Shown here one piece after another: positions 1-64,000 of a DNA stretch of 64,000 bases (the stretch's first letter is position 1; each line of letters opens with the position of its first letter). The stretch lies in assembly GCF_007750855.1 (NCBI RefSeq), contig NZ_CP036291.1:1054001-1118000 (forward strand), in the 5' to 3' direction. Source of the DNA: Pirellulimonas nuda. GTDB taxonomy: Bacteria; Planctomycetota; Planctomycetia; Pirellulales; Lacipirellulaceae. The notes under the pieces are model-generated. The model was not told the DNA's origin, searched no databases, and saw nothing but the letters and a program-made list of their open reading frames with translations. Position numbers and translations under genes: made by a program.

Positions 1-17
1 CATCGACCGGTCCGTTG

Positions 18-83
18 CTAGTCGGATTTCTTGGCTCGTCTTGGCGCTCGTGGCGACTTGGCGGCTCCCGTCTGTCCGTCCAT
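18..83 (-). CDS. possible 21-residue basic peptide after the KS-like gene
   Basis: A short ORF whose ATG overlaps the stop codon of the upstream ketosynthase-like gene (TGATG), an arrangement that allows translational coupling. The product would be Lys/Arg-rich (KSPRAPRRAKKSD at the C-terminus). An ATG of a possible next gene sits at the very edge of the window, 14 nt after its stop. Nothing but the overlap supports it; it may be chance. Confidence 0.2.
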   Translation of the reverse strand: MDGQTGAAKSPRAPRRAKKSD

Positions 84-1408
84 CAAACGGGCGCGGCGCC
101 GATGCAGACGGCGGCCACTTGGCCCTGGGGGGTGCTGCTGATCTTGAGCGCCGTGCAGCCGGCGGGTTGGTCGTCCGTGGTCACGGGGCGGACCGGGCAG
201 TCGGGGTCGGGCGTTTCGTAGTTGAGCACGCGTGGCAACCGATCGGCGCCGAACGCCAACAGGCTGGCGATCAGCTCGACCACGCCGCTCGCGGCGCCGA
301 CGTTCCCCTGGTAGCTCTTGATCGCGATCAGCGGGGGCTGTGAAGCCGGGTCGCCGAACACCCGGGCGATGCCCTGCGCCTCGAAGCGGTCCGACAGCGG
401 GCCGGAGAGCCCGTGCGAGTTGATGTGGCCCACCTGGCCGGGGTCGAGGCCGGCGTCGGAGAGCGCGGCCCGGCAGGCGTTGGCGATGGCTTGATCGATA
501 TTGGCGCCCATCGTCTTTCCCGTCGCTTGGCTCGAGCCGAAGCCCAGCACCTCGCCCAGCACCCGGGCGCCCCGTGCGCGGGCCGACTCCAGCGACTCGA
601 GCACCAGCATCGCCGACGATTCTCCCAGCACCGCCCCGCAGCGGTCGCGGTCGAACGGGCGGCTGACGGCGTGGGGGTCGTCTCCCTCGTGGGCGACCTC
701 TTCGCTCTGCCAGGCGTGGATCGCCTGCATGGGCATCACGCGGGTGCCGGTGGCGCCCGCCACGATCATGTCTGCATGGCCGCGGGCGATGGTGCGCATC
801 GCCTCGCCGATGGCCATCAGGCCGGAGCTCTCCCGCATGGTGAGCGAGTTGTTCGGCCCGCGCAGGTCGTTGTAGATGGCAATGTGGCTGGCCGGCATGT
901 TGGGCAGGTACTTCAGCATCCACAGGGGCTGCATCTCATCGAGCCCCTCCTCGCCCCAACGGCTGAAGTTGACGGCCTCGCCTTCGAGGATCTTCACGAT
1001 GCCGGCCAGGTAGTCTTCGGGCAGCGTCATCATGTAGTCGCTGCCCAGCACCACGCCGGCCCGTTCCGGGTCGGGGTAGTTCTCGGCGAAGCCCGCGTCG
1101 GCCAGCGCGTGCTGGGCGGCCGCCACGGCCATCTGTGTCTCGCGGCACATCAGCTTCAGGCCCTTGCGGATGGCCTTCTTCTTGGCGCCCTCGAGGGGCC
1201 CAAAGTCGTCGATCTCCCCGGTGAACTGCGGCGCGGCCGCGACGAACGGGTAGGGCGCCTTCTCGGCGATCGTCCCGGCGGTGCGGGTCACCACGCTTTG
1301 GCCCGCGGCCAGCGCATCGGCGAGCGCTTGGGGTGTGGAACCGAGGGGCGAGATCTGCCCGAACCCGGTGACAACGACACGGCGGGCGTTTTGCGAAGGA
1401 TTGCTCAT
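83..1408 (-). CDS. ketosynthase-like protein lacking the catalytic Cys (chain-length-factor type)
   Basis: A 441-residue thiolase-fold beta-ketoacyl-ACP synthase homologue (start RRVVVTGFGQISPLG). Aligned with the FabF encoded at 6433-7671, the nucleophilic Cys of the TACAS motif is Glu193 (context TMRESSG; the codon at 830-832 reads GAG on the minus strand). The first catalytic His is kept (H332 in NSHGLSGP). The second is Asn369 (KSYQGNVG in place of KSQLGH). The Lys before it (K364) is kept. Family knowledge: ketosynthases without the Cys act as chain-length factors or KSbeta subunits, or as malonyl-ACP decarboxylases; those usually carry Gln, not Glu. I infer a non-condensing partner subunit rather than a working synthase. 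A pseudogene is unlikely because the frame is intact over the full family length. Any partner would lie to the left of the window or be the FabF 5 kb away. Confidence 0.85.
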   Translation of the reverse strand: MSNPSQNARRVVVTGFGQISPLGSTPQALADALAAGQSVVTRTAGTIAEKAPYPFVAAAPQFTGEIDDFGPLEGAKKKAIRKGLKLMCRETQMAVAAAQHALADAGFAENYPDPERAGVVLGSDYMMTLPEDYLAGIVKILEGEAVNFSRWGEEGLDEMQPLWMLKYLPNMPASHIAIYNDLRGPNNSLTMRESSGLMAIGEAMRTIARGHADMIVAGATGTRVMPMQAIHAWQSEEVAHEGDDPHAVSRPFDRDRCGAVLGESSAMLVLESLESARARGARVLGEVLGFGSSQATGKTMGANIDQAIANACRAALSDAGLDPGQVGHINSHGLSGPLSDRFEAQGIARVFGDPASQPPLIAIKSYQGNVGAASGVVELIASLLAFGADRLPRVLNYETPDPDCPVRPVTTDDQPAGCTALKISSTPQGQVAAVCIGAAPV

Positions 1409-1558
1409 GCTCGGACAAGTTTAGCAGCCCCCCGAGCGGCGGACGATAGTCCGCCGATCCGCCGGCGCGAGGGGGCGATTATCTCCAGAGCGTGCTTGGC
1501 TGGATCCGAAGCGCACTGGGCGGTCTATCGACCGCCGCTCTGGAGGGGATTGAGTGCG

Positions 1559-2836
1559 TTAGTAGCGGCCCATGTACCCGCCCGGCGTGCGGGCCGCGGT
1601 CGACGCCCCGCCGGTCGACGAGGCGGCCGGCGTGGTCATCCCCTTGGCCTCGACAAACAGCAGGCCGTCTGCCCGTGGGGGTGCGTCGACCCCCGGGATC
1701 ATACTCAGAAAGTTCCGGCTGGTGTCGGGCGCCGGGGTAGCCACCACCCCCATGCTCAGCAGCAGCACCTGGCCGGCCGGCCAGCGGAAACGCTCGTGCA
1801 TGCTGGCCATGGTCATCTGCGGCACCTCGATCTTCATCCGCTGGTTGGCGCCGGCGGGGGAGGGGATGTCCATGTCAACGCTGTTCATCTTCTCGATCTG
1901 CAGCAGCCGGATCTTGATCACCGCGTCGGCCGACGACAGGTCGTGCCCCATCAGCGGGCTGAACTCTAGCGTGATCCCTTCTTCGATCTGCCCCATCTCC
2001 GGCTGGAACCCGGGCCAGGCGTTGGGCGTGGGCGTAAGGCCGCGGATGTAGCTGCGTGGACGCATAGTGCTGACCACGGCGTGCTGGCCGTTGAGCACGA
2101 TTTGGTTTGACGAGCTGTGCTCGCGGAAGTCGCTCCGCCGGCTCAGGTCCGCCAGCAGCATCGCGGCGTTCTCCTTGGCCATCACCCACCCCTGGATGCC
2201 GGGCGACTGGACCGGGATGGGCGTCAACAGCGGCAACGCCTTGGCCCGCCAGTTCGGGCTGCGGATGGAGGCCATCCGCAGCGAGAAGCCGAACGGCTCG
2301 GCGTGGCTGTTGACGAAGCGGTCGACGATGTCGGCCACGATCGCCTGCATCTGCGGCGTGTGGTACACGCGGAGCGTGTCGCGGCTGGCGCTCAGCACCC
2401 CCAGCGGGTCGCTGTGCCACGCCTCGTAGCCGGTCTCGCGGAGCACCCAGTCGACGATCGTCTGCTCCGGCTTGTTGGTGTTGGCCACGCGGAGCGTGTA
2501 GGGGCGGATGTCGTACTCACGCCACACCTGGCCGTGGTCGTGGGGCAGGGCGCCGACGCCGCTGGTGACCTTGGCGCGTGTCGGCGCGTTGGGCCCCACC
2601 GGGGCCATCCCGCTGGCGGCGCCGTTGCCGCTGGGCAGGGGGGTGATGTCTCGATTGGACGCCGTCGCGGGGAGCGACGCCGGCTGCTGCAGCGGTTGCG
2701 CCGCCGCGCCGCCCGCAGAGCCGTAGCGGTCTTGGCCCGCCGTTGGGGTCACGGCCCAGTCGCTCTGCTGCGCGGCCGCCGTGCCGACCAGCAACAACCA
2801 AGCGGAAAAGATCGAACCAATAGTCGCTGCGCGCAT
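1559..2836 (-). CDS. secreted protein with secretin-like segments, function unknown
   Basis: A 425-residue protein with an N-terminal signal peptide (hydrophobic run about residues 6-22, then AAAQQ). A Gln/Pro/Ala-rich linker follows to about residue 105. The central part (YDIRPYTLRV, then about 50 residues of alternating helix and strand) resembles the short N-domains of secretins. Later stretches (QIVLNGQHAVV and EEGITLEFSPLMG) recall the 'LNGQ' and 'GVTLEVTP' strands of the secretin beta-domain. No pore-forming C-terminal region is evident. It is a single-gene unit on the minus strand between the KS-like gene and the PEP-CTERM genes. The secretin relationship is my reading of motifs, not an established assignment; treat it as an unknown exported protein. 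Confidence 0.6.
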   Translation of the reverse strand: MRAATIGSIFSAWLLLVGTAAAQQSDWAVTPTAGQDRYGSAGGAAAQPLQQPASLPATASNRDITPLPSGNGAASGMAPVGPNAPTRAKVTSGVGALPHDHGQVWREYDIRPYTLRVANTNKPEQTIVDWVLRETGYEAWHSDPLGVLSASRDTLRVYHTPQMQAIVADIVDRFVNSHAEPFGFSLRMASIRSPNWRAKALPLLTPIPVQSPGIQGWVMAKENAAMLLADLSRRSDFREHSSSNQIVLNGQHAVVSTMRPRSYIRGLTPTPNAWPGFQPEMGQIEEGITLEFSPLMGHDLSSADAVIKIRLLQIEKMNSVDMDIPSPAGANQRMKIEVPQMTMASMHERFRWPAGQVLLLSMGVVATPAPDTSRNFLSMIPGVDAPPRADGLLFVEAKGMTTPAASSTGGASTAARTPGGYMGRY

Positions 2837-2940
2837 CGTCGGCCTCCATGCCGGGGATCGGGGCGGGGAGATTAGCGGGGCGCGGCCAGCGGGTCAACCA
2901 GAACGCGCCAAAGCCGCTAGCCCCAAGAAAACCAGCGACT

Positions 2941-2966
2941 AGCCGACGGGCTCCGCCCCGTCGGCT
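2941..2966. repeat. palindromic repeat, family B, copy 1
   Basis: A 26-bp near-perfect palindrome (AGCCGACGGGCT...CCGTCGGCT) downstream of the PEP-CTERM metalloprotease gene. The same core recurs at 34819-34843 and 57836-57860, and a variant (AGCCGCCGGGCTACGCCCC) at 56168-56247, so it is a dispersed intergenic repeat. Confidence 0.8.
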
Positions 2967-2996
2967 AGGGGGCCAGAAGGAGCGGGGGCTTGGGTG

Positions 2997-4241
2997 CTAG
3001 CTTTGGACGCGTCTTACGCGTCGCGTTAACAGCCCCAGCAGCGAGCTGCCCAGCAGCCACAGGGCGCTTGGCTCCGGGACGCTGGTCGATGCGATCCCGG
3101 CCCCCAGGGCGCCGGCGGCGCCCCCCAGCGAGTGGCCGTAGTTGTTCTTCCACAGCGTGTAGTCTACGGAGTCGACCATGCCGTTGCCCGACGCGTCCGC
3201 GGCCAGTCCGGCGCCGCTCTGGCCCAGGGTGTCGCGCCACACGGTGTAGTCTGCGGCGTTCACGTAGCCGTCGCGGTTGTAGTCGCCGACCAGCGCGGGC
3301 GACTGCAGCGTCCAGCCGATGTCGTCCAGCCCGGCCGCGTCGAGCGTGGTGAACAGCTTGCGGACCCCGTACTCGATCTCGGGGTCCATGGCGGTCTCTT
3401 GTGGGATGTTGGTCCCGTAAACGGTGCTGTTGGTGCCGTTGGTCCAGTGCCCGCCCGTGACGGTGGGGTAGACGTTGCCGTTCGCGGCGTACGACTTGGG
3501 CCCCAGGAACAGCCCCCCCGAGACGTACGCGTCCCACTCGGTAGGCGCCGCGGGGTTGGAGATGCCGAACCCGAGCGCGTGGGTCAACTCGTGCAGGGCG
3601 ACGGAGTAGAAGTCGCTCTTGCCGCCCGGCACCGTGAGTGAGGTGTGGTCGTACTGCCAGTTGGTCGAGCCATCGCGATCGAACGTAATCGCGCCCCCCC
3701 AGTTGCCGTAGTCGCCGTCGGGCTCGCCCCGGTTGGAGACCGCCGCGTCGAAGGCGTCGTTCGTGGCGGTGATTTGGTTGATCTCCGGCTGCGTGTACGT
3801 CCCACCGCTGGAAGCGGCGTTGTAGCTCCAGCCCCCGGGCCCCCCAACACCCAGCGTGTTTCCGCCCAGGCTGCGGGCGCCGGCGTAGATGCGGTACTCA
3901 TCCGCCGCGATCGTCGGGTCGGTCAGAGAGATCTGGTTTGAGCCGCTAGGGTTGGTGAACGACAGCGACCAGGTCCACGTGTAGACCGCAGAACTGACCG
4001 AGCTGTAGAGCGGCGCGGGCGTTTGGATGGCGTCGAACGTGTCGGTGAGGATGCCCGACAGGTAGCCGGCGGCTGCTTCGAGCGAGGCCCGCGCCTGCGC
4101 GCCAGAAGCGGCGCCGCTGGGGTTGCCGGACCCGAAGAAGTTGGTTGAGTCGTAGGAGTAGTCCAGGACGATGTTGATCGCCCGCGTGTCCGTGACCCAA
4201 CCCAAGGCGAGCGCCGCAACAACCAGTCGAGTCCAACGCAT
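2997..4241 (-). CDS. secreted zinc metalloprotease with dockerin-like repeats and PEP-CTERM anchor
   Basis: A 414-residue exported protein. A signal peptide (about 1-21, ending TRA) is followed by a protease domain containing HELTHALGF (217-225). H217 and H221 are expected zinc ligands and E218 the catalytic base. Further on, AMDPEIEYG and LDAAGLDDIGW are typical of the PEP-CTERM-associated metalloproteases I recognise as the NF038122-like group. Two EF-hand-like dockerin segments follow (GDYNRDGYVNAADYTVW from 319 and ASGNGMVDSVDYTLW from about 350). The PEP-CTERM sorting signal is VPEP at 388, a hydrophobic stretch and RRVRR. By family knowledge PEP-CTERM directs sorting through an exosortase to the envelope or matrix. 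It lies tandem with another PEP-CTERM gene upstream (about 50 bp). The substrate is unknown. Confidence 0.85.
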   Translation of the reverse strand: MRWTRLVVAALALGWVTDTRAINIVLDYSYDSTNFFGSGNPSGAASGAQARASLEAAAGYLSGILTDTFDAIQTPAPLYSSVSSAVYTWTWSLSFTNPSGSNQISLTDPTIAADEYRIYAGARSLGGNTLGVGGPGGWSYNAASSGGTYTQPEINQITATNDAFDAAVSNRGEPDGDYGNWGGAITFDRDGSTNWQYDHTSLTVPGGKSDFYSVALHELTHALGFGISNPAAPTEWDAYVSGGLFLGPKSYAANGNVYPTVTGGHWTNGTNSTVYGTNIPQETAMDPEIEYGVRKLFTTLDAAGLDDIGWTLQSPALVGDYNRDGYVNAADYTVWRDTLGQSGAGLAADASGNGMVDSVDYTLWKNNYGHSLGGAAGALGAGIASTSVPEPSALWLLGSSLLGLLTRRVRRVQS

Positions 4242-4288
4242 TCACCTGCTCCGGCAACGGCCGGCCAACGGGCCCGCCCCTCCCCAGA

Positions 4289-6217
4289 CTAGACGGGGGG
4301 GCCGGATCGGACAATCAGATAGCGAGAAAGTGGCCGAATAGGGGCCGCCAGCAGCCCGACCAGGGCAAGCAGCAGCCCATTGGGCTCTGGCACGGCCGCC
4401 GCCTGCGGCAAGCCGCCGCCGGCAGTGTTGCCGAACCGCCCCCGCCAGAACTCCAGGTCGGCGCCGTCGACGACCCCGTCTCCCGTTCCATCGGCGGCCA
4501 GCCCCGCGCCCGTTTGGTCCAGAGAGTCCCGCCACACGGTGTAGTCGGCGGCGTCCACGGCGCCGTCGCCGTTGTAGTCGCCCGGCAGGGTGCTGATGAT
4601 CCGCAGGAAGACGGCGTCCGGCTGGTAGTCGACTCGCCAGCCGAGGTCCTGGGGCAGGGGGTCGAGGTCCAGCGTGTCGAACTCGCCGGTGACGCTGGCG
4701 CCCACCAAACCGGTAGCGTTGATGATGCGGAACGACTGCCCCGCCTGCGGGCCGGACCCAGAAAACGGAAGCAGGTTTACTTCCAGCGTACCGCCCAGCT
4801 CGAACGCGGCGCCACGGACGGAATCGAATCGGAACGGGGCGACGCCGGCGATGTCGATCTCGAGCGTGGCGGTGTCCGCGAACGTAGTCTTGCCCAGCGT
4901 CGTGTGGAACTGCTGGGTGTCTGGCCCGTTGCCGAAGCGGGCGAGAAAGGTCGTCTCTCCTTGGTTCTCGGCCCACAGCCCGCCGGTTACGTCCCCCTCA
5001 AACAAGACTGCGGCGCCGTCGCGGACAAACAACTTGCCGCCAGGCTCGACCGATCCGCCGAACGTGGCGCTGCCCCCCTGGACATCGATCCTCCCCGGAG
5101 ACATCAGCGACACCGACCCGTCGACTCGCGAGTCGCCCTCGAAGAAATAGAGGCCGTCGGCGATGGTTAGCCCGCCATCTGCGGCGATGTCGGATGAGCG
5201 GATGTTCGTCAATCGAGTTAGCGCAATACTGCCCGTGCTCACGAGCGAAGCATTGGTCAGGTCGGCAAAGGGCAGCTCCGCGGCCGGTTGCATCAGGCTC
5301 ACGGAGCCGCCATCGACCGTCAGGTGGCTGCCGCCGAACCACTGCCAAGTCGCCTCGTCCGAGTTCTCGATGAACCGCCCGCCGCTGATGACCAGGTCGC
5401 GGCGGAAGTCGATCAGGCCCCCAAGGTTGCGGATCGTCCCGGTCGGACCCACGGTGACCGTGTCCCCGGCGACGATCGTCCCGCCGCCGCTCACCGCCAA
5501 GAGGCCCGTGGCGCCGGCCGTTGCGGGGCCGACGGTGATTTCGCCGGAGGCGCCGAAGCCGCCGCCGATGACTTGTAGCACCCCTTCTTGGCCGGCGATC
5601 GTGGTCGGAGAGATCGTCACCGAGCCCGCTCCAACGCTGGAGTTGCCGAATACCGAGAGCAGGGCCTCTCGCCCGAGCGACGCTACGTCGGCAATCGTCA
5701 CATCGCCCAGCGTCGCTTGCGTGTCGTCGTAGAAGGCGACCTCGGTCGGCTTGGTTGCGTGGTTGCCGATATGCGTCTGGCCGGTGTTGACCACCGAGCG
5801 GTCGCTGGCCTCGAATAGGCCGCCGGCCGAAACGAACAAGCGGCCCGCGTAGAGGTTGGTGTCCCGAGGGCTTCCGGCGGGCCGTTCGAGCCGCAGGGCG
5901 CCCCCCGTGACGAACGCGTCTCGGTCAACATCGATCTCGCCGAACGACGCGCCGACGGTGTTGAACGTGTAGTCGCCGTTGCGTACGTCGAGGTCGACCA
6001 GGTCGAACCGGAAGGCCGGCAGCGTGATGGTCCGCGTGCCAAACAACGCGAACTTGGCGGTCTCGTCGGCGAGCACCGCGCTGCCGGGCACTAGCTGGGG
6101 GCTCCAGTTCGTGGCGGTTGTCCACGAGCCCCCCTGGGTGTTGCCCCAGGAGACAACGGTTTCTGCCCCCAGCGGGGAGGTCAAGGCAACGAAAAGGCAG
6201 CAGGCAGCGATTCGCAT
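4289..6217 (-). CDS. beta-helix-type PEP-CTERM protein with dockerin-like segment
   Basis: A 642-residue exported protein. The signal peptide spans about 1-18 (CCLFVALTSPLGAE). The next residues, WGNTQGGSWTTATNWSP, match the opening of planctomycete autotransporter-like proteins built of repeated beta-strands. About 500 residues of Gly/Thr/Val-rich repeated strands (GGTIVAGDTVTVGPTG type) suggest a right-handed beta-helix. A dockerin-like Ca-binding pair (GDYNGDGAVDAADYTVWRD onward) lies at about 545-596. The PEP-CTERM signal begins at VPEP (about 609), with a hydrophobic stretch and a weakly basic tail. It probably serves as a surface or matrix structural protein or adhesin. No catalytic motif is seen. 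Confidence 0.8.
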   Translation of the reverse strand: MRIAACCLFVALTSPLGAETVVSWGNTQGGSWTTATNWSPQLVPGSAVLADETAKFALFGTRTITLPAFRFDLVDLDVRNGDYTFNTVGASFGEIDVDRDAFVTGGALRLERPAGSPRDTNLYAGRLFVSAGGLFEASDRSVVNTGQTHIGNHATKPTEVAFYDDTQATLGDVTIADVASLGREALLSVFGNSSVGAGSVTISPTTIAGQEGVLQVIGGGFGASGEITVGPATAGATGLLAVSGGGTIVAGDTVTVGPTGTIRNLGGLIDFRRDLVISGGRFIENSDEATWQWFGGSHLTVDGGSVSLMQPAAELPFADLTNASLVSTGSIALTRLTNIRSSDIAADGGLTIADGLYFFEGDSRVDGSVSLMSPGRIDVQGGSATFGGSVEPGGKLFVRDGAAVLFEGDVTGGLWAENQGETTFLARFGNGPDTQQFHTTLGKTTFADTATLEIDIAGVAPFRFDSVRGAAFELGGTLEVNLLPFSGSGPQAGQSFRIINATGLVGASVTGEFDTLDLDPLPQDLGWRVDYQPDAVFLRIISTLPGDYNGDGAVDAADYTVWRDSLDQTGAGLAADGTGDGVVDGADLEFWRGRFGNTAGGGLPQAAAVPEPNGLLLALVGLLAAPIRPLSRYLIVRSGPPV

Positions 6218-6261
6218 CGGAACGGGCCCTGGGTGTCCGTCCGACGTTAGTTAGCGGGTTC

Positions 6262-6288
6262 CGGGGGTGCAAGCTTTTTGCACCCGGA
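6262..6288. other. hairpin upstream of the beta-helix PEP-CTERM gene
   Basis: An inverted repeat (GGGTGCAA / TTGCACCC core) about 45 bp upstream of the start at 6217. It could lie in the 5' untranslated RNA. No U-tract follows on the minus strand. Its role is unknown. Confidence 0.4.
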
Positions 6289-6432
6289 ACGCGCCGGACG
6301 TATCAGCGGGCGGACCCCCTAGAACGCGCCGACCGTAGGCCGGCAGCTATTGGGCACAGGGTGCGCGGGCGACCGACGAGGTTCAGCGCCTAACGACTAC
6401 TACCTAACGCCTTGATCCAACGCCTCAAGCCC

Positions 6433-7671
6433 TCAGTCCAGCTTGCCGACGATCAGCGACGCGTTGTGGCCGCCGAAGCCGAAGCTGTTGCTCATTGCGA
6501 TGCAGATATCGCGCTGCTTCGGCTGGTTGGGGGTGTAGTCGAGGTCGCAGTCGGGGTCGGGCGTTTCGAGGTTGATCGTCGGGGGCGCCACTCGGTCCCG
6601 GATCGCTAGGGCGGAGAAGATCAGCTCAACGCCGCCGCTGGCCCCCAGCAGGTGGCCTAACTGGCTCTTGGTGCTCGAGACGCTCACCTTGTGGGCGTGC
6701 GGGCCGAAGACGCTCTTGATGGCGACCGTCTCTGCCTTGTCCCCCAGCGGGGTGCTGGTGCCGTGGGCGTTGATGTAGTCGATCTGGTCGGGGTTGAGCT
6801 GAGCGCTCTTGAGCGCGCCGGCCATGGCCCGGGCGGCGCCGGCGCCGTGCGGGTCGGGCTGGGTGATGTGGCCGCCGTCGCCGCTGGCGCCGTAGCCCAG
6901 CACCTCGGCGTAAATCCTGGCGCCACGCGCCTGGGCGTGCTCCAGCTCTTCAAACACCACCACGCCGGCGCCCTCAGACAGCACAAAGCCGTCGCGGTCG
7001 GCGTCGAACGGCCGGCTCGCCCTGGGGGGGTCGTCGTTGCGCTCCGACAGGGCCCGCATGTTGGCGAAGCCGCTCAGCCCCATCGCGGTGCAGGCCGCCT
7101 CGCTGCCGCCGGTGAGCATCACGTCTGCGTCGCCGTACTGGATGCTCTTAAAGGCGTCTCCCATGGCGTTGGTGGCGCTGGCGCACGCGGTGGCCACCGC
7201 GTAGTTGGGGCCGCGCAGCCCGTAGCGGATGGAGACGTGGCCGCTAGCGGCGTTCACCATCAGCTTGGGGATGGTGAAGGCCGAGACCTTGCTGGGCCCC
7301 TTGGCGACCATCCGGCCGTGCTGCTCCTCGATCTCGTTCAGCCCGCCGACTCCGGAGCCGATGATCACGCCGCAGCGGAACGGCTCGACCGTGCTAAAGT
7401 CGATCCCCGAGTCGTTCACCGCGTCGATGGCGCTCACCAGCGCGAACTGGCTGAAGCGGTCGACCCGCTTCTGCTCCTTGCGCTCGATGTACGCATCGGG
7501 CTGCCAGTCCCAGATGTCGCCGCCAAAGTTGACTTTGTGGCCGGTGGTGTCGAACGCCTTGAGGCGGTGCACGCCCGACTTCCCGTCGAGGATGTTCCGC
7601 CACAGCTCGTCGACCTTCTGACCGAGCGAGGTAACGGCTCCCACGCCAGTGATGACAACGCGTCGCTTCAT
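6433..7671 (-). CDS. fabF: beta-ketoacyl-ACP synthase II
   Basis: A 412-residue ketosynthase of normal family length that condenses malonyl-ACP with acyl-ACP in fatty-acid elongation, in the cytoplasm. The catalytic triad is complete: C163 in TACAS, H303 in NAHGTSTP and H340 in KSQLGH. The start (MKRRVVITGVGAVTS) places the first beta-strand correctly. It lies downstream of acpP on the same strand, the usual acpP-fabF order. The 130-bp gap holds a long palindromic repeat that might lower read-through from acpP. This intact enzyme is the reference against which the Cys-less homologue at 83-1408 was compared. Confidence 0.97.
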   Translation of the reverse strand: MKRRVVITGVGAVTSLGQKVDELWRNILDGKSGVHRLKAFDTTGHKVNFGGDIWDWQPDAYIERKEQKRVDRFSQFALVSAIDAVNDSGIDFSTVEPFRCGVIIGSGVGGLNEIEEQHGRMVAKGPSKVSAFTIPKLMVNAASGHVSIRYGLRGPNYAVATACASATNAMGDAFKSIQYGDADVMLTGGSEAACTAMGLSGFANMRALSERNDDPPRASRPFDADRDGFVLSEGAGVVVFEELEHAQARGARIYAEVLGYGASGDGGHITQPDPHGAGAARAMAGALKSAQLNPDQIDYINAHGTSTPLGDKAETVAIKSVFGPHAHKVSVSSTKSQLGHLLGASGGVELIFSALAIRDRVAPPTINLETPDPDCDLDYTPNQPKQRDICIAMSNSFGFGGHNASLIVGKLD

Positions 7672-7716
7672 GTCGCATGCCCTCCAGTGCGGGCGCGGTA
7701 GGGGCGTGAATCAAAC

Positions 7717-7789
7717 GCGCCGGGGGCGAGGACGACCCGGCTCACAACTGAAAACCCTTTGTGAGCCGGGGCGTCCCCGCCCCCGGCGC
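7717..7789. repeat. long inverted repeat between acpP and fabF
   Basis: Arms at 7717-7747 and 7759-7789 match at 29 of 31 positions and enclose an 11-nt loop. The arm core (CGGGGGCGGGGACG) recurs at 8369-8430 upstream of acpP, so acpP is flanked by two copies of one repeat family. There is no U-tract, so it is not a standard intrinsic terminator, but the RNA hairpin should be very stable. Confidence 0.8.
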
Positions 7790-7801
7790 CTGTAGGCACG
7801 C

Positions 7802-8041
7802 CTACTTGTTCGCGTTTGCTTCGATGAACTCGACCGCCTGACCGACGGTTTGGATCTTTTCCGCGGCGTCGTCTGGGATGTTGATGTCGAACTCTTCTTC
7901 GAGTTCCATCACCAGCTCAACGGTGTCTAGCGAATCCGCGCCGAGGTCGTTCACGAACGAGGTCTCGGCGTTGATCTTGTCCTTGTCGACTCCGAGCTGC
8001 TCCGAGACGATGTCGCAGACGCGCTCCATGACGGAAGCCAT
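7802..8041 (-). CDS. acpP: acyl carrier protein
   Basis: A 79-residue acidic four-helix protein. The 4'-phosphopantetheine attachment site is S37 in [13 protein letters not shown], the canonical DSL motif. It carries the growing acyl chain for FabF and FabG, both encoded alongside. A strong Shine-Dalgarno (GAGGAG, about 9 nt before the ATG) fits a highly expressed protein. It stands apart from fabG by 432 bp, so it probably has its own promoter. Confidence 0.98.
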
Positions 8042-8473
8042 GGCTTGTCTCCTCTAGAATGCCTGAGTTATCTACTGAACCGGGTTCCGATGAACCGTGA
8101 TACGTTCTTGCCGTGTGACGCCGCCCATCGACGGCGATCCGGGTCGTTACGCTACTTCACGGCTGAGCGCGAGGGGCGTGACCGAGAGACGTCCCAAGAG
8201 ACGTCTTTCGCCCGTTGGGGCTCCCGCCGTCGGTAGACTAGCTACCAAATTGGCCGGAACGCAACAAGATAGAGTGACTCCGCAAGACAGGTCAAGCCGT
8301 GTAGCGGCCGGGAGGGGGTCTCATGGCGGGTAAAGCGGCGGCGGGTTGGTCGATCGCGTTACGCCGGAGGCGGGGACGCCCCGCCCCTCAAGGCAAGTGG
8401 TTGGCGAGCCGGAGCGTCCCCGCCCCCGGCACTCGACCCCCGCGATGCGCCGGGAGGCCGACCCCCCCGGCTG
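8042..8473. other. fabG-acpP intergenic region
   Basis: 432 bp without a convincing gene. It holds the acpP Shine-Dalgarno and, near 8369-8430, a GC-rich imperfect palindrome (GGCGGGGACGCCCCGCC with CGTCCCCGCCCCCGGC) related to the repeat at 7717-7789. I could not place a consensus promoter for acpP with confidence. Confidence 0.6.
8369..8430. repeat. palindromic repeat related to 7717-7789
   Basis: A GC-rich imperfect palindrome with the GCGTCCCCGCCCCCGGC arm shared with the acpP-fabF copy. It lies just downstream of fabG and upstream of acpP. Confidence 0.65.
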
Positions 8474-9265
8474 CTAGCCGGTCATCCCGCCGTCAATGGT
8501 GAGCACCTGGCCGGTGACGTACGCCGCCGAGTCGCTGGCCAGGAACAACACCCCGTCGGCCACTTCTTCGGCCTCGCCCAGCCGCTGCAGGGGGATCCGC
8601 TGCTTGATGGCGTCGTGGAACGCGTCGCCCCCGGCTTCGGCCAGCACGTCGGTCATGTCGGTGCGGATAAAGCCGGGGCAGACCGCGTTGACCGTGATCT
8701 GACGCCGCTTGCTGGCCAGCTCCTTGGCCACGGTCTGGGTGAAGCCGATCACCCCCGCCTTCGAGGCGGAGTAGTTGGCCTGGCCCGGGTTGCCCATCAG
8801 CCCCGAGACGCTGGAGATGTTGATGATTCGGCCCGTTTTCTGCCGGATCATGACCTGTGCGCCGGCACGGGTGAACAAGAACACCGACCTCAGGTTCGTG
8901 GCGATCACGGCGTCCCAGTCGGCGTCTTCCATCCGCGGCAGCAGGGTGTCTTTGGTGATGCCGGCGTTGTTGACCAGCACGTCGAGCCGGCCATGGGCGG
9001 CGACGACGTCGTCGACCGTTTTCTGGGCCGCGGCCGAGTCTGTCACGTCGCAGACGTGGATGCTGGCCTTGCCGCCGGCGGCCTCGATCTCGCCAGCCAC
9101 GGCTTCAAGCTTCTCCTGGCTCCGCGCCACAAGCGCGGTCGTGGCGCCAGACGCCGCGAGCCGCAACGCGATCGCCCGGCCGATGCCGCGCGAGGCGCCG
9201 GTCACCAGTGCTACACGCCCAGAAAGGTCTACCCGGATTTGCCCCGCCGCTGGTTCGCTCATCAC
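8474..9265 (-). CDS. fabG: 3-oxoacyl-ACP reductase
   Basis: A 263-residue short-chain dehydrogenase that reduces 3-oxoacyl-ACP with NADPH, the first reduction of fatty-acid elongation. The Rossmann motif TGASRGIG is at 22-29, NNAG at 99-102, catalytic S152 in INISSVSG, and Y165 and K169 in the YSASK motif. The C-terminal VTGQVLTIDGGM is typical of FabG. A second Met directly follows the first, so the start is uncertain by one residue. It shares orientation with acpP and fabF, and this context favours FabG over another SDR. Confidence 0.95.
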   Translation of the reverse strand: MMSEPAAGQIRVDLSGRVALVTGASRGIGRAIALRLAASGATTALVARSQEKLEAVAGEIEAAGGKASIHVCDVTDSAAAQKTVDDVVAAHGRLDVLVNNAGITKDTLLPRMEDADWDAVIATNLRSVFLFTRAGAQVMIRQKTGRIINISSVSGLMGNPGQANYSASKAGVIGFTQTVAKELASKRRQITVNAVCPGFIRTDMTDVLAEAGGDAFHDAIKQRIPLQRLGEAEEVADGVLFLASDSAAYVTGQVLTIDGGMTG

Positions 9266-9454
9266 TTTTTTCCCTGCACGCCGCTCGAGTTGTCGGCCAC
9301 GCCACCGTAGCGGGCCGCAGGCCGCAAGCTAACTCGCGGGCCGTGCCGCGGTAAGGGGGATCGCTCCGGATCACGCAGCAGCGAGCCGGGCCCGTGGGGC
9401 TGTAGGGTCGGCCATTGGTTCGGCCGGCGTTTTGCCGTTCTGCCCCTCTGGCCG

Positions 9455-10333
9455 CTAGCCGTCGAGCAGAAACTGGCCTCCGATGTCGTAAAACCGGGCG
9501 ATCGGCTGGCACCGGGTGACGCGGATGGCGACACACAGTGTGGTCGAGGCGATGCATTCCGCCGGCCAGGCGAGCGCCAGGTAACCCTCGGAGACCGCCC
9601 GGGTGTTGAGCAGGCGGATGCCGCTCTGAGACAGGTCTCGGATCGCGATCTTGAACGGATCGCCGGCCGGCTCCAACGCGCGGGTGATGGGGGCCGCGAC
9701 GGCGGTCGCTAGGCACGTGACCCGTTTGGCCGACCGCCGCACCTGCGTGGAGCCGTCGCGCTGGGCCTCGGCGTCGGCCGCAGCGTCCGCGGCGGCCGTG
9801 CGGCTCGCGAACTCAGAGATCGCCGGCGGTGGATCGGCTAGCGGCGCCGGGCTAGCGTCAAGGGCTTCTTTCAGAAGGGCTTCGGACGCCTTCGAGCGCT
9901 CGAGGATCGATTCCTCGATCCGCAGCAGGAGCTTCTGCGGCGCCGCGGGCCGGCCGTCGGCGCCCTCGCCGGCAAGCTGCTCGACGCGCTCGGCCAGAAA
10001 CCCGAAGTCAACGGGTTTCACGTAGGTGTCGTCGACGCCGCGGGCGCGCAGGTCCGCCAGCAGCCGCGGTTCGTCCAAGCCCGACAGCACCACGATCCTC
10101 GGCGGGTCGGGGCGGTCGAGCAGGTTGCACGCCAACGCATGGCCGTGGAACTCGGGCATCCAGAGCTCGGTCACCACCACGTCGTAGGAGTGGGCGTCGA
10201 ACATGGCGAGCGCCTCGGCGCCGTTGCTGGCCCGATCGCACTGCATATTCCGCCCGGTCATGGCGCGGTGCGCCACGTCACGAACCGTGGGTTCGCTGTC
10301 GACGATGAGCGTGCGGTAGCGCGTCTGCCCCAT
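9455..10333 (-). CDS. pseudo-receiver and PilZ domain protein
   Basis: A 292-residue cytoplasmic regulator. The N-terminal 120 residues have the CheY-like fold (TLIVDSEPTVRD, then VVVTELWMP, then VVLSG, then YVKP), but the phosphoacceptor Asp is Glu56 and the acidic pair is reduced to VDSEP. S84 and K106 are kept. By analogy with Asp-to-Glu changes, this may mimic the phosphorylated state. An Ala/Asp-rich linker (about 145-195) leads to a C-terminal PilZ-like domain with R200xxxR204 and DLSQSG (233-238), the usual c-di-GMP-binding signature. I chose MGQTRYRTLIVD as the start because longer in-frame sequence upstream is low-complexity and AT-rich non-coding DNA intervenes. It is divergent from a diguanylate cyclase, which suggests that the two form a c-di-GMP output and input pair. 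Confidence 0.8.
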   Translation of the reverse strand: MGQTRYRTLIVDSEPTVRDVAHRAMTGRNMQCDRASNGAEALAMFDAHSYDVVVTELWMPEFHGHALACNLLDRPDPPRIVVLSGLDEPRLLADLRARGVDDTYVKPVDFGFLAERVEQLAGEGADGRPAAPQKLLLRIEESILERSKASEALLKEALDASPAPLADPPPAISEFASRTAAADAAADAEAQRDGSTQVRRSAKRVTCLATAVAAPITRALEPAGDPFKIAIRDLSQSGIRLLNTRAVSEGYLALAWPAECIASTTLCVAIRVTRCQPIARFYDIGGQFLLDG

Positions 10334-10644
10334 GACCCGGGATCGAAAGAAAAGTGTAAAAATTGGACAAAAAAACTGAGGTGATCGCGGGCCCAGCGCA
10401 CGTGGCGCCTCGCGATTGCTCCCCTGAACTTTAGGTCGCGCGCCGGCTTCACTGTGGCCGTTCCCTCGGCTTTTCGGCATCCCGCGGCCGCGCTTGTGGC
10501 GCGGGGCGCGCTCTCGCAACCGTTACCTTCGACAAAACAGGAGTGCAATCTGCGGGCCAAGCAGCTTTGACAGCGTGCATTGCCGACCTAGGGTTCAGCA
10601 ATTCAACGTCCAAACGACCCCTGTCGAACCTCGGATTCCGACCG
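10334..10644. other. divergent intergenic region between PilZ and GGDEF genes
   Basis: 311 bp that should hold promoters for both divergent c-di-GMP genes. It contains a conspicuous A/T-rich block (10345-10380) just upstream of the PilZ gene. No clear -35/-10 pair could be assigned. Confidence 0.4.
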
Positions 10645-12102
10645 ATGCCCCCCGAAACCCCCGATATGCTGCCGCTGCTGGCCGTAAATCTAGCGTTTGC
10701 TGTCGTAGCGCTTGCGATTGGTTTCGTGGCCGGCGCCTGGTTTCTCGGCGGCCGCCGTGCTGTGGCCGCAAAGCCAGCCGGGCAGGAACCGACCGATACC
10801 CGGCTAGACAAGCAGGTAGCGATCGAACGCGCCATGATGGCCAGCGACCGCCTGCGCGACCTCGCCTCGGGCGTCGCCTCCAACGTCGGCGAGCACAGCT
10901 CAAGGATCGAGGCGATCAACCAGGGGCTCGTCGCCGCTCGCAACTCCGACGAGGCCACGCGCGGGGGCGTCATGGCCCAGGCGCTCAGCGATATTGTCTC
11001 CGCCAACGAGCAGCTTCAGCAGCAGCTCGCCAAGGCCGAGCGGCAGATCCAGTCGCAGGCCCAAGAGATCCGCACCTTCGAGTCCGAGGCCCGCACCGAC
11101 TCGCTGACTCAGCTCAACAACCGCCGCGCCTTCGACGACGAGCTGGCCCGCCGCTACGCCGAATGGACCCGCAAGCAGACCCCCGTGTCGCTGCTGCTGC
11201 TAGACGTAGACCACTTCAAGAAATTCAACGACACCCACGGGCATCAAGCAGGCGACGAAGTGCTGCGGTCCGTCGCCAAGACGCTGCGGGCGAGCACCCG
11301 CGAGATGGACCTCGCCTGCCGGTACGGCGGCGAAGAGTTTGCCGTGATCCTGCCGGCGACCCACGCCCGGGACCTGGCCGCGCTGGTCGATCGGATCCGC
11401 ACCTCGATTGCCGAGACCAAAGTGGTTTTTGAAGGCAAGAAGCTGAGCGTTACCGCCAGTTTCGGCCTGGCCGAGGTCGCCGCGGGAGACGAGGTGAACA
11501 CCCTGCTCAAGCGGGCGGACGAGGCCCTGTACGCCAGCAAGGACGCCGGCCGCAACTGCGCCCACCTGAACGAGCAGGGCGCCAACCTCCTCTTCACGCC
11601 GGGCGCCGCGATGGCGGCGCCCCCCGAGGTCGTCGACACCCCCAACCTCGACGCACTCCCCAACCGCACCAAGTTCGCGGAGGAACTGCGGCGGCGGATC
11701 GCCGAAGCCAAACGCACCGCGGCTGATATCGGCGTGATTGCGTTTGAGGTGCGTGACATCGAGCAGATGAAGCGGCAACTGGGCGAATCCGTGGCCGTGA
11801 CGGCCCTCGACGCCGTGGCGCAGTTCCTTGCCTCGACCATGCGAGAGATGGACCTGCTCGCCCGCCTCGAAGAAGCCCGTTTCGTGCTGATGCTTCCCGG
11901 TTCGGGCGCCGAAACAACCGACATGGTGGCAGAGCGCATGAGCGCCACCCTGGCCGGCTGCCGCTTCCCGGCGGGGGGCCGAGAAGTCTCAATGTCTGTC
12001 GCTACCGGCGCCGCCTCGATCCAGGGCGACGACACCGCGGCGAGCGTCATCCGTCGGGCCGAAGGGGCCTTGGCCAAAGACCTGCAACCGGCGCCCGTCT
12101 AG
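10645..12102 (+). CDS. membrane diguanylate cyclase with one active and one degenerate GGDEF domain
   Basis: A 485-residue protein. One transmembrane helix (about 8-33, LLAVNLAFAVVALAIGFVAG) precedes a coiled-coil signalling region to about 145. The first GGDEF domain has an intact active site GGEEF at 228-232 and the inhibitory RxxD site REMD at 219-222, spaced five residues before it. A second, diverged GGDEF domain reads LEEARF at 408-413 in place of the active site but keeps REMD at 400-403. Domain 1 should make c-di-GMP from two GTP; domain 2 cannot but may bind the product. I chose the ATG at 10645 just before the membrane helix; 10666 is an alternative. It is divergent from the PilZ protein. 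Confidence 0.88.
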   Translation: MPPETPDMLPLLAVNLAFAVVALAIGFVAGAWFLGGRRAVAAKPAGQEPTDTRLDKQVAIERAMMASDRLRDLASGVASNVGEHSSRIEAINQGLVAARNSDEATRGGVMAQALSDIVSANEQLQQQLAKAERQIQSQAQEIRTFESEARTDSLTQLNNRRAFDDELARRYAEWTRKQTPVSLLLLDVDHFKKFNDTHGHQAGDEVLRSVAKTLRASTREMDLACRYGGEEFAVILPATHARDLAALVDRIRTSIAETKVVFEGKKLSVTASFGLAEVAAGDEVNTLLKRADEALYASKDAGRNCAHLNEQGANLLFTPGAAMAAPPEVVDTPNLDALPNRTKFAEELRRRIAEAKRTAADIGVIAFEVRDIEQMKRQLGESVAVTALDAVAQFLASTMREMDLLARLEEARFVLMLPGSGAETTDMVAERMSATLAGCRFPAGGREVSMSVATGAASIQGDDTAASVIRRAEGALAKDLQPAPV

Positions 12103-12237
12103 TCGACGCCCGAGGTTTCTCCGAGAAAACGGCTGAATCGCGAGCCGAGGAAGGGGGATATGATCGCCCCGCACGCCGCCAGCGGCTAACCTGATCGGCG
12201 ATCAGGATAGCCAGATAACTCAGGCGGGACCCGTGCC

Positions 12238-12606
12238 GTGACAACCTCCCAAACGCCGCCACCGGGCCTGCGCTTCGGCATGCGTGGGCTGCTTGGCGCC
12301 ATGACCGCGGTCGCGGTGCTCGCGGCCATCGGCTCGATCCTGCCCGGCTCGGCCGCCTCGATGTTGGCGTCGACGCTGTTGATCGGGATGGGGCCCTCCG
12401 CCTCAATCGCCGCGGTCGTCTACGGGAGAGGCTGGAAGCAAGCGTTCGGGATCGGCGCCTCGGTCCCGTTCGCGATGTTCTTGCTCCAGGGGGGATGGCG
12501 TCCTTCATGCTCCGCCAGAACGACGGCATTTGGCTGGTGCTCATCTGGATCCTGGTGCTCGCGGGCCTCTGTGGCGCGGTCGCCGTTTGGGTACGCAGAG
12601 CGGTAA
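12238..12606 (+). CDS. small membrane protein, probably frameshifted
   Basis: GTG start. The first 85 residues form two or three hydrophobic segments (MRGLLGAMTAVAVLAAIGSI and others). After a run of six G at 12489-12494 the frame turns into a Ser/Arg-rich tail unlike a membrane protein and stops at 12606. In the -1 frame the hydrophobic pattern resumes (IWLVLIWILVLAGLCGAVAV) and ends at a TAA at 12624-12626, giving a product of about 129 residues. One extra G in the run, or -1 slippage, would join the two halves. Function unknown; similar short multi-helix proteins are common in planctomycetes. Confidence 0.55.
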   Translation: MTTSQTPPPGLRFGMRGLLGAMTAVAVLAAIGSILPGSAASMLASTLLIGMGPSASIAAVVYGRGWKQAFGIGASVPFAMFLLQGGWRPSCSARTTAFGWCSSGSWCSRASVARSPFGYAER

Positions 12607-12711
12607 TTGAAGCCCCTGGCGAGTAATGCCCCGGGCGCCCCTTGCTCTCCGGCCAGACGCCGATAGAATTCGGGACTTCGCCAAGTGACCCATGCGGTCG
12701 CCGCGGCCCCT

Positions 12712-12734
12712 GTCTCTCCGAAAGTCGGAGAGAC
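12712..12734. other. hairpin just upstream of the rRNA promoter
   Basis: A perfect 10-bp stem (GTCTCTCCGA / TCGGAGAGAC) with a 3-nt loop, 30 bp before the putative -35 box of the 23S unit. It has no U-tract. It could insulate the rRNA promoter from upstream transcription or be a protein site. Confidence 0.5.
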
Positions 12735-12764
12735 GCTTCCTCCCGAAAACGTTTCAGGGGGGAG

Positions 12765-12793
12765 TTGACGGGTCGAGGCCCCGCAGGTAATCT
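12765..12793 (+). promoter_or_regulatory. putative sigma70 promoter of the 23S-5S rRNA unit
   Basis: TTGACG (12765-12770), a 17-nt spacer and TAATCT (12788-12793). It lies about 455 bp upstream of mature 23S, after the last upstream coding region and before the boxA-like site, where an rRNA promoter is expected. Confidence 0.6.
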
Positions 12794-12930
12794 TTGCGAT
12801 TCTCCGCTCCGGGCAACCGGGGCTCATGTCAGCCGATCAGTCGGCCGACTTGAAAGCGGAGGCCGGCAGGATGTGGCCGGTGTTGCGGCGACCAAGAAGG
12901 GCTTCGGCCCGAGGCGGTTGTCGCGGCGAA

Positions 12931-12946
12931 TGCTGTTTGACAATTT
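12931..12946 (+). promoter_or_regulatory. boxA-like antitermination site in the 23S leader
   Basis: TGCTGTTTGACAATTT matches the E. coli rrn boxA sequence TGCTCTTTAACAATTT at 14 of 16 positions. It lies in the leader between the promoter and 23S. Its established role is to bind NusB-NusE so that polymerase resists premature termination on rRNA. Confidence 0.65.
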
Positions 12947-13230
12947 GGTGATGCAAGAGTGGCATCTTTAAGATTCGAAGGGTGCCCTTCGTTCCCAGGC
13001 CGGCGTCTGTGGCTTGGTCAAACGAAGGGTGTTCATTCGAACGAGCTCAATTAGTTCTTAGACAAGAAGTTTGGTTACTCATTTTCGTGGGTTCCGTTTT
13101 TGATTAGGCGGCCGCCTGTTTTTCAGGTGGAGCAGACCCACGAGACATGTTTGGTAGCAAGCTTCGGTCGAAAAGCTTGGGCTCCGATGCTTTGCGGGGT
13201 GCGAAAGCGTTCTGTGGGGCGGAGGAAAAC

Positions 13231-13248
13231 AAGAGCGTTCGATCGATG

Positions 13249-13257
<9 letters not shown>
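13231..13257 (+). other. 5' arm of the 23S processing stem
   Basis: This pairs along all 27 nt, with two G-U pairs, with 16060-16086. The stem brings the ends of pre-23S together, the usual substrate of RNase III. Confidence 0.8.
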
Positions 13258-16059
<2,802 letters not shown>

Positions 16060-16068
<9 letters not shown>

Positions 16069-16086
16069 CATTGATCAAACGCTCTT
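16060..16086 (+). other. 3' arm of the 23S processing stem
   Basis: The complement of 13231-13257; together they form the 27-bp stem that closes pre-23S. Confidence 0.8.
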
Positions 16087-16250
16087 GGTTTGATCCCATC
16101 CCCAACCCGTCTTCGCCCGAAGACGACGTTGCGGCTGAGATCGCTAAGAACTGATTGAGCAATCCACTCTTGCAACACCAGCCACTTTACAGTGGCGTCA
16201 AACATTCACATCCAGCCTGGGTCGCACCTGCGACTCGGCTCGCGATCAAG

Positions 16251-16282
16251 CCCGCCCGGGCCTACCGGCCCGGCGGGTTTCT
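16251..16282 (+). terminator. terminator-like hairpin between 23S and 5S
   Basis: The stem CCCGCCCGGGCC / GGCCCGGCGGG (one bulged C) with a TACC loop is followed by TTTCTT, directly abutting the 5S 5' end. It has the look of an intrinsic terminator but sits inside the rRNA unit, so it may instead be a processing or attenuation element overcome by boxA antitermination. Confidence 0.5.
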
Positions 16283-16390
16283 TCTGGCGACCATATCCGA
16301 AAGGAAACACCTGTCCCCATTCCGAACACAGTAGTTAAGCTTTCGGAGCCGATGATAGTGCCTACCAGTGCGAAAGTAGGTATCGCCAGA
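16283..16390 (+). rRNA. rrf: 5S ribosomal RNA
   Basis: 108 nt. The ends pair (TCTGGCGA with TCGCCAGA), and the conserved loop ATTCCGAACACAGTAGTTAAG is present. It follows 23S after about 214 bp and precedes a strong intrinsic terminator. Confidence 0.96.
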
Positions 16391-16398
16391 TTTTATGA

Positions 16399-16434
16399 CC
16401 CCGTCCGACCCTAAAGGTCGGACGGGGTTTTTTT
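16399..16434 (+). terminator. intrinsic terminator of the 23S-5S unit
   Basis: A perfect 12-bp stem (CCCCGTCCGACC / GGTCGGACGGGG) with a 5-nt loop and seven T directly after it. Confidence 0.95.
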
Positions 16435-16465
16435 GTGCTCGTACTACCCGGATCGGTTGATCACG

Positions 16466-16747
16466 ATGAATAGCGGCGACTCTTGGAAGAAGGTCTTCAC
16501 CGGCTGGCCTGCGGCCCTCCCGAAACGCGGCTACGCCGTGACCACGCTCAACGAGGCGATCCCGTTCAAGGGCTTTGTTGTCTCCGGTGAGATGGTCGCG
16601 TTTGACCGCACCAATCCGGACCCCGTTGGCTCTCGCGTGATCTTGGTGGAGTTCGCGTCGATCGCCCTGCTCCGGATCATCGATCCGATCGGCGCCGAAG
16701 CGCTCGCGCCCTTTGGGTTCAGCGGCGCGTTCTCGGCCAATTCGTAG
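16466..16747 (+). CDS. conserved hypothetical protein
   Basis: 93 residues, soluble, with no signal or membrane segment. It opens MNSGDSWKKVFTGWPAALPK and contains mixed beta-strand stretches (GYAVTTLNEAIPFKGFVVSG). The ATG at 16466 is chosen because the longer frame begins inside the T-tract of the rRNA terminator. It stops 3 bp before the convergent gene at 16751. I do not recognise a function; codon use is normal for the window, which supports a real gene. Confidence 0.65.
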   Translation: MNSGDSWKKVFTGWPAALPKRGYAVTTLNEAIPFKGFVVSGEMVAFDRTNPDPVGSRVILVEFASIALLRIIDPIGAEALAPFGFSGAFSANS

Positions 16748-16750
16748 CCG

Positions 16751-17695
16751 CTACAGGTCGTCGGTCCGTTTGGGCTGCCGCGACATCGCTTCCCGCAGCA
16801 GGTCGTCGGAGAAGAACCGCAGCCGGGCGGGCGACCGCGGGCGAATCTTCCCGTACGTTAGCTCGACGCAGGCCGCGAGCCGCGTCCAGGTGAGTCGCTG
16901 CGGATCGCCTCCGGAGCTCCCGGGTGGGCCGTACTTCTTGCGGAGCGACTCCGCCAAGTGGTGCACCGCGTCCGGCGGCAGGAACGCCGTGATCTGGAAC
17001 AGGCTGCCGTCGAGGAACTGGTAGAGCAGCAGCTCGGTCGGTTCTCCAGCGATCGTCGGCGGGTCGTTCTCTTGAGGGTACTCGATACGCGCGTGCACGA
17101 TCCCCGCCGCCGAGTGCCAACGCTCTGCCAATAATGCGTCGTCGCGCACGCCCGGCGCCGCGTCGGAGCAGTAGGGCGCCGGGTGGGGTGAGGTCGCCAC
17201 GTTGCGGCGGTACTTGGTCTTGAACTCGATCAGCGACATGCCGATCTTGTCCCCTTTCAGCTCGAAGGGGTCGTAGTAAGCGTCGCTCTCGGCCGCCGCG
17301 GCGGGGTCCGCCTTGCGGGCCAGGCCTTCGGCGAGCATCCCGTAGATCCCTTGCCGCTGAGTAGCAGAGAGCGGCTCGGTCATCCGGCACTCGATGCCGG
17401 AGGCCAGCTTCTGACCCGAAGAAACCAGGTCGGCCAGGCTGTCTACGCCGAATTCGTCGAGGTCGAGCAAGCAGAGGACGCCGGCGCACCCGCGGCGACC
17501 CAGCTCTTGCAGCATCTCATCGAGCGTGGCTTCGCCCAGCGGCCGCTGCCCGGGCTGGGTGATCTGCGACTCACCCCCCAACGAGGGGATCCGGAGACGG
17601 GCCCCGCACTTCATGCACTTGCCAGTCTTGCCGGCGAACTCGTCCTTGATCAGGAGGGTCGCGTGACAGCCGGCGCATTCGAGGGTGATGGCCAT
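16751..17695 (-). CDS. hypothetical protein with N-terminal zinc ribbon
   Basis: 314 residues. The first 40 form a four-Cys zinc ribbon (C7xxC10 and C27xxC30, in ECAGC and CMKCGARLRIP), a module often found at the start of planctomycete proteins. The rest is a soluble alpha/beta region without a motif I can name (DEFGVDSLADL, FELKGDKIGM, TELLLYQFLDGSLFQ). No signal peptide. It is probably monocistronic. Function unknown. Confidence 0.75.
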   Translation of the reverse strand: MAITLECAGCHATLLIKDEFAGKTGKCMKCGARLRIPSLGGESQITQPGQRPLGEATLDEMLQELGRRGCAGVLCLLDLDEFGVDSLADLVSSGQKLASGIECRMTEPLSATQRQGIYGMLAEGLARKADPAAAAESDAYYDPFELKGDKIGMSLIEFKTKYRRNVATSPHPAPYCSDAAPGVRDDALLAERWHSAAGIVHARIEYPQENDPPTIAGEPTELLLYQFLDGSLFQITAFLPPDAVHHLAESLRKKYGPPGSSGGDPQRLTWTRLAACVELTYGKIRPRSPARLRFFSDDLLREAMSRQPKRTDDL

Positions 17696-17962
17696 TCCCG
17701 TAGGTGGTTAGAGGGGGAAGACGGCCCGCCGAGTTTGCCCTGATCTATCTTAGCCTCCGCGTGTGAGGGAGTCATTATCTCTTTCCCGAAGTGAGCGGAA
17801 GCGGCGGTGTTGGCCGCCCGCGAGGAGGGGACACGCCGTCGTACTGCCGCCATTGGGCGGACAGAAATCTACCGGCGAGCCAGAAAATGCTTGAGTTCGG
17901 CAAGCCGCAATGTTAGTTTCTTGGCGCGTCCCTCCCCCCTTCTCAGCGGAGCGCTCGGCGCC

Positions 17963-20900
17963 ATGAACGCGCAATCCCTGCCGGCGGCGGCCCGTTTCAC
18001 CCGCCTGCTTGGCCTGATCGTCTCGGTCACCTTCGTTGGCGGTTCGGCGAAGGCCACCAACTTTGTCGCCAGCGGGGCGACGGCCGTCGGCGACTTTTCC
18101 AACCCGCTTGTTTGGTCGCCCAACGGCGTTCCGGGCCCGAACGACACGGCGCTGCTCAACGACAACTCACTCGAGGCAGGGGGGCCTTCGCTGAACCTCA
18201 CCGCTAACACCACCGTGCAACAGTTGACGTTGGGCGCGACGAACCCGCTTGGAAAGTCGGCGCGGCTCGACCTGAACGGGTTCAACCTGGTCGCTTCTGG
18301 CTCCATCACGTTGGGATTGGGGGGAGGGCTCAGCTTCCTCGATGGCCGCTCGGCAGGCGGTTCGCCCCACCTCGAGACCCCCTCGCTGCTGATCTCTGGC
18401 GTCAAGAACGACGGCTTCAAGCTGTTCACGAACGACCGGGCGACGAATCTGACGGTGCAATCGGGGGCGCGAGCAACCGTCACAGATTCGCAGAACGTCT
18501 CGACATCGGTGCTGTTGGCGGGCGAGGCAACCATGCTGACCCTGGAGACGCCCCTCACGCTGGGCGCCGATCTGCTCATCCGCGGCACGGGCGCCAATGA
18601 AGCGATCGTCGACGCCCAGGGCCACGCGATCACCGCCCGCCACATCCGGATCGGTCAGTTCGGTTCCGCCGGCGACATCCAGAACGACGGGGTGATCCAC
18701 GCGACGCTAGACCTAGAGGTGAGCCGGGGGACGTTCACGCTCGACGCCAACGACGTGGTCGATCGCGGCGTGGTGGCCACCAATGAAGGGGTGTTGACGC
18801 TCGACGCGGCGACCGCCTCGCTCGATGCTTCGGCGCTGAGCGGGGGGCGGATTAACACGGTGGCCACGGGGAACCTGTCGCGTTCGGTGCTGGTGGACGG
18901 CTTCCCAAACGGTGGCCAGGGCAGCCTGCTCGACCTGGGCGCCGACCTATCGTTGACCGAAGACCTGGTCATCCGTGGCAACCAAGCCAATCAGGCGGTG
19001 GTCGACGCACACGGCTTCGACATCGTAGCGCGTGACATCCGGATCGGTCAGTTCGGAAGCGCCGGCACGATCCAGAATGATGGCGTGATCCACGCCACAC
19101 GCGACCTGGAGGTGAGCCGAGGGACGTTCACGCTCGACGCCAACGACGTGGTCGATCGCGGCGTGATGGCCACTAATGAAGGTGTGATGACGCTCGACGC
19201 GGCGACCGCCGCGATAGACGCGTCGGTCTTCAGCGGGGGGCGGATCAACACGGTGGCCACGGGAAACCTGTCGCGATCGGTGCTGGTGGACGGCTTCCCA
19301 AACGGGGGCCAGGGCAGCCGGCTCGACCTGGGCGCCGACTTGGCGTTGAGTGACGACCTGGTCATCCGCGGCAACCAAGCCAATCAGGCCGTGGTCGATG
19401 CGCATGGTTTCGACATCGTAGCGCGTGACATCCGGATCGGTCAGTTCGGAAGCGCCGGCATGATCCAGAATGATGGCGTGATCCACGCCACAGGCGACCT
19501 GGAGGTGAGCCGCGGGATGTTCACGCTCGACGCCAACGACGTGGTCGATCGCGGCGTGGTTGCTTCCAGCGAGGGCGTGCTGTCGCTCGACGCCTCGACC
19601 GCAGCGCTAGATGCTTCGGCGCTCAGCGGGGGGCGGATCAACACGGTGGCCACGGGGAACCTGTCGCGTTCGGTGCTGGTGGACGGCTTCCCGGCCGGGG
19701 GCCAGGGCAGCCGGCTCGACCTGGGCGCCGACTTGGCGTTGACGGAGGACCTGGTCATCCGCGGCAACCAAGCCAGCCAGGCCGTGGTCGACGCGCACGG
19801 TTTCGATATCGTAGCGCGAAGCATCCGGATCGGTCAGTTCGGTTCCGCCGGCGACATCCAGAACGACGGGGTGATCCACGCGACGCTAGACCTAGAGGTG
19901 AGCCGGGGGATGTTCACGCTCGACGCCAACGACGTGGTCGATCGCGGCGTGGTGGCCACCAATGAAGGGGTGCTGACGCTCGACGCGGCGACCGCCTCGC
20001 TCGATGCTTCGGCGCTGAGCGGGGGGCGGATCAACACGGTGGCCACGGGGAACCTGTCGCGTTCGGTGCTGGTGGACGGCTTCCCGAACGGTGGCCAGGG
20101 CAGCCTGCTCGACCTGGGCGCCGACCTGGCGTTGACGGAGGACCTGGTCATCCGCGGCAACCAAGCCAGCCAAGCCGTTGTCGACGCGCACGGTTTCGAT
20201 ATCGTAGCGCGAAGCATCCGGATCGGTCAGTTCGGCTCCGCCGGCGACATCCAGAACGACGGGGTGATCCACGCGACGCTAGACCTGGAGGTGAGCCGGG
20301 GGGCGTTTACTCTAGACGCCAACGACGTGGTCGAGCGCACCGTGGTGGCTTCCAGCGAAGGGGTGTTGACGCTCGACGCGGCGACCGCCGCGCTAGATGC
20401 GTCGGTAGCTTCCGGCGGTCGGATCAACACGGTCGCGACGGGCAACCTTTCCCGTACGGTCTTGGTCGATGGGTTCACCAGCGGGCAGGGGAGCCGGCTC
20501 GACTTGGGGGCCGACCTGACGCTTTCCGTAGACCTCACGATCCGCGGCAGCGGCGCGAACGCTGCGGTGGTCGACTCGCACGGCCATGACATCACGGCAC
20601 GCAATGTCAGCGTTGGTCAGTTCAACAGCAGCGGCGCCCTGCTGAACGACGGCCTGCTGAGGGCCGACCGCCTGTTCGTCGAACGCAGCACCCTCACCCT
20701 CACCGGTGGCGACGACGTTGTGCAGGCAGAGATCGACCTCCGCACCGCCGCGACGTTGGCCGTTACGCAGGGGGGCGACGAAGAGAAGGGTCTAACCTTC
20801 AACGGCGCCACGCTCGACATCCTGGACACAAGCGTGCTGAGCCTCAACTTCGACGCGAACACAAGCCCCGCTCAGCTCGAACTCGACTTCGCCTTCCGCT

Positions 20901-21325
20901 GGAAGAACCCCGTCGGCGGCGACCGCATCGCCGCGATCAACAGCCTGGTTTCGGCCGGGCGGATCGTGATCAACTCCCCGGTGCAGACGGTGGTGTTCGA
21001 CAACGACGACGGCTACACCTACGTCGGCCTGACCCCCGACCCCGCGATCCTGGCCGGCGACTACAACGGCGACGGCGCCGTGGACGCGGCCGACTACACC
21101 GTGTGGCGCGACAACTTGGGGATGCCCGAAGGAACCCTGATCAACGACATCAGCGTCGGCCCCGTCGGCGAGGCGCAGTACCTGGTGTGGAAGAACCGCT
21201 TCGGCAACACCCTGACGCCGGCTGTAGGCGCAACGGCCGTCCCGGAGCCGAGCGTTGCAACCCTCTGCCTGCTGTTGCTAGCACTCTCGGCGAGCCGTCG
21301 GCGTCAGCCGACGGAGTGCTTCTGA
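17963..21325 (+). CDS. giant tandem-repeat PEP-CTERM protein
   Basis: 1120 residues. The signal peptide is about 1-32 (MNAQSLPAAARFTRLLGLIV start; the frame is open further upstream, but this Met gives the signal sequence). Residues about 35-190 open like other planctomycete beta-strand proteins (FSNPLVWSPNGVPGPNDTALL). Then come five near-identical 131-residue repeats plus a diverged sixth (each with IRIGQFGSAG and DANDVVDRGV), probably a beta-solenoid. A dockerin-like segment (GDYNGDGAVDAADYTVWRD, about 1032) precedes the PEP-CTERM anchor (VPEPSVATLCLLLLALSA) and the basic tail SRRRQPTECF. The tail and stop codon lie in one arm of a dispersed inverted repeat (21289-21394). It is likely a surface or matrix structural protein. 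Confidence 0.85.
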   Translation: MNAQSLPAAARFTRLLGLIVSVTFVGGSAKATNFVASGATAVGDFSNPLVWSPNGVPGPNDTALLNDNSLEAGGPSLNLTANTTVQQLTLGATNPLGKSARLDLNGFNLVASGSITLGLGGGLSFLDGRSAGGSPHLETPSLLISGVKNDGFKLFTNDRATNLTVQSGARATVTDSQNVSTSVLLAGEATMLTLETPLTLGADLLIRGTGANEAIVDAQGHAITARHIRIGQFGSAGDIQNDGVIHATLDLEVSRGTFTLDANDVVDRGVVATNEGVLTLDAATASLDASALSGGRINTVATGNLSRSVLVDGFPNGGQGSLLDLGADLSLTEDLVIRGNQANQAVVDAHGFDIVARDIRIGQFGSAGTIQNDGVIHATRDLEVSRGTFTLDANDVVDRGVMATNEGVMTLDAATAAIDASVFSGGRINTVATGNLSRSVLVDGFPNGGQGSRLDLGADLALSDDLVIRGNQANQAVVDAHGFDIVARDIRIGQFGSAGMIQNDGVIHATGDLEVSRGMFTLDANDVVDRGVVASSEGVLSLDASTAALDASALSGGRINTVATGNLSRSVLVDGFPAGGQGSRLDLGADLALTEDLVIRGNQASQAVVDAHGFDIVARSIRIGQFGSAGDIQNDGVIHATLDLEVSRGMFTLDANDVVDRGVVATNEGVLTLDAATASLDASALSGGRINTVATGNLSRSVLVDGFPNGGQGSLLDLGADLALTEDLVIRGNQASQAVVDAHGFDIVARSIRIGQFGSAGDIQNDGVIHATLDLEVSRGAFTLDANDVVERTVVASSEGVLTLDAATAALDASVASGGRINTVATGNLSRTVLVDGFTSGQGSRLDLGADLTLSVDLTIRGSGANAAVVDSHGHDITARNVSVGQFNSSGALLNDGLLRADRLFVERSTLTLTGGDDVVQAEIDLRTAATLAVTQGGDEEKGLTFNGATLDILDTSVLSLNFDANTSPAQLELDFAFRWKNPVGGDRIAAINSLVSAGRIVINSPVQTVVFDNDDGYTYVGLTPDPAILAGDYNGDGAVDAADYTVWRDNLGMPEGTLINDISVGPVGEAQYLVWKNRFGNTLTPAVGATAVPEPSVATLCLLLLALSASRRRQPTECF
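18540..20605 (+). repeat. tandem array of 393-bp units inside the PEP-CTERM gene
   Basis: The codon run for IRIGQF recurs at 18644, 19037, 19430, 19823 and 20216, exactly 393 bp apart each time. A diverged sixth copy (VSVGQF at 20606) comes after 390 bp. The units fall into two DNA subtypes in the order A-B-B-A-A (TTCCGCCGGCGACATCCAGA against AAGCGCCGGCACGATCCAGA), pointing to recent duplication and conversion. Confidence 0.9.
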
Positions 21326-21394
21326 GAGCCTGCGGCGGTGGGCGAGATCTGTCGCTAGTTTAAGCACACCGGTGGCTGACGCCGACGGCTCGCC
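21289..21394. repeat. dispersed inverted repeat, family A, copy 1
   Basis: Perfect 21-bp arms (GGCGAGCCGTCGGCGTCAGC plus C) at 21289-21309 and 21374-21394, with further similarity inward (GTGCTT). A second copy with 31-bp arms is at 62052-62145. Both lie between convergent genes. Here the left arm encodes the last residues and precedes the stop of the PEP-CTERM gene. Confidence 0.85.
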
Positions 21395-21401
21395 TAAAGT
21401 T

Positions 21402-22844
21402 CTACATCCACCGCAGCGCCCAAACGCACCACGCCGTCACGATCAGCGGCCCCACCGTACCCAGCAGCAGCCCGCCGGGGAGGAAGTCGTAGGCCCGCAG
21501 GCGGCCCGAGCTGAAGACGATGGCGTTGGGGGGCGTGCTGATCACCAGGCAGGCCGCCAGCGATGCGCACAGCGCGATGGGCACGATCAGCCGCTCGTCG
21601 CTGCGGGCCATGAATGCAAGCGCCAGCGGCAGCACCATGTTGGCGGCCACGGTGTTGCTCATCAGGTTCGACAGCGCGACGGTCAGGTAGCCCAGGCCCA
21701 GCACCAACTGCCACGGCGCCAGCCCGTCGAGCGGCAGCCGCTCGACGATCCACTCAGCCAGGCCGGTCTGGTCGATCGCCACGCCAAGCGACAGACCGCC
21801 GGCGATCAGCAGCAGGATGTCCCAAGGGATGCGGCGCAAATCGAGCGGCGTGAGGATGCCGGCGGTGGTGAACACGCAGATCGGCAAGAACGCCACCACC
21901 GCGGCGGGCACGCCGTGCCAGGGGCTGCTGAACCACAGCAGCACGGCCGCCAGGAAGACTACCTGCACGACCCACAACTGCCACCCCGGGGCGGGCCTCG
22001 CGGTGCGTAGCTGGAACGTCAGGGCGTCGCCCGGGCGGAAGGCGCCGCCGCGCAGGTAGAACGCCGTCAGAAAGCCCCACAGCAGAACGATCAATAGCGC
22101 GGCCGGCGGAACCGCCAGCACCATCCAACCGAAGAAGTCGACGGTGCGCGCGCCGGTCGCAGCGCCGCTCTCAACGCCGTCGGCCAGCACCCCTACGGCG
22201 ATCGCGTTGGGGGGCGTGCCGATGATGGTCCCCATGCCGCCGATGCTGGCGGCAAACGCCACGCCCAGCAGCAGCGCGCGGCCGAGCCTGTCGCGCTGCC
22301 CCGGCGCTCCCATTAGCGGACCAATGATGGCGAACATCAATGCGGCCGTGGCGGTGTTGGAGATGAACATGCTGAGCACGCTGGTGATGAGCATCACCCC
22401 CATCAGTACCATCGCGGGGCGCGTGCCGAACAGGCCCAGCGTGCTCAGGGCCAGCCGGCGGTCGAAGCCGGTCTTCTCGGCGCCGGCGGCCAGGCAGAAG
22501 CCGCCGAAGAAGAGCCAGATAAGGGGGCTCCCCCAGGGGGCGACAAACGCCTCCCAGTCGCGCGGCCCCGTGGCGAACACGCCGCCGGGGTGGCCGAGGA
22601 TGGCGATCTCCAGGCCGATCACCAGCAGGCTGGTAGCGACCGCCGGGATCGCCTCGGTCACCCACATGCCCGCGGCGAACACCAAGATCGCCAGCGTCCA
22701 GCGGCCCGCCGGTGAGATGCCGGCGTGCTCGGGCACGATCGCCAGCCCCCAAGCCAGCGCCACGCAGGCCGCGATCAATGCCAGCGTCCGCGGGGCGCCC
22801 CGGAGCGGCCAGCCCGGCGTGTCGGCTGGGTCAGCGGTGGTCAT
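21402..22844 (-). CDS. DASS/SLC13-family anion:sodium symporter
   Basis: 480 residues with about 11-12 hydrophobic segments, an inner-membrane transporter. The divalent anion:Na+ symporter signature is present in both halves: SNT at 162-164 (FISNTATAAL) and 396-398 (LMSNTVAANM), with GTPPNAI (209-215) and STPPNAI (436-442) after them. The family imports dicarboxylates or sulfate with sodium; the substrate cannot be told from sequence. It lies convergent with the PEP-CTERM gene and divergent from the molybdopterin oxidoreductase. A link to sulfate released by nearby sulfatases is only a guess. Confidence 0.92.
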   Translation of the reverse strand: MTTADPADTPGWPLRGAPRTLALIAACVALAWGLAIVPEHAGISPAGRWTLAILVFAAGMWVTEAIPAVATSLLVIGLEIAILGHPGGVFATGPRDWEAFVAPWGSPLIWLFFGGFCLAAGAEKTGFDRRLALSTLGLFGTRPAMVLMGVMLITSVLSMFISNTATAALMFAIIGPLMGAPGQRDRLGRALLLGVAFAASIGGMGTIIGTPPNAIAVGVLADGVESGAATGARTVDFFGWMVLAVPPAALLIVLLWGFLTAFYLRGGAFRPGDALTFQLRTARPAPGWQLWVVQVVFLAAVLLWFSSPWHGVPAAVVAFLPICVFTTAGILTPLDLRRIPWDILLLIAGGLSLGVAIDQTGLAEWIVERLPLDGLAPWQLVLGLGYLTVALSNLMSNTVAANMVLPLALAFMARSDERLIVPIALCASLAACLVISTPPNAIVFSSGRLRAYDFLPGGLLLGTVGPLIVTAWCVWALRWM

Positions 22845-22975
22845 CTTGGGGCGGTCCTGCGGGAGGAGGGGAGCGATCGAGCAGGCCGAAGTCTCTTCCC
22901 TCGGCCCGCGGTGTGCAACCTGCGCCGGGGGCGAGTCGCGCTGGCCCGCAAGAGCGATTAAGATACCCTCTACCC

Positions 22976-24013
22976 ATGACGCCGAACGAACCCCAGCTAC
23001 CCCCGAACCAACAGCTCGTCGCCGCAGGCAAGTGGCCCGTGGTGGGGGAGCGTGCGCCGCGGGCCGACGAAGCGCCTTGGGCGATCGCGATCGAGGGGCT
23101 CGTCGACCGGCCCGCCCGGCACGCCCTCGAAACGCTTTGCGGCCGGCCGCTGGTCGAACGCACCGTTGATATCCACTGCGTGACGCGGTGGTCGAAGCTG
23201 GGGGCGAATTTCGGCGGGTTGCGGCTGTTCGAGCTGCTCGACGAAGCGGGGGTCCAATCTGCCGCGCGGTATGTCTCGTTCGTGTCGCGGAGCGCGCGCG
23301 GGCACTCCACGTCGTTGCAGCTGGACGAATGCCGGGCGCTCGACCCGCTGATCGTGTTCGAGCACGAGGGCCGGCCGCTGGAGGTAGAGCACGGCGGCCC
23401 GGTGCGGGTGGTGGTCGAAGGGAAGTACTTCTACAAGAGCGTGAAGTGGCTCGAGACGGTCCGGCTGCTGGCCGACGACCGCTTGGGCTACTGGGAAGCA
23501 GAAAGCGGCTACCACAACGGCGCCGACCCTTGGCGGGAAGAGCGGTACATGGCGCCGTCGCTGTCTAAACGCGAGGCAGAGCGTCTGATCGCCAGCCGCG
23601 ACTTCTCGCACCGCGACCTGCGGAGCATCGACGCCGCGGACCGCGACCTCACCGGGCTGCGGGCGGTGGGGGCGCTATTGCGCGACGCCAACTTCCGCCG
23701 CTGCCTGCTGACGGGCGCCGACCTGCAAGGGGCGAACTTCTCCAACGCACACCTAGAAGACTGCCAGGCGCGTGACGCGTCGTTCCGCAACGCCGATCTC
23801 GAAGGGGCAAACCTGAACGGCGCCGACCTCAAAGGCGCCGACCTGCGAGGGGCGTCACTGCTGGGCGCAACGTTCAGCGACGAAGACGGCATCGAGACAG
23901 GCCGCGGCGCCCGCATCGACGGCTCGACCCGGATGGACGCCGCAGCCATCGAGCAACTGGCGCCTCCGCAGCGGCTGTACGTCGAGGCGCATCGGCCGGA
24001 CGTGGGAGGTTGA
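22976..24013 (+). CDS. molybdopterin oxidoreductase fused to pentapeptide repeats
   Basis: 345 residues. Residues about 30-190 are a sulfite-oxidase/YedY-type molybdopterin domain. C68 in DIHCVTRWS is the expected Mo-ligand Cys, followed by GGLRLFELLDEAG and VEGKYFYKSVKWL, typical of this group, and GYWEAESGYHNGADPW. Residues about 210-300 are pentapeptide repeats (NFRRCLLTGADLQGANFSNA and on), a right-handed quadrilateral beta-helix used for protein contacts. No signal peptide or Tat motif is seen, so it is probably cytoplasmic, unlike YedY. The substrate is unknown. The fusion is unusual. The start is the ATG at 22976; the upstream in-frame stretch overlaps the divergent gene. Confidence 0.85.
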   Translation: MTPNEPQLPPNQQLVAAGKWPVVGERAPRADEAPWAIAIEGLVDRPARHALETLCGRPLVERTVDIHCVTRWSKLGANFGGLRLFELLDEAGVQSAARYVSFVSRSARGHSTSLQLDECRALDPLIVFEHEGRPLEVEHGGPVRVVVEGKYFYKSVKWLETVRLLADDRLGYWEAESGYHNGADPWREERYMAPSLSKREAERLIASRDFSHRDLRSIDAADRDLTGLRAVGALLRDANFRRCLLTGADLQGANFSNAHLEDCQARDASFRNADLEGANLNGADLKGADLRGASLLGATFSDEDGIETGRGARIDGSTRMDAAAIEQLAPPQRLYVEAHRPDVGG

Positions 24014-24025
24014 CCCAACGACGCA

Positions 24026-24069
24026 GCCCCAATGACTAACCATCGCTTGCGCGGTTTGGTCATTGGGGC
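24026..24069. other. inverted repeat between oxidoreductase and tRNA genes
   Basis: Arms GCCCCAATGACTAACC (24026-24041) and its near complement at 24053-24069. It lies between convergent transcription units (oxidoreductase and tRNA-Leu), with no U-tract on either side. Confidence 0.55.
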
Positions 24070-24096
24070 CTGGAAATTGTGGCTTTCCACCGACAG

Positions 24097-24181
24097 TGGC
24101 CGAGGCGGGAGTCGAACCCGCATGGTGGTTGCCCACCGACGGATTTTAAGTCCGTTGCGTCTGCCATTTCGCCACTCGGCC
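24097..24181 (-). tRNA. tRNA-Leu (UAA)
   Basis: 85 nt on the minus strand. The acceptor stem is GGCCGAG / CTCGGCC with discriminator A. The anticodon arm ACGGACTTAAAATCCGT holds TAA. A long variable arm (CGGTGGGCAACCACC) marks a class II tRNA, and the T arm is GCGGGTTCGACTCCCGC. The 3' CCA is not encoded. Confidence 0.97.
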
Positions 24182-24402
24182 AAGTCTATGCATGGCAAGG
24201 GTTTGCGTCGATTTGCCCTGGCTCCGCCAGGGCGCCGAACCGCTGCTTTCCCGCCATCCACGCCCCCGCAATCGCTCCGGCCGCTACCGGCAGCGCGCGG
24301 CGGGCCGCGGCATTCTAGCCGCTAAGGCGACCCGAATGCGAGTCGCGTCTTCCTGGTGCAGCGGCCGCGGACGGTTTCCTACGGCGTGCCAGGTGAGAGC
24401 GA

Positions 24403-25605
24403 CTATTGCGCAAAGGCGTTTCGGATAGCCTCCAGGCCGACCCCGAGCATGGCTTGGGCGATTGGGTCCAGCGCCTCTTCGCTCCCTTGCAGGTGGATCG
24501 TCCGGTGCCGGTGGGTGGCGGACGCCCCCGGCCGCAGGGCCAGGGCGGGGGACGAGCTTTCGAGTTCGTAGAAGCTGCCCAGGTTTCCGTCGTCGTTGTA
24601 GCTGTTCACCGCGTCGCCGCTGAACGGCTCGTCCTGCAGCTCCCACATCGAGTTGACGTAGTCGGAGGCGTCGGGCGGCAGCGTGAACTGCACCAGCGTT
24701 AGCGTGTGGGTCGCGGAGTCGTAGCTGCCCAGCACCGGCCTGGCGCGGCTCGGCGTGAGCCCGATCTTGCTCCGCTTCTGTGCGTCGGCGCGGAAGAAGA
24801 GGACGTCGTCTTCCACCACCAAGCGATCCGCGGGCACCTTGCCGAAGTAGTCGTCGTTCACCACAACACCGCGCTCAGCGACCGACCCCTTCTGGTAGGG
24901 GATCACGACGGCCGATTCCGGAGAGGCCCGGAACATGCCGAGGACCCAGATAGAAAGCAGCCCCGAGTCCTTCTTCCACGCGTTCTGCCCCGCGTTGGCG
25001 ATCGAGTTGATCGACTCAAACGCGACCGCGTCGACCTTCGGAGGGAGCTCGGTCCCCAACTCCTTGAGGGCGTCCCCGGCGTCCAGCAGCCGCACCTCTC
25101 GCTTGACATCGATGTTGAATTGGGCGCCGGAGTAGTTCACCAGGTCGATCCGACGCGACAACGTGACATGCTCGTCGGACTTGCTTTCTACCTCGAACGG
25201 CTCGGTGTCGAGCGACGGGGGGGTGAACCAGTGCTCGAGGTCGAACGGGGCGCCCTCGGCGAAGAAAATCGAGAACTGCCCCCCTTCGGGCCCGAGCCAG
25301 AAGCGGTCCTCTCCGCCGAACACATTGATGTGGGGCTCGACCTTGCCCGACGCGATCAGCTCGCGGTTGATCCAGCCGAAGCTATCGCCCTGGGCGCCGC
25401 GGGCGGTGCTGGTCATCACGCGCCCTTGCCAAGCGGGCGCCACGATGAGCTGCGACTGGCCCGAAGCATCCTTCAGCACGACGACTTCGGTGTGCGGACG
25501 CAGGAACGCCGCGTCGTCGCCAAACGTAGCGGCATGGCCTGTAGCACCGGCGCCAGTAATCGTCATGAGTGTCAACACGAGCAGGTGAGGGTGCAATCGC
25601 TTCAT
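24403..25605 (-). CDS. secreted DUF6786-like protein
   Basis: 400 residues with a signal peptide (about 1-25, HLLVLTLMTITGAGATGHAA). The mature part is rich in beta-strands and carries HINVFGGEDRFWLGPEGGQF, which I associate with the DUF6786 family of planctomycetes and Bacteroidetes, possibly a galactose-mutarotase-like sandwich. It is predicted periplasmic or extracellular. It lies divergent from the sugar permease-ROK kinase pair, so a role in carbohydrate use is plausible but unproven. I chose MKRLHPHLL as the start because it begins the signal peptide; longer in-frame sequence upstream is unlikely to be coding. Confidence 0.75.
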   Translation of the reverse strand: MKRLHPHLLVLTLMTITGAGATGHAATFGDDAAFLRPHTEVVVLKDASGQSQLIVAPAWQGRVMTSTARGAQGDSFGWINRELIASGKVEPHINVFGGEDRFWLGPEGGQFSIFFAEGAPFDLEHWFTPPSLDTEPFEVESKSDEHVTLSRRIDLVNYSGAQFNIDVKREVRLLDAGDALKELGTELPPKVDAVAFESINSIANAGQNAWKKDSGLLSIWVLGMFRASPESAVVIPYQKGSVAERGVVVNDDYFGKVPADRLVVEDDVLFFRADAQKRSKIGLTPSRARPVLGSYDSATHTLTLVQFTLPPDASDYVNSMWELQDEPFSGDAVNSYNDDGNLGSFYELESSSPALALRPGASATHRHRTIHLQGSEEALDPIAQAMLGVGLEAIRNAFAQ

Positions 25606-25996
25606 AGCAGGGGCGCCTGAGGGTCGAAGAGCAGTCAAGTTGCAGGGTACAACGCACCATCGGCTGGGCCGTGTGGACGCATAACGCTGGTCCAATGGCG
25701 GGGGCAGCGCCGGGCGCCATTATTTGCTTCCGCGGGGCATCCTCGCAAGCAGGGCCGCTGCGGCTGGGGCGTTGGCCCTCGGATCAGGGACGGCCGAGCC
25801 GCTCTTGACCAGCGTAATTGGAAGCGGCCGGCCTTGCTTCTTTAGGCGGGCATTTGGGACTCGCGGCCGATGGCTCCATCACATTCGTGCTGATAGACTG
25901 CTCGCCAAGGGGTCATCTCGGCCCCCGCTAGTCTGAGTTAGGTCGCCCCTTGGACGACAATCTTCAATCCCGCATTCAGCCGAGACAGGTAACCGT
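25606..25996. other. divergent intergenic region, sugar-uptake operon upstream
   Basis: 391 bp between the DUF6786-like gene and the permease. It should contain promoters in both directions. I see no gene and no clear operator or consensus promoter. Confidence 0.4.
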
Positions 25997-27478
25997 ATGC
26001 CAGGCCTGACCAGCACGCCCCCGAGCAGCAATGAGGGCGATCCTTCTACCGGCAGCGGCGCTTCTGGCGGCGTCGCCTACGCGGCGGGGCCGTTTGCGAT
26101 CGTGACAGTGCTGTTCTTCTTCTGGGGGTTCATCACCGTGATGAACGACGTGCTGATCCCCTTCCTAAAGGAGAGCTTCACCCTCACGTATTTTCAGGCG
26201 GGGCTGGTGCAGTTCGCGTTCTTTGGGGCGTTCTTTGTCGTCTCGCTGATCTACTTCCTGGCGTCGCTTTCTAGCGGAGACCCGATCAACCGCATCGGCT
26301 ACCAGCGGACGATTGTCATCGCGCTGGTGATCTGCGCCGCCGGCTGCGCGTTGTTCGCGCCCGCCGCGGGCGCGGTGTCGTACCCGTTTTTTCTCGGGGC
26401 GTTGTTCTTGTTGGCGACGGGGGTGACTATCCTGCAGATCGCGGCGAACCCCTACGCGGCCATCCTCGGCAGGCCGGAGAACGCCTCGGCGCGGCTCAAC
26501 CTGGCGCAGGGGTTTAACTCGCTGGGGACCACCATCGCGCCGATCGCCGGCGGACTGCTGCTTTACGAGGTGTTCGCCACGGGGGGCGAGGTGACGCTCG
26601 ACGCCATCAAGACGCCGTACCTGATCTACGCGGGCATGTTCCTGTTGCTGGCGGTGTTGGTTGGCCTGAGCAAGCTGCCGTCGATAGGGGGGGGCAAGAG
26701 CACGGGGGGCGGCAGCGCGCTGGCGTTCCCCCAACTCCGGCTGGGGATGGCGGCCATCTTCCTCTACGTCGGCGCCGAGGTGGCCATCGGCAGCTACCTG
26801 GTCAGCTTTATGTCGCACGAGAGCGTGATGGGGTTTGCCGAAGGCGTCGCCAGCGGCTTCCTGGCCTACTACTGGGGCGGAGCGATGATCGGCCGGCTGT
26901 GCGGCGCCATCGCTATGTCCGATTCGAAGGACCCCGGCAACAAGCCGCTGTACATGGTCCTTACCGCCGTGGCCCTCTCGGGGCTCATTTACCTGGTGAC
27001 CGCAGTCCGTTTTGAAGAGGGCCAGCTAGCGCTCCGGTTCATGCCGATCATCGACGTTGCGCCCTACCTAGTGCTGGTGGGCCTTTGCCTCGCCGCGTTT
27101 GCGATCTCCCGGGGCAAGCCGGCGGTTGTGCTGGCGGTGTTCTCGGTGGCATTGGTGGCGCTGCTGCTGGTGGCGGCCGTGTCGACCGGCAAGATCGCCC
27201 TGTGGGCCGCGCTCGGCGCGGGGCTGTTCAACTCCATCATGTGGTCGAACATCTTCACGCTGGCGATCGACGACCTCGGCGAACACACCTCGCAGGGCTC
27301 GTCGCTGTTGGTGATGATGATCGTCGGGGGGGCCCTCATCCCGCTGGCGATGGGGCACGCGGCCGACCTGTACGGGATCCGCGCCGCGTTCTTCGTGCCG
27401 GTCCTTAGCTACGTCTACATCGCCTTCTACGGCTGGTGGAGCCACCAGCGCCTCGCCCGCAAGCACCGGATGGCCTAG
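25997..27478 (+). CDS. FHS-family sugar permease (FucP/GluP type)
   Basis: 493 residues with 12 predicted membrane helices, major facilitator superfamily. The region FFFWGFITVMNDVLIPFLK and later ILQIAANPYAAILGRPENAS closely follow the fucose:H+ (FucP) and glucose/galactose (GluP) symporters. It should import a monosaccharide across the inner membrane. The next gene, a ROK kinase, begins two bases after its stop, so the two are co-transcribed: uptake followed by phosphorylation. The exact sugar cannot be read from the sequence. About 30 polar residues precede the first helix. Confidence 0.92.
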   Translation: MPGLTSTPPSSNEGDPSTGSGASGGVAYAAGPFAIVTVLFFFWGFITVMNDVLIPFLKESFTLTYFQAGLVQFAFFGAFFVVSLIYFLASLSSGDPINRIGYQRTIVIALVICAAGCALFAPAAGAVSYPFFLGALFLLATGVTILQIAANPYAAILGRPENASARLNLAQGFNSLGTTIAPIAGGLLLYEVFATGGEVTLDAIKTPYLIYAGMFLLLAVLVGLSKLPSIGGGKSTGGGSALAFPQLRLGMAAIFLYVGAEVAIGSYLVSFMSHESVMGFAEGVASGFLAYYWGGAMIGRLCGAIAMSDSKDPGNKPLYMVLTAVALSGLIYLVTAVRFEEGQLALRFMPIIDVAPYLVLVGLCLAAFAISRGKPAVVLAVFSVALVALLLVAAVSTGKIALWAALGAGLFNSIMWSNIFTLAIDDLGEHTSQGSSLLVMMIVGGALIPLAMGHAADLYGIRAAFFVPVLSYVYIAFYGWWSHQRLARKHRMA

Positions 27479-27480
27479 CC

Positions 27481-28554
27481 GTGATCTCGAACGACAACCG
27501 GGTTGTGCTGACGCTCGACGCCGGGGGGACCAACTTCGCCTTCGCGGCCATCCGCGCAGGGGAACGGATCGCTGGGCCGGTCACGCTCCCCTCCGCGGGC
27601 GACAACCTTCAGCAGAGCCTTGCCAACCTGTACGAAGGGTTTGAACGCGTGGCGGCGCTCGCGGGGGGCGCGTTCTCGGCGATTAGCTTCGCCTTCCCCG
27701 GGCCGGCCGACTACCGGCAGGGGGTGATCTACAACGTCGGCAACCTGCCCGCGTACGCCGGCGGCGTCCCCCTGGCCGAGCTGCTGGGCCAACGGTTCGG
27801 CGTGCCCGTGCACATCAACAACGACGGCGACCTGTTCGCCTTTGGCGAGGCGATCGCGGGGATGCTGCCCGAGGTGAACGCGCGGCTCGAATCGATCGGC
27901 GCCGCGCGTCGCTTCCGCAACCTCATCGGCCTGACCCTGGGGACCGGGTTCGGGGGCGGGGTGGTGCTGGATGGCAAGCTGCTCGCAGGCGACAACTCCC
28001 TCAGCGGCGAGGTGTGGCTGATGCACAACGGCGGGCAGCCCGGCGTGAACGCCGAAGAGGGGGCGAGCATCCGCGCCGTTACCCGCGCCTACGCGGCCGC
28101 GGCGCCGGGGGCGCCCCCCGAGCTCACCCCCCGTGATATCGCCGAGATTGCTCGGGGCGAGCGCGACGGCGATCGGTCGGCCGCGCGCGAAGCGTTCGCC
28201 CAGCTCGGCCGCACCGTCGGCGACGCGGTCGCGAACCTCGTGACCGTGCTAGACGGCCTGGTGGTGATCGGCGGAGGCCTCTCGGCCGCGCACGCGCTCT
28301 TCCTGCCGGCGTGCCTTGAGGTAGTGAACGGCCGCTTCCCTTCGGCGCACGGGGCGTCCCGACGGTTGGTGCAGCAGGCCTACAACCTAGAAGACGCACC
28401 AAGCGCCGAGGCTTTCTACAACGCCGCAAACGCCACGGGCGCGTCAGGCCAACTGCCCCCGTACCAGCCGATCACCGCGATCGGCGTCTCTCGGCTAGGC
28501 GCCAACGAGGCCGTAAATGTTGGCGCCTACGCCGTGGCGCTCGGCGGCGCGTAG
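27481..28554 (+). CDS. ROK-family sugar kinase without the zinc motif
   Basis: 357 residues, GTG start 2 bp after the permease stop. The ATP phosphate-binding motif is DAGGTN (13-18). The catalytic Asp region is INNDGDLFAFGEA (D115), and GTGFGGGVVLDGKLL (154-168) is the ROK core. The usual ROK zinc site (GH...CxCGxxGC) is missing: the matching stretch reads GEVWLMHNGGQPGVNAEEG with no Cys. It probably phosphorylates the sugar brought in by the adjoining FHS permease, forming a hexose 6-phosphate that could enter glycolysis through pgi (56409-57794). Confidence 0.88.
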   Translation: MISNDNRVVLTLDAGGTNFAFAAIRAGERIAGPVTLPSAGDNLQQSLANLYEGFERVAALAGGAFSAISFAFPGPADYRQGVIYNVGNLPAYAGGVPLAELLGQRFGVPVHINNDGDLFAFGEAIAGMLPEVNARLESIGAARRFRNLIGLTLGTGFGGGVVLDGKLLAGDNSLSGEVWLMHNGGQPGVNAEEGASIRAVTRAYAAAAPGAPPELTPRDIAEIARGERDGDRSAAREAFAQLGRTVGDAVANLVTVLDGLVVIGGGLSAAHALFLPACLEVVNGRFPSAHGASRRLVQQAYNLEDAPSAEAFYNAANATGASGQLPPYQPITAIGVSRLGANEAVNVGAYAVALGGA

Positions 28555-28602
28555 CTTGGCGGGCCGCCTCGTTCTTAGGAACAGCTCCGCCAGCTTAAAA
28601 TC

Positions 28603-28697
28603 AACCACGAAGACCACGACGGGGCACGAAGGACACACGAAGGCATCGCCATGGACCGATCGTGTCCTTCTCGTCCTTGGTGTCCTTCGTGGTTAAG
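28603..28697. repeat. palindromic repeat, family D (AACCACGAAG type)
   Basis: Imperfect inverted arms (AACCACGAAGACCACGACGG... and ...GGTGTCCTTCGTGGTT) over about 95 bp after the ROK gene. Related arms flank the DMP19-like gene at 39088-39679. Confidence 0.75.
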
Positions 28698-28788
28698 TTT
28701 TTAGATGGATGGACTTGTTCTCGATCCATCTCTCAACTTCACGAGGCCGGCAACAAGCTCAGCCGCCGGCCTGCGACCCGTCGCAGAT

Positions 28789-29898
28789 TCACTCGGGCGC
28801 GCCCGCTTCAGCGCGGTGCGAACGGTACTGGCCCCCGCCAAGAAAGAACTCCAGGCTTGCGCCCTGCCGGTCGGCGTCGTCGTAGAACAGAACGTGGCCG
28901 TCCGTGTACCGCAGCAAGAACTTGTTGTCGTCGGCGGGCATGAGCTCAAGCGGGACCCTCCCCGGCGCTTGCAGTCGCAGGCGCCCTTCTTTCAGTGAAA
29001 CCTCGAAGGGAGTCTCGTCTCCGACCCCGTAGCTCCCGACCAACGCTTCGAGCCGGGCGAGCGAAACCGGCACGTAGGGCCGGATCACGGAGGGGCCCCG
29101 CGTGTCGGCTTCGGGCAGGTCCCGCACCCAGATATTGCGGTAGCGGACCGGGTTGCCGTGGTCCTGCAGGGCGAGCGGCAGACGCTCCGCGTGCGGCTCG
29201 TAGGGGAAGTTTTGCAGCCACGAGGTGGGCCCCCACAACCGGCGATCAATCTGCACCCACACGCCGTTGTGGATCACGTCGATCCGCGCCGGCTGGAGCA
29301 GATCGCCCTGATGGTCGAACCGGGGGCGGCGGAACAGGATGTCGTACGACTGCCACTCGCCGGGGGGCAGGCAGGCGTTTACCAGCGGCGGGTACTGCCC
29401 GTAGATCGCGGCGGCCTGCCCGTCGGGGTAGGTCTCGCTCTGAAACGAGTCGAGCACCTGCACCTCGTACTCGCCCATGAGGAACACCCCGCTGTTGCCG
29501 CGTGCCTGCCCAACCCCCGCGGGCTTGGCAGGCGCCGCCCACTCCAAGTGGAGCTGGATGTCGCCGAATCCGTCCGCCGAGATCAGCTTGCCGCTATCGG
29601 GCACCGATTCCATGTAGCCGTCGCGGATCACCCAACGCGCGGGCCCTCCCTCCTCCGAACGCCACTCAGTCAGATCGGCGCCGTCAAACAACACGCGGGC
29701 GTCGGCCGGCGCCGGCGTCGGCAGCGAGAGGGGCGCGGGTTGCACTACCCTCGGCTGCGGGCGGTCCATGTCGTGGATCAGCCAGCCCGAAGGGGTCTGG
29801 GCCGATGCGTCAACTCCCAGGCCGATCAGCCCGAGCACAAACACGCACGCCCAGGGGGCGCAGGAACATCGGTCGAAAGCGGGCGTTCTTGGCTGCAT
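28789..29898 (-). CDS. secreted DUF1080 (concanavalin-like) protein
   Basis: 369 residues with a signal peptide (about 1-34, WACVFVLGLIGLGVDASAQ). The DUF1080 fold starts at VLFDGADLTEW (the family's opening motif), then WVIRDGYMESVPDSGKLIS, NSGVFLMGEYEVQVLDSFQ and a YRNIWVRDL ending. A C-terminal region of about 90 residues carries a small beta domain (YGVGDETPFEVSLKEGRL). DUF1080 members include 3-keto-glycoside hydrolases and carbohydrate-binding domains. Exported and probably periplasmic. The start is set by the signal peptide. Divergent from a sulfatase gene. Confidence 0.88.
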   Translation of the reverse strand: MQPRTPAFDRCSCAPWACVFVLGLIGLGVDASAQTPSGWLIHDMDRPQPRVVQPAPLSLPTPAPADARVLFDGADLTEWRSEEGGPARWVIRDGYMESVPDSGKLISADGFGDIQLHLEWAAPAKPAGVGQARGNSGVFLMGEYEVQVLDSFQSETYPDGQAAAIYGQYPPLVNACLPPGEWQSYDILFRRPRFDHQGDLLQPARIDVIHNGVWVQIDRRLWGPTSWLQNFPYEPHAERLPLALQDHGNPVRYRNIWVRDLPEADTRGPSVIRPYVPVSLARLEALVGSYGVGDETPFEVSLKEGRLRLQAPGRVPLELMPADDNKFLLRYTDGHVLFYDDADRQGASLEFFLGGGQYRSHRAEAGAPE

Positions 29899-30373
29899 CT
29901 TTGATGACTGCTCTGGTAGAGAAATTATCTGGGAGAACTGGAGCCTGTTTGTCAGCCGCGATCGCGCCCTTGCACCCTGGTGCAAACGAACGTTGGCGGT
30001 GCGTACGGCCCGGGACGAACAGGGGACGATTCTTGGCAAAAAGGGGGCGCTTCGACCCGGTCGAAGAAGGCGGACGGGTGCGGTCGACGCCTGGCACGGG
30101 CTTGGCAGGCGCCGCTCCGCGCGGGGTCGATACGCCTGGGGCGACTCCGGGCATTCTAGTCACAGGGTCAGTGAAGAGAAAGAACGGCGGAACGTTGGGG
30201 GCGCCCGGGCCTCAGGATAGGCTGTACTGCTCGTGACACAGCCCTGGCGGAAGTCGCCAAACCAGCAGGCGGAGATTAGACTGGGCTTCTGTTCTGTCGG
30301 GGCGCGCCGCCGGGGTCCAAGGCCCGGGTCTGCCGCGCACGCTAGCTCCCTTCACCCGGACCCGAGAATCCGC
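29899..30373. other. intergenic region between DUF1080 and sulfatase genes
   Basis: 475 bp without a supportable gene. Open frames extend into it from both sides but lack start signals. It should carry divergent promoters; none stands out. Confidence 0.5.
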
Positions 30374-31930
30374 ATGAGTTGCAAACCGAACGCTGCTGGT
30401 CAGCGACGCCTTTTCTCCGTACTTGTGGCCGGCGCGGCGCTTGCGGGCGTTGCGACGCTAACGGACGCGTGCCAAGCGGCCGACGCGTCTTCGTCGAAGC
30501 CGAACATCGTGTTCATTCTTGCCGATGATCTTGGCTACGGGGACGTGCAGTGCCTGAACCCCGAGCGGGGCAAGATAGCGACCCCCTCGATGGACCGGCT
30601 GGCCCAGCAGGGGATGACGTTCACCGACGCCCACACCAGCTCCTCGGTTTGCACGCCCACGCGTTACTCGATCCTGACGGGCCGCTACAACTGGCGGACC
30701 CGTTTGCAGCAAGGCGTGCTCTACGGTTATGACAAACCGCTGATCGCCGACGACCGGCTCACGGTGGCGGGTTTCTTGAAGCAGCACGGGTACGCCACGG
30801 GCGCCATCGGCAAGTGGCACCTAGGGATGGACCTGCCGACAACCGACGGCGCGCCCATCAACAACAACAACCCCAAGAACATCGACTGGCAAGCAAAGGT
30901 CGAGAACGGCCCGGTCACGCGAGGTTTCGACTACTTCTACGGCATCACCGCCTCGCTCGACATGCCCCCCTACATCTACATCGAGAACGACAAGTTCGTG
31001 GGCCAGGGGACGGCGACCAAGGCCTTCAACCGAAAAGGGCCGGCCGAACCCGATTTCGAAGCGGTCGACGTGCTGCCGATGATCGGCAAGAAGGCGGTCG
31101 AGTTCATCTCCAAGCAAGACGCCTCAACGCCCTTCTTCGCGTACATCGCCTTCACGTCGCCCCACACGCCGATCCTGCCGTCGGCCGAATGGCAAGGCAA
31201 GAGCGAGCTGGGCAAGTACGGCGACTTTGTCATGCAGACCGACGCGGTGGTGGGAGAGATCATCGACGCGATCGACGCCGCGGGGCTGGCCGACAACACG
31301 ATCGTGATCGTCACCAGCGACAACGGGTGCTCCAAGGCGGCAGACATCGCCGGCATGCAACGCAAGGGGCACTACCCCAGCGCTCACCTGCGCGGCTCGA
31401 AGTCGGACCTCTGGGACGGCGGCCATCGGGTGCCCTTCTTTGTCCGCTGGCCCGCGGTGATCGAAGCCGGCACGACGTCCGACCAGCTCGTCGGCCAGCT
31501 CGACCTGATGGCCACCTGCGCCGACATCCTTGGCGAGTCCGTCCCCGACGGCTCCGGCGAGGACAGCGTCAGTTTCCGGCCGGCGCTCAGCGGGCAACCG
31601 ATCGATTCAACGCGGGCGGGCCTCGTTCACCACTCGATCGGCGGCTACTTTGCGTACCGCCAGGGCAAGTGGAAGCTGCTGCTCTCGCGAGGTTCCGGCG
31701 GGTGGTCGGCGCCCAACGAGAACCGTGTCCCCGAAGGAAGCCCCGTCGCTCAGCTCTACGACATGGAGTCCGATCCGGGAGAAACCAACAACCTCTACGA
31801 GTCGCGTCCCGAAGTCGTCAGCGAGCTGCTCGGCCAGCTAACCGCGGATGTCAAGAATGGCCGCAGCACGGAAGGGGCGAAGGCCAAGAACGACGTGGAT
31901 CGCGTAGTGGTCTGGAAGGGCAAGAAATAG
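30374..31930 (+). CDS. secreted sulfatase
   Basis: 518 residues with a signal peptide (about 1-36). Type I sulfatase: the formylglycine motif CTPTR has C93, P95 and R97, in SVCTPTRYSILTGR. Metal ligands are D51-D52 in ILADDLGYGD and the later VTSDNGC. A maturation enzyme (FGE) must convert C93 to formylglycine; it is not in this window. It should remove sulfate esters from a glycan outside the cytoplasm. The start is the Met that begins the signal peptide. It is one of two sulfatases in the window; the other is at 53141. Confidence 0.94.
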   Translation: MSCKPNAAGQRRLFSVLVAGAALAGVATLTDACQAADASSSKPNIVFILADDLGYGDVQCLNPERGKIATPSMDRLAQQGMTFTDAHTSSSVCTPTRYSILTGRYNWRTRLQQGVLYGYDKPLIADDRLTVAGFLKQHGYATGAIGKWHLGMDLPTTDGAPINNNNPKNIDWQAKVENGPVTRGFDYFYGITASLDMPPYIYIENDKFVGQGTATKAFNRKGPAEPDFEAVDVLPMIGKKAVEFISKQDASTPFFAYIAFTSPHTPILPSAEWQGKSELGKYGDFVMQTDAVVGEIIDAIDAAGLADNTIVIVTSDNGCSKAADIAGMQRKGHYPSAHLRGSKSDLWDGGHRVPFFVRWPAVIEAGTTSDQLVGQLDLMATCADILGESVPDGSGEDSVSFRPALSGQPIDSTRAGLVHHSIGGYFAYRQGKWKLLLSRGSGGWSAPNENRVPEGSPVAQLYDMESDPGETNNLYESRPEVVSELLGQLTADVKNGRSTEGAKAKNDVDRVVVWKGKK

Positions 31931-32095
31931 GCCCCGCTTGCGGCCCACCCGCGGCGTTCCATGCGGTGCGCCATGCCGTCCGGCAGCACCGGCGGGGCGC
32001 CGCCAGCAATCCGTGGGCTTTGCTCGCATCGCCGTTGGGTGGTCGAGTGGGGCGCCGCTACAATCGGGGTTCGCCCCGCCCCCGGCCCGCCCCCT

Positions 32096-32614
32096 ATGCC
32101 CGACGCTGTCGCTCCGCTTGAACTGCTCGCCTCGCTCCCCGGCTACGACGGGTTCTTGGGGACGCGGGCCTCGTTCATGCTCGATTTCGTGTTCGTGGCG
32201 ATGCTGGCTGTTCTACCCGTAATGGGCTGGAGCATCTGGATGGTGCGCAGCCGGCGCGCGTACACGCTGCACAAATGGACTCAGGTAACCTTGGCCGTGG
32301 TGCTGCTGGCGGCGGTGGCGGCATTCGAAATCGATATGCGGATGCACGGCTGGCAAGAGCGGGCCGTAGCGACCGCCGCCGGGGGAGTGCCCGCGGCGGT
32401 GTGGGGCGCCCTCTATGTCCACTTGGTGTTTGCGATCAGCACGGCCGTGCTTTGGCCGATCGTCATCGCGCGGGCGTGGCGCCGGTTTGCTTCGCCGCCG
32501 GCGCCCGGCGCCCACAGCCGCAGCCACCGCTTCTGGGCGCGGCTGGCGGCCATCGACATGACGCTGACGGCGCTCACCGGCTGGGCGTTCTATTGGCTGG
32601 CGTTTGTGGGGTGA
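32096..32614 (+). CDS. DUF420-like membrane protein
   Basis: 172 residues with four or five hydrophobic segments. Conserved-looking polar residues lie at membrane edges: H and W in TLHKWTQ, E/D in AFEIDMRMHGW, H in LYVHLVFAIS, and H in HSRSHRFWARLAAID. This pattern is that of DUF420 proteins, often found with respiratory oxidase genes. A second, clearer member lies at 34975. The start is the ATG just before LELLASLPG. It ends convergent with leuA, 24 bp apart. Confidence 0.7.
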   Translation: MPDAVAPLELLASLPGYDGFLGTRASFMLDFVFVAMLAVLPVMGWSIWMVRSRRAYTLHKWTQVTLAVVLLAAVAAFEIDMRMHGWQERAVATAAGGVPAAVWGALYVHLVFAISTAVLWPIVIARAWRRFASPPAPGAHSRSHRFWARLAAIDMTLTALTGWAFYWLAFVG

Positions 32615-32638
32615 GCCCAGTAGTGGGTCAGCGCCCGG

Positions 32639-34183
32639 TTAGATTGCCCCGGGGCGTTCGCCGTCCAGCGGTTGGCCGCTGCCAACGGCCACCCGGTTTA
32701 CGGCCGCCAGGAACGCCAGCACGCTGGCCTCAACGGTGTCGGTGGAGACGCCCCGTCCGCGGTAGAGCTTGCCGCCGTGCTCGGCCTCGATGGTCGTTTC
32801 TCCCTGAGCGTCTTTGCCCCGGGTCACGCTGCGGACGCGGAAGTCGCGCACCACGATGCTGGTGCCGGTGATCTTCTCGATGGCGTTGAACAGGGCGTCG
32901 AGCGGGCCGTCGCCGCCGAAGAAGGTGTCGGAGACAGACTCGTCGGCGCGGCTGAGGGTGACGGTCGAGCTGGGCGTCTGGCCCGAGGCGGCGCGCACCT
33001 CGTAGCTCACCAGGCTCCAGGCGTCGTCCTCGGAGCCGATGCGCTTGTCGATCAGCGCGGCGATGTCGGCGTCAAAAATCTCCTTCTTGCGGTCGGCCAG
33101 CTTCTTGAAGTCGTCGAACACGCGGTCGAGCTCTTCGCTGGAGACGTGGTAGCCGAGCGCCTTGGCGCGGTCGGCCAGGGCGGCGCGGCCGCTGTGCTTG
33201 CCGAGCACCAGGTCGGTCTTGCTAACGCCGACGTCCTCGGGGCGCATGATCTCGTAGGTGCTGCGTTGCTTGAGCATGCCGTCTTGGTGGATGCCCGCCT
33301 CGTGGGCGAAGGCGTTGCGGCCGACGATCGCCTTGTTGCGTTGCACCTGCATGCCGGTGATGCCCGAGACCAGCCGGCTGGTGGGCGCCAGGCGGGTGGT
33401 TTCGATGCCGGTGTCGCAGTTGTAGAAGTCGCCACGGGTGCGGAGCGCCATCACGATTTCTTCGAGCGCGCAGTTTCCGGCCCGCTCGCCGATGCCATTG
33501 ATGGTGCACTCCACCTGTCCGGCGCCGTGCTCGACGGCCGCCAGGCTGTTCGCCACGGCGAGTCCCAGGTCGTTGTGGCAGTGGACGCTAACCACCGCGC
33601 GGTCGAGGTTGGGGACCCGATCGACGAGCGTCTGGATGACCCCCCCCATGTGCGCCGGCGTGGCGTAGCCGACCGTGTCTGGGATGTTCACCGTGGTGGC
33701 GCCCGCGGCGATAGCGGCTTCGACCACCTGGCAGAGGAAGTCCGGCTCGGTGCGCGCGGCGTCTTCGGGAGAGAACTCGATGTTGTCGCAGTACTTTTTG
33801 GCGCGTCTCACGCCGGCGGCGGCGCGTGCGATGATCTCTTCCTTGCCCATCTTCAGCTTGAACTCGCGGTGGATGGCGCTGGTGGCCAGGAACACATGGA
33901 TCCGGGGCCTCTCGGCGCCGGTGAGCGCCTCCCACGCGCGGTCGATGTCTTTGTCGTTGCAGCGCGCCAGCCCGCAGATCTGCACGCCGCGGACCACGCC
34001 GGCGATGGCGCGGACCGCCTCGAAGTCTCCGGGAGAGGCGATGGGGAACCCCGCCTCGATCACGTCGACCCCCAGGTCGACCAACGCCTGGGCGACCTCC
34101 AGCTTCTCGTTGAGGTCCATGCTGGCCCCGGGAGACTGTTCGCCGTCGCGGAGCGTGGTGTCGAAGATGGTGATGCGGCGCAT
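32639..34183 (-). CDS. leuA: 2-isopropylmalate synthase
   Basis: 514 residues. It condenses acetyl-CoA with 2-oxoisovalerate, the first committed step of leucine synthesis. The N-terminal TIM barrel begins ITIFDTTLRDGEQSPG (metal and substrate site), with VSVHCHNDLGLAVANSLAAV supplying the HxH metal ligands and NGIGERAGNCALEEIVMAL the second signature. The C-terminal part from about 390 is the leucine-binding regulatory domain. Transcription appears to begin near 34419 and to pass through a leucine-rich leader peptide and an attenuator before the start at 34183. leuB lies 27 kb away at 60977. Confidence 0.96.
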   Translation of the reverse strand: MRRITIFDTTLRDGEQSPGASMDLNEKLEVAQALVDLGVDVIEAGFPIASPGDFEAVRAIAGVVRGVQICGLARCNDKDIDRAWEALTGAERPRIHVFLATSAIHREFKLKMGKEEIIARAAAGVRRAKKYCDNIEFSPEDAARTEPDFLCQVVEAAIAAGATTVNIPDTVGYATPAHMGGVIQTLVDRVPNLDRAVVSVHCHNDLGLAVANSLAAVEHGAGQVECTINGIGERAGNCALEEIVMALRTRGDFYNCDTGIETTRLAPTSRLVSGITGMQVQRNKAIVGRNAFAHEAGIHQDGMLKQRSTYEIMRPEDVGVSKTDLVLGKHSGRAALADRAKALGYHVSSEELDRVFDDFKKLADRKKEIFDADIAALIDKRIGSEDDAWSLVSYEVRAASGQTPSSTVTLSRADESVSDTFFGGDGPLDALFNAIEKITGTSIVVRDFRVRSVTRGKDAQGETTIEAEHGGKLYRGRGVSTDTVEASVLAFLAAVNRVAVGSGQPLDGERPGAI

Positions 34184-34278
34184 GAGAGGTGCTAGGTGTT
34201 GGTCGTTAGGTATTAGGAAGTTGAGGGCAGCGGTAGTACCAGCCGGCTTAGGGTCGGCGCGGTCTGGCTACAAGCACG

Positions 34279-34314
34279 AAAAAACCCTGAGGCCTTGGGG
34301 AAGGCCTCAGGGTT
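34279..34314 (-). terminator. leucine attenuator terminator hairpin
   Basis: A perfect 14-bp stem (34283-34296 with 34301-34314; AACCCTGAGGCCTT and its complement) with a 4-nt loop and six U on the minus-strand RNA (34284 down to 34279). It lies between the leucine-rich leader ORF and leuA, about 95 bp before the leuA start, so it must be read through for leuA expression. Confidence 0.9.
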
Positions 34315-34344
34315 TTGGTGTTTCGCGAGTCTTGCCGACAGCGC

Positions 34345-34407
34345 CTACCGTCCCAGGGCCTTTCGGGAAAGGCTGACTAGTAGCAGGCATAGTAGCAAGA
34401 TCGGCAT
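34345..34407 (-). CDS. leuL: leu operon leader peptide
   Basis: A 20-residue ORF with eight Leu (residues 4-6, 8-10, 13 and 18), four of them encoded by CTA, a codon that looks rare in this GC-rich sequence. A good Shine-Dalgarno (AAAGGAA) lies about 6 nt before the ATG, and a promoter just upstream. The 3' half overlaps a small hairpin (34358-34373) whose right side (34352-34364, AAGGCCCTGGG in RNA sense) can alternatively pair with the left arm of the terminator. This is the classical attenuation layout: ribosome stalling on Leu codons when Leu-tRNA is scarce would favour read-through into leuA. Confidence 0.85.
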   Translation of the reverse strand: MPILLLCLLLVSLSRKALGR

Positions 34408-34425
34408 CGTTGTTCCTTTGGAGTC

Positions 34426-34454
34426 GTTGTAAGGGACGGGAAGCAGCGGGTCAA
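34426..34454 (-). promoter_or_regulatory. putative sigma70 promoter of leuL-leuA
   Basis: On the minus strand: TTGACC (34454-34449), a 17-nt spacer and TACAAC (34431-34426). The predicted RNA start near 34419 leaves a short leader carrying only the Shine-Dalgarno before leuL. Confidence 0.7.
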
Positions 34455-34614
34455 GGTTCGCCGGCCGGGGTGAAAAAGTCGCTCTTGGCGGGTGGGGCCG
34501 AGAGGGGCAAAATTGGGGCTTCCTTGGCCAAATCAACCGTTCCAGCCCACCGCGATGCCCGGCGAACACCTAGACCTGTCGAGCGATGCAGGGCCCCCAC
34601 GCGGGGCAAACCGG

Positions 34615-34788
34615 ATGACCGGACGCCCGTTTATCGGGGTCCGGTTCGCCTGTTGCGGGGTCTATACCCGGGTCTACCGCAACCAGGCCGCCACGGCCTA
34701 CGAGGGACGCTGCCCCCGCTGCGGCAAGGCCGTGAAGTTCCCCATCGGCCCCGGCGGCACCGGCGAGCGGTTCTTCGAGGCCTTCTGA
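34615..34788 (+). CDS. small zinc-ribbon protein
   Basis: 57 residues. A Cys pair at the front (FACCGVY) and CPRCGK suggest a zinc ribbon. The pattern FIGVRF-CC-VYTRVY-N...Y.G.CPRCG is one I associate with a short conserved planctomycete protein of unknown function. An in-frame ATG at 34555 would add 20 residues; the conserved part starts near the second Met. Monocistronic and divergent from leuL. Confidence 0.65.
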   Translation: MTGRPFIGVRFACCGVYTRVYRNQAATAYEGRCPRCGKAVKFPIGPGGTGERFFEAF

Positions 34789-34818
34789 TCTGCCCCATTT
34801 CAAGCTCAAGCCCCCAAT

Positions 34819-34915
34819 AGCCGACGGGCTCCGCCCCGTCGGGGCGTCGAAAAGCAGCGGCCCCCCACCAGGTTCACCGTCAGCGAGCCCCCCGACGAGG
34901 CGTAGCTCGTCGGCA
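34819..34915. repeat. palindromic repeat, family B, copy 2
   Basis: The core AGCCGACGGGCT...CCGTCGG is at 34819-34843. A related shorter palindrome (CCGACGAGGCGTAGCTCGTC) lies at 34892-34915, between the zinc-ribbon and DUF420 genes. Confidence 0.7.
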
Positions 34916-34974
34916 AGGGGGCTTTGTCCTATGCTGCTCTCGTCTCTCCCGAACCCTGCTTCCGGCCCCGCCCC

Positions 34975-35424
34975 ATGCTGCTTGCCGCCGTTGCTGCCCA
35001 CCCGATTGTCCACCTTAACGCCTCGCTCAACGCGGCCGCGGCGGTGCTGCTGATGGTGGGCTGGGTGCTAATCCGCCAGCGGAAGGAGCAGGCCCACAAG
35101 TGGGTGATGATCTCCGCGACCGTTGTTTCCTCGGTCTTCTTGGCGTGTTACCTCTACTACCACTACAACGTCGGCTCGGTGGCGTACGACGGGCCGGTGC
35201 GGCCCGTCTATTTCGCGATCCTCATCTCTCACGTGGTGCTGGCCGTGGCGGTGCCGCCGCTTGCGCTCACCACCATCTATCTTGGTCTCCGAGCCCTCGC
35301 CGGCTCAGAGGCCAGCCCCCGCTACCGCGCCAAGCACCGCCGGCTGGCCAGGTGGACGTTTCCGGTCTGGATGTACGTGTCGGTGACCGGGGTGATCGTC
35401 TACGTGATGCTCTACCACCTGTAG
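34975..35424 (+). CDS. DUF420 membrane protein
   Basis: 149 residues and four predicted membrane helices. His residues recur at helix ends (VHLNASLN, QAHKWVM, YYHYNVG, ISHVVLA, AKHRRLARWTFPVWMYVSVTG), the DUF420 pattern. DUF420 proteins are often linked to cytochrome oxidase assembly or electron transport; the His residues could bind haem or copper, but this is inference. The start MLLAAVAAHP is preferred over an upstream in-frame ATG at 34924 that lies in repeat-rich sequence. Confidence 0.82.
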   Translation: MLLAAVAAHPIVHLNASLNAAAAVLLMVGWVLIRQRKEQAHKWVMISATVVSSVFLACYLYYHYNVGSVAYDGPVRPVYFAILISHVVLAVAVPPLALTTIYLGLRALAGSEASPRYRAKHRRLARWTFPVWMYVSVTGVIVYVMLYHL

Positions 35425-35682
35425 GCCGGCGCCCGAACCGGACGCTTTAACGCCCGGAGGTTTCGTGCTGCAAACCTCCGGGTGCTAACGCTACCGGCTC
35501 AATAGGAACGACCGCTAGCGCGTCCCCCAGCCCCGGGCCGCAGGCCCAGCCGCGTAGCGGCGAGCCCCCACCCCCCAGCCCCGTCGCGCAGCGACCAGCG
35601 TGACGCGCTGGTCGTCGGCGGGTAGGCTGGTGCGTAGACTTGCGGGGTCCGGCCGCCTCAACCCTTAGCCCATTTCTAGCGT

Positions 35683-37971
35683 ATGCCCCAACGGACCCGT
35701 TCGCTCCGTTGCTACGCGACCGCCCTCGCCCTGGCGGCCATGACCACCAGCGTCGACGCGCAGCTATTTGCGCCTCCGTTCGGCGCAGGCGCCGCAGAGA
35801 CCTTCCCCCCCGCCGCGCCGACCATCGCCAAGGCCCCGGGCGAGGCCCGCCGTCGGCTGATGCAGGTCCAGGCGCTAATCGACGAGCAACTGTGGGAGGA
35901 GGCGATCGACGGCCTCGACGAGCTTGCCGCAAGCGGCGAACGCGGCCTGGTTGAAACGCGGCCCGACGTTTACGTTCCGATCGCGGACGTCTGCCAGTCG
36001 ATGCTGGCGCGCCTGCCGGCCGACGCGCTGGCCATCTACCGTTCGCGTGTCGACGCCGGCGCCGAGCGACAACTCGCCCGGGGCGTCGCCGAGCGCGACC
36101 CGGCCCTCCTGCGGGTAGTGACCGGCCAGTGGCTCGCCAGCTCGGCGGGGGACGAGGCGCTGGCGGCGCTCGGCGAGCTGGCGCTGGAAGCCGGCGCCCC
36201 CGGGCAGGCCCGTGCGTACTTTCGGATGGTAAGCCCGCTGCTGGTCGGCCCCACGGGGGCCGACATCCCGCGGGCGCTCCGCGGCATCGACCTGGCCGAG
36301 CACGCCGATCACGTGCGGCGTATCTGGCTCGAGTCGCCGCGGCCGGAAGAGCTGGTCGTCTACCCCGACGCATCGATCGCCCCGGCCGGCGCGCTGGGGC
36401 GGATGATCGTGGCGAGTATCCGCGAGCGAGACTTCGATCGCGCCCAACGCGAGCTAGAACTGCTCACACTGCTCTGGCCCGATGCAACCGGCACGATCGC
36501 CGGCCGCGACGGCCCCCTGGCCGGGCAACTGGAGGAGGCGCTCGCGGCGGCGCGCGATTGGCCCAGCGCGTCTCCCGACGCGACGCGCGTCCCCCCGCTG
36601 CTCGGGCGGGTCTGGGCCAAGCCGGTAGAGCTGTTGCACCCGAACCAGCCGGCGATCGAACGCCTGCGGGCTATGGCGCCGGGCATCCGCTTTCAAGCCG
36701 GCGTGCTGTTGGCGGCACGCGAGGAGAGCCCCCCGGCCGCCGAGGTGGTGGCGGCCGACGGGCTGGCGATCTTCCGCGACGGGGGGCTGATCCGGGCGGT
36801 GTCGCTGGCTGCCGGCCAGCCCGCGGTGACCCCCGAGGGGGTGCTGCTGGACGACGGCCGCGGGGGCGCCGTGCGAGACGCAGCAGCCGGGGCGGGGGGC
36901 GGGCCGCTGGGCGCGGGGGTGGGCAACCGACTAATGATCGACCCCCGCCTGCGTCGACTGGTGGTGCAACCCAACATGGCGCCGTCGGTCTTTGCCGCGA
37001 CGGCCGCCCCCCCGGTCGTTGCTGGCCACGTGGTGTACGCCCAAGAGCCGGCTTACGGCCTGGGGGTCGAGCTGCGGGGCCTCGACCTGCGTCGGGAAGC
37101 GATCCTCTCGTTCAAGGCGGCGCCGCCGGAAGGCTGGGCGTTCGCCGGACCACCCTGGGTTGAGGGGCCACGGCTCGTGGTCGCGATCCAACAGAGTGAG
37201 GTCCGCGCTCAAGTCGGGCTCGCCTGCTACGCCCGCGACAGCGCACGGCTGCTGTGGCAGACGCCGCTGTGCAGCGGGGCGGCCGGCGGGAGTGCGGCGT
37301 CTGGGCAACCGGTGCAGATCGCCGTCGACCAGGGGCTTGCGGTCGTGAACACCAATGTTGGCGCCGTGGCCTGTGTAGAGCTGCAGACGGGGAACGTCCG
37401 CTGGTTGCGCACGTACGCCCGGGTCGCCCCCGGGTCGGAAGGGGCGGCTCCCGGGGCATGTTTTGTCGCCCGCGGCATGGCTTATGTCGCTCCCAGCGAC
37501 AGCGACTCGATCCTGGCGATCGACTTTGCCGACGGTACTCTCCGCTGGCGCCGGCCGGCGGTGGACGGCGGCGGACAACTGCTCGGCGTGGTCGACGGCG
37601 TGCTGGTGGGCGCGGGGCAGAAGGTTTTTGGCATCGATGCCGCGTCGGGCTCGCTCCGGTACGCGTGGCCAGACGCCGAGCGGAGCGGCATCCTCGGGGC
37701 GGGCGCCGCGGCGCTCGCCGGGGGCGAGCTCTTCTGGGCGGCCGGTGGAGAGCTGCTGACCATGGACCCGCGGACGGGGACGCAGGTGCGGTTGCCCGTG
37801 CCGCTGCCATGGAAGGATGCCGGCCCCACGCGGCTCGCACCCAGCCGGGCGGGGATCCTGATCGCAAACGCCCGCCAGCTCGAGCTGCTCGGGCCGGTCC
37901 CCGCGACGCGTGAGCCGGCAGAAGAGGGCCGGCTGTCCATCCGCTCCATGGGAACGAGAGATATCGAGTAG
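35683..37971 (+). CDS. secreted PQQ-like beta-propeller protein
   Basis: 762 residues with a signal peptide (about 1-26, YATALALAAMTTSVDAQ). Residues 45-280 are helical, TPR-like (QALIDEQLWEEAIDGLDELA, RDFDRAQRELELL). From about 300 a beta-propeller of PQQ type follows, with blades ending in patterns such as LLWQTPLCSG, GNVRWLRTYA, GTLRWRRPAV and GSLRYAWPD. No enzyme active site is seen, so it probably acts as a scaffold in the periplasm. It is the first gene of the plus-strand run leading into MoxR (about 105 bp gap). Confidence 0.85.
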   Translation: MPQRTRSLRCYATALALAAMTTSVDAQLFAPPFGAGAAETFPPAAPTIAKAPGEARRRLMQVQALIDEQLWEEAIDGLDELAASGERGLVETRPDVYVPIADVCQSMLARLPADALAIYRSRVDAGAERQLARGVAERDPALLRVVTGQWLASSAGDEALAALGELALEAGAPGQARAYFRMVSPLLVGPTGADIPRALRGIDLAEHADHVRRIWLESPRPEELVVYPDASIAPAGALGRMIVASIRERDFDRAQRELELLTLLWPDATGTIAGRDGPLAGQLEEALAAARDWPSASPDATRVPPLLGRVWAKPVELLHPNQPAIERLRAMAPGIRFQAGVLLAAREESPPAAEVVAADGLAIFRDGGLIRAVSLAAGQPAVTPEGVLLDDGRGGAVRDAAAGAGGGPLGAGVGNRLMIDPRLRRLVVQPNMAPSVFAATAAPPVVAGHVVYAQEPAYGLGVELRGLDLRREAILSFKAAPPEGWAFAGPPWVEGPRLVVAIQQSEVRAQVGLACYARDSARLLWQTPLCSGAAGGSAASGQPVQIAVDQGLAVVNTNVGAVACVELQTGNVRWLRTYARVAPGSEGAAPGACFVARGMAYVAPSDSDSILAIDFADGTLRWRRPAVDGGGQLLGVVDGVLVGAGQKVFGIDAASGSLRYAWPDAERSGILGAGAAALAGGELFWAAGGELLTMDPRTGTQVRLPVPLPWKDAGPTRLAPSRAGILIANARQLELLGPVPATREPAEEGRLSIRSMGTRDIE

Positions 37972-38076
37972 ACTAAAGAGTTCATCAACAAGGACCTTGC
38001 CTCTCAGGCCGGGCAGTGCCGGAGGCCATCCCCCTTGAACGCCCCCACCACTCCGCAATCAAACGAGCTTTACCCT

Positions 38077-39081
38077 ATGAGTGACACTTCTGATCGTGAG
38101 GCGATCGCCGAGCTGGGCGAGGCGTGCGGCCGGTTGCGGGCCGAGTTGGGGAAGGTGATCGTCGGCCAGCGCGACGTGGTCGATCAGCTGCTGGTCGCCC
38201 TGTTCGCCCGCGGCCACTGCCTGCTCGAAGGGGTGCCCGGCCTGGCCAAAACGCTGCTCATCCGCACGCTTGCCGATGCGCTCTCGCTTGAGTTCAACCG
38301 CGTGCAGTTCACCCCCGACCTGATGCCCTCAGACATCACCGGCACCGAGGTGATCCAGCAAGACAAGGCCACCGGCGAGCGGCTGTTCCGTTTCCTCCCC
38401 GGCCCCGTGTTCGCCAACATCGTGCTGGCCGACGAGGTGAACCGCACCCCGCCCAAGACGCAGGCCGCGCTGCTCGAAGCGATGCAAGAGAAGCAGGTGA
38501 CCGTCGGCGGCGAGCGGCACGCGCTCCCCGACCCGTTCTTCGTGCTGGCGACCCAGAACCCTATCGAGCAAGAGGGCACGTACCCGCTCCCCGAGGCGCA
38601 GCTCGACCGGTTCATGTTCATGGTGCGCGTCGATTACCCGACCGAGGCCGAAGAGCTGCTGATCGTCAAGCAGACCACGGCCGACGTGGTGGCTAAGGTC
38701 GAGCCGACGCTCTCGGCGGACGACATCCAGCGGATGAGCCACTTGGTGCGTCGCGTGCCCATCGCCGACCACCTAGCGACCTACGCCATCCAGTTAGTGC
38801 GTAAGACGCGCGTGGCGGGGGACGGCGCCACGGAGATGGTCCGCAAGTACGTGAGCTGGGGCGCCGGCCCGCGGGCGAGCCAGTTCCTGGTGATGGGCGC
38901 CAAGGCCCGCGCGGCGCTGGACGGGCGGTACTGTGTTGAGGCAGACGACCTCCGCGCCGTGGCCGCCCCCGTGCTCCGGCACCGCCTGGTGACCAACTTC
39001 AACGCCGAGGCCGACGGCGTAACGGCGGACGACGTGATCGCGGCGCTGGTTGAGGGAACAGCCGTCGGCGCGGCGGCGTGA
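38077..39081 (+). CDS. MoxR-family AAA+ ATPase
   Basis: 334 residues. Walker A is GVPGLAKT (52-59) and Walker B is [10 protein letters not shown] (about 114-123), followed by the MoxR sequence [20 protein letters not shown] and [22 protein letters not shown]. MoxR ATPases remodel partner proteins together with vWA-domain proteins, here the DUF58 and BatA-like proteins encoded next. A TTG 42 bp upstream (38035) with a better Shine-Dalgarno (GGAGG) would add 14 residues. In many planctomycetes the DUF58 gene follows directly; here a foreign-looking gene and repeats intervene. Confidence 0.95.
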
Positions 39082-39087
39082 CGGACG

Positions 39088-39679
39088 GTTAACCACGAAG
39101 GATGCGAAGCGACACGGCAACATCAAGAAGATCGTCGCAGTATTCGCCGTTTTGATGGGCGGCTGTGACGATCGCCGAGAGATCAAGCACATGAACTGGG
39201 ATGAGCTTTGGGATAAGTATCGAGAAGTGGACTATGAAGGCCTGAAGCAACCAGAGCAGGTTTGGCTCAACACACGTGCGTTCATCGACTCAGTGAACAA
39301 CGGTGGCTTAATCAGCTTCTTCTACAATTCGGGGGCAGACTTGTACGACGACACCGTTTTCGCTCTTGGTGAATTGAAGGCGTTTGAAGCCCTCGAAGCC
39401 CTCGAATCGTTCGGCAAATTATTCGGAGATGATGTTCCTTTCGACATCGACGAACGAAATAGGATTATCAGTGCGTGGGAAGATAATGGACCCGAAGTCA
39501 AGGCCTGCGAGAATGTCGATAAGGTCTTGTATCCCCTTTTTCCTAAGCTTGAAGAGACGCTGGAAGCCTATTTGATCGAGCACGGGCTTGACCCGGATTA
39601 TGGGTTTTAGTCGCTAGGCAGGCGGGGCCTTCCCTACAGTGCTATCCTCCCTTGTGTTCCGTCGTGCTCTTGGTGGTTA
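39088..39679. repeat. inverted repeat arms (family D) flanking the DMP19-like gene
   Basis: The left arm near 39088-39120 (GGTTAACCACGAAGGATGCG) and the inverted right arm near 39651-39679 (TGTTCCGTCGTGC, then TTGGTGGTTAAG) match the two ends of the palindromic element at 28603-28697. The gene at 39191-39610 sits between them. Confidence 0.6.
39191..39610 (+). CDS. DMP19/DUF4375-like protein, inserted in the MoxR operon
   Basis: 139 residues, acidic and mainly helical (NWDELWDKYREVDYEGLKQ, NNGGLISFFYNSGADLYDD, LFPKLEETLEAYLIEHGLD), resembling the DMP19/DUF4375 family. Some members are DNA-mimic or immunity-like proteins. Its base composition is visibly more AT-rich than its neighbours', and inverted repeat arms flank it, so it looks acquired. 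In-frame sequence upstream of the ATG reads like a lipoprotein signal (IVAVFAVLMGGC) but lacks an ATG of its own; its first residues would come from the repeat arm, so the true start is uncertain (39155 is an alternative). Confidence 0.6.
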   Translation: MNWDELWDKYREVDYEGLKQPEQVWLNTRAFIDSVNNGGLISFFYNSGADLYDDTVFALGELKAFEALEALESFGKLFGDDVPFDIDERNRIISAWEDNGPEVKACENVDKVLYPLFPKLEETLEAYLIEHGLDPDYGF

Positions 39680-39686
39680 AGTTTTC

Positions 39687-40592
39687 GTGGTTGAAGAGAC
39701 CGTAAACCCGCTCGACCCCGCGGTCCTCGCCCGCATCAAGGGCCTGCACCTGCGCGCCCAGCGGATCGTCGAGGGGTACGTCGCCGGGCTGCACCGCAGC
39801 CCGTTTCAGGGGTTCTCGATCGAGTTCGCCGAGCACCGCGAGTACGCCCCGGGGGACGACCTGCGGTACGTCGACTGGAAGGCGTTCGCCAAGAGCGACA
39901 AGGTTTATCTGAAGCGGTACGAGGAAGAGACAAACCTGATCGCGTACCTGGCGCTCGACGTCAGCCAGAGCATGGCGTACCGCAGCGAGGGCGCCGCGAT
40001 GAGCAAGCTGGAGTACGCCCAGACCGCGGCCGCGGCCATCGCGTACCTGGTGCTGCATCAGCAGGACAGCGTTGCGGTGTCGACCTTTGACGCGTCGGTC
40101 CGCCGCCACCTGCGGCCCAGCAGCAGCCCCAGCCAGTTGAATCAGGCGATCACGGTGATGCAGGAGACCGACGCCCAGGAGAAGACCGCGCTCGGGCCGA
40201 TCTTCCACGACCTCGCGGAGCGCTACACCCGCCGCGGCGTGGTGATTGTGCTGAGCGACTTGTTCGACGACCCCGCGCCGCTGCTGGCGGGGCTCAAACA
40301 CTTCCACCACCGCCGGCACGACGTCATCGTGCTGCACATCCTCGACCCGGCCGAGCTGGACTTCCCGTTCCAACAAGCAACGCTGTTCAAGGGCCTGGAA
40401 GCGGCCGGCGACATCCTGGCGGAGCCCACCCGGCTGCGGGCCGCGTATCAGGAAGAAATCAACGCGTTTACTAGGCAAGTCGAAGTCGGCTGCCACGCCC
40501 AAGCAGCCGAGTACGTACAGGTCCGCACCGACCAACCGCTAGACGTAGTGCTGACGGCGCTGCTGGCGAAGCGTTCCAGAAGGTTGAAATGA
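39687..40592 (+). CDS. DUF58 protein with vWA-type metal site
   Basis: 301 residues, GTG start. The DUF58 motif REYAPGDDLRYVDWKAFAKS is at 51-70, followed by a von Willebrand A fold with MIDAS DVSQS (D91, S93, S95) and later VVIVLSDLFDD. DUF58 proteins are standard partners of MoxR ATPases. No membrane segment is seen. The start lies a few bases after a family D repeat arm, so the annotated N-terminus is uncertain by several residues. Confidence 0.92.
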   Translation: MVEETVNPLDPAVLARIKGLHLRAQRIVEGYVAGLHRSPFQGFSIEFAEHREYAPGDDLRYVDWKAFAKSDKVYLKRYEEETNLIAYLALDVSQSMAYRSEGAAMSKLEYAQTAAAAIAYLVLHQQDSVAVSTFDASVRRHLRPSSSPSQLNQAITVMQETDAQEKTALGPIFHDLAERYTRRGVVIVLSDLFDDPAPLLAGLKHFHHRRHDVIVLHILDPAELDFPFQQATLFKGLEAAGDILAEPTRLRAAYQEEINAFTRQVEVGCHAQAAEYVQVRTDQPLDVVLTALLAKRSRRLK

Positions 40593-40604
40593 CAACGGCG
40601 TATT

Positions 40605-40769
40605 CCCCTCCCCCCGCAGGGGGAGGGGCTAGGGGAGGGGGTTAGCCACGGGTACACGGCGGGTGTCCCAGGCTTGCTCCGTCAGCAAATGAACACAACC
40701 GCGGCAGACGTAGGCTTAGTACCCGCTTCAACCCCCTCCCCCGGCCCCTCCCCCCGCAGGGGGAGGGGA
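40605..40769. repeat. G/C-tract inverted repeat in the MoxR operon
   Basis: Arms of 39 bp (40605-40643 and 40730-40769, CCCCTCCCCCCGCAGGGGGA type) surround about 85 bp. Each arm is itself palindromic. It lies between the DUF58 and BatA-like genes. Confidence 0.8.
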
Positions 40770-40813
40770 GAAACGATCGCCTGCGGCGACTCCTAACTCC
40801 AACTACTTACTCA

Positions 40814-43081
40814 GTGCCTAGTTTTCTTCTTCCCCTCGCCTTCGGCTTCGCGAACCTCGCCGTAATGGGCTGGGTGGCGGCCGCTGCTGCGCCGATCATT
40901 ATCCACCTGTGGATGCGGCACACGCACCGGGAGACCCCTTGGGCGGCGGTGCGGTTCCTGCAAGCGGCGATCCAGCGGCGGGCCCGCCGGCTGAAGCTGC
41001 AGGAGTGGGTCCTGCTGTCGATCCGCACGCTGCTGATCCTGCTGGTGGTGTTCGCGGCGTCCAAACCGTTCTTAGAGCGGTGGGGGCTGTTGGGGGCGAG
41101 CGTTCGCACCCACAGGATGCTGGTCGTGGACGCCTCGATGTCGATGGCGATGGAGAACGACGGCGTCACGCCGCTGGACCGCGCCCGGCAGTTGGCGGCT
41201 CAGTTGGTCGACAAGTCGGGGTCCGGCGACGTGTTTACGCTGGTCGAGATGACCCAATCGCCCCGCGCCACGCTGCCGTCGCCGGTCGCCGACCGCGCGC
41301 GGGTGCGGCGGATGCTGGGCGCCGTTGAGCAGGCCTACGGGGCCGCCAAGATCGCCGAGGTTCTGCCGGTGGTGAAGACCACGCTTGAGACGGCGCGCGC
41401 GGAGCTCCGCGGCATCGACCGGCACGAGGTGCTCTTCTTCACCGACCTCGCGCGTTCGTCCTGGGATCTCACCACCGCGGGGGGCCAGGCCGACCGCTTG
41501 CTCACCGCGCTCGCAGAAGAGGCGCAGGTGAACGTGGTCGACACGGGCGTGGCCGGCGCCACCAACGCCGCCGTGACCTCGATCGAGCTTGTCGAGCGTC
41601 TGCCGACCGCGGGCCGACCGATGACGGTCCGCGCTACGTTGTCGGCCTTTGGCCGAGGGGGGGGCGCCACGGTCGAGCTGCTGGCCGACGGCTTGCCGAT
41701 CGCCGAACGGCAGGCGACGCTCGATCCCGCGTCGGCCGTGACGGTCGAGTTCGCCCACCGGTTCGACCGGCCCGGGATCCACACGCTGGAGGCGCGGCTC
41801 GGCAGCGACGCGCTCCCGCCGGACGACGTCCGCGGCCTGGCGATCGCGCTGCAGCGGCAGGTCAGCGTGCTCTGTGTCGAAGGACGCCGCGACGATGCAC
41901 GGCTGGTTTCTCGGGCGCTTGCGCCAGAGGGGGCCGCAGACTCAGCGATCCGAGTCGAGGTGGTGTCTGACGCCCAGTTCGATTCAACCAAGCTCGACCG
42001 GTTCTCGGCGGTCTTCTTTTGCAACGTTCCTCGCTTCAGCGAACCCAGCGCCGACCGATTAGCGGGCTTCTTGCAGGGAGGGGGCGGCGCCGCCTTCTTT
42101 CTGGGGGACCTGGTCGATCCCGCCAACTACCGTCAGGTGCTGGGTCCCATCGGCGCCGACGGGGCTGCTCCGACGACGGGCCCGCTCTCGTTGAACGGCC
42201 CGTCGCTGGGGGTCGCGACCGCGCTCACCAGCGCCCTCCTGCAGGCCCCCGCCACGGCGGGCCGCCCGGCGTTGTTGCCGGCGCTTGTCGGCGAGGCGGT
42301 CTCGGATCCCTCGTATCGGCTCGACCCGCTGGACTACAAACACCCGATCGCGGCGCCGTTTGAGGGGCGCCAGCGTGCCGGCCTGCTCACGACCCCCGTG
42401 ACGCGGTTCTTTCAGCTCACGCCTACGCCTGGGGTCGGCGAGGTCGCGCTGGGGCTCCCGAGCGGCGCGCCGCTGATCGTGACCGGCGGTGGGCGCGGGG
42501 GGGGACGCGTGGCCGTAGTGGCCACCGACGGCTCGCTCAACTCGATCGATCCAGCGACCGGGGGCCCCTGGACCGCCATGCCGGCCTGGCCCAGCTTCTT
42601 GCCCATCGTCCGCGAGCTGCTGTTTGACGTGGCGCAGTCCGAACAGGCCGCTGCGGTGCTGCCCGGCCAAACGCTCAGCGGGCGCTTGAGCGGCGATGCA
42701 GCAGGGGGACCGCAGGGGATGGACCTTTCGGTCCTGCGGCCCGACGGAACCCAAGAATCTATCGCGCTGCCGGCCGGGGCGCGTCAGTGGCGTTACCCAC
42801 GCACCGACCGCCTGGGCGTCTACCGCATCGCCGCGGGCGACTCCTCGCAATCGGTCGGCGTGGGGATCGTGAACGCCGATCCGGCCGAGAGTGATCCGCA
42901 GCGAATCGCGGCCGGTTCGATGCCCGCGGGGGTAAACGTGAGCCGCGTCGCCGCGTCGGACGACGCCCCCGCCACGATCGACCAACCCGCCCCCGTGCAC
43001 CGTGGGCTGCTCTACAGCGCGCTCGGGCTGGCGCTGCTAGAGACGGTGCTCGCCTCGCGGTGGGGCAGGGGGGGCAAGTAA
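40814..43081 (+). CDS. BatA-like membrane protein with vWA domain
   Basis: 755 residues, GTG start. The N-terminal BatA/aerotolerance-regulator domain has two membrane helices (about 14-32 and 65-83) around IIIHLWMRHTHRETPWAAVRF. A vWA domain with MIDAS DASMS (D106, S108, S110) follows. A large beta-rich periplasmic part runs to a C-terminal membrane helix (LLYSALGLALLETVLASRW). Tandem overlap with the DUF58 and next vWA genes supports one machine: MoxR in the cytoplasm, this protein across the membrane. The Bat name comes from family resemblance; the function in planctomycetes is unproven. Confidence 0.88.
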   Translation: MPSFLLPLAFGFANLAVMGWVAAAAAPIIIHLWMRHTHRETPWAAVRFLQAAIQRRARRLKLQEWVLLSIRTLLILLVVFAASKPFLERWGLLGASVRTHRMLVVDASMSMAMENDGVTPLDRARQLAAQLVDKSGSGDVFTLVEMTQSPRATLPSPVADRARVRRMLGAVEQAYGAAKIAEVLPVVKTTLETARAELRGIDRHEVLFFTDLARSSWDLTTAGGQADRLLTALAEEAQVNVVDTGVAGATNAAVTSIELVERLPTAGRPMTVRATLSAFGRGGGATVELLADGLPIAERQATLDPASAVTVEFAHRFDRPGIHTLEARLGSDALPPDDVRGLAIALQRQVSVLCVEGRRDDARLVSRALAPEGAADSAIRVEVVSDAQFDSTKLDRFSAVFFCNVPRFSEPSADRLAGFLQGGGGAAFFLGDLVDPANYRQVLGPIGADGAAPTTGPLSLNGPSLGVATALTSALLQAPATAGRPALLPALVGEAVSDPSYRLDPLDYKHPIAAPFEGRQRAGLLTTPVTRFFQLTPTPGVGEVALGLPSGAPLIVTGGGRGGGRVAVVATDGSLNSIDPATGGPWTAMPAWPSFLPIVRELLFDVAQSEQAAAVLPGQTLSGRLSGDAAGGPQGMDLSVLRPDGTQESIALPAGARQWRYPRTDRLGVYRIAAGDSSQSVGVGIVNADPAESDPQRIAAGSMPAGVNVSRVAASDDAPATIDQPAPVHRGLLYSALGLALLETVLASRWGRGGK

Positions 43082-43083
43082 CC

Positions 43084-45375
43084 ATGGACCCACGCACAAC
43101 CGACGTCGTCTGGAAGCTCGAAACGCACTGGGCGTGGGCGCCCTGGCTCACCACGCTGGTGGTAGCGGCCGCGGTGGCGATTGTGGTGCACGCGTACGTA
43201 CGCGAGTCGTCGCCGGCGGGGCGGTCCTACCGCACGATGCTGGCGCTGTTGCGGCTGACGACGCTCGCCTTGATCGCCGCGATGCTAACCGAGGCGCTGC
43301 TGGCCGGCGTGCGCACCGCGCGTCCCAGGCTGGCGGTAGTGCTCGACCGCTCCGCCAGCATGAGCACCGAAGACTACTACCCCGCGGGGGAGTTGCCGGA
43401 CGCACTAGCGGACGCGCTGCCCAGCAATCCTTCACGCTACGCCCTGGCCCGCGCCGCGCTCACCGCCGAGAACGGCCGGCTGCTCAAGGCGATCGGCAAG
43501 AACTTCGATGTGGCCGTCCGGGACACGGGCGGCGGAGAGGTGTCGCTGGAAACAGAGGATGACGCGGCGCCGGCCTGGGCCGGAGAGTCGCGGCTTGGAG
43601 ACGCGGTGCTGCGGGCGCTCGACGACCCGTCGGGCCCCCCGCAGGGAGTGCTGCTGCTTTCCGATGGCCAGAACACCGCCGGCCGATCGCTGAGCGAAGC
43701 GGCCGAATCGGCCCGCCGGCTAGGGGTGCCGCTGCTCGCCGTCGGTGTGGGCCGCGACTCGGCGCCGCCGGACGTAGAGCTGGGCGACCTGATTGTCGAC
43801 GACGTGACGTTTGTCGACGACCTGCTGGCGTTCCGCGCCACGCTGCGCGTGCAGGCATCGACCGCCGAGCAGGTGCGTGTGACCCTCACCCGCGACGGGG
43901 GGGCCGCACCGCTGGCCGAGCAGACGATCGACGTGCCGACCGGCGCCTCGTCGCACGACGTGCTGCTGGTCTACCGCCCCGAGTCTCCCGGTTCGCTCCG
44001 CGCGGCGATCTCCGCGGCCGCGGTGACCGGCGAACGCGACGCGTCGAACAACAAGCTCACGCGCACGATCGACGTCCGCGACCAGAAGATCAAGGTCTTG
44101 CTCGCGGCGGCCTACCCCAACTACGAGTTCCGCTACCTCAAGAACCTGATCGACCGCGACTCGACGGTCGAGTCGTCGACGTTCCTGCAGGAGTCGGACC
44201 TCGACTACACCGCCACCGACCCCACGGCCGTGGCCCGGCTGCCGATCACCGCGCGAGAGCTGGCGCAGTACGACGCGGTGGTGCTGATCGACTTCGACCC
44301 CCGGCAGGCGCCGCGGTCGTTCTGGGGGGGGCTGAGGCAGTTCGTGGTAGAGACCGGCGGAGGGGTGGTGTTCGTCGCGGGGCCGCGGTCGCTGCCGCAC
44401 GACTACGCCGCGATCGCCGACTTCGCCGAGCTAGCGCCGATCGACCCCAGCGGGTCGCCCGCGGCGGCCGGCAAGCCTGTCGATGCGTTCCGCGTGGCGC
44501 CGACTCCGTTTGGATTGCAGGCGCCCAGCTTGCAACTGGGGACCGCGCCCGACGAGACCCGTCGGCTGTGGACCCAGCTCGAGCCGCTCTATTGGTGGAC
44601 CGACATCGGCCAACTGAAGCCGGCCGCGCAGGTGTGGGCGACGCACCCCACCGCCCTCACCGGCGCCGGCAAGCCGGCCCCGCTGATCGTCGCCCAATAC
44701 GCGGGGGCGGGTCGCGTGGTGATGCACGCGATCGACTCCACGTGGCGGTGGCGGCGCCGGACCGGCGACGCGCTCTTCGCCCGCTACTGGGTTCAGACCC
44801 TCCGCTGGCTCGCCCGCGGCAAGCTGCTGGCCGAGAACCGATCGACCCGCCTGGCGACCGACCGCACCAACTACGAGGTAGGCCAAACCGTTCGAGTCGA
44901 GGTGCAGCAGGGGTCGGCCGGCGATCAGCCACCGGGCGTGCTGCTGCAGACCGACGGGGGAGAGCAGCAACGGCTCGAGCTCTCCCCGGTCGCCGGCGCG
45001 GCCGGGCGCTACGCGGCGTCGCTCGGCAGCCTAGCGGCGGGAGAGTACCGGTTGCTCCTGGCCGGCGCCGATCCAGACGCCCCGCGGGGGGCCGGCGCCG
45101 TGTCGGCCGCGTTCCGCGTCACCCCCCCACCCGGCGAGATGAGCCGCCTCCAGCGCAACCGCGAGGCGCTCCGCGCCGCGGCCGATCGCTCCCGCGGCGC
45201 CTACTTCGACATCGAGCAGGTCGATCAGCTAGCCGGAGCGCTGCCGCCGGGCCGCGCGGTGGCGGTAGAGCCGCTCCCGCCGGTCGAACTCTGGAACCGC
45301 TGGTGGATGCTGCTGGCGATCACCGGCTGCCTGACGACCGAATGGATTTTGCGTAAACGCAAGGCGATGCTCTAA
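43084..45375 (+). CDS. membrane vWA protein with glutamine amidotransferase-like region
   Basis: 763 residues. Two N-terminal membrane helices (about 20-37 and 52-76) and a vWA domain with MIDAS DRSAS (D88, S90, S92). The middle has VKVLLAAAYPNYEFRYLKNL-like sequence (about 335-355, from KIKVLLAAAYPNYEFRY) and VVFVAGPRSLPHDYAAI, a class I amidotransferase-like fold without an obvious catalytic Cys. A C-terminal helix (WWMLLAITGCLTTEWIL) ends the protein in the membrane. It follows the BatA-like gene by 2 bp. Confidence 0.86.
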   Translation: MDPRTTDVVWKLETHWAWAPWLTTLVVAAAVAIVVHAYVRESSPAGRSYRTMLALLRLTTLALIAAMLTEALLAGVRTARPRLAVVLDRSASMSTEDYYPAGELPDALADALPSNPSRYALARAALTAENGRLLKAIGKNFDVAVRDTGGGEVSLETEDDAAPAWAGESRLGDAVLRALDDPSGPPQGVLLLSDGQNTAGRSLSEAAESARRLGVPLLAVGVGRDSAPPDVELGDLIVDDVTFVDDLLAFRATLRVQASTAEQVRVTLTRDGGAAPLAEQTIDVPTGASSHDVLLVYRPESPGSLRAAISAAAVTGERDASNNKLTRTIDVRDQKIKVLLAAAYPNYEFRYLKNLIDRDSTVESSTFLQESDLDYTATDPTAVARLPITARELAQYDAVVLIDFDPRQAPRSFWGGLRQFVVETGGGVVFVAGPRSLPHDYAAIADFAELAPIDPSGSPAAAGKPVDAFRVAPTPFGLQAPSLQLGTAPDETRRLWTQLEPLYWWTDIGQLKPAAQVWATHPTALTGAGKPAPLIVAQYAGAGRVVMHAIDSTWRWRRRTGDALFARYWVQTLRWLARGKLLAENRSTRLATDRTNYEVGQTVRVEVQQGSAGDQPPGVLLQTDGGEQQRLELSPVAGAAGRYAASLGSLAAGEYRLLLAGADPDAPRGAGAVSAAFRVTPPPGEMSRLQRNREALRAAADRSRGAYFDIEQVDQLAGALPPGRAVAVEPLPPVELWNRWWMLLAITGCLTTEWILRKRKAML

Positions 45376-45400
45376 TCCTACTAGACCATGACGGAAAAAA

Positions 45401-45485
45401 GGAACGCGGATCAACGCGGATGAAGTGAGATCAAACGGAACCTTGATCCGTGCGGATCCCTTCAATCCGCGACAATCCGAGTTCC
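45401..45485. repeat. inverted repeat (GGAACGCGGATCAACGCGG type)
   Basis: Two halves face each other: GGAACGCGGATCAACGCGGA at 45401-45420 and GGATC...AATCCGCGACAATCCG... at 45453-45485. It lies in the 143-bp gap before the coiled-coil gene. Similar sequence is a common dispersed repeat in planctomycetes. Confidence 0.7.
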
Positions 45486-45518
45486 ATTCTTCGTGATTGA
45501 GAACAAATAGACAGCTCA

Positions 45519-48500
45519 ATGCACCCACTCAAGCAACAAGTCGAACAACTCGCTTCGCGGCTCCGGCGGCGGGGGCGGGCGGCGGCTGGGCTGACGGTGG
45601 TTAGCCTGGTGGTTGGCGCTGCGCTTGCGTTGATGCTTGCCGACGCGTTGCTGCGGCCAAGCGACCCCGGGCTGCGGTGGATCGCTCTGGGCCTGGTGCT
45701 TGGGCTGGCGGCTTGGGCCCTGTACCGCTGGCGGGAGGGCCTGTCGGGGCGCGGTTGGACCCCGCTGGCCGCGGCGCGCCGCCTAGAGCAGCGGCAGCCG
45801 GCGCTCGGCAGCCGGCTCTCCAGCGCGCTCGCGTTTGTCGATCAACGAGAAGACGATCCCCTGGCCGGGTCGTCGGACCTGCGTCGGGCGGTCGTGATGC
45901 GGGCGACGTCCGAGCTTGAGCGCGTCGACGTAGAAACGGCGCTCGACCGGGCGCCCCTCCAACGCGGCCTCCGCGCGGCGGGGGCCGTTGCGGCAGCGGC
46001 TCTGCTGTTCTTGTTCGTGGCGCCGCACGCCTTCTTGCTGGCCGGGCAGCGGCTCGCCGCGCCGTGGGCCCAGGCCTATTGGCCGCGGCTGCACCACTTG
46101 GAGGTCGTCGACCCCCCCACACGGCTGGCCCGCGGCGGACGGTTCGAGACGAGTGTGATCGATGCCAGCGGCACGCTCCCCGAGTCGGTTGCGTTGCAGT
46201 TCCGCAGCGAGACCAACGGACGCAGCCGGGTCGATGAAACGCCGATGCGGCCCGCCGGCGACCGGTTTGTCCTCGACCGCGAGAACGTGCAGCGTTCGTT
46301 CGCGTTCCGGGCCGTAGGGGGCGACGACGAAACGATGCGCTGGATCGAGGTGGAGGTCGTCGACCCGCCGGCCGTAGAAAAGTTCTCGGTAGAAGTGGCG
46401 CCGCCGGAATACACCGGTGTGGCGCCGGCCGGCAGCGACCGCCACCTGAGGGTGCTCGACGGCAGTCGTGTGACGCTGCGGGGCGAGGCAAAAGCGCCGA
46501 TCGCCGCAGCCCAAGTCCGCGTTGGCGGCGCCGTCGCGACGCCGCTGGAGGTCTCCGCGCCTCGGGCGTTCGCCACGGGACCGGCCGGGTGGCGTGTCAG
46601 GCTGCAAGAGTCCGACGCAGAGTCGCTTCCTGGCTCTGAATCGACGAGCTACGCCATCGGCCTGGCGGCCGCCGATGGCATGCGTGGCGAGAGCAAGCCG
46701 TGGCGGTTGCGGATCGAGGCCGACCCGCCGCCGGTGGTGGAGTGGGACACGCCGGGCGAAGACCTCTACTTGGCGCCTACCGCCGTGATCCGGGTCTCGG
46801 GGCGCGCGGCAGACAACCTAGCGGTGGCTAACCTAACCCTGGTCGCCAAGAGGGGCGTTGGCGAAGCAGCCGTGACCCAGCGCGTCGCCCTGTGGCAGGG
46901 CGCCGCCGACCCCCCGAAACGCGACACGGCATTCCCCGCCGCGGCCGATCGCCAGACCGGCGCCGCGGAATTGCCGCTCGGTCCGATGCAACTGGCGTTC
47001 GGCGAGCAGTTGTCGCTGACCCTCGAAGCAGAAGACTACCGCCCCGGCACCGGCCGCGCCACCGCGGAGCGGCGGGTGACGATTATCACGCCAGAGGAAC
47101 TCGATGAGTTGCTGGCAGACCGCCAGACCCAACTGCTGCAGGCCATGCAGCGCGCGCTCGCCGACCAACGCCAGGCCAGGGAAGACGCCCGCCGGGCGGA
47201 CGGGGCCCTGCAGGCGGGCGCCCCGGCAGCCGAGGCGCTCGACGGCATCGCGCTGGCCGGCGACGCGCAGCGGCTCGCGGACCAAGCGGTGTCCGAACCA
47301 AAGCGGGGCGCCGCGCAGCTCGCCCGCGGGTTGCTCGAGCAGCTCACGATGAACGGCGCCGCGCGGCCCGAGTTGCAGTCGCAGCTAGAGCAGGTAGCCG
47401 AGCGGCTCGACGCGGTCGCCCAGCAGGCCATGAACGAGGCGTCGCGGGCCCTCGCCAAGGCCCGGCAAGCGGTCGCTGCCGGTGAACCGGCCGACCGGTC
47501 GCGTGAGCCCTTGGCCGAGGCGATCGATCAGCAGTCGGCCGCCGCCGCGGAGCTGGAGGCCCTGATCGACGAGCTCGGGGACTGGAACCAGCTTGAGCGG
47601 CTGGCGACCCGTCTGGGCGAGCTGCGAGACGATCTGCAACAGCTTCAGTCCCGCACCGCCCGTGGAGCGGCCGCGCAGGCCGCCGGCGCCGCCGCCGAAG
47701 ACGGGGAACAAATCGCCGAGGAGCAGGCCGACATCGCCCGGCGTTTCGAGAAGCTCCAGCAGGCGATGAAGGACGCCGCCCAAAGCGGCGCGCCCGCGTC
47801 CGACCGGGTGGCCGACGCGCTGGCCCAGTCGCAGTCTCGCGGCACCGCGTCGAAGCTGCGCGACGCGCAGCGCGACGTGCAACAGGACGCCCTGGGACGG
47901 GCGTCGCAGTCGCAGCAGTCGGCCGCAGAAGACATGGCGCAGATGCTCGATGCCCTGCGCCAGCAGACGCCGACCGACGCTGACAAGCTAGCCAGCGAGC
48001 TGCGTGAGGCCCGCGACCAGTTGCAGAAGATGCGCGACCAGCTCGATCAGGCCCGCGACCAGCAGGCGCGCGGCGAGAACGTTTCTCCGCAGAACGAGCA
48101 GCTTGCGCAGCAGGCCCAGCAGATGGCGCAGAAGCTCGATCGGCTCACTGCGCCGGACGCCTCGCAGAGCGCCCAGAGCGCTTCGGGAGAGATGTCGCAA
48201 GCGAGCCAGGCGGGCGAGCAGGGGGGGCGCCAAGAGGAACGCGAAGCGATGGAGCAGGCAGACCAAGACCTGGCCGACGCGCAGCAGAAGATCGACGAGC
48301 GTCTTGAGGAGCTGGAGGAAGAACAGATGCGGCGTATCCTCGACCAGGTGGCCGAGCTGGTCGAGGGCTTCATCAGACGACAGACCGAAGCGCTCGACGG
48401 GACGCTGAGGGCCGACTCCGAGCGGCAGTCTTCGGGGGTAGAGCCTGCTGCGATCAAGGACGCGATCGAGACGCTGGCCGGGGACGAGCGTACTCTGGCC

Positions 48501-49013
48501 ACCGATGTAGAAGACGCGGCCCAACTCGCGGCGATGCGGAAGGTGTTCAACCTGGCGCTGCTGGCCGCCGCGGACGAGCTGCGGGCCGCGGCCGAGCTGC
48601 TGGACCGGGGCGACACGGGACGCGAGACGCAGCGGCGAGAAATGGCGGCGTTGTCGCGGCTGAAGCATGTCGCCCAGGTGCTGCGGAGAGAGCCGCCGGA
48701 ACCCGACCCGGACGCCGAGCAGCCCCCCGGCGACGGCGGAGGCCAGGGGGGGCAACAACCGCCGGAGGGCGAACCCCCGATCGATATCGCCGAGCTGAAG
48801 CTGATCCGGCTGATGCAGGTGGAGCTGAAGGCGCAAACCGCGGTGCTCACCGCCGATCTGGCGGACGCCGCTGGCGATGGCCCCCCCGCCGAGCAGGCGA
48901 AGCAGCGTTCGGCGGAGCTAGCGGCCCAGCAGCGGCAGCTTGCCGAGCTGGTCCAGGAGCTGATGCAGCGTAATAATAATGCCCAGGGCGGCGACGACGG
49001 CTTTAACCTATAG
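45519..49013 (+). CDS. DUF4175-like membrane protein with long coiled coil
   Basis: 1164 residues. Three N-terminal membrane helices (about 24-41, 53-68 and 148-166) are followed by beta-sandwich-like repeats to about 500 (FSVEVAPPEYTGVAP, WRLRIEADPPPVVEWD). A Gln/Ala/Glu-rich coiled coil of about 600 residues then runs to the C-terminus (QLQKMRDQLDQARDQQARGE, NEQLAQQAQQMAQKLDRL). The architecture fits DUF4175 (TIGR02302-like). It probably reaches from the inner membrane into the periplasm. In the operon it may be the structural client or scaffold of the MoxR-vWA machine. The function is not established. Confidence 0.85.
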   Translation: MHPLKQQVEQLASRLRRRGRAAAGLTVVSLVVGAALALMLADALLRPSDPGLRWIALGLVLGLAAWALYRWREGLSGRGWTPLAAARRLEQRQPALGSRLSSALAFVDQREDDPLAGSSDLRRAVVMRATSELERVDVETALDRAPLQRGLRAAGAVAAAALLFLFVAPHAFLLAGQRLAAPWAQAYWPRLHHLEVVDPPTRLARGGRFETSVIDASGTLPESVALQFRSETNGRSRVDETPMRPAGDRFVLDRENVQRSFAFRAVGGDDETMRWIEVEVVDPPAVEKFSVEVAPPEYTGVAPAGSDRHLRVLDGSRVTLRGEAKAPIAAAQVRVGGAVATPLEVSAPRAFATGPAGWRVRLQESDAESLPGSESTSYAIGLAAADGMRGESKPWRLRIEADPPPVVEWDTPGEDLYLAPTAVIRVSGRAADNLAVANLTLVAKRGVGEAAVTQRVALWQGAADPPKRDTAFPAAADRQTGAAELPLGPMQLAFGEQLSLTLEAEDYRPGTGRATAERRVTIITPEELDELLADRQTQLLQAMQRALADQRQAREDARRADGALQAGAPAAEALDGIALAGDAQRLADQAVSEPKRGAAQLARGLLEQLTMNGAARPELQSQLEQVAERLDAVAQQAMNEASRALAKARQAVAAGEPADRSREPLAEAIDQQSAAAAELEALIDELGDWNQLERLATRLGELRDDLQQLQSRTARGAAAQAAGAAAEDGEQIAEEQADIARRFEKLQQAMKDAAQSGAPASDRVADALAQSQSRGTASKLRDAQRDVQQDALGRASQSQQSAAEDMAQMLDALRQQTPTDADKLASELREARDQLQKMRDQLDQARDQQARGENVSPQNEQLAQQAQQMAQKLDRLTAPDASQSAQSASGEMSQASQAGEQGGRQEEREAMEQADQDLADAQQKIDERLEELEEEQMRRILDQVAELVEGFIRRQTEALDGTLRADSERQSSGVEPAAIKDAIETLAGDERTLATDVEDAAQLAAMRKVFNLALLAAADELRAAAELLDRGDTGRETQRREMAALSRLKHVAQVLRREPPEPDPDAEQPPGDGGGQGGQQPPEGEPPIDIAELKLIRLMQVELKAQTAVLTADLADAAGDGPPAEQAKQRSAELAAQQRQLAELVQELMQRNNNAQGGDDGFNL

Positions 49014-49066
49014 TGGATTTGGTCAGGCGAACCCTACTTCCGGAAACCCCACTCGGAGAGACACGG

Positions 49067-49813
49067 ATGCGATACCTGCCCGCCGGCGTTCTGACCTTGG
49101 CCGTGCTTGCTTGCGTCCTGCCCTCTCCGTGGGCCTGCGCCGCGCCGGAGTCGGCGTTTGGCGGCCTGGGGGGAGCGCCCCTGGAAGGAGGCGTGGCGGA
49201 CCTGCTCCGCGCGACCGAACCCGAGGCGCCGCCGGCGGACGCCGACGCCCCTCCGGCGATCGAGCCGGGCCTGCTGGAACGTTTGCTCCAGGGTGGACCC
49301 GCCGAAGGCGGAGAAGACCTTGGTCAGCCCGCCGCCAATCCGCTCGACGGCATCCAGTCGAAGATGCAGCGTGCCGAGTCGCTGATCAACGCCCGCGATG
49401 TCTCCGGCGATGTTGGCAAGGTTCAGCAGCAGGTTGTGGACGACCTCGACGAGCTGATCAAGAAGGCGGAAGAACAGTGCAAGAACTGCCAGAGCGGCAA
49501 GCCCGGAAAGCCGGGCGAGAAGCAGGCCAGCCAGCGTTCGAAGCCCAAGCCGGGTTCGAAGCCGGGCCCGCCCCAACAGGCGAACCAGAACTCGCAGGCG
49601 CCAGCCAAAACCTCTAGCACACGCCTGGGCGATTCGAACGCCACCGGCAGCGGCGGCCGGCCCCCCGAGGAGCTGATGAAGGAAGTCTGGGGTCGGCTCC
49701 CGGCGCGGATGCGTGAGCAGATGCTGCAATCGTCGCCGGACGAGTTCCTGCCGGAGTACCGCGAAGAGATCGAGGCCTACTACCGCGAGCTGGCCGCCGA
49801 GCCGGTCAAGTGA
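49067..49813 (+). CDS. small secreted protein of the MoxR operon
   Basis: 248 residues with a signal peptide (about 1-25, YLPAGVLTLAVLACVLPSPW then ACA). An acidic stretch, a helical central part (QSKMQRAESLINARDVSGDV, DLDELIKKAEEQCKNCQSG), a Lys/Pro/Gly/Gln linker (about 145-190) and a C-terminal helix (MKEVWGRLPARMREQMLQS, EFLPEYREEIEAYYRELA) follow. The C-terminal segment resembles conserved ends of planctomycete proteins of unknown role. A Shine-Dalgarno (CGGAGAG) sits before the ATG. The next gene overlaps its stop by 4 bp. Confidence 0.8.
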   Translation: MRYLPAGVLTLAVLACVLPSPWACAAPESAFGGLGGAPLEGGVADLLRATEPEAPPADADAPPAIEPGLLERLLQGGPAEGGEDLGQPAANPLDGIQSKMQRAESLINARDVSGDVGKVQQQVVDDLDELIKKAEEQCKNCQSGKPGKPGEKQASQRSKPKPGSKPGPPQQANQNSQAPAKTSSTRLGDSNATGSGGRPPEELMKEVWGRLPARMREQMLQSSPDEFLPEYREEIEAYYRELAAEPVK

Positions 49814-50934
49814 CTACGGACGACGGGCTGTCGCGGAGACGCGGTGACGCAGAGAACGAAGGAGCGCGGCACACAGTGGTTTCACCGTTTCTCTCAATCT
49901 CTCTGCGCCTCTGCGCCTCTGCGAGAGGTTTTCTGCGTTGCTACTGCGCCGCAGCGTTCCCGTGGTGCCTCCTGGCCGGCGCCGCGCTCGGCCAAGGGGA
50001 GCTGATCACCCCCGCCACCGACGCCGCCATCGATCGGGGATTGCGCTACCTCTCCGGGGCGCAGCTCCAGGATGGCTCGTTCGGCACCGTGGGCTATGGC
50101 CGTAACGCTGCGGTGGTCGCCCTGGGCGGGATGGCGATGCTGGGCTCTGGGAGCGAGCCGGGCCGCGGCCCCTACGGCAAGCAGCTCGACCGCTGCATCG
50201 AGTACCTGATGGCCAACACGGACGCCAGTGGGTTCATCAACGCAGACGGCGCCAGCAGCCACGGGCCCATGTACGGTCACGGCTTCGCGACACTGTTCCT
50301 GGCCGAGGCCTACGGCCAGAGCGACCGCCGCGAGCTGAGGGACAAGCTGGAGTCGGCGGTGCAGCTAATCATCAGCGCCCAGAACGATGAAGGGGGCTGG
50401 CGTTACACGCCGCAGCCGGTGGACGCGGACCTGTCGGTCACGATCTGCCAGATCATGGCCCTGCGGGCGGCGCGCAACGCGGGCGTCTTTGTTCCGAACC
50501 AGACGGTCGACCGCTGCATCGCCTACGTGCGCAGGTGTCAGAACCCCGACGGCGGCTTCGGCTACACCCCGCAGGATCGATCGAGCCTGTTCCCACGGTC
50601 CGCGGCGGGCGTTGTGGCGCTGTACAACGCGGGCGTGTACGAGGGGGCAGAGATCGACCGCGGCCTGAAGTACCTGCTCGCCCAGCGGCCCGACGGTCGG
50701 CTGGCGGCGCGGCAGGGGCACTTCTACTACGGACAGTACTACGCGGTGCAGGCGATGTGGCAGGCGGGCGGCGAGCCGTGGGACACTTGGTACCCGGCGG
50801 TCCGCGACACCCTGCTTGGTCTCCAGCAGGGGGACGGCTCTTGGGCCGATTCCAACGGCCCGCAGTACGGCGCCGCGATGGCGCTGATCGTGCTGCAGAC
50901 CCCCAACGACATGATCCCCATCTTTCAGCGATGA
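49810..50934 (+). CDS. secreted terpenoid-cyclase-fold (prenyltransferase/squalene-oxidase repeat) protein
   Basis: 374 residues, GTG start overlapping the previous stop by 4 bp (GTGA). An exported signal segment lies at about 55-70 (FPWCLLAGAALGQ). The mature part is an alpha/alpha toroid with repeated QW-like motifs: QLQDGSFG, QNDEGGWRYTP, QNPDGGFGYTP and QQGDGSWADSNG. No catalytic Asp cluster of true cyclases is evident, so it probably binds rather than cyclises. The first 45 residues are encoded by a dispersed repeat (49831-49928), so the real start may be the in-frame GTG at 49876. It belongs to the MoxR-vWA operon. Confidence 0.8.
   Translation: MTTDDGLSRRRGDAENEGARHTVVSPFLSISLRLCASARGFLRCYCAAAFPWCLLAGAALGQGELITPATDAAIDRGLRYLSGAQLQDGSFGTVGYGRNAAVVALGGMAMLGSGSEPGRGPYGKQLDRCIEYLMANTDASGFINADGASSHGPMYGHGFATLFLAEAYGQSDRRELRDKLESAVQLIISAQNDEGGWRYTPQPVDADLSVTICQIMALRAARNAGVFVPNQTVDRCIAYVRRCQNPDGGFGYTPQDRSSLFPRSAAGVVALYNAGVYEGAEIDRGLKYLLAQRPDGRLAARQGHFYYGQYYAVQAMWQAGGEPWDTWYPAVRDTLLGLQQGDGSWADSNGPQYGAAMALIVLQTPNDMIPIFQR
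49831..49928. repeat. inverted dispersed repeat overlapping a gene's 5' end
   Basis: TCGCGGAGACGCGGTGACGC... at 49831-49856 is answered by CTCTGCGCCTCTGCGCCTCT... at 49902-49928 in inverted orientation. The repeat lies inside the annotated N-terminal coding region of the terpenoid-cyclase-fold gene. Confidence 0.7.
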
Positions 50935-52142
50935 CGCCCCGCGTGACCCATTCATTGATGCTCGCGGCGGCGCTGATGGCGCTCGCGGCGTCGGCTGCAC
51001 GGGGGGCGCCCGACGCGGCGCCCGATCGCACCGCGGCGCCCACGATCGACGCCGACGGCCGGGTGTCGACCCCCGGCGCCGACGGCGAGACGGTGGAGCA
51101 CGAAGCGGGGGCCTTTGTCCGTTGGGGCGCCCCTCGCGAGTCGCGCGGCCGCTGGGTAGCGGAACTCGCTGACGGCTCACGCGTGGTGTTGTACCCGGCG
51201 TGGACCCGTCGGGCTTCGGTTTCCATCGACGCCGAACGGGTCTCGCTGCGTGGCGAGTCGCTCTTGCCGATCGAGGCGCCAAGGTCCGCCCTGCGCCGGC
51301 TGCTGATCAAGGCGGCTGACGACACGCTGCTGCTCGACGCCTGCACCGAACGGGGAACCCCCTCCGCCGACCTGCTGTGGACGGCCGCGGGCGACCGGCT
51401 CGAGGGCCGGTTGGCAGGCGTGCAAGAACGGGTGGTGAAGTTCGAGGCCGCGGGGCAGCCGGTCGAGCTCCCGTTGGCAGAGATCGCGGCGCTGCGGCTC
51501 GCGGGCGCCGATCGAGAGCACGACACGGCGCGACTAGCCATCGGGTTGGCCGACGGTTCGTTGCTGTTGGCGGCCGAAGCGGTGCTCGACGCGTCGGGTC
51601 TACGCGCCAAGCTAGCCGGCGGTTTGGAGGCGGCCTCGGACAACCCCGAGTCGGTCGTTTTCGTGCAGACGCTCGCGGGCGGGTTTCGCTACCTCTCCGA
51701 CGCCCGCCCGGTCGACTACGTGCAGACGCCGTATTCAACCATCAAGTGGCCCTTTGCCGTAGATCGCTCGCTGACCGGCGGGCCGCTGTGGGTCGACGGG
51801 CAGCGACGCACCAAAGGGATCGCGTGTCACTCTGCGTCGCGGATTATCTACAAGCTGGAGCCCAACGACCGCCGCTTCCGCAGCGAGGCCGCCCTTGAAG
51901 ACGACGCCGGCCCCGGGGGGAGCGTTATCTTCCGTGTGCTGGCGATCCGCGACGGAAAGTTCGAGCCGCTTTTTGCCAGCGAGACGGTCCGCACCGGCGA
52001 TCCGCCGATCGCGATCGACGTAGACGTGTCGGGGGCTCAAGGGATCGCGCTCGTCGCGGACTACGCCGACTACGGCGATCAGTCGGACCACGCGGCGTGG
52101 ATCGACGCGCGGCTTGAAGAAGGTGAGCCACAGAGTCGCTAA
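50931..52142 (+). CDS. secreted protein with NPCBM carbohydrate-binding domain
   Basis: 403 residues. The ATG overlaps the previous stop (ATGA). Signal peptide about 1-26 (LMLAAALMALAASAARGAP). Residues 60-240 are repeated beta-strand segments (LLWTAAGDRLEGRLAGVQE, GLADGSLLLAAEAVLDASG). The C-terminal 140 residues are an NPCBM domain: GPLWVDGQRRTKGIACHSAS, then FRSEAALEDDAGPGGSVIFR, then a DYADYGDQSDHAAWIDARL ending. NPCBM is a putative glycan-binding module. It is the last gene of the run, which suggests that the machine handles a glycan-associated envelope structure. Confidence 0.88.
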   Translation: MTPRVTHSLMLAAALMALAASAARGAPDAAPDRTAAPTIDADGRVSTPGADGETVEHEAGAFVRWGAPRESRGRWVAELADGSRVVLYPAWTRRASVSIDAERVSLRGESLLPIEAPRSALRRLLIKAADDTLLLDACTERGTPSADLLWTAAGDRLEGRLAGVQERVVKFEAAGQPVELPLAEIAALRLAGADREHDTARLAIGLADGSLLLAAEAVLDASGLRAKLAGGLEAASDNPESVVFVQTLAGGFRYLSDARPVDYVQTPYSTIKWPFAVDRSLTGGPLWVDGQRRTKGIACHSASRIIYKLEPNDRRFRSEAALEDDAGPGGSVIFRVLAIRDGKFEPLFASETVRTGDPPIAIDVDVSGAQGIALVADYADYGDQSDHAAWIDARLEEGEPQSR

Positions 52143-52160
52143 GGCGAACCCTTCGGCGCC

Positions 52161-52835
52161 CTATTTTTGCAATTCACGGCGGCGGACCGACGCAGACCTA
52201 ACCGGACCGCCATGGCCCAGGCGCCAAACGCCCGGCGCTTCGTCTAGCATTCGACCGATGCTCTGCTTCAGCAGCGGCACGTCCTCGGCAAAGTACGGCA
52301 GCCGGGGGACCGCGGGGGCGATCAGCCCACCCAGCAGGCCGCCGATCACAAGGTCGCCCACCACCGCGTCGCCGTCGTCGAACACCAACGAAACCGAGCC
52401 GGCCGAATGACCGGGCGTGTGGACGACGCGTGCGCTCAGCCCCAACCCGTCGAGCCGATCGCCGTCTTCCAAGGGCTTGTCGGCCCGCAGCCCAGGGAAG
52501 GGGTGGTCCACGATGGGCAGCAGCAACCGGTGCCTGAACCGCAGCGGTCGTAGGGGGCCCATCACGCCGCGGGCCAGCATGTCGCCGTCGGCCGGGTGCA
52601 GGTAGACCGGCGCGCCGCTGGCTTCGCGCAGCGCGAGCGCGGCGCCGGCGTGGTCTGTGTGGGCGTGCGTCAGCACGATGGCCGCCAATTCCTGGGGCTC
52701 CACCCCGAGCGTGCTGAGGCCGCGGAGGATCCTCTTCCCTTCGCCGGGGCTGCCGGCGTCGATCAGGACGGGCCGCTCGCCGACCACCAGCAGGGCGTTG
52801 GAGAGCCTGAGGGGCAGTGTGAAGAACTGAGTCAT
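52161..52835 (-). CDS. MBL-fold metallo-hydrolase
   Basis: 224 residues, soluble. The metallo-beta-lactamase motif HAHTDHAG, with His and Asp ligands, is at about 57-64; a further His occurs in YLHPADGDML, another in VHTPGHSAGSVSLVFDDGDA, and Asp in VGDLVIGG. This is the glyoxalase II-like group of MBL hydrolases. The substrate is unknown (thioester or other ester is possible). It lies convergent with the end of the NPCBM gene, about 18 bp away. Confidence 0.9.
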   Translation of the reverse strand: MTQFFTLPLRLSNALLVVGERPVLIDAGSPGEGKRILRGLSTLGVEPQELAAIVLTHAHTDHAGAALALREASGAPVYLHPADGDMLARGVMGPLRPLRFRHRLLLPIVDHPFPGLRADKPLEDGDRLDGLGLSARVVHTPGHSAGSVSLVFDDGDAVVGDLVIGGLLGGLIAPAVPRLPYFAEDVPLLKQSIGRMLDEAPGVWRLGHGGPVRSASVRRRELQK

Positions 52836-53140
52836 GAAAGCACCGGCTGGCCGCCAAGCAGGTTGGATTAGATCGGTTCAACAGGCGGGTTGCAATCTGG
52901 ATCGACGGCCGCTGGCCGTCTACAAAGCGGGCGCCCCCCTTGTTTTCGAGGCCTTGGCTTTCGGGGTCCAGGCGCCTTGCAGATCGCTCTGTTGTCGCGA
53001 ACCCAAGGGCGTTGGCGCCGTAAGCTAGAATTGAGGGGCACACGGGGCCGACGCGGGAGGCCGCTCGCCCGGAGCCGGCTTCTTCGGCTAGAATGCCCGG
53101 ATTGCCTGTCTTACGAAAGCACCTGCCACCTTAGGCCGTC
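52836..53140. other. intergenic region between MBL hydrolase and sulfatase
   Basis: 305 bp that should carry divergent promoters. I see no gene, strong hairpin or consensus promoter. Confidence 0.4.
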
Positions 53141-54802
53141 ATGAAGGGATACTTCCTGCTGTTCGGTTTTCTCTTGGCCAGCGTCGCGTCTGCGGCGGAC
53201 CGGCCCCCCAATCTTGTGGTGATCCTGGCCGACGACGTTGGCTACATGGACCTGGCTAGTTACGCGGCGCGTGTGCGCGAGGTTCCGACGAGCGAGCTGT
53301 ACTACGAGACCCCCAGTCTCGACCGGATGGCGGCCGAGGGGCTTTCGTTCACCCAGTTCTACGTGAACCCGCTCTGCTCCCCGACGCGCGCCTCGCTGCT
53401 GACGGGCAAGTGGGCGGCGCCGATGGGCTTTACCACCGCCACCCCCAGCAGCGTCACCACCTATTACAACCAGGGCCTCGAGCCCCCCAGCGGCTACCAC
53501 GAGCAAGACGTGGTCCGCCACCGCGACCGCATCGACCAGCAGCAGGCGCTGCTCAACGCCCGCACGTTGACCGCGCTGCCTTCGGGCCGATCGCAAGACC
53601 ACGGACGCAACGAGGTATCGCTCGCCGAGGCGCTCCCCACCTACCATTCGGCCTTCTTGGGCAAGTGGCACGTGGGGGGGCACGGGGCGTTGGGGTATCA
53701 GCCGTCGGATCAAGGTTTCCAGTCGCTGGCGTACTACGACTCGGGGAGCTCGCCCTACTTCCGTTGGCGGCCCCTCTGGAGCCGCGAGCGACTCGTCTTC
53801 TCCAAGATGCGGCAGAAGAAACTGATGTGGGGCAACCCGGGCCCCGAGACCGGTCAGGAGTACCTCACCGACGACCTCGCCGAGCAGGCCGCAACGTTCA
53901 TCAAAGGCCGCGCGCTCAAGCCGGACCAGCCCTTCCTGTTATGGTTCGCTCACTTTGCCTGCCACGCGCCGATCGAAGCAAAACCAGAGATGATCGCGGC
54001 GTTCGACGCCCGGGGCGCCATCGAGGACGACGGACGCTCGAACTCTACCTACGCCGCGATGCTCAAGAGCCTCGATCAGTCGGTCGGCCGGATCATGAAA
54101 GAGCTCCGCGACACGGGCCAAGCAGAGAACACGGTGGTGGTGTTCCTCAGCGACAACGGCGGCGTCGACTGGCTCGAGGGGGGGCCCACGTCGAACGCGC
54201 CGCTCAAGGGGGGCAAGGCGACGCTGTTTGAAGGGGGCATCCGCGTGCCGATGATCGTGTGGGCGCCCGGCCGCGACGGGATCGCCCAAGGGGGCGCGCT
54301 CTGCAACAAAGCGGTGCACGGCGTCGACCTCTACCCCACCCTCACCGCGCTGGCCGGCGCCAAGCCCACGCCCGAGATCGACGGCGAGAGCTTTGCGACG
54401 TTGCTCAAGGACCCGACCGGCAAGACGCCCGGCTACAACCGCCTCAAGATGTACTGGCACTACCCGTTCAACGTAGACGTGCCGCACCCCGAAGACCGCC
54501 AGCCGCTGACGCCCCACTCCGCGATCCGCAGCGGCGCCTACAAGCTGATCGTCGACTGGCACGGCCGGCTCCGGCTGTACAACATCGAAGAAGACATGCG
54601 GGAAGAGCACGACCTCAGCGAGAAGGAGGCCGACCGCGCAAAGCGGATGTTCGCCGAGCTGTGCGACTGGCTCGACAAGAACGTCGACGAGCGCTACATG
54701 CCGAAGAAGAACCCCAAGTACGACGCGAAGGAAGACCCGCGGGAGTACCCGTTCAAGGACCTGCGGAAGGAGCTGCTGGGGAAGGCGGGGTTTGAGGGCT
54801 AG
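53141..54802 (+). CDS. secreted sulfatase
   Basis: 553 residues with a signal peptide (about 1-19, FLLFGFLLASVASAAD). Type I sulfatase: CSPTR has C79 (formylglycine), P81 and R83, in PLCSPTRASLLTGK. Metal ligands are in ILADDVGYMD (D31, D32) and FLSDNGGVDW. Also present are the family signatures AFLGKWHVGGHGALGYQPSD and GGIRVPMIVWAPG. It resembles the 518-residue sulfatase at 30374 but is not next to it. The predicted action is on sulfated glycans outside the cytoplasm. Confidence 0.95.
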   Translation: MKGYFLLFGFLLASVASAADRPPNLVVILADDVGYMDLASYAARVREVPTSELYYETPSLDRMAAEGLSFTQFYVNPLCSPTRASLLTGKWAAPMGFTTATPSSVTTYYNQGLEPPSGYHEQDVVRHRDRIDQQQALLNARTLTALPSGRSQDHGRNEVSLAEALPTYHSAFLGKWHVGGHGALGYQPSDQGFQSLAYYDSGSSPYFRWRPLWSRERLVFSKMRQKKLMWGNPGPETGQEYLTDDLAEQAATFIKGRALKPDQPFLLWFAHFACHAPIEAKPEMIAAFDARGAIEDDGRSNSTYAAMLKSLDQSVGRIMKELRDTGQAENTVVVFLSDNGGVDWLEGGPTSNAPLKGGKATLFEGGIRVPMIVWAPGRDGIAQGGALCNKAVHGVDLYPTLTALAGAKPTPEIDGESFATLLKDPTGKTPGYNRLKMYWHYPFNVDVPHPEDRQPLTPHSAIRSGAYKLIVDWHGRLRLYNIEEDMREEHDLSEKEADRAKRMFAELCDWLDKNVDERYMPKKNPKYDAKEDPREYPFKDLRKELLGKAGFEG

Positions 54803-54817
54803 GCGGACGCGTGAGGG

Positions 54818-54869
54818 CTGAAACCCCTCGCAGGAGCGCGCCGCCGCGCTCCTGCGAGAGGTCCTTCAG
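54818..54869. repeat. long hairpin between convergent genes
   Basis: Arms 54818-54840 (CTGAAACCCCTCGCAGGAGC and on) and 54845-54869 are nearly complementary with a 4-nt loop. It lies between the sulfatase and apgM genes, which converge. No U-tract. Confidence 0.75.
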
Positions 54870-54893
54870 CTGCTACGTCGGGCGCCGCCGGAC

Positions 54894-56099
54894 CTACGCG
54901 CCGTACTTGCCTAGCCGGCCGGCGTTGGCCAGCGCCAGCGTCATCAGGTGCTTGGCCTCGAACTGCCCCAGGCCGCCGGTCACGCAGTCGCGTTCGCCAA
55001 ACGCGGTCGCCGCGTCGGGGCGGCAGTGCTTGGCCCACAGCAGCGTGGGGACCGGGTGCCAACTATGGCTCGCCAGCATGCTGGGGGTAGAGTGGTCGCC
55101 GGTGGCGATCACCACGTCGGGCTTCAGGGCCAAGATCTGCGGCACCGCGGCGTCGTACTCTTCGGTCCGCTTCACCTTGGCGTCAAAGTTGCCGTCTTCG
55201 CCGGAGGAGTCGGTGTACTTGAAGTGGATGAAGAAGAAGTCGTACTTGTCCCAGTTGGCCTTGAGCACCTGCATCTGCTCGTCGAGCGTCTTCGCGTCGC
55301 CCACGATGTCCATCCCCGCGAGCCGCGCCAGGCCCTTGTACATCGGGTAGACGGCGATCGCCGCGGCCCGCAGCCCGTACGCCTCGTCGAAGCTGGGGAG
55401 CGACGGCTTGCCCGCCACGCCGCGCAAGGTGCAGCCGTTGGCCTTCTTCTCGTCCTTGAGGATCTGCTGCGCTTGTTTCACAAACTCGTTGCAAATCTCA
55501 GCGGTCTTCTTGCTCCCCGGGTCGGTCGGCTTGGCCGCTAGCGGGGGGACGCCGGTGAGCTGCGGGTCGGTGTCGGCGACGGCGCCTTCAAGCCCCGGGC
55601 CGCGGAACACGATCACGAAGCGGTGCTCCTTGACCGGCTCAACGAAGACCTCGATCCCGGGGATCTTCACCTGACGCAGCTTGATCGCCAGCGGGGCGCT
55701 CTCTTCGGAGGGGATGCGGCCGGCGCGGCGGTCGGAGATGTTTCCTTGGGCGTCGAGCGTACAGAAGTTGGCCCGCACGGCGACGTCGCCCTCCCGCAGC
55801 TCAAAGCCGATGCCGGTCGCTTCAAGCGCGCCGCGGCCGATGAGGAACTTCACGGGGTCGTAGCCGAACAGCCCCAGGTGCCCCGGGCCGCTGCCGGGCG
55901 AGATGCCGGGCGCCACGGGGATGCTGCCACCGAGCACCCCTTCGCGGGCGAGCTGGTCGAGGTTGGGGGTGTTGGCGGTCTCAAGCTCCGTCTTGCCCCC
56001 CGGCTCCTGCGGCAGGCCGCCGAGCCCGTCGCCGACGTACAGGACGATCTTGGAGTCGTTCTTCACCAACAGGGGCTTGATGAGGGCGTGGGTGTCCAT
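54894..56099 (-). CDS. apgM: cofactor-independent phosphoglycerate mutase (archaeal type)
   Basis: 401 residues, alkaline-phosphatase superfamily. It interconverts 3- and 2-phosphoglycerate in glycolysis without 2,3-bisphosphoglycerate. Motifs: KIVLYVGDGLGGLPQEPGG (metal Asp), ANTPNLDQLAREG, ISPGSGPGHLGLFGYDP (catalytic Ser region), and C-terminal DVVIATGDHSTPSMLASHSW with the metal-binding Asp and His. The start MDTHALIKPLLVKND is chosen; upstream in-frame residues are unlikely to be coding. Divergent from the glycolytic gene pgi, though 310 bp apart. Confidence 0.92.
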   Translation of the reverse strand: MDTHALIKPLLVKNDSKIVLYVGDGLGGLPQEPGGKTELETANTPNLDQLAREGVLGGSIPVAPGISPGSGPGHLGLFGYDPVKFLIGRGALEATGIGFELREGDVAVRANFCTLDAQGNISDRRAGRIPSEESAPLAIKLRQVKIPGIEVFVEPVKEHRFVIVFRGPGLEGAVADTDPQLTGVPPLAAKPTDPGSKKTAEICNEFVKQAQQILKDEKKANGCTLRGVAGKPSLPSFDEAYGLRAAAIAVYPMYKGLARLAGMDIVGDAKTLDEQMQVLKANWDKYDFFFIHFKYTDSSGEDGNFDAKVKRTEEYDAAVPQILALKPDVVIATGDHSTPSMLASHSWHPVPTLLWAKHCRPDAATAFGERDCVTGGLGQFEAKHLMTLALANAGRLGKYGA

Positions 56100-56167
56100 G
56101 GCGGTCGCGGTCAGGATTTGAGATGGGTTAGGTAGGCAGTAACAATCAAGGCGCCACAAGGGCCCCT

Positions 56168-56247
56168 AGCCGCCGGGCTACGCCCCGGCGGTGGGGCTCG
56201 ATGGACGCTGCGTCTCAGCCCCTCCGCCGGGGCGTAGCCCGGCGGCT
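56168..56247. repeat. inverted repeat pair, family B variant
   Basis: Two facing copies of AGCCGCCGGGCTACGCCCCG... at 56168-56191 and 56224-56247, each itself palindromic, between apgM and pgi. Related to the family B core at 2941, 34819 and 57836. Confidence 0.8.
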
Positions 56248-56408
56248 GTTTCGGGTTCGATTGGGGCCGCACTTGTGTTTTTTCAGGCGCCGGGGCGTCG
56301 TTCTCCCCACAATCCTCTCCATCTTCCCCCGGTCAGCAAGTGCCCTCCCGGGGCGTTTGGCGATATACTCGCGACGAGACCCGCGCAACCCACGCACCGC
56401 CAAGAAAT

Positions 56409-57794
56409 ATGGACATGATTTCCTACGATCCCTCTGGTGTGTTCCTCCCCGAGCACGGCATCACCCCCGCGACGCTAGCGGCCCTAGCGCCGAAGCTGGA
56501 AGAAGCCCGCGACGACGTGATGGCCGACACCCAGCTCTGGGCCGACGCCGCGGACGTGCCCGCCCAGAAGCAGCCGCTAGACGCCGGTTTTCACCTGCTC
56601 CCCGATCGCCTGCTCGACGAGCTGGCCAACCGCGGCGCTGAGAGCGAGGTCGCCCGGCTAAAGGCGACCGCCGACCGGCTGGCCGGCGAGCTGGGGAGCG
56701 TGGTGGTGCTGGGGATCGGCGGCAGCTACATGGGCGCCCGGGCGTTGATGGAGGCCTGCTGCCACCCCTACCACAATCAGGCGCCCCCGACGCTCCGCGG
56801 GCAACGGCCGAAGATGTACTTCGAGGGGAACAACGTCGACAACGACGCCGCACAGGGCCTGCTAGACCTGCTCGCCAGCGAGACGAGCCGGTGGGGCGTG
56901 GTGGTGATCTCCAAGAGCGGCGGCACGCTGGAGACCGCGGCGGCGCTGCGGATCTTCTTGCGCAAGCTGCACGCCGACTACGGCCCCGGCGAGCTCGGGC
57001 GGCTGGTGGTGCCGGTGACCGGCGAGAGCGGCAAGCTGTTCGACCTGGCCGGCGCGCTCGGCTGCACCGAGATCTTCCCGGTTCCCGACGGCGTCGGCGG
57101 CCGGTTCAGTGTGCTTTCGGCGGTCGGCCTGCTGCCGGCCGCGATCTTGGGGCTCGACATCCAGAAGCTGCTCCAGGGCGCCGTGGCGATGAACCACCAC
57201 TTCCGCAACGCCGCGCCCGCGGAGAACGTGGTGATGCAGTACGTTGGCGTCTGCCACGCCCTCGAAGCCGAGCGTGGCTGCACCACACGCATCCTCAGCA
57301 CCTGGGGCAAGCGGCTCGAAGCACTTGGGCTGTGGTACGACCAACTGCTTGCCGAGAGCCTCGGCAAGCAAGAGCGTGGCGCCCTGCCGCTGACGATCGT
57401 CAACACACGCGACCTTCACAGCCGCGGGCAGCAGCACCAGGAGGGGGTCCGTGACAAGCTCATCACGAACGTGATTGTCGAGTCGCACGAGCGCGACGCG
57501 CTGGCCATAGGCCCCAGCGACAACAACCAGGATCAGCTCAACGCGTTGGCGGACAAGACGCTGCCGGAGATCCTCTCGGCGGCCATCGCCGGCACCAACC
57601 AGGCCTACCGCGAAGACAACCGGCCCACGGCCGACCTCAGGCTGCCGCGGCTCGACGAGCACGTCATGGGGCAGGTGTTGCAGATGTTCATGCTGGCCAC
57701 GGTGCTCGAAGGTCGGCTGATCGGCATCAACCCCTATGGCCAGCCCGGCGTCGAAGCCTACAAGAAGAACATGAACGCGATCCTGCGGAAGTAG
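56409..57794 (+). CDS. pgi: glucose-6-phosphate isomerase
   Basis: 461 residues, SIS-fold enzyme of the bacterial PGI family. It converts glucose 6-phosphate and fructose 6-phosphate. Sugar-phosphate-binding motifs are GIGGSYMGARAL (about 102-113), VVISKSGGTLETAAAL (about 167-182), and C-terminal GQQHQEGVRDKLITNVIVES and NPYGQPGVEAYKKN. ATG at 56409. It lies near apgM, another glycolytic enzyme. It would accept the product of the ROK kinase if that kinase makes glucose 6-phosphate. Confidence 0.96.
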   Translation: MDMISYDPSGVFLPEHGITPATLAALAPKLEEARDDVMADTQLWADAADVPAQKQPLDAGFHLLPDRLLDELANRGAESEVARLKATADRLAGELGSVVVLGIGGSYMGARALMEACCHPYHNQAPPTLRGQRPKMYFEGNNVDNDAAQGLLDLLASETSRWGVVVISKSGGTLETAAALRIFLRKLHADYGPGELGRLVVPVTGESGKLFDLAGALGCTEIFPVPDGVGGRFSVLSAVGLLPAAILGLDIQKLLQGAVAMNHHFRNAAPAENVVMQYVGVCHALEAERGCTTRILSTWGKRLEALGLWYDQLLAESLGKQERGALPLTIVNTRDLHSRGQQHQEGVRDKLITNVIVESHERDALAIGPSDNNQDQLNALADKTLPEILSAAIAGTNQAYREDNRPTADLRLPRLDEHVMGQVLQMFMLATVLEGRLIGINPYGQPGVEAYKKNMNAILRK

Positions 57795-57835
57795 TCGGTC
57801 TACGCAAAGAGTCGGTCCATATCGCAGGCCGGGGC

Positions 57836-57860
57836 AGCCGACGGGCTCCGCCCCGTCGGC
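57836..57860. repeat. palindromic repeat, family B, copy 3
   Basis: AGCCGACGGGCT...CCGTCGGC between pgi and the UPF0173 gene; same core as at 2941 and 34819. Confidence 0.75.
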
Positions 57861-57930
57861 GCGTCTTGATTCCCGTATCCCCCCGGCCGCTTCCGACGGC
57901 GCACCCCGTCCACGCGGAGCTCCACTCCCT

Positions 57931-58632
57931 ATGACGAAGATCACCTGGCACGGCCACAACACGTGGCAGATCGATACCGGAAAGCACACGCTGATTGTCG
58001 ACCCGTTCTTCGACGACAACCCCGCCGCCAAGGTGAAGGCCGCCGATGTGTCGGCCGACTTCATCCTGGTCTCCCACGGGCACTTCGACCACGTCTCGGA
58101 CGCGGCGAGCATCGCGGTGCGTACCGGGGCAACCGTGCTTGCGCCGTTTGAAGTCGCCAACTGGCTGAAGAAGCAGGGGGTCGCTGAGTCGAAGGCGGTC
58201 GGCATGAACCCAGGCGGGGGCGCCGCTCTATCTAAAGATGGGAAGCCCTTCGGTCGGCTGAAGATGACCGTTGCGCATCACAGCTCGAGCCTCCCCGACG
58301 GATCTTACGGCGGAGTTGCTTGTGGGCTGTTGGTCGATCTGCCTGGAGGTCGGGTCTACTTTGCCTGCGACACGGCGCTCTTCCTCGACATGAGGCTGAT
58401 CGGCGCCGTGGGGATCGACCTTGCCGTGCTGCCGATCGGCGACCTGTTCACCATGGGCCCGGAAGACGCGGTCGAGGCGGTGCGGATGCTCGGCCCGAAG
58501 CGCGTCGCCCCGTGCCACTACAACACCTGGCCGCCGATCGAGCAGGACGCCGCCGCGTGGGCCCAACAGGTCCGGCTGCACACCTCCGCCGAGCCGCTAA
58601 CGCCGGAGGTGGGCGAACCGTTCGAGCTCTGA
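57931..58632 (+). CDS. UPF0173-family metal-dependent hydrolase
   Basis: 233 residues, MBL fold. ITWHGHNTWQI (WHGH start motif), VSHGHFDHVSDA with the metal ligands, VAHHSSSLPDG, and FACDTALFLDM are typical of the UPF0173/UlaG-like group. The known members include an L-ascorbate 6-phosphate lactonase; the substrate here is unknown. The ATG is clear, with no signal peptide. It follows pgi by about 135 bp with a palindromic repeat between. Confidence 0.9.
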   Translation: MTKITWHGHNTWQIDTGKHTLIVDPFFDDNPAAKVKAADVSADFILVSHGHFDHVSDAASIAVRTGATVLAPFEVANWLKKQGVAESKAVGMNPGGGAALSKDGKPFGRLKMTVAHHSSSLPDGSYGGVACGLLVDLPGGRVYFACDTALFLDMRLIGAVGIDLAVLPIGDLFTMGPEDAVEAVRMLGPKRVAPCHYNTWPPIEQDAAAWAQQVRLHTSAEPLTPEVGEPFEL

Positions 58633-58779
58633 TTCCGAGTGCGTCCGCCGTTTGGAGACAAAGTTCGATGGCTCCCCGGCCCAACGGGCGGATGTTTAAG
58701 ACCTGCTGCCTGGCGGCTCGACCATCCGGGCGAGGGGTTTTCCGTTACTTCGTGACTTCATTCCTACCGGAACGAATCG

Positions 58780-59703
58780 ATGCTACGTCTGATTGCCTGC
58801 TGCGGGTCGCTCTTGATTTCTGCGGGGGCGGCGTTTGGCGACGCACCAACCCGTTGGAAGTTCGCTGAGGGGGAGTCGCTGCGGATGCGTATGCGGCAAG
58901 AGATGACCACCCAGGTCAACACGGGCGACGATCCGCCGGTCGCGACCGAGATGACCCAAGAGACGGTTGTCCGGTTCGACGTGACGGAGGTAAACAACGA
59001 CGGCAGCGCGCAGGCGACGCAGACGATCGAACGCGTCGTGGTAGACGCGGGGAGCGCCGCTATCAAGAACACCCACTACGACTCTGACAGCGACGAACCC
59101 GCCGACGGCTTGGGCGCCATGACCGCCCCGCTCTTTGGCGTGCTGGTGGGGGCGCCGATCACTATGACCATCGGCCCGACGGGCGAGGTGAGCGACGTGA
59201 CGCTCGACTCGAAGCTGGCAGAAACGCTCAAGAACAACCCGTTGGCCAAGACGTCCGGTACGGTCTTCTCCGAAGAAGGGATCAAGCGGATTGTACAGCA
59301 GTGCGTCACTCAGCTTCCCGCGGGAGCGTTAGAAGTCGGGCAAACGTCGACGGACCAGGTAGAGGTCGAGTCGCCGGTGGGCGTGCTGCGTCTCTCGACC
59401 ACCTACACCTACGCCGGCCAGCGAACAGAAGCAGGCCGGACGGTCCGCGTCTTTGAGACGCGGACCGAACAAGCGATCGTCGATGGCGGCGAGCCCGCGG
59501 CCGTGAAGGCAGAGATTGTCGACCAAGACGGTGTGGGCGAGTTGGTGTTCGACGCCGAAGCAGGCCGGCCCGTATCGTCCAGCAAGCAGTCGTCGTTCAC
59601 GATGAAGCTCAGCGACGGTGTCGACGGAGGCGCTAGGGAGACCCGCACGAAGCTGAAAGTGAGCTCCGCTTGGTCGGTGATCGAACCGGACGAAGCAGAG
59701 TAG
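58780..59703 (+). CDS. secreted protein of unknown function (DUF6263-like)
   Basis: 307 residues with a signal peptide (about 1-20, LIACCGSLLISAGAAFGDA). Mature protein opens WKFAEGESLRMRMRQEMTT and is beta-strand-rich with many Glu/Asp/Thr, ending in VVFDVTE- and RVFETRT-like strands. This resembles the DUF6263-type family, which I recall only loosely. No enzyme motif. Monocistronic. Confidence 0.65.
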   Translation: MLRLIACCGSLLISAGAAFGDAPTRWKFAEGESLRMRMRQEMTTQVNTGDDPPVATEMTQETVVRFDVTEVNNDGSAQATQTIERVVVDAGSAAIKNTHYDSDSDEPADGLGAMTAPLFGVLVGAPITMTIGPTGEVSDVTLDSKLAETLKNNPLAKTSGTVFSEEGIKRIVQQCVTQLPAGALEVGQTSTDQVEVESPVGVLRLSTTYTYAGQRTEAGRTVRVFETRTEQAIVDGGEPAAVKAEIVDQDGVGELVFDAEAGRPVSSSKQSSFTMKLSDGVDGGARETRTKLKVSSAWSVIEPDEAE

Positions 59704-59727
59704 TCCCGCCGCCGCCAAATGGGGCCG

Positions 59728-60039
59728 CTACCCGACCCGCACTTGCACCTCGCCGTCGACCTCGCGGACCTCGAACACGTCCACCCCGAGCCGCGGGTTG
59801 TCACACCACTTTCCGTCGGTGACCGAGAACCGCCAGGCGTGCCAAGGGCAGGTTACCTCCCCCTGCTCGTCTAAGTGGCCCGCGCTGAGCGAGGCGCCTT
59901 GGTGGGGGCAGAGGTCGTCGATCGCGTGCAACTTGCCGCGGAGGTTGAAGACCCCGACTTGCCGACCATCGACCGTGAACACACGCCCTTCACCCTCGGG
60001 GATGTCCCCTATGCGGGCGACCGTGACGAATTCGCTCAT
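59728..60039 (-). CDS. Rieske-type ferredoxin
   Basis: 103 residues. Both halves of the [2Fe-2S] ligand set are present: CPHQGASLS (C and H) and CPWHAWRF (C and H), the Rieske arrangement. It is NirD/biphenyl-dioxygenase-ferredoxin-like, single-domain, with no membrane helix, so probably a soluble electron carrier. I chose the ATG at MSEFVTVARIGDIPE; a longer in-frame extension is not supported. Its partner oxidoreductase is not visible here. Confidence 0.9.
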   Translation of the reverse strand: MSEFVTVARIGDIPEGEGRVFTVDGRQVGVFNLRGKLHAIDDLCPHQGASLSAGHLDEQGEVTCPWHAWRFSVTDGKWCDNPRLGVDVFEVREVDGEVQVRVG

Positions 60040-60108
60040 GGCGTTGAACGTCAACCATTGCGGGAGACGTGCATTCGGTTCAGGGTTCCAAGGCAGAGAA
60101 ACGAGTTC

Positions 60109-60135
60109 GGGCGAGCGGGAAGTCCCCGCTCGCCC
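60109..60135. other. hairpin between Rieske and membrane-protein genes
   Basis: Stem GGGCGAGCGGG (60109-60119) and CCCCGCTCGCCC (60124-60135), loop of 4. No U-tract on either strand; function unknown. Confidence 0.55.
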
Positions 60136-60172
60136 GCGATAGCGCTGTGTCGTTGCGTTCTTGGCGTTCTGG

Positions 60173-60748
60173 CTAGGCGACGGGCGGTTCTTCTGCCGGG
60201 GTCGCTTCCACGTCTGCCGGCTTGTGGCCGCGGGCGAATTCATATGCCAAGAAGACCCCCACCGCGATAAAGACAAACTGGTAGGGATTGGGGCTGGGTG
60301 GACCCCCCTTATCGTTGCCGGCGCGGAAGTCCGCGGGGACCTGACCCACGGCGGGAGCGGGCGCCGCCGCGACTTCCGGCTCGGCCGGCTCTGTGGCCTC
60401 CTCGCCTTCTCCTTCGCCCTCTCCAGCCTCGGGCGTCACCACGCGCGGGGTTTCCGGAGTAACGGGGTTCACGGCGTCGGCGCTCCGCTTGACCGCGGCG
60501 GCCGAGATCGCCTGCGCGGCGCCAATAATGCCGCCGAGGGCCACCAATGCCGCCAGCGCCCCGCGTAGGTAGCTGATCTTGTGGATCGACGCGCCGGCCG
60601 CCTTCCAGGCGCCGATCCCTGCAAACAGGCCGATGACGATCGCCATCCAGGATGCCTCCTTGTTCATGCCGAGCTCGATGCCCGCTTGAGCCGCGGCGCC
60701 TACTAGGGCCCCTACGATAGCGCCAATGATCGCTGGTCCGATGCCCAT
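60173..60748 (-). CDS. small membrane protein with acidic linker
   Basis: 191 residues with three hydrophobic segments: about 5-22 (AIIGAIVGALVGAAAQAG), 34-50 and 63-82 (a Gly/Ala-rich pair), and a further one near 159-170 (FVFIAVGVFLAYEF) after a Glu/Pro-rich linker (EAGEGEGEGEEATEPAEPE). No family recognised. Monocistronic on the minus strand, divergent from leuB. Confidence 0.7.
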   Translation of the reverse strand: MGIGPAIIGAIVGALVGAAAQAGIELGMNKEASWMAIVIGLFAGIGAWKAAGASIHKISYLRGALAALVALGGIIGAAQAISAAAVKRSADAVNPVTPETPRVVTPEAGEGEGEGEEATEPAEPEVAAAPAPAVGQVPADFRAGNDKGGPPSPNPYQFVFIAVGVFLAYEFARGHKPADVEATPAEEPPVA

Positions 60749-60976
60749 GGCGATTCCTCCGGAGACAAGATGGATTGAAGGCCGCTACTGGGCCAGGTTC
60801 TATGATACCGCACCGAGCCCCCATCGCGAAACGGCGCCGCCACAGAATTGGCGAGATTCTCAGCGGGTTCTGGGGGGCCCGGGGCCGCCTGACCAGACCG
60901 TCGCACGGCTGCTAGAATCGGTGCCTGGCCACGCTGGCCGGTTCGATCCACCGCTCCAAACCGCACCAAGAAACTT

Positions 60977-62047
60977 ATGCCCAAGAGCTACCAGATCGCC
61001 GTGATCGGCGGCGACGGCACCGGCCCCGAAGTGGCCGCCGAAGGCCTTAAGGTCCTCAACGCCATCGCCAAGGACGAGGGGTTCTCCTGCAACGTCACGC
61101 AGCTTGACTGGGGCGGCGACCGCTACCTGAAGTCGGGCGAGGCCCTTCCCGCGGACGCGTTGGACCAGCTCCGCAAGTTTGACAGCATCCTGTTGGGCGC
61201 GGTCGGCCACCCGAAAGTGGCGCCCGGCATCCTCGAGCGCAAGCTGCTGCTCGACCTCCGGTTCGGCCTCGACCAATACATCAACCTACGCCCTGTGAAG
61301 CTGTTCCCCGGCGTCGAGACGCCGCTCAAGGGGAAAGGGCCGGACGACATCGACTTTGTCGTCGTGCGAGAGAACACCGAAGACCTGTACTGCGGCGCCG
61401 GCGGCTTCATGCACAAGGGCACGCCCAACGAGGTCGCGACGCAGACCGCCATCTACACCCGCAAGGGGTGCGAGCGGGCCATCCGCTACGCCTTTGAGTA
61501 CACGCAGCGGCGTAACAACCCCAAGGGGAAGAAGCTGACCCTGGTCGCCAAGACCAACGTGCTGACCACCGGGCACGACCTGTGGTGGCGTGCGTTCCAA
61601 GAGTGCGCGGTCGACTACCCGGACGTGGAGACGGATTACAACCACGTTGACGCGTGCTGCATGTGGATCGTCAAGAACCCCGAGTTCTACGACGTGATCG
61701 TCACCACCAACATGTTTGGCGACATCATCACGGACCTTTCTGGGATGATCCAAGGGGGGATGGGGGTCGCGGCCGGCGGCAACATCAACCCCGAGCCGGG
61801 GGGCGTCAGCATGTTCGAGCCGATGGGGGGCAGCGCCCCCAAGTACACGGGGCAGGGGGTCATCAACCCCATCGCCACCATCAACGCCGTGAGCATGCTG
61901 TTGGACCGCATTGGCGAAACCAAGGCCGCCGACCGCGTCATGCAGGCGATCATGAAGGTCACCGGCACGAAGATGAAGAGCCAGAGCGCCGGCAAGATGG
62001 GCTACTCCACCAGCGAAGTAGGCGACCTAGTCATCGACGCCCTGTGA
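60977..62047 (+). CDS. leuB: 3-isopropylmalate dehydrogenase
   Basis: 356 residues of the isocitrate/isopropylmalate dehydrogenase family. It oxidises and decarboxylates 3-isopropylmalate in the leucine pathway. Motifs: IAVIGGDGTGPEV (N-terminal), YINLRPVKLFPG (substrate Arg), REN(T)EDLYCG, TTNMFGDIITDLSGMIQGG (metal Asp), and EPMGGSAPKYTGQGVINP. The close relative tartrate dehydrogenase has a similar sequence; the REN and NLRP motifs favour LeuB. leuA is 27 kb away, so the pathway genes are dispersed here. Confidence 0.9.
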   Translation: MPKSYQIAVIGGDGTGPEVAAEGLKVLNAIAKDEGFSCNVTQLDWGGDRYLKSGEALPADALDQLRKFDSILLGAVGHPKVAPGILERKLLLDLRFGLDQYINLRPVKLFPGVETPLKGKGPDDIDFVVVRENTEDLYCGAGGFMHKGTPNEVATQTAIYTRKGCERAIRYAFEYTQRRNNPKGKKLTLVAKTNVLTTGHDLWWRAFQECAVDYPDVETDYNHVDACCMWIVKNPEFYDVIVTTNMFGDIITDLSGMIQGGMGVAAGGNINPEPGGVSMFEPMGGSAPKYTGQGVINPIATINAVSMLLDRIGETKAADRVMQAIMKVTGTKMKSQSAGKMGYSTSEVGDLVIDAL

Positions 62048-62051
62048 ACAA

Positions 62052-62145
62052 GGCGAGCCGTCGGCGTAAGCCGCCGGAGTTTTCTTCGCACCGGATATCG
62101 ATCTCATCCGCACGAAACTCCGTCGGCTGACGCCGGCGGCTCGCC
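62052..62145. repeat. dispersed inverted repeat, family A, copy 2
   Basis: Arms 62052-62082 and 62115-62145 match at 28 of 31 positions (GGCGAGCCGTCGGCGTAAGC and on). They fill the gap between the convergent stops of leuB (62047) and the TolC-like gene (62148). Same family as 21289-21394. Confidence 0.85.
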
Positions 62146-62147
62146 CC

Positions 62148-63452
62148 TTAATTGCAGTTGCAGCGGCAGCAGCGGCCTTCGAGGCACGTGACCGCGGCGT
62201 AGCCGCATTCGACGCCCAGCAGGTGCTGGGCGCGTTTGAAGCGCACGTGCGCGATGTTCAGCTCCACGACCCGGTCGATCAGGTCGGATTCTGCCTGGAA
62301 CACCCGGGCCCGTGCGGCGCTCCGCTCGAACACGGTTGTATTGTCTAGGTCGCGTCGCTTCTCGAGACGGAGCAGGCCCCGGCGTTGATCTTCCGCGGCG
62401 GCGGCCGCGAGCCGCACGCGTTGCTGCGCGGCGGCGATGTCGTACACGGCGCCCTTGATCTCCGCCGACGCCAGCACCCGCGCCTCGCCGATCAGCATCC
62501 GTAGCTGCCGGCAGCGGATCGGAAGCTCTTCCTGGGCACAGCCGTAGCACAGCAGCTTGTGGACCGGCTCGACCCGACCCAGGCTGCTGTCTGCGAAGGC
62601 CAGCACCGCCCGCGCCACCGGCAGCGTGTGCTGCTGCAGATTGCAGTAGACCACGCTCAGGCTGCGGACGTCGGTCCGGCTCGCGAGCCCCGTCTGCACG
62701 GCTTCTTCTGCGGACACGGTTGCGAAGTCGGGCGCCCAATCGACCTCGGGGCGGAACATCCGCGTCTCGTCCAGCGGGCAGCCGAGCAGCTTCTTCAACC
62801 GCCCGTTCAGTTGGATCCGGGTCTGCTCAAGCACCAGACGCGTGTCTTGCAAATCGGCGATCCGGACGCGGACCTCGTCTGCTTGGATGGCGTCGGGCGT
62901 CGGCAGCCCACGCTCGGCGAGCCGCTCGATCCGCGAGAGCGTCGTGCGCGACTCGGCGACCGCCATGTCGAGGTAGAGGCTCCGCGCCTCCAGGCCGGCC
63001 AAGTTATAGAACGCCTCGAGCGCCTCGCCGGCGGCCTTGTTGCGTGCGTCGGCAGCGCGGAGGGCCAGCAAGTCGCGGTTCAGGCAGAAGGCGTCGTCCA
63101 CCTTGTCTGAATCGCAGGAGATCAGCAGCCGGGCGTAATGCCGCTCGAGCTCGATCGCCGCCGCTACGGTCGAGGCGGCCGCCGCTTGGCACTGTGCGGT
63201 CGGGGCGTCCAGCAGGTCAAACTCGTCTACCGGGGCGGGGAGCAGGCAGACCGGGCCGTCGCTGGGGGAAGCGGGGTCCATCGACAGCAGCGAGGCCAGG
63301 TCGGGAGGCTCAACCTCCGGGGCGCCCGGAGCGAACGAACACGACACCACCGGCCGACCGGGCATGCAGCCGCAATCGTGGCACCGGCATCCGGCGGCGA
63401 AAGCTAGCGCCGCTAGCACGATCGGTAGTATGCGAAAGTCCGCTGAAAACAT
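62148..63452 (-). CDS. TolC-like Cys-rich lipoprotein
   Basis: 434 residues. A lipobox FAAGC ends the signal peptide (about 22), with Cys clusters right after (CRCHDCGC) and at the C-terminus (EGRCCRCNCN). The body is alpha-helical with two repeated halves (AADARNKAAGEALEAFYNLA and SAEIKGAVYDIAAAQQRVRL types), the outline of outer-membrane efflux (TolC/OEP) proteins. Start chosen so that the lipobox Cys follows a good signal sequence. The Cys clusters are unusual for this family. The gene converges with leuB and shares the family A repeat in its gap. Confidence 0.72.
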   Translation of the reverse strand: MFSADFRILPIVLAALAFAAGCRCHDCGCMPGRPVVSCSFAPGAPEVEPPDLASLLSMDPASPSDGPVCLLPAPVDEFDLLDAPTAQCQAAAASTVAAAIELERHYARLLISCDSDKVDDAFCLNRDLLALRAADARNKAAGEALEAFYNLAGLEARSLYLDMAVAESRTTLSRIERLAERGLPTPDAIQADEVRVRIADLQDTRLVLEQTRIQLNGRLKKLLGCPLDETRMFRPEVDWAPDFATVSAEEAVQTGLASRTDVRSLSVVYCNLQQHTLPVARAVLAFADSSLGRVEPVHKLLCYGCAQEELPIRCRQLRMLIGEARVLASAEIKGAVYDIAAAQQRVRLAAAAAEDQRRGLLRLEKRRDLDNTTVFERSAARARVFQAESDLIDRVVELNIAHVRFKRAQHLLGVECGYAAVTCLEGRCCRCNCN

Positions 63453-63587
63453 GACGACCGTTGCGGCAGGAGTAATCCGGACCCAGCACTGGGTATCGAG
63501 TTTCGCTCGCGCCGCGCACAACGCCTGTCTGCGAAGTTCCGCAAGCGCCGGTGGAGCGGAGCTTGTCGGTTATGCACGTGGGAAGAG

Positions 63588-64000
63588 TTAGTCGCATTGT
63601 CCCGCCGCCAACGGGCTGTCGGACGTGGGGGCGAACACCGCGATAGGTTCCTCACGCCCCTTCACCCATTGGGGGGGGAGCGCCTCGATCGGGAAGTCGG
63701 CCGGAAGCCTGAGGCGGGTCGCCTCGGTGATCAACAAGCAGCGGGCCAGCGGCTTCGTGAGCGTCTCGACGCGGGAGGCGATGTTCACCGTGTCGCCGAT
63801 AGCAGTGAATTCCTGCCGCCGCGGCGACCCGATGCTGCCGACAATCGCCGGCCCCGTGTTCACGCCGATGCCGATCCGCAGCCCGGGCCAGCCCGCTTGT
63901 TCCAGCTCCCGGGTGGCGCTGCGCAGCCGCTCCTGCATGGCGGTGGCCGCGCGCACAGCCGCCAGGGCGTGGTTCTCCGACCCGCCGCTCACGCCAAAGA
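63588..64000 (-). CDS. class III adenylate/guanylate cyclase, C-terminal part
   Basis: The 3' part of a gene that continues beyond the right edge of the window. Residues recognisable from the class III cyclase catalytic domain: LRIGIGVNTGPAIVGSIGSP, then RRQEFTAIGDTVNIASRVE. An intact frame continues to the edge (FGVSGGSENHALAAV), so the GTG seen here is not the start. The N-terminal domains and the regulation are outside the window. Confidence 0.85.
   Translation of the reverse strand, partial: FGVSGGSENHALAAVRAATAMQERLRSATRELEQAGWPGLRIGIGVNTGPAIVGSIGSPRRQEFTAIGDTVNIASRVETLTKPLARCLLITEATRLRLPADFPIEALPPQWVKGREEPIAVFAPTSDSPLAAGQCD

Follow-up and report, generated by a model that had tools for sequence, protein, structure and literature searches.

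A predicted leucine attenuator upstream of leuA

The window analyzed here is a 64,000-nucleotide stretch of the Pirellulimonas nuda genome (contig NZ_CP036291.1, positions 1,054,001 to 1,118,000), and upstream of its leuA gene it very probably carries a leucine-responsive, ribosome-mediated transcription attenuator. A sequence-only reading had described a promoter, a Shine-Dalgarno, a leader peptide, a small hairpin, a competing segment and a terminator in this region, and we found all of them on the minus strand at approximately the positions it gave, with its counts correct. The features, in window coordinates, are as follows.

34449..34454, minus strand: -35 hexamer TTGACC, in a context (GAACCTTGACC) that is common to several genomes of the same family
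34426..34431, minus strand: -10 hexamer TACAAC, with a 17-nt spacer from the -35
34414..34419, minus strand: AAAGGA, a possible Shine-Dalgarno at or adjoining the predicted 5' end of the RNA, not kept in relatives
34345..34407, minus strand: leader open reading frame leuL, 20 amino acids (MPILLLCLLLVSLSRKALGR), ATG at 34407 and TAG at 34347-34345; Leu-rich leaders are kept in relatives
34358..34373, minus strand: 1:2 hairpin GCCUUUCCCGAAAGGC, in which segment 1 is 34373-34368
34351..34363, minus strand: segment 2, the antiterminator strand AAAGGCCCUGGGA (also written AAAGGCCCTGGGA), pairing with the terminator left arm at -15.5 kcal/mol
34301..34314, minus strand: segment 3, the terminator left arm AACCCUGAGGCCUU
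34283..34296, minus strand: segment 4, the terminator right arm AAGGCCUCAGGGUU
34279..34284, minus strand: U tract of the intrinsic terminator, six U, almost invariant in alignment A1 (described below)
32639..34183, minus strand: leuA, 2-isopropylmalate synthase (TIGR00973), start at 34183, the gene predicted to be regulated

Eight of the 20 leader residues are Leu, encoded by TTG CTA CTA CTG CTA CTA CTT CTG, so that four are on CTA, just as first read, and the Leu runs occupy codons 4-6 and 8-10. CTA had also been taken to be scarce in this DNA, and it is: it makes up 5.1% of the Leu codons in 33 window genes, and four or more of eight would be expected by chance with P ~4e-4. Across leaders from the same family, CUA accounts for 38% of Leu codons (46/122), versus about 1% in the leuA genes that they precede. 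The sole tRNA gene in the window is a tRNA-Leu with anticodon UAA (24096-24181, minus strand), which is not the tRNA expected for CUA.

The terminator, AACCCTGAGGCCTT-CCCC-AAGGCCTCAGGGTT at 34314-34283, has 12 GC-rich pairs, extended by A-U pairs formed with the U tract, and with the full tract (34314-34279) it folds at -25 kcal/mol. The RNA from 34430 to 34279 has a folding z of -6.2 relative to shuffles. We folded the window RNA in stages, holding the bases covered by a ribosome single-stranded and leaving segment 4 not yet made. A ribosome stalled at Leu codon 5, 6, 9 or 10 lets segment 2 pair with segment 3, one that has reached the stop codon blocks this 2:3 pairing, and in the ribosome-free RNA segment 2 is hidden within a long leader hairpin. 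When the RNA is full length, the terminator is thermodynamically favored in every ribosome state, so the switch must be kinetic, decided as the RNA emerges, as in known attenuators.

From the observed anatomy, the fitting staged folds, and the conservation and 3:4 and 2:3 covariation described below, we infer a start site, ribosome stalling, termination and a leucine response that would work as follows. RNA polymerase would start at about 34419, and a ribosome would begin the leader peptide immediately. When Leu-tRNA is ample, the ribosome would reach the stop codon and cover segment 2, the 3:4 hairpin would form, and transcription would end before leuA. When Leu-tRNA is scarce, the ribosome would stall at codons 4-10, where the Leu runs are rich in CUA, occupying segment 1 and leaving segment 2 free to pair with segment 3, so that the terminator could not form in time and leuA would be transcribed. 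If the leader is not translated at all, it would fold on itself, segment 2 would be hidden, and transcription would end.

Conservation in relatives

Leader and hairpin conservation upstream of leuA in related genomes had been proposed as the check on this element. We found leuA in 117 genomes of the order, 199 of the phylum and 80 named contigs, gathered the upstream DNA for a large part of these, and counted cases where a Leu-rich short open reading frame is followed by a strong terminator within 10-80 nt. This leader and terminator are kept in relatives: they precede leuA in all 16 genomes of the window's family, in 63 of 90 genomes of the order Pirellulales, and in nine of nine genomes from a second family within the class. 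In the Gemmataceae, about 24 of the 30 loci scanned have them (28 were located by motif). Dinucleotide shuffles of the Gemmataceae set gave no matches (0/240), and other shuffles gave one match in 348 at the loosest score and none at higher scores. We consider the predicted leuA leader attenuator to be real and ancient.

In the order, leuA is without the leader and terminator in all nine genomes of family f7 (0/9 with them) and in most of family f3 (1/6), and loss of the control or its replacement is possible there. One Gemmataceae match, L366 with a score of 4, was set aside as probably due to chance, its terminator being about 400 nt upstream of leuA. In the window's family, the same scan found no such leader in the upstream regions of ilvB and leuC, and no attenuator was found for trpE and hisG.

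Covariation and the position of the leader stop

Alignment A1 comprises 66 leaders. Two-sided changes occur at 10 of the 13 terminator pairs, 91% of cells are paired, and no shuffle or slid register does as well. For the antiterminator, which we defined as GGCCnTAGGGTT against AACCCygAGGCC, 78% of cells are paired, there are 39 cells with two-sided changes versus 20.7 in shuffles, and the score is best at slide 0; 386 of 500 shuffles have at least as many pairs with changes on both strands. Part of the antiterminator complementarity exists because segment 3 must serve both helices. Based on the alignment, we consider the covariation support to be strong for the terminator and moderate for the antiterminator. 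Across the 66 sequences, a short hairpin is seen repeatedly (mean z -1.09), its end lying within or beside the 5' half of segment 2. Its exact columns vary, and RNAalifold on the leader half found no common 1:2 fold, the hairpin being kept in place but not in columns. The sequence-only interpretation is supported: of its 1:2, 2:3 and 3:4 alternatives, 3:4 and 2:3 have compensatory changes, and for 1:2 there is the recurrent small hairpin ahead of segment 2.

The conserved terminator also bears on an alternative in which the leader acts through translational coupling, by reinitiation or by Rho loading, and not through an intrinsic terminator. A survey of leader genes that covers planctomycetes deals with reinitiation and not attenuation, and proposes that in many bacteria, planctomycetes among them, such genes help reinitiation at a spacing of 10-11 bp (PMC4833913). 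The stop of the leuA leader is 161 nt from leuA, far over that spacing, and the strong intrinsic terminator lies between them, so we find this explanation very hard to credit.

In most relatives, the leader stop UAG lies within segment 2 (GGCCnUAGGGUUCG; the strand is also given as GGCCnTAGGGTTCG), so that in these a terminating ribosome would sit exactly on segment 2. The window differs in that segment 2 is inside the leader open reading frame and the stop ends 6 nt beyond it. In genomes of the Blastopirellula marina type, CAG replaces the leader stop TAG of close relatives and the leader is four codons longer, with the pairing kept (L120/L123 versus L136/L140). The footprint of a ribosome extends about 15 nt upstream. 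With about 12 nt covered downstream (PMC4833913), these footprint sizes suggest that a ribosome positioned at the stop codon, in the window leader as in the Blastopirellula-type leaders, would still have segment 2 within its footprint.

Promoters and predicted leaderless leaders

The predicted RNA start at about 34419 is placed from the position of the promoter. It coincides with the Shine-Dalgarno itself, which is present in few relatives: the distance from the -10 to the leader ATG is 18 nt in the window, and the 5' UTR would be about 12 nt long, beginning with AAAGGA. A strict sigma-70 scan did not pick up this promoter, owing to the C at the last position of the -10. Of 93 leaders, 36 have a TTGAC-type promoter (spacing 16-18 nt) no more than 70 nt from their start, where 5.9 would be expected.

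These promoters, like the conservation and covariation, argue against an explanation in which the region is a plain 5' UTR containing the terminator of an upstream transcript and a short open reading frame that arose by chance. The terminator is strong on its own, and the leader frame stays open further upstream of the ATG, as such an explanation would have it. The plausible upstream genes (e.g. 34492-34788 and 34924-35424) are on the plus strand, however, so no minus-strand transcript seems to need ending there, and promoters near the leader start are well in excess of chance. We regard this explanation as highly improbable and favor the attenuator.

Ten of these leaders, spread over several families, have 6-7 nt between the end of the -10 box and the ATG, where 0.34 such leaders would be expected. 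With this spacing the leader would begin at the extreme 5' end of a leaderless mRNA. The predicted leaderless leader peptides upstream of leuA are those of L006, L008, L057, L058, L155, L157, L171, L185, L187 and L188. There is precedent for leaderless leader peptides in Streptomyces (PMC8079986), and the promoter-to-ATG spacing of the ten planctomycete leaders resembles the leaderless start in S. lividans.

A second predicted attenuator and other planctomycete leaders

We built a covariance model, R1, from the leuA leaders and searched it against the genome of P. nuda. The leuA leader scored 61 bits, and there was one other strong full-length match.

G000:C1:2190842-2190959 (about 443-560 of L320), plus strand: aromatic leader MSCNAWRFWCYFTSPVPGAGGCA (contains WRFWCYF) followed by a terminator, R1 match of 51.8 bits
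L320:638-1648: DAHP synthase downstream of the aromatic leader (TIGR01361 and PRK08673)

The amino acid of the leader thus fits the gene in both cases, with Leu before leuA and aromatic residues before DAHP synthase in the same genome. The ATG of the aromatic leader is 6 nt after a -10-like GATACT, a spacing that suggests a leaderless mRNA here as well. R1 matches below about 35 bits were mixed: they include some real leaders and many other terminators, and two are beside tRNA-like sequence. We counted weak matches only where the leader fitted its gene.

In a single-pass reading, we also noted other planctomycetes, including Gemmataceae, in which a DAHP synthase follows an aromatic-rich leader and a terminator (L321, L324, L325, L329, L330, L334, L371 and L372). 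Read in the same way, the citramalate synthase gene cimA follows an Ile/Val-rich leader and a terminator in two genomes (L328 and L370), where the leaders end in ARIIGIIIG and SVGVVIITIGPP. No Ile leader was seen at the cimA of the P. nuda genome.

This match between leader and gene is relevant to a further explanation, in which the leuA element would be a leucine- or protein-binding RNA of the kind suggested for the LEU element of Actinobacteria, with leader translation not needed and the open reading frame incidental. Folding without a ribosome does yield a stable leader structure, and mutations of leader codons in Streptomyces leuA did not behave as in classical attenuation (PMC1262725). 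What is conserved in the planctomycete leaders, however, is Leu codons in a shifting residue order, a stop at segment 2 and the 2:3/3:4 pairing, and not unpaired bases; the residue type follows the gene, with aromatic residues before DAHP synthase and Ile before cimA; and the enrichment of CUA would make no sense without translation. We therefore consider a binding element quite unlikely, and ribosome-mediated attenuation remains our preferred reading.

Comparison with known leaders

Leu attenuators are known in Proteobacteria. The leader of the enterobacterial leu operon (RF00512; E. coli leuL) encodes a Leu-rich peptide with rare CUA codons; its hairpins compete with one another, and an intrinsic terminator precedes leuA. 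The P. nuda element is like it in each of these respects. In contrast to E. coli leuL, which is 28 amino acids long, the planctomycete leaders are mostly 17-24 amino acids long, and in most relatives the stop is inside the antiterminator strand. It also differs from the enterobacterial arrangement in that leuC and ilvB are here far from leuA and have no such leader. The leuA leader did not match the Rfam covariance model for Leu_leader (RF00512), even at E up to 10, and no other relevant Rfam family was found for it at the gathering score or at E up to 10. No T-box was matched by Rfam in the window at the gathering score.

In Actinobacteria, the LEU element of leuA (PMC1262725) and leuL (S. 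lividans leuL1/leuL2, PMC8079986) likewise have a short leader with a Leu run before leuA. The build is different, since the actinobacterial leuA element has a pseudoknot, with a base stem joining the Leu codons to the Shine-Dalgarno of leuA, and no typical terminator, whereas planctomycete leuA has a strong conserved intrinsic terminator. In another phylum, Staphylococcus aureus is reported to regulate its synthesis of branched-chain amino acids through a Leu-rich attenuator peptide (PMC5794164), a likeness by description; that attenuator acts alongside the CodY repressor. The aroF leader of Corynebacterium glutamicum (PMC4046766) is aromatic (Phe-Tyr-Phe) and precedes a DAHP synthase, as does the second P. 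nuda element, although, by residue content, the latter has Trp, Phe and Tyr together.

The main text of a genome-wide survey of premature terminators (PMC2965389) does not mention planctomycetes or leuA. We found no published description of a planctomycete attenuator within the open-access literature, which is consistent with the sequence-only reading, where none was known. The mechanism, ribosome-mediated attenuation, is a known one, and it appears to be new for this phylum.

Implications for coupling in planctomycetes

Ribosome-mediated attenuation needs a ribosome close behind RNA polymerase, and it fails without coupling of transcription and translation. Planctomycetes, and Gemmata above all, have been claimed to hold the two processes apart in a nucleus-like compartment, a claim that is disputed; for Gemmata obscuriglobus such a separation was reported by Gottshall et al. 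2014 (cited in PMC6212462 and PMC5394234). Given that attenuators, which need coupling, are found in most of the sampled Gemmataceae and in their relatives, they are independent genomic evidence for coupling in this group. This evidence covers the Gemmataceae as a group and not G. obscuriglobus in particular.

On balance, we lean toward the broader view that attenuators with coupled ribosomes are an ancient and general mode of regulation in Planctomycetota, frequently on leaderless mRNAs, with Leu leaders serving leuA, Phe/Tyr/Trp leaders DAHP synthase and Ile leaders cimA, and that their conservation in Gemmataceae would show tight coupling, against the reported separation in Gemmata. The leuA leader is a ready reporter, with which the question of coupling becomes a simple reporter test. 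Regulation in this phylum is little known, and the attenuators offer a candidate mechanism for the control of leucine, aromatic and isoleucine synthesis.

Apart from the attenuator, we noted unlinked rRNA genes: the window has 23S and 5S rRNA genes at 13250-16391 on the plus strand and no 16S rRNA match.
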